DNA of 11,954 nt from the NCBI GenBank assembly GCA_009702305.1, contig WLIH01000026.1, positions 1 through 11,954 on the forward strand. The letters run 5' to 3'. The position numbers and the translations under genes were made by a program. The notes beneath the pieces were generated by a model. The model worked only from the letters and a program-made list of their open reading frames with translations, searched no databases and was not told the DNA's origin. The DNA comes from Actinomycetota bacterium. GTDB lineage: Bacteria > Actinomycetota > Actinomycetes > Propionibacteriales > Nocardioidaceae. Shown piece after piece: positions 1-11,954 of this stretch. The first letter of the stretch is position 1. Each line of letters starts with the position of its first letter.

Positions 1-6
1 CGGTCA

Positions 7-52
7 TGGCGGCGACTCTAGTGTCGGTCCCGGGACACTAGAGTCGCCGCCA
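7..52. repeat. 19-bp perfect inverted repeat upstream of the first gene; possible tandem operator
   Basis: Bases 7-25 are the exact reverse complement of bases 34-52, with an 8-base spacer. Each arm also contains an imperfect palindrome, GACTCTAGTGTC at 14-25 and GACACTAGAGTC at 34-45, so the element can be read as two copies of GACWCTAGWGTC spaced 20 bp apart, about two helical turns. Both arms contain TAnnnT hexamers that could serve as -10 boxes on either strand (for example TAGAGT at 39-44). The element ends 32 bases before the ATG of the following gene. As RNA it would form a strong hairpin, but no T-tract follows on either side. A dimeric repressor operator, or a terminator of a gene left of the window, are the two readings. 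The sequence does not decide between them. Confidence 0.75.
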
Positions 53-84
53 GACATCAGCCACGCACGCCCCGGAGGACACGC

Positions 85-561
85 ATGGATCGGCAGCACC
101 CGAGGTCCGTCGTCGCTGCGACGGGACTGCTGCTGCTGCTCGTGCTGCTCGGCGGCATCACCGCCGTGCTGACCGGCGTGCTGCAGGACGACCTCATCCT
201 CAACTGGGCCCAGGGGCACCGCTCCGCCCGCGAGATCCTCGAGCTGCAGGGGCTGGACTACCTCAAGGAGGAGCAGCCCATCGCGGTGCCGCAGTTCTTC
301 CCCGTGGCGTCGGTGCTGTTCGTGGTCGTCGCGTCCCTGCTCGGGGTGCTGCTCGCGTTCTTCCGCGGTGGCCACGGGTGGGCGCGCCTGTCCCTCACCG
401 GCCTGGTCGCGATGACGGCCGTCGCGACGGTGAGCGGCATCCGCGTCAGCCCGCCGCTGGTCTTCGAGGTGCTGTCCTACGTGTCGATCGTGGTCGCGGT
501 GGCGGTGCTGGTGGCGCTGTGGCTGCCGTCGACCAGCGCCTTCCTGCGCGCGCAGGACTGA
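85..561 (+). CDS. Four-helix membrane protein of unknown function
   Basis: I do not recognise the family. The 158-residue product has hydrophobic segments at about 9-31, 72-93, 100-118 and 124-147, which suggests four transmembrane helices. A polar loop of about 40 residues (32-71) between helices 1 and 2 contains charged patches (HRSARE, LKEEQ). The ATG start is chosen because GGAGG at 74-78 lies 6 bases upstream. Third codon positions are strongly G/C, like the neighbours, so this is a genuine resident gene. It is monocistronic in this window: a large inverted repeat lies before it, and a new promoter with an SOS box lies after it. No catalytic or binding motif is visible. A small actinobacterial integral membrane protein is all that can be said. 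Confidence 0.8.
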   Translation: MDRQHPRSVVAATGLLLLLVLLGGITAVLTGVLQDDLILNWAQGHRSAREILELQGLDYLKEEQPIAVPQFFPVASVLFVVVASLLGVLLAFFRGGHGWARLSLTGLVAMTAVATVSGIRVSPPLVFEVLSYVSIVVAVAVLVALWLPSTSAFLRAQD

Positions 562-563
562 GT

Positions 564-586
564 CCGGGCGCGGCCTGACGGCCCGG
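564..586 (+). terminator. Weak hairpin after the membrane protein gene
   Basis: CCGGGC (564-569) can pair with GCCCGG (581-586) around an 11-base loop, three bases after the TGA stop. No T-tract follows, only CCTT. Such hairpins are easily formed by chance in DNA this GC-rich, so this is a tentative terminator. Confidence 0.25.
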
Positions 587-588
587 CC

Positions 589-619
589 TTGACGCACTGT
601 CGGTGCTGAGGTGTACCTT
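589..619 (+). promoter_or_regulatory. Putative promoter of the HEPN gene
   Basis: TTGACG (589-594) resembles a -35 element. TACCTT (614-619) fits the actinobacterial -10 pattern TAnnnT, with a 19-base spacer that is slightly long. The predicted start would be near 626, so the adjacent LexA-type palindrome (622-649) would cover the start site. The assignment rests on pattern and position only. Confidence 0.5.
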
Positions 620-621
620 GA

Positions 622-649
622 GATTGTTCGAACACGCGTTCGAACAATC
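622..649. promoter_or_regulatory. SOS box (LexA operator)
   Basis: The 12-bp arms 622-633 and 638-649 are perfect reverse complements around the spacer ACGC. The core TCGAAC-N4-GTTCGA (628-643) matches exactly the consensus of LexA sites in mycobacteria and other actinobacteria, which is related to the Bacillus-type box. It sits just downstream of a plausible -10 hexamer and about 100 bases before the HEPN start codon, a classical repressing position. The prediction is that the HEPN gene, and perhaps the methyltransferase behind it, are induced by DNA damage through RecA-stimulated LexA cleavage. Confidence 0.88.
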
Positions 650-684
650 CGGCGGGGACGACCTCGACCCCCGTCCCCGCCGGA
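648..684 (+). other. 12-bp hairpin in the leader of the HEPN gene
   Basis: Bases 648-659 and 673-684 are perfect reverse complements with a 13-base loop. The arms are all but two bases G/C, so the RNA hairpin would be very stable. It begins at the right end of the SOS palindrome and would lie near the 5' end of the transcript. No T-tract follows, so it is not a classical terminator. It may protect the 5' end, affect elongation, or be incidental. A short tandem direct repeat, GCGGGTCG at 711-718 and 721-728, lies between it and the ribosome binding site. Confidence 0.5.
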
Positions 685-741
685 GCCCGGGCAGATGACG
701 GGCAGTCCCTGCGGGTCGGTGCGGGTCGACGAGGAGCTGAC

Positions 742-1215
742 ATGACGTCACTGACGAGCACGGACCACCCTGACCAGCGATTCGCCCACCCGTCGGCGCT
801 GCCGGCCACGACCCTGTCCTATCTGGCTCGCTCCGCGGAGTCGCTGGCCGAGGCGATGGCGAGCCCCGACGTGCCGTCGAGGTATGCGTGCGCCCACGTC
901 GCCGCACTCCGCGCGGCCGCGGCTCTGCTCTCGGCGCGCGCCCAGCCGCTGCGCCCGAGCGCGCGCCGTCGTCCGCAGAAGAATGCCTGGGTCCTGCTGG
1001 CCGAGGTCGCCCCCGAGCTGGGGGAGTGGGCGCAGTTCTTCGCCGCTGGCGCGAGCAAGCGAGCCGCCGCCGAGGCGGGCTCGACGCGCGCCGTCTCCGA
1101 GCGCGAGGCCGACGACCTGGTGCGCGACGCCGACCGTTTCCTGGCCGTCGTCGAGCAGGCGCTCGGTCTGGTGCCTCATGCCGCCGTGCAGCTGCAGATC
1201 CCGCGGGCGGGCTGA
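742..1215 (+). CDS. SAV_6107-type HEPN domain protein, SOS-controlled
   Basis: The 157-residue, largely alpha-helical, alanine-rich protein matches the SAV_6107-type HEPN family as I recall it. The match spans the [17 protein letters not shown] segment (47-63), the [20 protein letters not shown] block (81-100) and the C-terminal [16 protein letters not shown] helix (118-133). R47-x4-H52 is a possible form of the Rx4-6H motif that marks many HEPN proteins as metal-independent RNases. Whether this family is catalytic is not known to me, and RNA binding without cleavage is equally possible. The ATG at 742 is preceded by GAGGAG (731-736) with 5-base spacing. A LexA-type box and promoter lie about 100 bases upstream, so DNA-damage induction is expected. 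The CmoM-like methyltransferase gene starts 53 bases downstream, suggesting a shared role in RNA metabolism or the damage response. Confidence 0.85.
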
Positions 1216-1255
1216 CGTCGATCTGCCGCTCGGTCCTCGGGTCGCCTCCGTCCTC

Positions 1256-1261
1256 TAGGGT
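1256..1261 (+). promoter_or_regulatory. Putative -10 box for a leaderless methyltransferase mRNA
   Basis: TAGGGT fits TAnnnT and ends 7 bases before the ATG at 1269. This is the spacing expected if transcription starts on the start codon, the common leaderless arrangement in actinobacteria. No good -35 is visible. The only alternative translation signal is a weak AGGG within the same bases (1257-1260). Confidence 0.4.
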
Positions 1262-1268
1262 TGCCGCC

Positions 1269-1991
1269 ATGTCAGGCATGGAGCTCCCGTCGCAGCGGCG
1301 CGGAGCCGCCCGCACGGCGGTCGTCTGGGAGGCGCTGCGACCGGTCCTCGAGGCCGGCACCCCTCTCGACGTGCTCGACGTGGGTGGCGGCACCGGTGAC
1401 TTCGCCGTGCGGGTCGCTGAGCTCGGTCACCGGGGCCGGGGCGTCGACCCCAGCCCGGACGCGTTGGCGGCCCTCGGTCGTCGCGCGCGCGAGCGCGGCG
1501 TCGACGTGGGCGGCCTCCAGGGCGACCTGTCCAGCCTGCTCGACGTGGTCGGCGCCGACAGCGCGGACCTGCTGCTGTGCCACGGCGTCCTCGAGCTGGC
1601 CGGCGACCCGGCCGCCGCGCTGGACACCCTGCGTGCAGCGCTGCGACCGGGTGGCACCGTCAGCCTGCTGGTCGCCCAGCGGCACGCGGCCGTCGTGGCC
1701 AGGGCCATGGCCGGTCACTTCGGCCAGGCGCTGGCGCTGCTCGACGATCCGAGCCCGATCGGTCGGTCGGGTCGACGCTTCACCGCGGCTGAGCTCGGCG
1801 CGCTGCTGGACGGAGCCGGGTTCGGCGCACCGCTGGTGCACGGCGTCCGCGTCTTCGCCGACCTGGTGCCCGGCTCCCTGCTCGACCTCGAGCCGGGGGC
1901 GACAGCCGCCCTGGTCGAGCTCGAGCGCGCCGTCTCCTCGCGCCCCGAGTACCTCCCGTTGGCGACCCAGCTCCACCTGCTCGCCACCTGA
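1269..1991 (+). CDS. Class I SAM-dependent methyltransferase, CmoM/SmtA-like
   Basis: The 240-residue protein has a Rossmann methyltransferase fold. SAM motif I is DVLDVGGGTG (34-43), the acidic strand-2 end is GVD (58-60), and DLLLCHGVLE (100-109) leads to LRPGG (125-129). The layout closely resembles E. coli CmoM (formerly SmtA), which methylates carboxymethoxyuridine at the tRNA wobble position. Corresponding segments are CHGVLEL, the MAGHF segment (147-151), GVRVFADL (192-199) and the C-terminal EYLPLATQLHLLA (227-239). Overall length and end-to-end order also agree. This comparison is from memory, so the substrate is not proven, and a small-molecule target remains possible. The ATG at 1269 is preferred because it follows a -10-like TAGGGT. 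An internal ATG at 1278 is the alternative. The gene follows the SOS-controlled HEPN gene by 53 bases and may be partly co-transcribed. Confidence 0.85.
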   Translation: MSGMELPSQRRGAARTAVVWEALRPVLEAGTPLDVLDVGGGTGDFAVRVAELGHRGRGVDPSPDALAALGRRARERGVDVGGLQGDLSSLLDVVGADSADLLLCHGVLELAGDPAAALDTLRAALRPGGTVSLLVAQRHAAVVARAMAGHFGQALALLDDPSPIGRSGRRFTAAELGALLDGAGFGAPLVHGVRVFADLVPGSLLDLEPGATAALVELERAVSSRPEYLPLATQLHLLAT

Positions 1992-2050
1992 GGTCGGCGC
2001 CGGAGCACACAAAATCTCGGGAGCGCCTACCGCGAGCCGGAAGGCCTGCC

Positions 2051-2056
2051 TAGACT
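2051..2056 (+). promoter_or_regulatory. Putative -10 box for the DUF3040 gene
   Basis: TAGACT fits TAnnnT and lies 51 bases before the GTG start, within a 116-base gap after the methyltransferase gene. No convincing -35 is present. Transcription from here would give a leader of roughly 45 bases that includes the GGAGG ribosome binding site. Confidence 0.35.
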
Positions 2057-2107
2057 TGGCGCGTCGGCGCGACGGCGCACCGACCTGAGGCGATCTTGGA
2101 GGCACCC

Positions 2108-2548
2108 GTGCCGCTCTCGGAAGAGGAGCTGCGACTGCTCGAGCAGATGGAGCGCGCCCTCTCCGAGGAGGATCCGAAGTTCGCCTCGACGCTGCGCGGC
2201 ACCTCGCTGCGACGGGCGGCCCGGCGCCGCGCGATCGCTGCGGGAGTCGTGTTCGTCGTCGGCATCGTGATCATGATGACGGGCGTCGTCATCGCGCTGC
2301 CTCCGGTCGGCATCGCCGGCTTCCTCGTCATGCTCGCCTCGGCCGTCGTCGGCCTCAGCGCCGTGCGCGGCCAGCAGACCGCCGGCCCGATCGACGCGGC
2401 TGCCGGTGGCTCACACCCCTCGCGCGGTTTCACCGTGCACGAGGGCGGCCGCTCCGGTCGCACGCGTCGTCCGCGTCGCTCGGGCACCTTCATGGAGCGG
2501 ATGGACGCCCGCTGGCAGCGTCGTCGCGAGGACAACGGCGGCTTCTAA
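2108..2548 (+). CDS. DUF3040 membrane protein
   Basis: The 146-residue protein begins with the signature of DUF3040 proteins, MPLSEEELRLLEQMERAL (1-18), followed by EDPKFASTLR (21-30). It has two adjacent hydrophobic segments at about 43-64 and 66-86, and a basic, Arg-rich C-terminal tail (about 108-146, with RTRRPRR and RWQRRRED). The family is found in actinobacteria, commonly near division and cell wall genes, and its function is unknown. The GTG at 2108 is preferred over the in-frame TTG at 2096, because GGAGG at 2098-2102 lies 5 bases upstream of the GTG and would be inside the coding region otherwise. It is transcribed towards the transglutaminase operon, from which a hairpin at 2579-2620 separates it. 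Confidence 0.9.
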   Translation: MPLSEEELRLLEQMERALSEEDPKFASTLRGTSLRRAARRRAIAAGVVFVVGIVIMMTGVVIALPPVGIAGFLVMLASAVVGLSAVRGQQTAGPIDAAAGGSHPSRGFTVHEGGRSGRTRRPRRSGTFMERMDARWQRRREDNGGF

Positions 2549-2578
2549 GCCTGATCCACCCCACGTCGCGGGGTCGGT

Positions 2579-2620
2579 CGTGTGCCTGCGCACGCGCCTG
2601 AGCGCGTCCAGGGGCACACG
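2579..2620. terminator. Two-tier hairpin between convergent genes
   Basis: CGTGTGCC (2579-2586) pairs with GGCACACG (2613-2620). Inside it, ACGCGC (2592-2597) pairs with GCGCGT (2602-2607) around a CTGA tetraloop. Being symmetric, the structure could stop transcription from both the DUF3040 gene (+) and the transglutaminase operon (-), which ends at 2641. No U-tract is present on either strand, which is common for actinobacterial terminators. A smaller ACCCC/GGGGT stem (2558-2562 with 2570-2574) lies directly before it. Confidence 0.6.
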
Positions 2621-2640
2621 TCCCGAGCGGGCCGGGCAGG

Positions 2641-5004
2641 TCAGCCGACGTGGTCGACGAGCTCCCCGTCGCGGCTGACCGCCTCGGTGCGGCGCCACTC
2701 CCGGGTCAGCACCGAGCGCGGCCACCAGGCCGCCCGCCGGCGTGCTCGTGGTCCGGCTCCGGCAGCCATCGCCGCCAGGCAGGTCTCCGCGTCGTCGCGC
2801 GCGGTCACGGACGCCGCAGTGCCGGGGCGGGCGTAGCGCCGCTGCTCCAGCTCGGCGACCAGGCGCCCCAGGGCGGCCACCGCCTCCGGGGCGACCTCGG
2901 GGCCCCGGGCCGGGCGTTCGTAGGCCCACGGGTCGATCGTCGAACCGAGTTGCGCGGCGAGCTGCTCGCCGCTCTGGCGCGGTGATCGCGCCGGCGTCCA
3001 GGCGAGCCCGAGGTCGATGGCCGTGGCATAGAGCTCGGTCCACACGCCCTCGACGCCCTGGCCGAGCAGGCGCTCGCGGCGTCGCGAGCGCACCAGTCGC
3101 GGCAGCAGCAGGAGCAGCACCACCAGGGCGAGGCCCGCGACGACAGCCAGCGCCGGCAGCCACGTGGTCTGGTCGGCGTCGGCGTCGGCGGCGTCGCTGC
3201 CACGGTCCTCCGGCAGGTCCGAGCCGGCGCTGAGGCCCCGATCGGGCAGCTCGTCGTCGGCCCGACCGGTCGGGGTCGGCACGGCAGGGAGGCCGGTGTC
3301 GGGCAGGTCGACCCGGGTGTACGCCGGCACGTTGCTGGCCCGGTCGGCCGGCGTCGGCTCGAAGCGCACCCAGCCGGAGCCGGCGATGAAGAGCTCCGGC
3401 CAGGCGTGCAGGTCGTAGGCGGAGTACTCGTAGGTGTCGTCGCCGATCCGGTCTGGCCGCAGGAAGCCGACCGCGACCCGGGCGGGGATGTTGAGCTGAC
3501 GCGCCATCACCGCCATCGCCGAGGCGAACTGCTCGCAGTAGCCCGAGCGGTCTCCCTCGGGGGAGAGGAAGTCCTCGAGGGCGCTGGCGCCGTTGCCCTG
3601 CTCGGCGTCCGCCAGGTCGTAGGTGAACTCGCTGCGGAACCAGTCCTGCAGAGCCACCGCCTTCTGGAAGCGGGTGGGTGCGCCGGCGGTCACCTGGGCG
3701 GCCAGGTCGCGCACGATCGGCGGCAGGCCGGGCGGGAGGGAGGTGAACTCCGAGGGCACGATGCCCGAGGACGCCGGGGCCGCAGCGAGCTCCTGGGCGC
3801 TCAGGTCGAGGTCGATGCCGGTCATCGTGTAGTCGAGGCCGGCGGTGTCGAGGTCGTCGTCGCTGGCCAGGAAGTCCAGGGTCGTCACGTCGTAGCGCCA
3901 GTCGCCGGCTGCGTCGATCCGCTCGAGCGGGCTGAAGGTCGGCAGCCACCGCGACTCGAGCTCGTCGGAGACCTGCACGGCGTACTCGAAGCGCCGGCGC
4001 GGCACGTCGGCGTCGACGCCGATCAGGGCCGGCATCACGCCCGCGGCCTGGTTGGCGGCCGGGATCTGCCGATCGCCTGAGCTCCACTGGTCGGCCGTGA
4101 AGCGGTTGAGCACCGCGATCCGCAGGTACGACGGGTCGGGGTCGTCGGTGCGGACCTGCAGCAGCGGCACGTCGGAGTCGCGGCGCAGATCGCGGCGCAG
4201 ATCGGTCATCGGGTTGGAGATGTCGACCTTGCCGTCGCCACCGGGCCCGTTGCCGATGTCGAAGAGGTGCACGTCGAGCGTGGGGATCGCCAGCGGGACG
4301 GCCAGGGCCAGGCCGGTCGCGAGCACGCCGATCGCCGCGCCACTGCCTCGCACCGCACCGGTGCGACCCCCGAGCGAGGTCGAGTCGTCGCCGAGGTCCT
4401 CGCCCAGGGCTCGGCCCCAGCGCGAGACCTGCTCGGCTTCGTGCAGGTAGAGCAGCACCAGGAAGCCCGCCGCTGTCAGCGCGAAGACCCACCAGGTCAG
4501 CCCGGCGCCGAGCAGGCTCACCGGCACCGTGTAGACCGTCAGCAGCGGCAGCCCGGCCAGCGGCACCCGGCGCAGCGTGCACGCCAGCAGGTCGACGAGC
4601 ACCAGGCAGCCGAGCCCGCCGGCGATCAGCAGCGGGTCCACCCCGGGCACCTCGGCCGGCACCGGCGCGGCGTACTGCTGGGCGCTGTCCGAGGCGTCGG
4701 CGAACGCCGTCAGCAGCCGGTCCCAGGCGGGCCCGACCGGCACGGGCGAGCCGCTCAGCAGCAGCGACGTCACCATCCCCGAGAGGACCACCTGCGCGGC
4801 CAGCACACCCGGAGCGGCGAATCGCCACCACCGGCACAGGGTGCCGGTGCCGGCCACCACGACGGCCACGACGAGCAGCGGCCACAGGAAGTCGCCCGGC
4901 TGCTCGGTGAAGCCGCGCCAGGACAGCATCGTCACCCAGGTGGTCGCCGCGGCGACCACGGCCATGGTGGCCGTGGTGGAGAGACTGGTCCTGGTGCGAC
5001 TCAT
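2641..5004 (-). CDS. TgpA-like membrane transglutaminase-family protein with C-terminal DUF4129-like region
   Basis: The 787-residue membrane protein starts with about six hydrophobic helices (residues 12 to about 235, DUF3488/TgpA N-terminal type). An extracytoplasmic region follows, with a transglutaminase-like core at about 450-555. The candidate catalytic Cys is C490 in GYCEQFASAMAVMAR and the His is H533 in DLHAWPELF. The third position lies in GWVRFEPTP and is Glu (E549), where many transglutaminases have Asp. A low-complexity linker rich in Asp (about 583-611), one helix at about 615-638 and a cytoplasmic DUF4129-like tail follow. The substrate is unknown; crosslinking or cleavage of envelope proteins is inferred from the family. 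The ATG overlaps the DUF58 stop as ATGA, showing translational coupling. The frame stays open far upstream, but that part is a shadow of the DUF58 and moxR genes. Confidence 0.92.
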   Translation of the reverse strand: MSRTRTSLSTTATMAVVAAATTWVTMLSWRGFTEQPGDFLWPLLVVAVVVAGTGTLCRWWRFAAPGVLAAQVVLSGMVTSLLLSGSPVPVGPAWDRLLTAFADASDSAQQYAAPVPAEVPGVDPLLIAGGLGCLVLVDLLACTLRRVPLAGLPLLTVYTVPVSLLGAGLTWWVFALTAAGFLVLLYLHEAEQVSRWGRALGEDLGDDSTSLGGRTGAVRGSGAAIGVLATGLALAVPLAIPTLDVHLFDIGNGPGGDGKVDISNPMTDLRRDLRRDSDVPLLQVRTDDPDPSYLRIAVLNRFTADQWSSGDRQIPAANQAAGVMPALIGVDADVPRRRFEYAVQVSDELESRWLPTFSPLERIDAAGDWRYDVTTLDFLASDDDLDTAGLDYTMTGIDLDLSAQELAAAPASSGIVPSEFTSLPPGLPPIVRDLAAQVTAGAPTRFQKAVALQDWFRSEFTYDLADAEQGNGASALEDFLSPEGDRSGYCEQFASAMAVMARQLNIPARVAVGFLRPDRIGDDTYEYSAYDLHAWPELFIAGSGWVRFEPTPADRASNVPAYTRVDLPDTGLPAVPTPTGRADDELPDRGLSAGSDLPEDRGSDAADADADQTTWLPALAVVAGLALVVLLLLLPRLVRSRRRERLLGQGVEGVWTELYATAIDLGLAWTPARSPRQSGEQLAAQLGSTIDPWAYERPARGPEVAPEAVAALGRLVAELEQRRYARPGTAASVTARDDAETCLAAMAAGAGPRARRRAAWWPRSVLTREWRRTEAVSRDGELVDHVG

Positions 5005-6296
5005 CGCTCGCCCCCGCCGACCGCGTGCACCTCGGTGTCGCGCCGGGCGGCGCGGACTCCGCTTCCTGAGCGACCGAGGTCCTGCCACACCGACTCGAGC
5101 CGGTCGCGCGGACGCAGCGTCGCCGTGCGCCAGCCCTGCTGGCCGAGCAGCGGAGCAGCGCCACCGGGTGCGCCCCCAGCGCCACCGGCACCCCACGCGT
5201 CGACGTCGACGGCCACCGCGAGCGCGGAGCCGCTGTGGGCGGCCATCCGCCGCAGCACCGGCACGTCGAGGGCATCGACCGAGCCGAGGACGGCGACGAC
5301 CAGGCCGCCATTGCCCTGCTCGCTGAGCCACCCGGTCTCCAGGCGGGGCCGGGGCAGGGACTGCACGACCGCCAGCGCCTCGAGGAGGGGGGCGGAGTTC
5401 AGGTGGGCGTCGCGCTGGTGCCAGACGCTGCCGGGCTCCTCCCCGGCCGCGGTGACCAGCCGCACGCTGAAGCCGCGCTGGCTCAGGTGCAGCGCGATCG
5501 AGGCGGCCGCCGAGACCGCCGCCTCCAGCGAGGACGCGATGCCCTGGCCGCGGTGCGAGGCCGTCCGGTTGTCCAGGAAGAGGGTCGCTCGCGACTGCCA
5601 GGGCTGCTCCTCGCGACGCACCTGGAGCTCGCCGGTGCGGGCCGAGCTGCGCCAGTGCACGCGTCGCAGGTCGTCGCCTCGGCGGTAGGCCCGCACGGTG
5701 ACGTCCTCGGCGCTGCCGGTGGCGAAGGCACGCGGGCGGTTGTCGCCCGAGCCCGTCCAGGCGCCGCCGAGCCCGATCGGGGGCAGTGGCACCGTGCGGG
5801 GCGTCACCGTCAGCGGCACCGTGGTCTGGAAGGCGCGCCCCAGCTCGACCAGCCCGAAGGGATCGCTCACCCGCACCGACATCGGGCCGATCTCGAAGCG
5901 ACCGCGCACCTCCGAGCGCACCTGGTAGGTCACCTGCCGGCGCCAGCCGTGACCGATGCCCTCCAGCACGAAGCGGGGGCGGGTGCCGAGGACGTACGGC
6001 ACCTGGTCCTCCAGGAGCAGGACGCCGCTCGGGGTGCGTCCCTCGTTGGAGAGCGTGAGGGTGACGCGAGCGGCCTGACCCGCGCCGACGAGCTGAGGGG
6101 TGACGGTGCGCACCAGCGCGAGGCGATACCTGCTGCGTCCGAGGAACGCCGCGGTGACCAGCGGCAGCACCAGCACCAGCACGCCGACCCGGGTCAGGGC
6201 GGGCTGGCCGAGCAGGACGGCGCACACGATCGCCGTGACGCCGGCGGCCACGAAGGCCCGCCCGCGCACGGTGAGACCGGCCAGTGCTTCCCGCAT
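5001..6296 (-). CDS. DUF58 domain protein
   Basis: The 431-residue protein has two N-terminal hydrophobic helices (about 13-30 and 34-52), a beta-rich stretch (about 60-170), and the DUF58 hallmark YRRGDDLRRVHWRSSARTG (204-222) followed by LQVRREEQP. The following strand, LFLDNR (239-244), is where related von Willebrand A-like folds carry a metal-binding DxS motif. Here the Ser is absent, so metal binding is doubtful. DUF58 proteins are regularly encoded between MoxR ATPases and transglutaminase-like membrane proteins, as here, and are presumed partners of MoxR. The gene starts 18 bases after the moxR stop and ends overlapping the transglutaminase start by 4 bases. No strong ribosome binding site precedes ATG 6296, only a G-run; an in-frame GTG at codon 10 is an alternative start. 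Confidence 0.9.
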   Translation of the reverse strand: MREALAGLTVRGRAFVAAGVTAIVCAVLLGQPALTRVGVLVLVLPLVTAAFLGRSRYRLALVRTVTPQLVGAGQAARVTLTLSNEGRTPSGVLLLEDQVPYVLGTRPRFVLEGIGHGWRRQVTYQVRSEVRGRFEIGPMSVRVSDPFGLVELGRAFQTTVPLTVTPRTVPLPPIGLGGAWTGSGDNRPRAFATGSAEDVTVRAYRRGDDLRRVHWRSSARTGELQVRREEQPWQSRATLFLDNRTASHRGQGIASSLEAAVSAAASIALHLSQRGFSVRLVTAAGEEPGSVWHQRDAHLNSAPLLEALAVVQSLPRPRLETGWLSEQGNGGLVVAVLGSVDALDVPVLRRMAAHSGSALAVAVDVDAWGAGGAGGAPGGAAPLLGQQGWRTATLRPRDRLESVWQDLGRSGSGVRAARRDTEVHAVGGGER

Positions 6297-6314
6297 GCAG
6301 CGTCGCCCCCGCGC

Positions 6315-7292
6315 CTAGGCGCGGGCGCCCTCGGGCACCGCGACGCCGGCGACCAGGCGATCGAGGATGGCCGTGGTGGACAGTCCGCTCATCGAGGCCT
6401 CGACGCTCGGCATCAGGCGGTGGGTCAGCACCGGCCGCGCGAGCAGGTGCAAGTCGTCGGGCAGGACGTAGTCGCGGCCCTGCATGGCGGCGTACGCCTT
6501 GGCCGCCCGCACCAGGTGGAGGGTGGCTCGCGGCGAGGCGCCGAGGGTGAGGTCGTCGCTGCGGCGGGTGGCGCTGGTGAGCGCGACGGCGTAGCGCTGC
6601 ACCGGGGGAGCGACGTACACCTGGCCGACGATCGCGGTCAGCTTGCGGATCTCGGACGCGTCGGTCACGGCCTCGAGGTCCTCGAGCGGTGCGGTGGAGG
6701 TGTGCGAGTCGAGCATCGCGATCTCGGCGGCCTCGACGGGGTAGCCGATCGAGACCCGGGCCATGAAGCGGTCGCGCTGCGCCTCGGGCAGGGCGTAGGT
6801 GCCCTCCATCTCGACGGGGTTCTGGGTCGCGATCACCATGAACGGCGTCTCGAGCTGGTAGGTCGCGTTGTCGACGGTGACCTGGCGCTCCTCCATGCAC
6901 TCCAGCAGTGCCGACTGGGTCTTGGGCGAGGCACGGTTGATCTCGTCGCCGACCACGATGTTGGCGAAGACCCCGCCGGGGCGGAACTCGAACTCGCGGG
7001 TGTCCTGGTTGAAGACCGAGACGCCGGTGACGTCGGAGGGCAGCAGGTCCGGGGTGAACTGGATCCGGCGCACCGAGCAGTCGATGCTGCGCGCCAGCGC
7101 CTTGCTCAGCATGGTCTTGCCGACGCCGGGGACATCCTCGATGAGCAGGTGACCCTCGGCCAGCAGCACCACCAGGGCTGACGAGACGACGTCGGGCTTG
7201 CCTTCGATGACCTTCTCGATGTTCTCCCGCACCCGGGTGACGACGCGGGCGAGAGTCTCGAGGTCGGCGCCTCCGGCGTTCGCAGCATCCAC
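6315..7292 (-). CDS. MoxR family AAA+ ATPase
   Basis: The 325-residue protein carries all core AAA+ motifs of the MoxR family: Walker A in EDVPGVGKT (52-60), Walker B in IVVGDEINRA (112-121), sensor 1 in ATQNP (155-159), the LPEAQRDRFM segment with candidate arginine fingers (168-177), and sensor 2 in GASPRA (251-256). Length is typical. MoxR proteins are thought to use ATP hydrolysis to remodel or insert cofactors into partner proteins, often von Willebrand A or DUF58 proteins encoded beside them. The start is GTG at 7292: AAGGGG (complement of 7300-7305) lies 7 bases upstream. It is the first gene of a three-gene operon with the DUF58 and transglutaminase genes and is divergent from mraZ across 477 bases. 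The stop is TAG. Confidence 0.95.
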   Translation of the reverse strand: MDAANAGGADLETLARVVTRVRENIEKVIEGKPDVVSSALVVLLAEGHLLIEDVPGVGKTMLSKALARSIDCSVRRIQFTPDLLPSDVTGVSVFNQDTREFEFRPGGVFANIVVGDEINRASPKTQSALLECMEERQVTVDNATYQLETPFMVIATQNPVEMEGTYALPEAQRDRFMARVSIGYPVEAAEIAMLDSHTSTAPLEDLEAVTDASEIRKLTAIVGQVYVAPPVQRYAVALTSATRRSDDLTLGASPRATLHLVRAAKAYAAMQGRDYVLPDDLHLLARPVLTHRLMPSVEASMSGLSTTAILDRLVAGVAVPEGARA

Positions 7293-7690
7293 GTCTGGTC
7301 CCCTTCAGGTCTCTCGTCGGGCCGGTCTCGCTCGGCTGGCCTCGGTGGCACCACCGTAAGGCGTGGTGGCAAAGGTCGGCCGCCCGCGGCAGTGCCTCTC
7401 CGACGCGCGCGCCGCGACTTTCGTTGCCCTCCACCCTCCTCCACCGGGTCCCCGCCCGTCCTCCACGGCGCTACCCGTCGGCCGTGGGTGCGGTCACGGC
7501 CGACGGCCGCCGGCCGTCGCGAGGGCCGTCGCACGTCGCTGACCTGCGCAAACAGCGCCTCGTGGGTGCGACCCGGACGGGTGGCCGGCGACCGGGCAGG
7601 TGACAGGGCGGGCGCCGGCGGATCGTCGCCGCCGACGGCTCGGGAGGGGCAGGGGAGCGGATTCGGTCGCTCCCGGGCCGTCCGAGGGGG

Positions 7691-7740
7691 CGAAAGTGGT
7701 TGACGGTGGAGTGAAGTGGAGTAGGGTGGGGGAAAGTGGA
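7691..7740 (+). promoter_or_regulatory. MraZ operator: five GTGG repeats in 10-bp register
   Basis: GTGG occurs at 7696, 7706, 7716, 7726 and 7736, that is five copies at exactly 10-bp intervals. The units are CGAAAGTGGT, TGACGGTGGA, GTGAAGTGGA, GTAGGGTGGG and GGAAAGTGGA. MraZ proteins of other bacteria bind clusters of short direct repeats (TGGGN-type in E. coli, AAAGTG-type in mycoplasmas) spaced one helical turn, upstream of their own gene. The units here, two of which contain AAAGTGG, agree with that pattern. They overlap the predicted -35 and -10 of the mraZ promoter, so repression by the MraZ ring is expected. Confidence 0.9.
7700..7727 (+). promoter_or_regulatory. mraZ promoter
   Basis: TTGACG (7700-7705) and TAGGGT (7722-7727), 16 bases apart, form a good -35/-10 pair. 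Transcription would start near 7734 and give a leader of about 35 bases carrying GGAGG (7759-7763). The -35 lies inside MraZ repeat unit 2 and the -10 inside unit 4. Confidence 0.65.
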
Positions 7741-7769
7741 GGAAGTAGCCGCAGACGTGGAGGTGTGCC

Positions 7770-8195
7770 GTGTTCTTCATGGGCACCTACACCCCCAAGC
7801 TCGACGAGAAGGGGCGGCTGATCCTTCCGGCGAAGTTCAGGGACCGACTCGCGGAGGGGCTCGTGGTCACACAGGGGCAGGAGAAGTGCCTGGTCGTGTG
7901 GCCTGAGGACGTCTTCATGCAGGAGGCCCAGCGCGCCCAGGCGACGCCGATGACGAACAAGGACGCCCGTGACTACGCGCGTGTGCTGTTCGCCGGAGCC
8001 GAGCAGGGCACGCCCGACAAGCAGGGCCGGATCGGCATCTCGCCGGTGCTGCGCCAGTACGCCGCGCTCGAGCGCGACGTGGTCGTGATCGGCGTGATGA
8101 CCCGGATCGAGATCTGGGACCCGGCGCGCTGGCTCGACTACTCGAGCGGGGCGCAGGAGAAGTTCGCCGAGCTCGACGAGCAGCCGAGCGCCTGA
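7770..8195 (+). CDS. mraZ: Transcriptional regulator MraZ
   Basis: The 141-residue protein has the two-copy SpoVT/AbrB-like architecture of MraZ: GTYTPKLDEKGRLILPAKFRD (5-25, split motif DEKGR at 12-16) and a second half with DKQGRIGISP (83-92), ending in VVVIGVMTRIEIWD (104-117). MraZ forms a ring that binds tandem repeats upstream of its own gene and represses the division and cell wall cluster it heads. The GTG at 7770 fits GGAGG at 7759-7763 with 6-base spacing; an ATG at 7779 would remove three residues and is possible. The gene is followed by a 202-base gap with a long RNA hairpin, then the rsmH-ftsL-ftsI genes. Confidence 0.96.
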   Translation: MFFMGTYTPKLDEKGRLILPAKFRDRLAEGLVVTQGQEKCLVVWPEDVFMQEAQRAQATPMTNKDARDYARVLFAGAEQGTPDKQGRIGISPVLRQYAALERDVVVIGVMTRIEIWDPARWLDYSSGAQEKFAELDEQPSA

Positions 8196-8231
8196 CGGCA
8201 CCCGCTCCACCGCACCACCACCGAACTCAAC

Positions 8232-8353
8232 AGCGGATCCGCAGGGCCTGGTCTCAGCCCGCTCCCGTGCTTCTGGGGCACCTTCCCCGGCTCCAGACAC
8301 ACGACTTCTTCCCCGATCTGGAGCGGGCGGGGACCTGGCTCTGCGGATCCGCT
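8232..8353 (+). ncRNA. Long leader hairpin matching the mraW RNA motif
   Basis: Bases 8232-8265 pair with 8320-8353 to give a 34-bp stem with only two mismatches (8249/8336 and 8256/8329) and two G-U pairs. The outer 13 bp are perfect and include GCGGATCCGC in both arms. The enclosed 54 bases contain CTTCCCC twice (8282-8288 and 8308-8314). An inner 8-bp hairpin, GCTCCAGA (8290-8297) with TCTGGAGC (8317-8324), shares its right arm with the long stem, so the two cannot fully coexist. The mraW RNA motif, described by comparative genomics upstream of mraW genes in actinobacteria, is as I recall a hairpin with a conserved CUUCCCC loop. Position and loop agree here. It probably controls the genes downstream; the mechanism is unknown. 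Confidence 0.75.
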
Positions 8354-8397
8354 CACCTCCGTGCACCACCCGTTCCGACAATCTGGGGTCGAATCCG

Positions 8398-8550
8398 ATG
8401 AGCATCGCCACCGTCTCCGACGCGGACGCCGCGGCGCCCCGTCGGGTGCGCCACCAGGCGCGCGAAGCCGTGGCCCTGATGGCCTTCTCGGCCGGGCTCT
8501 CGGCCGCCGCGGCCGTGGCCTTCCTGCTGCTCTCGAGCCTGGGCCACTGA
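8398..8550 (+). CDS. 50-residue single-helix membrane protein between mraZ and rsmH
   Basis: The small open frame encodes a polar N-terminus with basic residues (RRVRHQAR, 15-22), then one hydrophobic helix at about 27-47 ([21 protein letters not shown]) and a short end, SLGH. The positive-inside rule predicts a cytoplasmic N-terminus. Codons have the same strong third-position G/C bias as the neighbours, which supports translation. GGGG at 8385-8388 is a weak ribosome binding site 9 bases before the ATG. The stop codon precedes rsmH by 13 bases, so the two are likely coupled, and the frame starts 44 bases after the mraW-type hairpin, which may therefore control this gene first. The position suggests a divisome-associated small protein, but no function is assignable. 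Confidence 0.75.
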
Positions 8551-8563
8551 GGTCGGTCCGAGG

Positions 8564-9535
8564 ATGAGCAGCCCCCGCCACGTCCCCGTCCTGCTGGACC
8601 GGGTCGTCGCACTCCTCGCGCCTGCCCTCGAGCGGCCAGGCGCCGTCCTCGTCGACGCGACCCTCGGGCTCGGCGGCCACACCGAGGCGGTCCTGACCCG
8701 CTGCGAGCTCGCGCGGGTGATCGGTGTCGACCGCGACACGGAGGCGCTGCGCCGAGCAGGCGAGCGCCTGGCGCCGTTCGGCGACCGCTTCACCGGCGTC
8801 CACGCCGTCTACGACGAGATCCCCGAGGTCCTCGCCGACCTCGGCCTGAGCCAGGTCGACGCCGTGCTCTTCGACCTCGGCGTCTCCTCCATGCAGCTCG
8901 ACGTGCGCGAGCGTGGGTTCGCCTACGCCGAGGACGCGCCTCTCGACATGCGCATGGACGGCACCACCGGGCCGACCGCCGCCGACGTCCTGAACACCTA
9001 CTCCGCGGCCGACCTGACCCGGGTGCTGCGCGACTACGGCGAGGAGAAGTTCGCCCGCAAGATCGCCGGGGCGATCGTGCGCCAGCGCGAGGATGCGCCG
9101 TTCACGCGCTCCGGCCGGCTGGTCGAGCTCCTGTACGCCGAGATCCCGGCACCGGCGCGGCGGACCGGGGGACACCCCGCCAAGCGGACCTTCCAGGCGC
9201 TGCGCATGGAGGTCAACGACGAGCTGGCCGTGCTGCGTCGCGCCATGCCGGCCGCGATCGACGCGATCGCCGTCGGGGGCCGCGTCGTCGTCGAGTCCTA
9301 TCACTCGCTCGAGGACCGGCTGGTCAAGCAGGCCTTCACCGCGGTGACCCGCTCCGAGGTGCCGCACGACCTGCCGTTCGTGCCCGAGGGCAGCGAGCCC
9401 GCACTGCGGCTGGTCACCCGCGGCGCCGAGAAGGCCGACGAGGACGAGATCCGAGAGAACCCGCGGGCCGCCTCGGTCCGACTGCGCGCCGTCGAGCGCG
9501 TGCGGGCCAGCACCACCGGCAAGGGAGCCGCCTGA
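8564..9535 (+). CDS. rsmH: 16S rRNA (cytosine(1402)-N(4))-methyltransferase RsmH
   Basis: The 323-residue protein shows the full RsmH (MraW) pattern: HVPVLLDRV (6-14), SAM-binding DATLGLGGH (31-39), [13 protein letters not shown] (101-113), PLDMRMD (126-132), [15 protein letters not shown] (207-221), SYHSLEDR (245-252) and the C-terminal [14 protein letters not shown] (299-312). It uses SAM to methylate N4 of C1402 in the decoding centre of 16S rRNA. Its place at the head of division clusters is conserved although its role there is not understood. The ATG at 8564 is preceded by GAGG at 8549-8552 (inside the previous stop) or the adjacent CGAGG. The stop TGA overlaps the ftsL ATG by one base (TGATG), so translation is coupled. 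Confidence 0.97.
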
Positions 9536-10233
9536 TGAGCAGCCCGGCACGCATCGTCACCACCCGGGTGCCCCGGCTCGCCGAGGCGGCGGTGGAGCGG
9601 GCGCGCCTCAGCGTCGTCCCGCGTGCCCGGGCCCGCGCCGCGCGGGTCCCGTTCGTCACGCTGGTCAGCCTGCTGCTGCTCGGCGGGGTGATCGGCCTGC
9701 TGCTCTTCAACACCTCCATGCAGCAGTCCGCCTTCACCGCCACCGCCCTGGAGAAGCAGGCGACCGTGCTCTCCGCGCGCGAGGAGGGTCTGCGCAGCGA
9801 GCTCGAGGACCTGCGCGACCCGCAGGCCATCGCCGTCGTCGCCCAGCGGCTCGGCATGGTGCTGCCCGGCGCGCCGCTGCTGCTCGACCTCGCCGACGGC
9901 ACGGTGCTCGGCGACCCGGCCGCGGCCACCGCGGGCAGCGCCGTGCAGCTCAACCCCCCGGTGCCGGGCCTGCCCGCCGCCCTCAACCCGCAGCCCGAGG
10001 TCAGGATCGTGCGCCCGCCCGAGGGCGTGCTGGCCGGCCAGGACGGCGCCGGCCAGGACGCGGGCGGCCAGGACGCGGGCGGTCAGGACGACGCGGCCCA
10101 GAACGGTGGCGGCCGGGACCGCGGCGGTGACCGCGCGGACAACCGGGGCCGCGACACGGGCTCTGGTTCCACGACCCGCGGCCGGCGCGGAGGTAGAAAC
10201 AACACGTCACAGCAGTCCCAACAGCCTCAGTAG
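9535..10233 (+). CDS. ftsL: FtsL-type divisome protein with low-complexity C-terminal tail
   Basis: The 232-residue protein has a basic cytoplasmic N-terminus (1-38), one transmembrane helix (about 39-59), a short heptad-like coiled coil (about 62-93, EKQATVLSAREEGLRSELEDL) and the RDPQAIAVVAQRLGMV segment (94-109). That segment is typical of FtsL/DivIC proteins, which link FtsQ, FtsW and FtsI and activate septal peptidoglycan synthesis. The order rsmH-ftsL-ftsI supports the name. Residues about 127-232 form a Pro-, then Gly/Gln/Asp-, then Arg-rich extracytoplasmic tail containing a GQDAG repeat (168-187). Longer tails are known in actinobacterial FtsL proteins. The last codons are atypical (AGA, TCA, CAA, CCT and a TAG stop). 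The start overlaps the rsmH stop. Confidence 0.88.
   Translation: MSSPARIVTTRVPRLAEAAVERARLSVVPRARARAARVPFVTLVSLLLLGGVIGLLLFNTSMQQSAFTATALEKQATVLSAREEGLRSELEDLRDPQAIAVVAQRLGMVLPGAPLLLDLADGTVLGDPAAATAGSAVQLNPPVPGLPAALNPQPEVRIVRPPEGVLAGQDGAGQDAGGQDAGGQDDAAQNGGGRDRGGDRADNRGRDTGSGSTTRGRRGGRNNTSQQSQQPQ
10036..10095 (+). repeat. 15-bp tandem repeat in the ftsL tail
   Basis: Units start at 10036, 10051, 10066 and 10081. The second and third are identical (GGCCAGGACGCGGGC), while the first and fourth diverge. A degenerate fifth unit may start at 10096. Each unit adds five residues (GQDAG-type), so length changes by slippage would stay in frame. Confidence 0.8.
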
Positions 10234-10293
10234 CCCCACCAGTCACAGCCCACCGATCGTCGTCTTCCCCCGCTCACAGACCGGAGAGCTCGC

Positions 10294-11954
10294 GTGCGTC
10301 GAGTCAGCCAGGCCAGCGCCGCGTCGCGACCGTCCGACTCCCGGCGGGGCGCGCCTCACGTGCGACTGCGCATCGGGTTCGTCGTGATCGCGATGGTGCT
10401 CTCGATCTTCGGGGCGCGCCTGGTCCAGCTGCAGGGCATCGACCCTCGCTCCTACGCCGCCATGGCCGCAGCCGAAGGCATGGTCGACGTCGTGCTGCCG
10501 GCCGAGCGCGGCGAGATCACGGATCGCTTCGGCGAGCCGCTCGCGGACTCGGTCGACGGACTGATGGTCATCGCCGACCCGCAGCTGGTGAACACCGATG
10601 AGGACGGCAACACCGTCGACCGGGCACCCGAGCTCGCGAAGTTCCTCGCCAACAAGCTCGACCTTGACTACTTCACGATCCTGCCTCGCCTGCGCGCCCA
10701 GGACAGCCGCTTCCAGTACATCGCTCGCAGCGTGCCGGCGACCCTGGCCACCCAGGTCGTCGCCCGCGCCCAGGCGCTGGGCTTCGACGGCCTCACGACC
10801 CGGCGCGACCAGGTGCGGACCTACCCCGCCGACGACGTCGCCGCCAACCTCGTCGGCTTCCTGGGCACGCCCGACGACGACGGCAACGCCCGTCCGCTCG
10901 CCGGCCTCGAACGCACCTTCGACGGTCTGCTCTCGGGCACCGACGGCTCGGCGCGCTACACCGTCGCCGGTGGAGCCAAGGTGCCGCTCGGCGAGAGCAC
11001 GGTGACCAAGGCCGTCGACGGCCAGGACCTGCACACCACGATCGACCGCGACCTGCAGTGGTATGCCCAGCGGGTGCTGCGTCAGACGGTCCAGGACGCC
11101 GGCGGCGACTCGGGCGTCGCGGTCGTGATGGACGCACGGACCGGCCAGACGCTGGCGCTCGCCGACTTCCCGACGTTCGACGCCAACGCCCCGCTCGAGT
11201 CTCCCGAGGCCGATCTGGGCGCGCGTTCGATCAGCGACGTCTACGAGCCGGGGTCGGTCGAGAAGGTGCTCACGATGTCGGCGCTCATCGACGCAGGCAA
11301 GGTCACCGACAAGACGCGGCTGCTGGTGCCGGGCTCGCTGGCCCGCCAGGACCGGGTGATCCACGACTGGTTCCCGCACGACGTGATCCGGCTGACGCTG
11401 GCCGGTGTCCTCGCCAAGTCGTCCAACATCGGCACGGTGCTCGCGGCCGACCGCTTCGACGACGGCCAGCTGCGCTCCTACCTGTCGGCGTTCGGCCTCG
11501 GCCAGGCGACGGCTGCCGGCATCCGCGGCGAGTCGCCCGGCATCCTTCCCGACCCGAGCATGTGGACCAGCCAGACCCAGGACCGCATCGCGTTCGGTCA
11601 GTCCGTCTCGGTCAACGCCCTGCAGATGACGGCCGCGATCAACACCATCGCCAACGACGGGGTGCGCATCGACCCGAGCCTGGTCATCGGCGCGGCCACG
11701 ACCGACGACGGCACGCAGGTCGGCACCGACACGGTCACCGAGCGCCGGGTCGTCAGCACCGGCGCCGCCCGGCAGACCGCGCGGATGATGGAGCGCGTCA
11801 TCGACCCCGAGGCGGGCGTGGCGCCCGGTGCCGCGGTGCCCGGCTACCGCGTCGCGGGCAAGACCGGCACGGCTCAGCGCGCGAGCAGCGAGTGCGGCTG
11901 CTACGACGGCACCTTCACGGTGTCCTTCGCCGGCTTCGCGCCGGCCGACGACCC
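10294..11954 (+). CDS. ftsI: Septal peptidoglycan transpeptidase FtsI (class B penicillin-binding protein), cut by window edge
   Basis: The first 553 codons are present and the 3' end is beyond the window. A basic N-terminus (1-25) precedes one transmembrane helix (about 25-43). The pedestal or dimerisation domain follows (about 50-270), with ERGEITDRFGEPLA near its start. The transpeptidase domain carries the catalytic S321-V-E-K324 in YEPGSVEK, S376-S-N378 in AKSSNIGT, and K523-T-G525 in AGKTGTAQ. It crosslinks septal peptidoglycan with FtsW and the FtsQLB complex and is the target of beta-lactams. The GTG at 10294 is chosen because GGAGAG (10283-10288) lies 5 bases upstream. It starts 60 bases after the ftsL stop. 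C534 and C536 form a CxC just after the KTG motif. Whether C-terminal PASTA domains exist cannot be seen. Confidence 0.95.
   Translation, partial: MRRVSQASAASRPSDSRRGAPHVRLRIGFVVIAMVLSIFGARLVQLQGIDPRSYAAMAAAEGMVDVVLPAERGEITDRFGEPLADSVDGLMVIADPQLVNTDEDGNTVDRAPELAKFLANKLDLDYFTILPRLRAQDSRFQYIARSVPATLATQVVARAQALGFDGLTTRRDQVRTYPADDVAANLVGFLGTPDDDGNARPLAGLERTFDGLLSGTDGSARYTVAGGAKVPLGESTVTKAVDGQDLHTTIDRDLQWYAQRVLRQTVQDAGGDSGVAVVMDARTGQTLALADFPTFDANAPLESPEADLGARSISDVYEPGSVEKVLTMSALIDAGKVTDKTRLLVPGSLARQDRVIHDWFPHDVIRLTLAGVLAKSSNIGTVLAADRFDDGQLRSYLSAFGLGQATAAGIRGESPGILPDPSMWTSQTQDRIAFGQSVSVNALQMTAAINTIANDGVRIDPSLVIGAATTDDGTQVGTDTVTERRVVSTGAARQTARMMERVIDPEAGVAPGAAVPGYRVAGKTGTAQRASSECGCYDGTFTVSFAGFAPADD

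Follow-up and report, generated by a model that had tools for sequence, protein, structure and literature searches.

A LexA-boxed HEPN gene of actinomycetes, its leader hairpin and a probable role in damage tolerance

Among the closest described counterparts of the locus analysed here is the ImuA'-ImuB-DnaE2 mutasome of mycobacterial type, a LexA-controlled damage unit that unites a C-family DnaE with small accessory proteins. The HEPN operon described below shares these features; however, its DnaE falls outside the DnaE2 clade (22 rows, with locus L112 as the exception), an active-looking DinB stands in the place of ImuB, a HEPN gene is added, and the unit in our own sequence has no DnaE. Operons encoding a standalone ImuB-C together with a Y-family polymerase and DnaE2, often with lexA, have also been reported (PMC6511836). 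There too a small lone protein accompanies a Y-family polymerase and a DnaE, an arrangement that a DUF6504 gene of Deinococcus fits, whereas the excerpted text of that source contains no occurrence of HEPN.

Promoters of the RecA-NDp type follow the consensus tTGTCRgtg-8nt-TannnT (PMC5656591), which the binding motif of PafBC closely resembles (PMC8223512), and PafBC is activated by single-stranded DNA (PMC11804915). Genes with both a RecA-NDp and an SOS box, such as recA, are already known (PMC8223512). The HEPN promoter shares the TGTCRG-N10-TAnnnT pattern with these promoters and differs in that the LexA box of the HEPN operon mostly lies 8–10 nt past the -10, forming a composite element. 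The protein itself belongs, by Pfam cut-off and fold, to HEPN_SAV_6107 (PF18726) of the HEPN-M group, which the relevant part of a 2013 survey marks as without conserved motif, its table row listing 'actinobacteria' alone (PMC3710099). Unlike HEPN RNases, it has no Rx4-6H at helix 4, its RYxxAH lying elsewhere, in helix 2. Within the open-licence literature, we found no published account of DUF6504 or HEPN in an SOS operon.

The window, by which we mean the whole stretch of 11,954 nucleotides that was analysed, is one contig of a Nocardioides-like genome that is 75.6% complete, and the nearest named loci are from Nocardioides. A profile search located PF18726 in 53 of 58 near-set genomes, our own counted, and in 198 of 296 genomes of the class. 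From these we compared 49 near loci (our own plus 48 relatives, with G001, G011, G027 and G037 left out of the 53 matches) and 60 class loci, mostly one per genus; leaders and upstream regions were studied in a set of 138 loci, which includes named loci from some of the same genomes.

LexA box and promoter of the HEPN gene

A perfect LexA box follows the TAnnnT -10 and covers the expected start of HEPN transcription, as the earlier note had read from the letters, and it forms the core of a perfect palindrome (Table 1). The window holds no other perfect box; a site with one mismatch, at 10907, lies inside an open frame (10294–11952). In the 950 nt that precede the start of the HEPN domain, 46 of the 49 near loci and 46 of the 60 class loci have a perfect box; with up to one mismatch allowed, 49 of 49 and 55 of 60 have one. 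Perfect boxes appear in just 1 of 2180 shuffled upstream controls and, downstream of the HEPN gene, twice in 81,734 positions and never in 327,326 positions; the association with HEPN is therefore not a matter of chance. The earlier note had predicted LexA control and proposed that orthologues be checked for SOS boxes, a lack of enrichment counting against it; enrichment is what we found, and this conservation predicts that the HEPN gene is very likely under DNA-damage (LexA) control. Class loci in which the same 950 nt contain no box, even with one mismatch allowed, were L098–L100, from one genus of large genomes, L109 and L127, the last of which has a perfect box further out, at -1555. Our own genome, at its 75.6% completeness, holds only three perfect boxes in total, the other two preceding a 2OG-Fe(II) oxygenase (AlkB-type) gene and a DinB-type gene, the LexA-boxed dinB on contig C367. 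Further upstream in the window, a 158-aa gene without Pfam match occupies 85–561 (+), and many Nocardioides likewise have a relative of it ahead of the box.

Table 1 Features of the HEPN locus, in positions of the window
Feature	Position	Strand	Remarks
-35-like TTGACG	589–594	+	19 nt ahead of the -10
RecA-NDp/PafBC-type element, TGTCGGTG-N8-TACCTT	598–619	+	fits the consensus save for the first lower-case t
-10 TACCTT (TAnnnT)	614–619	+	LexA box begins 8 nt further on
Perfect 28-bp palindrome	622–649	none	12-bp arms and 4-nt spacer; LexA box is its core; from sequence and fold
LexA/SOS box TCGAAC-N4-GTTCGA, TCGAACACGCGTTCGA	628–643	none	overlaps the expected transcription start
Leader hairpin HP1	649–683	+	stem 649–660/672–683; loop ACCTCGACCCC at 661–671
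GGGTCGA	723–729	+	complementary to the HP1 loop; one base ahead of the Shine-Dalgarno-like GAGGAG at 731–736
HEPN_SAV_6107 gene (SAV_6107-type)	742–1215	+	157 aa; PF18726 at 120.1 bits; HEPN fold
Class I methyltransferase gene	1269–1991	+	comes after HEPN or DnaE in many relatives
DUF3040/SCO2097-family gene	2108–2548	+	distal end of the conserved neighbourhood

Two of our observations go beyond the earlier note, namely the fit of the promoter to the PafBC type and the leader hairpin HP1. Ahead of the box, TTGA[CA]-N16-20-TAnnnT occurs in 98 of 138 loci against 4 of 2760 shuffles; for TGTCRG-N10-TAnnnT the figures are 65 of 131 distinct upstreams and 3 of 2620 shuffles. Since the strict TGTCRG motif is found in only 19 of 55 class upstreams, this promoter motif is common and not universal. 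The composite TGTCNG-N10-TAnnnT-N6-12-box occurs 36 times in 34 of 118 class genomes, our own among them, and HEPN or DUF6504 is present at 25 of the 29 composite loci examined (our own not counted, six left out). No PafBC-type element was seen at six other SOS boxes, those of our own alkB-type and dinB genes and four upstream of canonical dnaE2 (L178–L180 and L187). A generic sigma-70 scan of 540–760 returned no promoter; the scan permits spacings of 16–18 only, and that of the candidate is 19. The PafC domain scores above its cut-off in 29 of 29 relatives, and in our own, incomplete, assembly reaches 23.6 bits against a cut-off of 32. A WYL protein of this genome was considered as PafB or PafC and dropped, as on our reading it is a single gene, flanked on one side by an ABC transporter ATPase-like frame and on the other by an unrelated one.

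Gene neighbourhood and the operonic DnaE

In many relatives the HEPN gene belongs to a translesion operon, whose full order is box, DUF6504, HEPN, DnaE, methyltransferase, DinB and DUF3040. The gene of about 100 residues that many relatives have between box and HEPN matched DUF6504 in the three cases tested against Pfam. Of the 60 class loci, 30 have DUF6504 ahead of HEPN; a DnaE-like gene follows HEPN in 33, DinB in 38 and either one in 40. The neighbouring DinB proteins have DMD[AC]F-type residues in 16 and SxDEAF-type residues in 13 of the 17 checked. In the window, the unit consists of HEPN, methyltransferase and DUF3040, as it does in the named loci L034, L037, L040 and L047, and the first dcw gene, mraZ, starts at 7770; no DUF6504 was found in our own genome at its 75.6% completeness. 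This unit looks like a reduced form of the fuller operon, in a comparison that is not rooted on a species tree. The earlier note had taken the lack of SOS polymerase genes as a sign that HEPN itself heads an SOS unit. That lack is real within the window; it nevertheless looks derived, and the inference drawn from it is weakened because 40 of 60 class loci carry a DnaE-like or DinB gene downstream.

Neither DnaE nor DinB was seen downstream of HEPN in the remaining 20 of 60 class loci, within stretches that cover about 5.9 kb in 17 and 0.9–3.1 kb in three, so the window is not the only case of a boxed HEPN gene on its own. Some of these loci have a PAC2, GNAT or MFS gene next after HEPN. HEPN can thus stand without a linked polymerase, and either the boxed lone gene has come about or been kept on more than one occasion, or it is of greater age than we suppose. 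In L113 and L122, of one family, a PAC2-family gene follows the boxed HEPN in place of the polymerases. Elsewhere, a second perfect LexA box lies further along the operon, at +1355 (L035), +1703 (L042) and +1642 (L084) relative to HEPN; L042 has an Endonuclease_1/DUF6359 gene between HEPN and DnaE, and its second box precedes DnaE.

The operonic DnaE belongs mostly to a third clade that is neither DnaE1 nor canonical DnaE2. In a tree of 33 rows, taken from 57 collected frames, its 22 rows make up one side with full support, and identity to DnaE1 and DnaE2 is 26–36% in the pairs compared. The PDIDxD and KLDVLG catalytic motifs are retained in all eight operonic rows inspected, and for the two proteins tested the NCBIfam dnaE and dnaE2 models gave similar scores, below both cut-offs. 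The exception is L112, with the gene order HEPN, DinB, DnaE, whose DnaE clusters with canonical DnaE2 outside the third clade. An initial assignment of the operonic DnaE as DnaE2 was dropped on the basis of the NCBIfam scores and the separate side of the tree.

Across 32 members of the genus, 10 have only the operonic DnaE near HEPN, 19 only a canonical DnaE2 at another place, three both and none neither, in a table compiled by hand in which L020 was scored from L042 (the same genome) and the DnaE of L009 is divergent and lies upstream. The corresponding Fisher p of 4e-6 overstates the exclusivity, because the species are related, some genomes are 84–87% complete and G031 was scored by a 98-residue match at a contig end. 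The split agrees with one polymerase displacing the other while HEPN and its box are retained. Our own genome has a dnaE2 fragment, on contig C209, whose best match is an error-prone polymerase model. At L179, the canonical dnaE2 is preceded by an ImuB-like (IMS) gene and a perfect box; of the frames first chosen there, two adjoining ones gave no Pfam match, a longer frame proved to be IMS, and its protein does not match PF20114. A search of plasmids for DUF6504 gave 15 records, distant ones, among which Deinococcus was informative: plasmid NZ_CP083459.1 (L188) has consecutive genes for LexA, a Y-family polymerase, DUF6504 and a PHP-domain protein. DUF6504 may correspond to ImuB-C.

The leader hairpin HP1

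HP1 is a structured leader RNA with a covarying stem and a fixed loop. In the window it folds with -26.6 kcal/mol (z -5.0). The loop motif CTCGACC (CUCGACC in the RNA) occurs in 73 of 138 leaders, in 30 of 49 near loci and, across 12 families, in 19 of 60 class loci; its exact letters were not seen in the other 65 of 138 leaders. All 73 have a flanking stem score of at least 5, compared with 22% of shuffled flanks, and a score of at least 7 accompanies CTCGACC in 57 of 77 occurrences in leaders against 32 of 1211 elsewhere in the loci. Across 55 distinct hairpins, with loop borders chosen per sequence, 91.8% of stem cells are paired, compared with 57.6% (at most 64.7%) when the arms are dealt anew and 44–62% when one arm is slid by 1–3 bases. 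In 16 rows of equal length, both sides have changed in 11 of 12 pairs, with a covariation of 0.629 against 0.201.

A model built from 16 rows (R1), several of them from the 39 genomes searched, found matches in 37 of these genomes when the best 150 first-look candidates per genome were scored; the best match was the HEPN leader in 22 and lay elsewhere in 15. In our own genome, HP1 is the top of six matches among the best 150 candidates. Applied to the 60 class loci, the model gave 32 matches, 20 of them in leaders. The top 12 are all leaders, four of which were rows used to build the model, and the 12 matches outside leaders all score at most 23.9 bits. Rfam 15 contained no match over HP1 or the leader in 17 sources (L015 being part of the window), at E up to 1, 10 and 2. 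We also considered HP1 as a general mark of SOS genes and gave this up, since about 230 nt past our own alkB-type and dinB boxes and past the four dnaE2 boxes (L178–L180, L187) contain no CTCGACC; the single copy seen, at L187, lies ahead of the box.

Other leaders carry a different pair of elements. In L089, L093, L103, L107, L115 and L119, a hairpin with a GGGGAAG loop is followed by one with an exactly complementary CTTCCCC loop, and CTTCCCC occurs only in leaders that also have GGGGAAG (16 of 16 leaders). The window itself contains an mraW RNA (RF01746) at 8233–8356 (+), between mraZ and rsmH, with 47.3 bits against a gathering score of 50 and an E value of 1.5e-7. Like HP1, this is an actinobacterial leader element, with another loop and at another gene. 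CTTCCCC is found in this RNA too, so a contact in trans with GGGGAAG leaders is imaginable.

Possible roles of HEPN and HP1

As the HEPN gene often lies in an operon of damage-tolerant DNA polymerases, it probably helps to copy damaged DNA rather than to cut RNA. The competing idea of an SOS-induced RNase, in which HEPN would cut RNA during damage and slow growth, with RYxxAH of helix 2 replacing the Rx4-6H of helix 4, seems to us quite unlikely. The helix-2 motif R[YF]xx[AS][HYQ] is indeed present in 137 of 142 HEPN rows, with H in the last position in 132, and the solved folds listed include HepT and AbiV HEPN proteins. Against this, the window protein, although a clear family member (120.1 bits against a cut-off of 27.2), is without the canonical Rx4-6H at the start of helix 4, its only H residues being 9, 16, 52 and 146, and just 8 of the 65 rows in which the EREAD stretch was found have Rx4-6H near it. 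The family is marked as without motif in the survey passage cited above (PMC3710099), and the frequent neighbours of HEPN are DNA polymerases. In the RNase sense, the RNA-level arm of the damage response that the earlier note had suggested is therefore unsupported; there is an RNA element, but it lies in the 5' leader. It is similarly improbable that HEPN is a passenger, left as a housekeeping or decaying gene behind a box that was once that of the polymerases and no longer matters for its regulation. Such an origin would suit L098–L100, which retain HEPN beside the methyltransferase and DUF3040 with the box absent at up to one mismatch, but the perfect box is kept in the reduced loci L007, L010, L013, L015, L021, L076, L080 and L083, and the protein is well conserved, with 68–81% identity to 19 Nocardioides rows of alignment A3.

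For HP1, the alternative is a transcription attenuator or terminator, or a mere stabiliser of the 5' end, without a loop-specific partner, which we regard as rather doubtful. The stem is very stable, and in L146 it enters a run of five T, counting the last stem base. Speaking for a partner, the fixed part is the loop and the variable part the stem, a scan of 540–760 found no terminator-like site, and 30 of 67 leaders have a downstream complement of the loop of at least 8 nt, compared with 2.3 (at most 7) after shuffling, although mostly in related Nocardioides. These longer complements occur in Nocardioides and some Propionibacteriales; that of the window has 7 nt, and the loop is predicted to pair with it. 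HP1 is a probable translation gate or a protection of the 5' end, given that its C-rich loop could base-pair with the G-rich sequence adjoining the Shine-Dalgarno element.

On balance we favour, with some reserve, a reading in which HEPN is induced by damage as an accessory to translesion synthesis, expressed from a LexA-controlled promoter with input from PafBC and with HP1 in its leader. Positions 589–744 would then hold the promoter through which DNA damage switches on a translesion-synthesis operon of actinomycetes. LexA on the start site would block RNA polymerase until damage leads to its removal via RecA, and PafBC, switched on by single-stranded DNA, would probably direct RNA polymerase to the adjoining TGTCGG element. 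The transcript would start at or within the box and carry HP1, which would probably gate translation or protect the 5' end. The full unit would encode DUF6504, HEPN, third-clade DnaE and DinB, with HEPN most likely serving as a non-catalytic helical accessory that helps to assemble or place the lesion-bypass polymerases, a mutasome role to which we give an about even to slightly better chance. In the lineage of the window, a canonical DnaE2 encoded elsewhere would have taken over, and the unit would have lost DUF6504, DnaE and DinB, the LexA-boxed HEPN staying behind.

More broadly, and tentatively, the operon may represent a third type of mutasome in actinomycetes, made up of DUF6504, HEPN, a separate DnaE clade and DinB, in which one promoter would join LexA release to PafBC activation and an undescribed leader RNA would add a post-transcriptional gate via its CUCGACCC loop. 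For PF18726, a family with no known function, and the DUF PF20114, the results offer a testable position in the tolerance of DNA damage throughout a large bacterial class; they also point to a DnaE lineage that, at their cut-offs, the NCBIfam models leave unnamed. Were an operon of lesion-bypass polymerases governed by a leader RNA, induced mutation would have an unexpected point of control.
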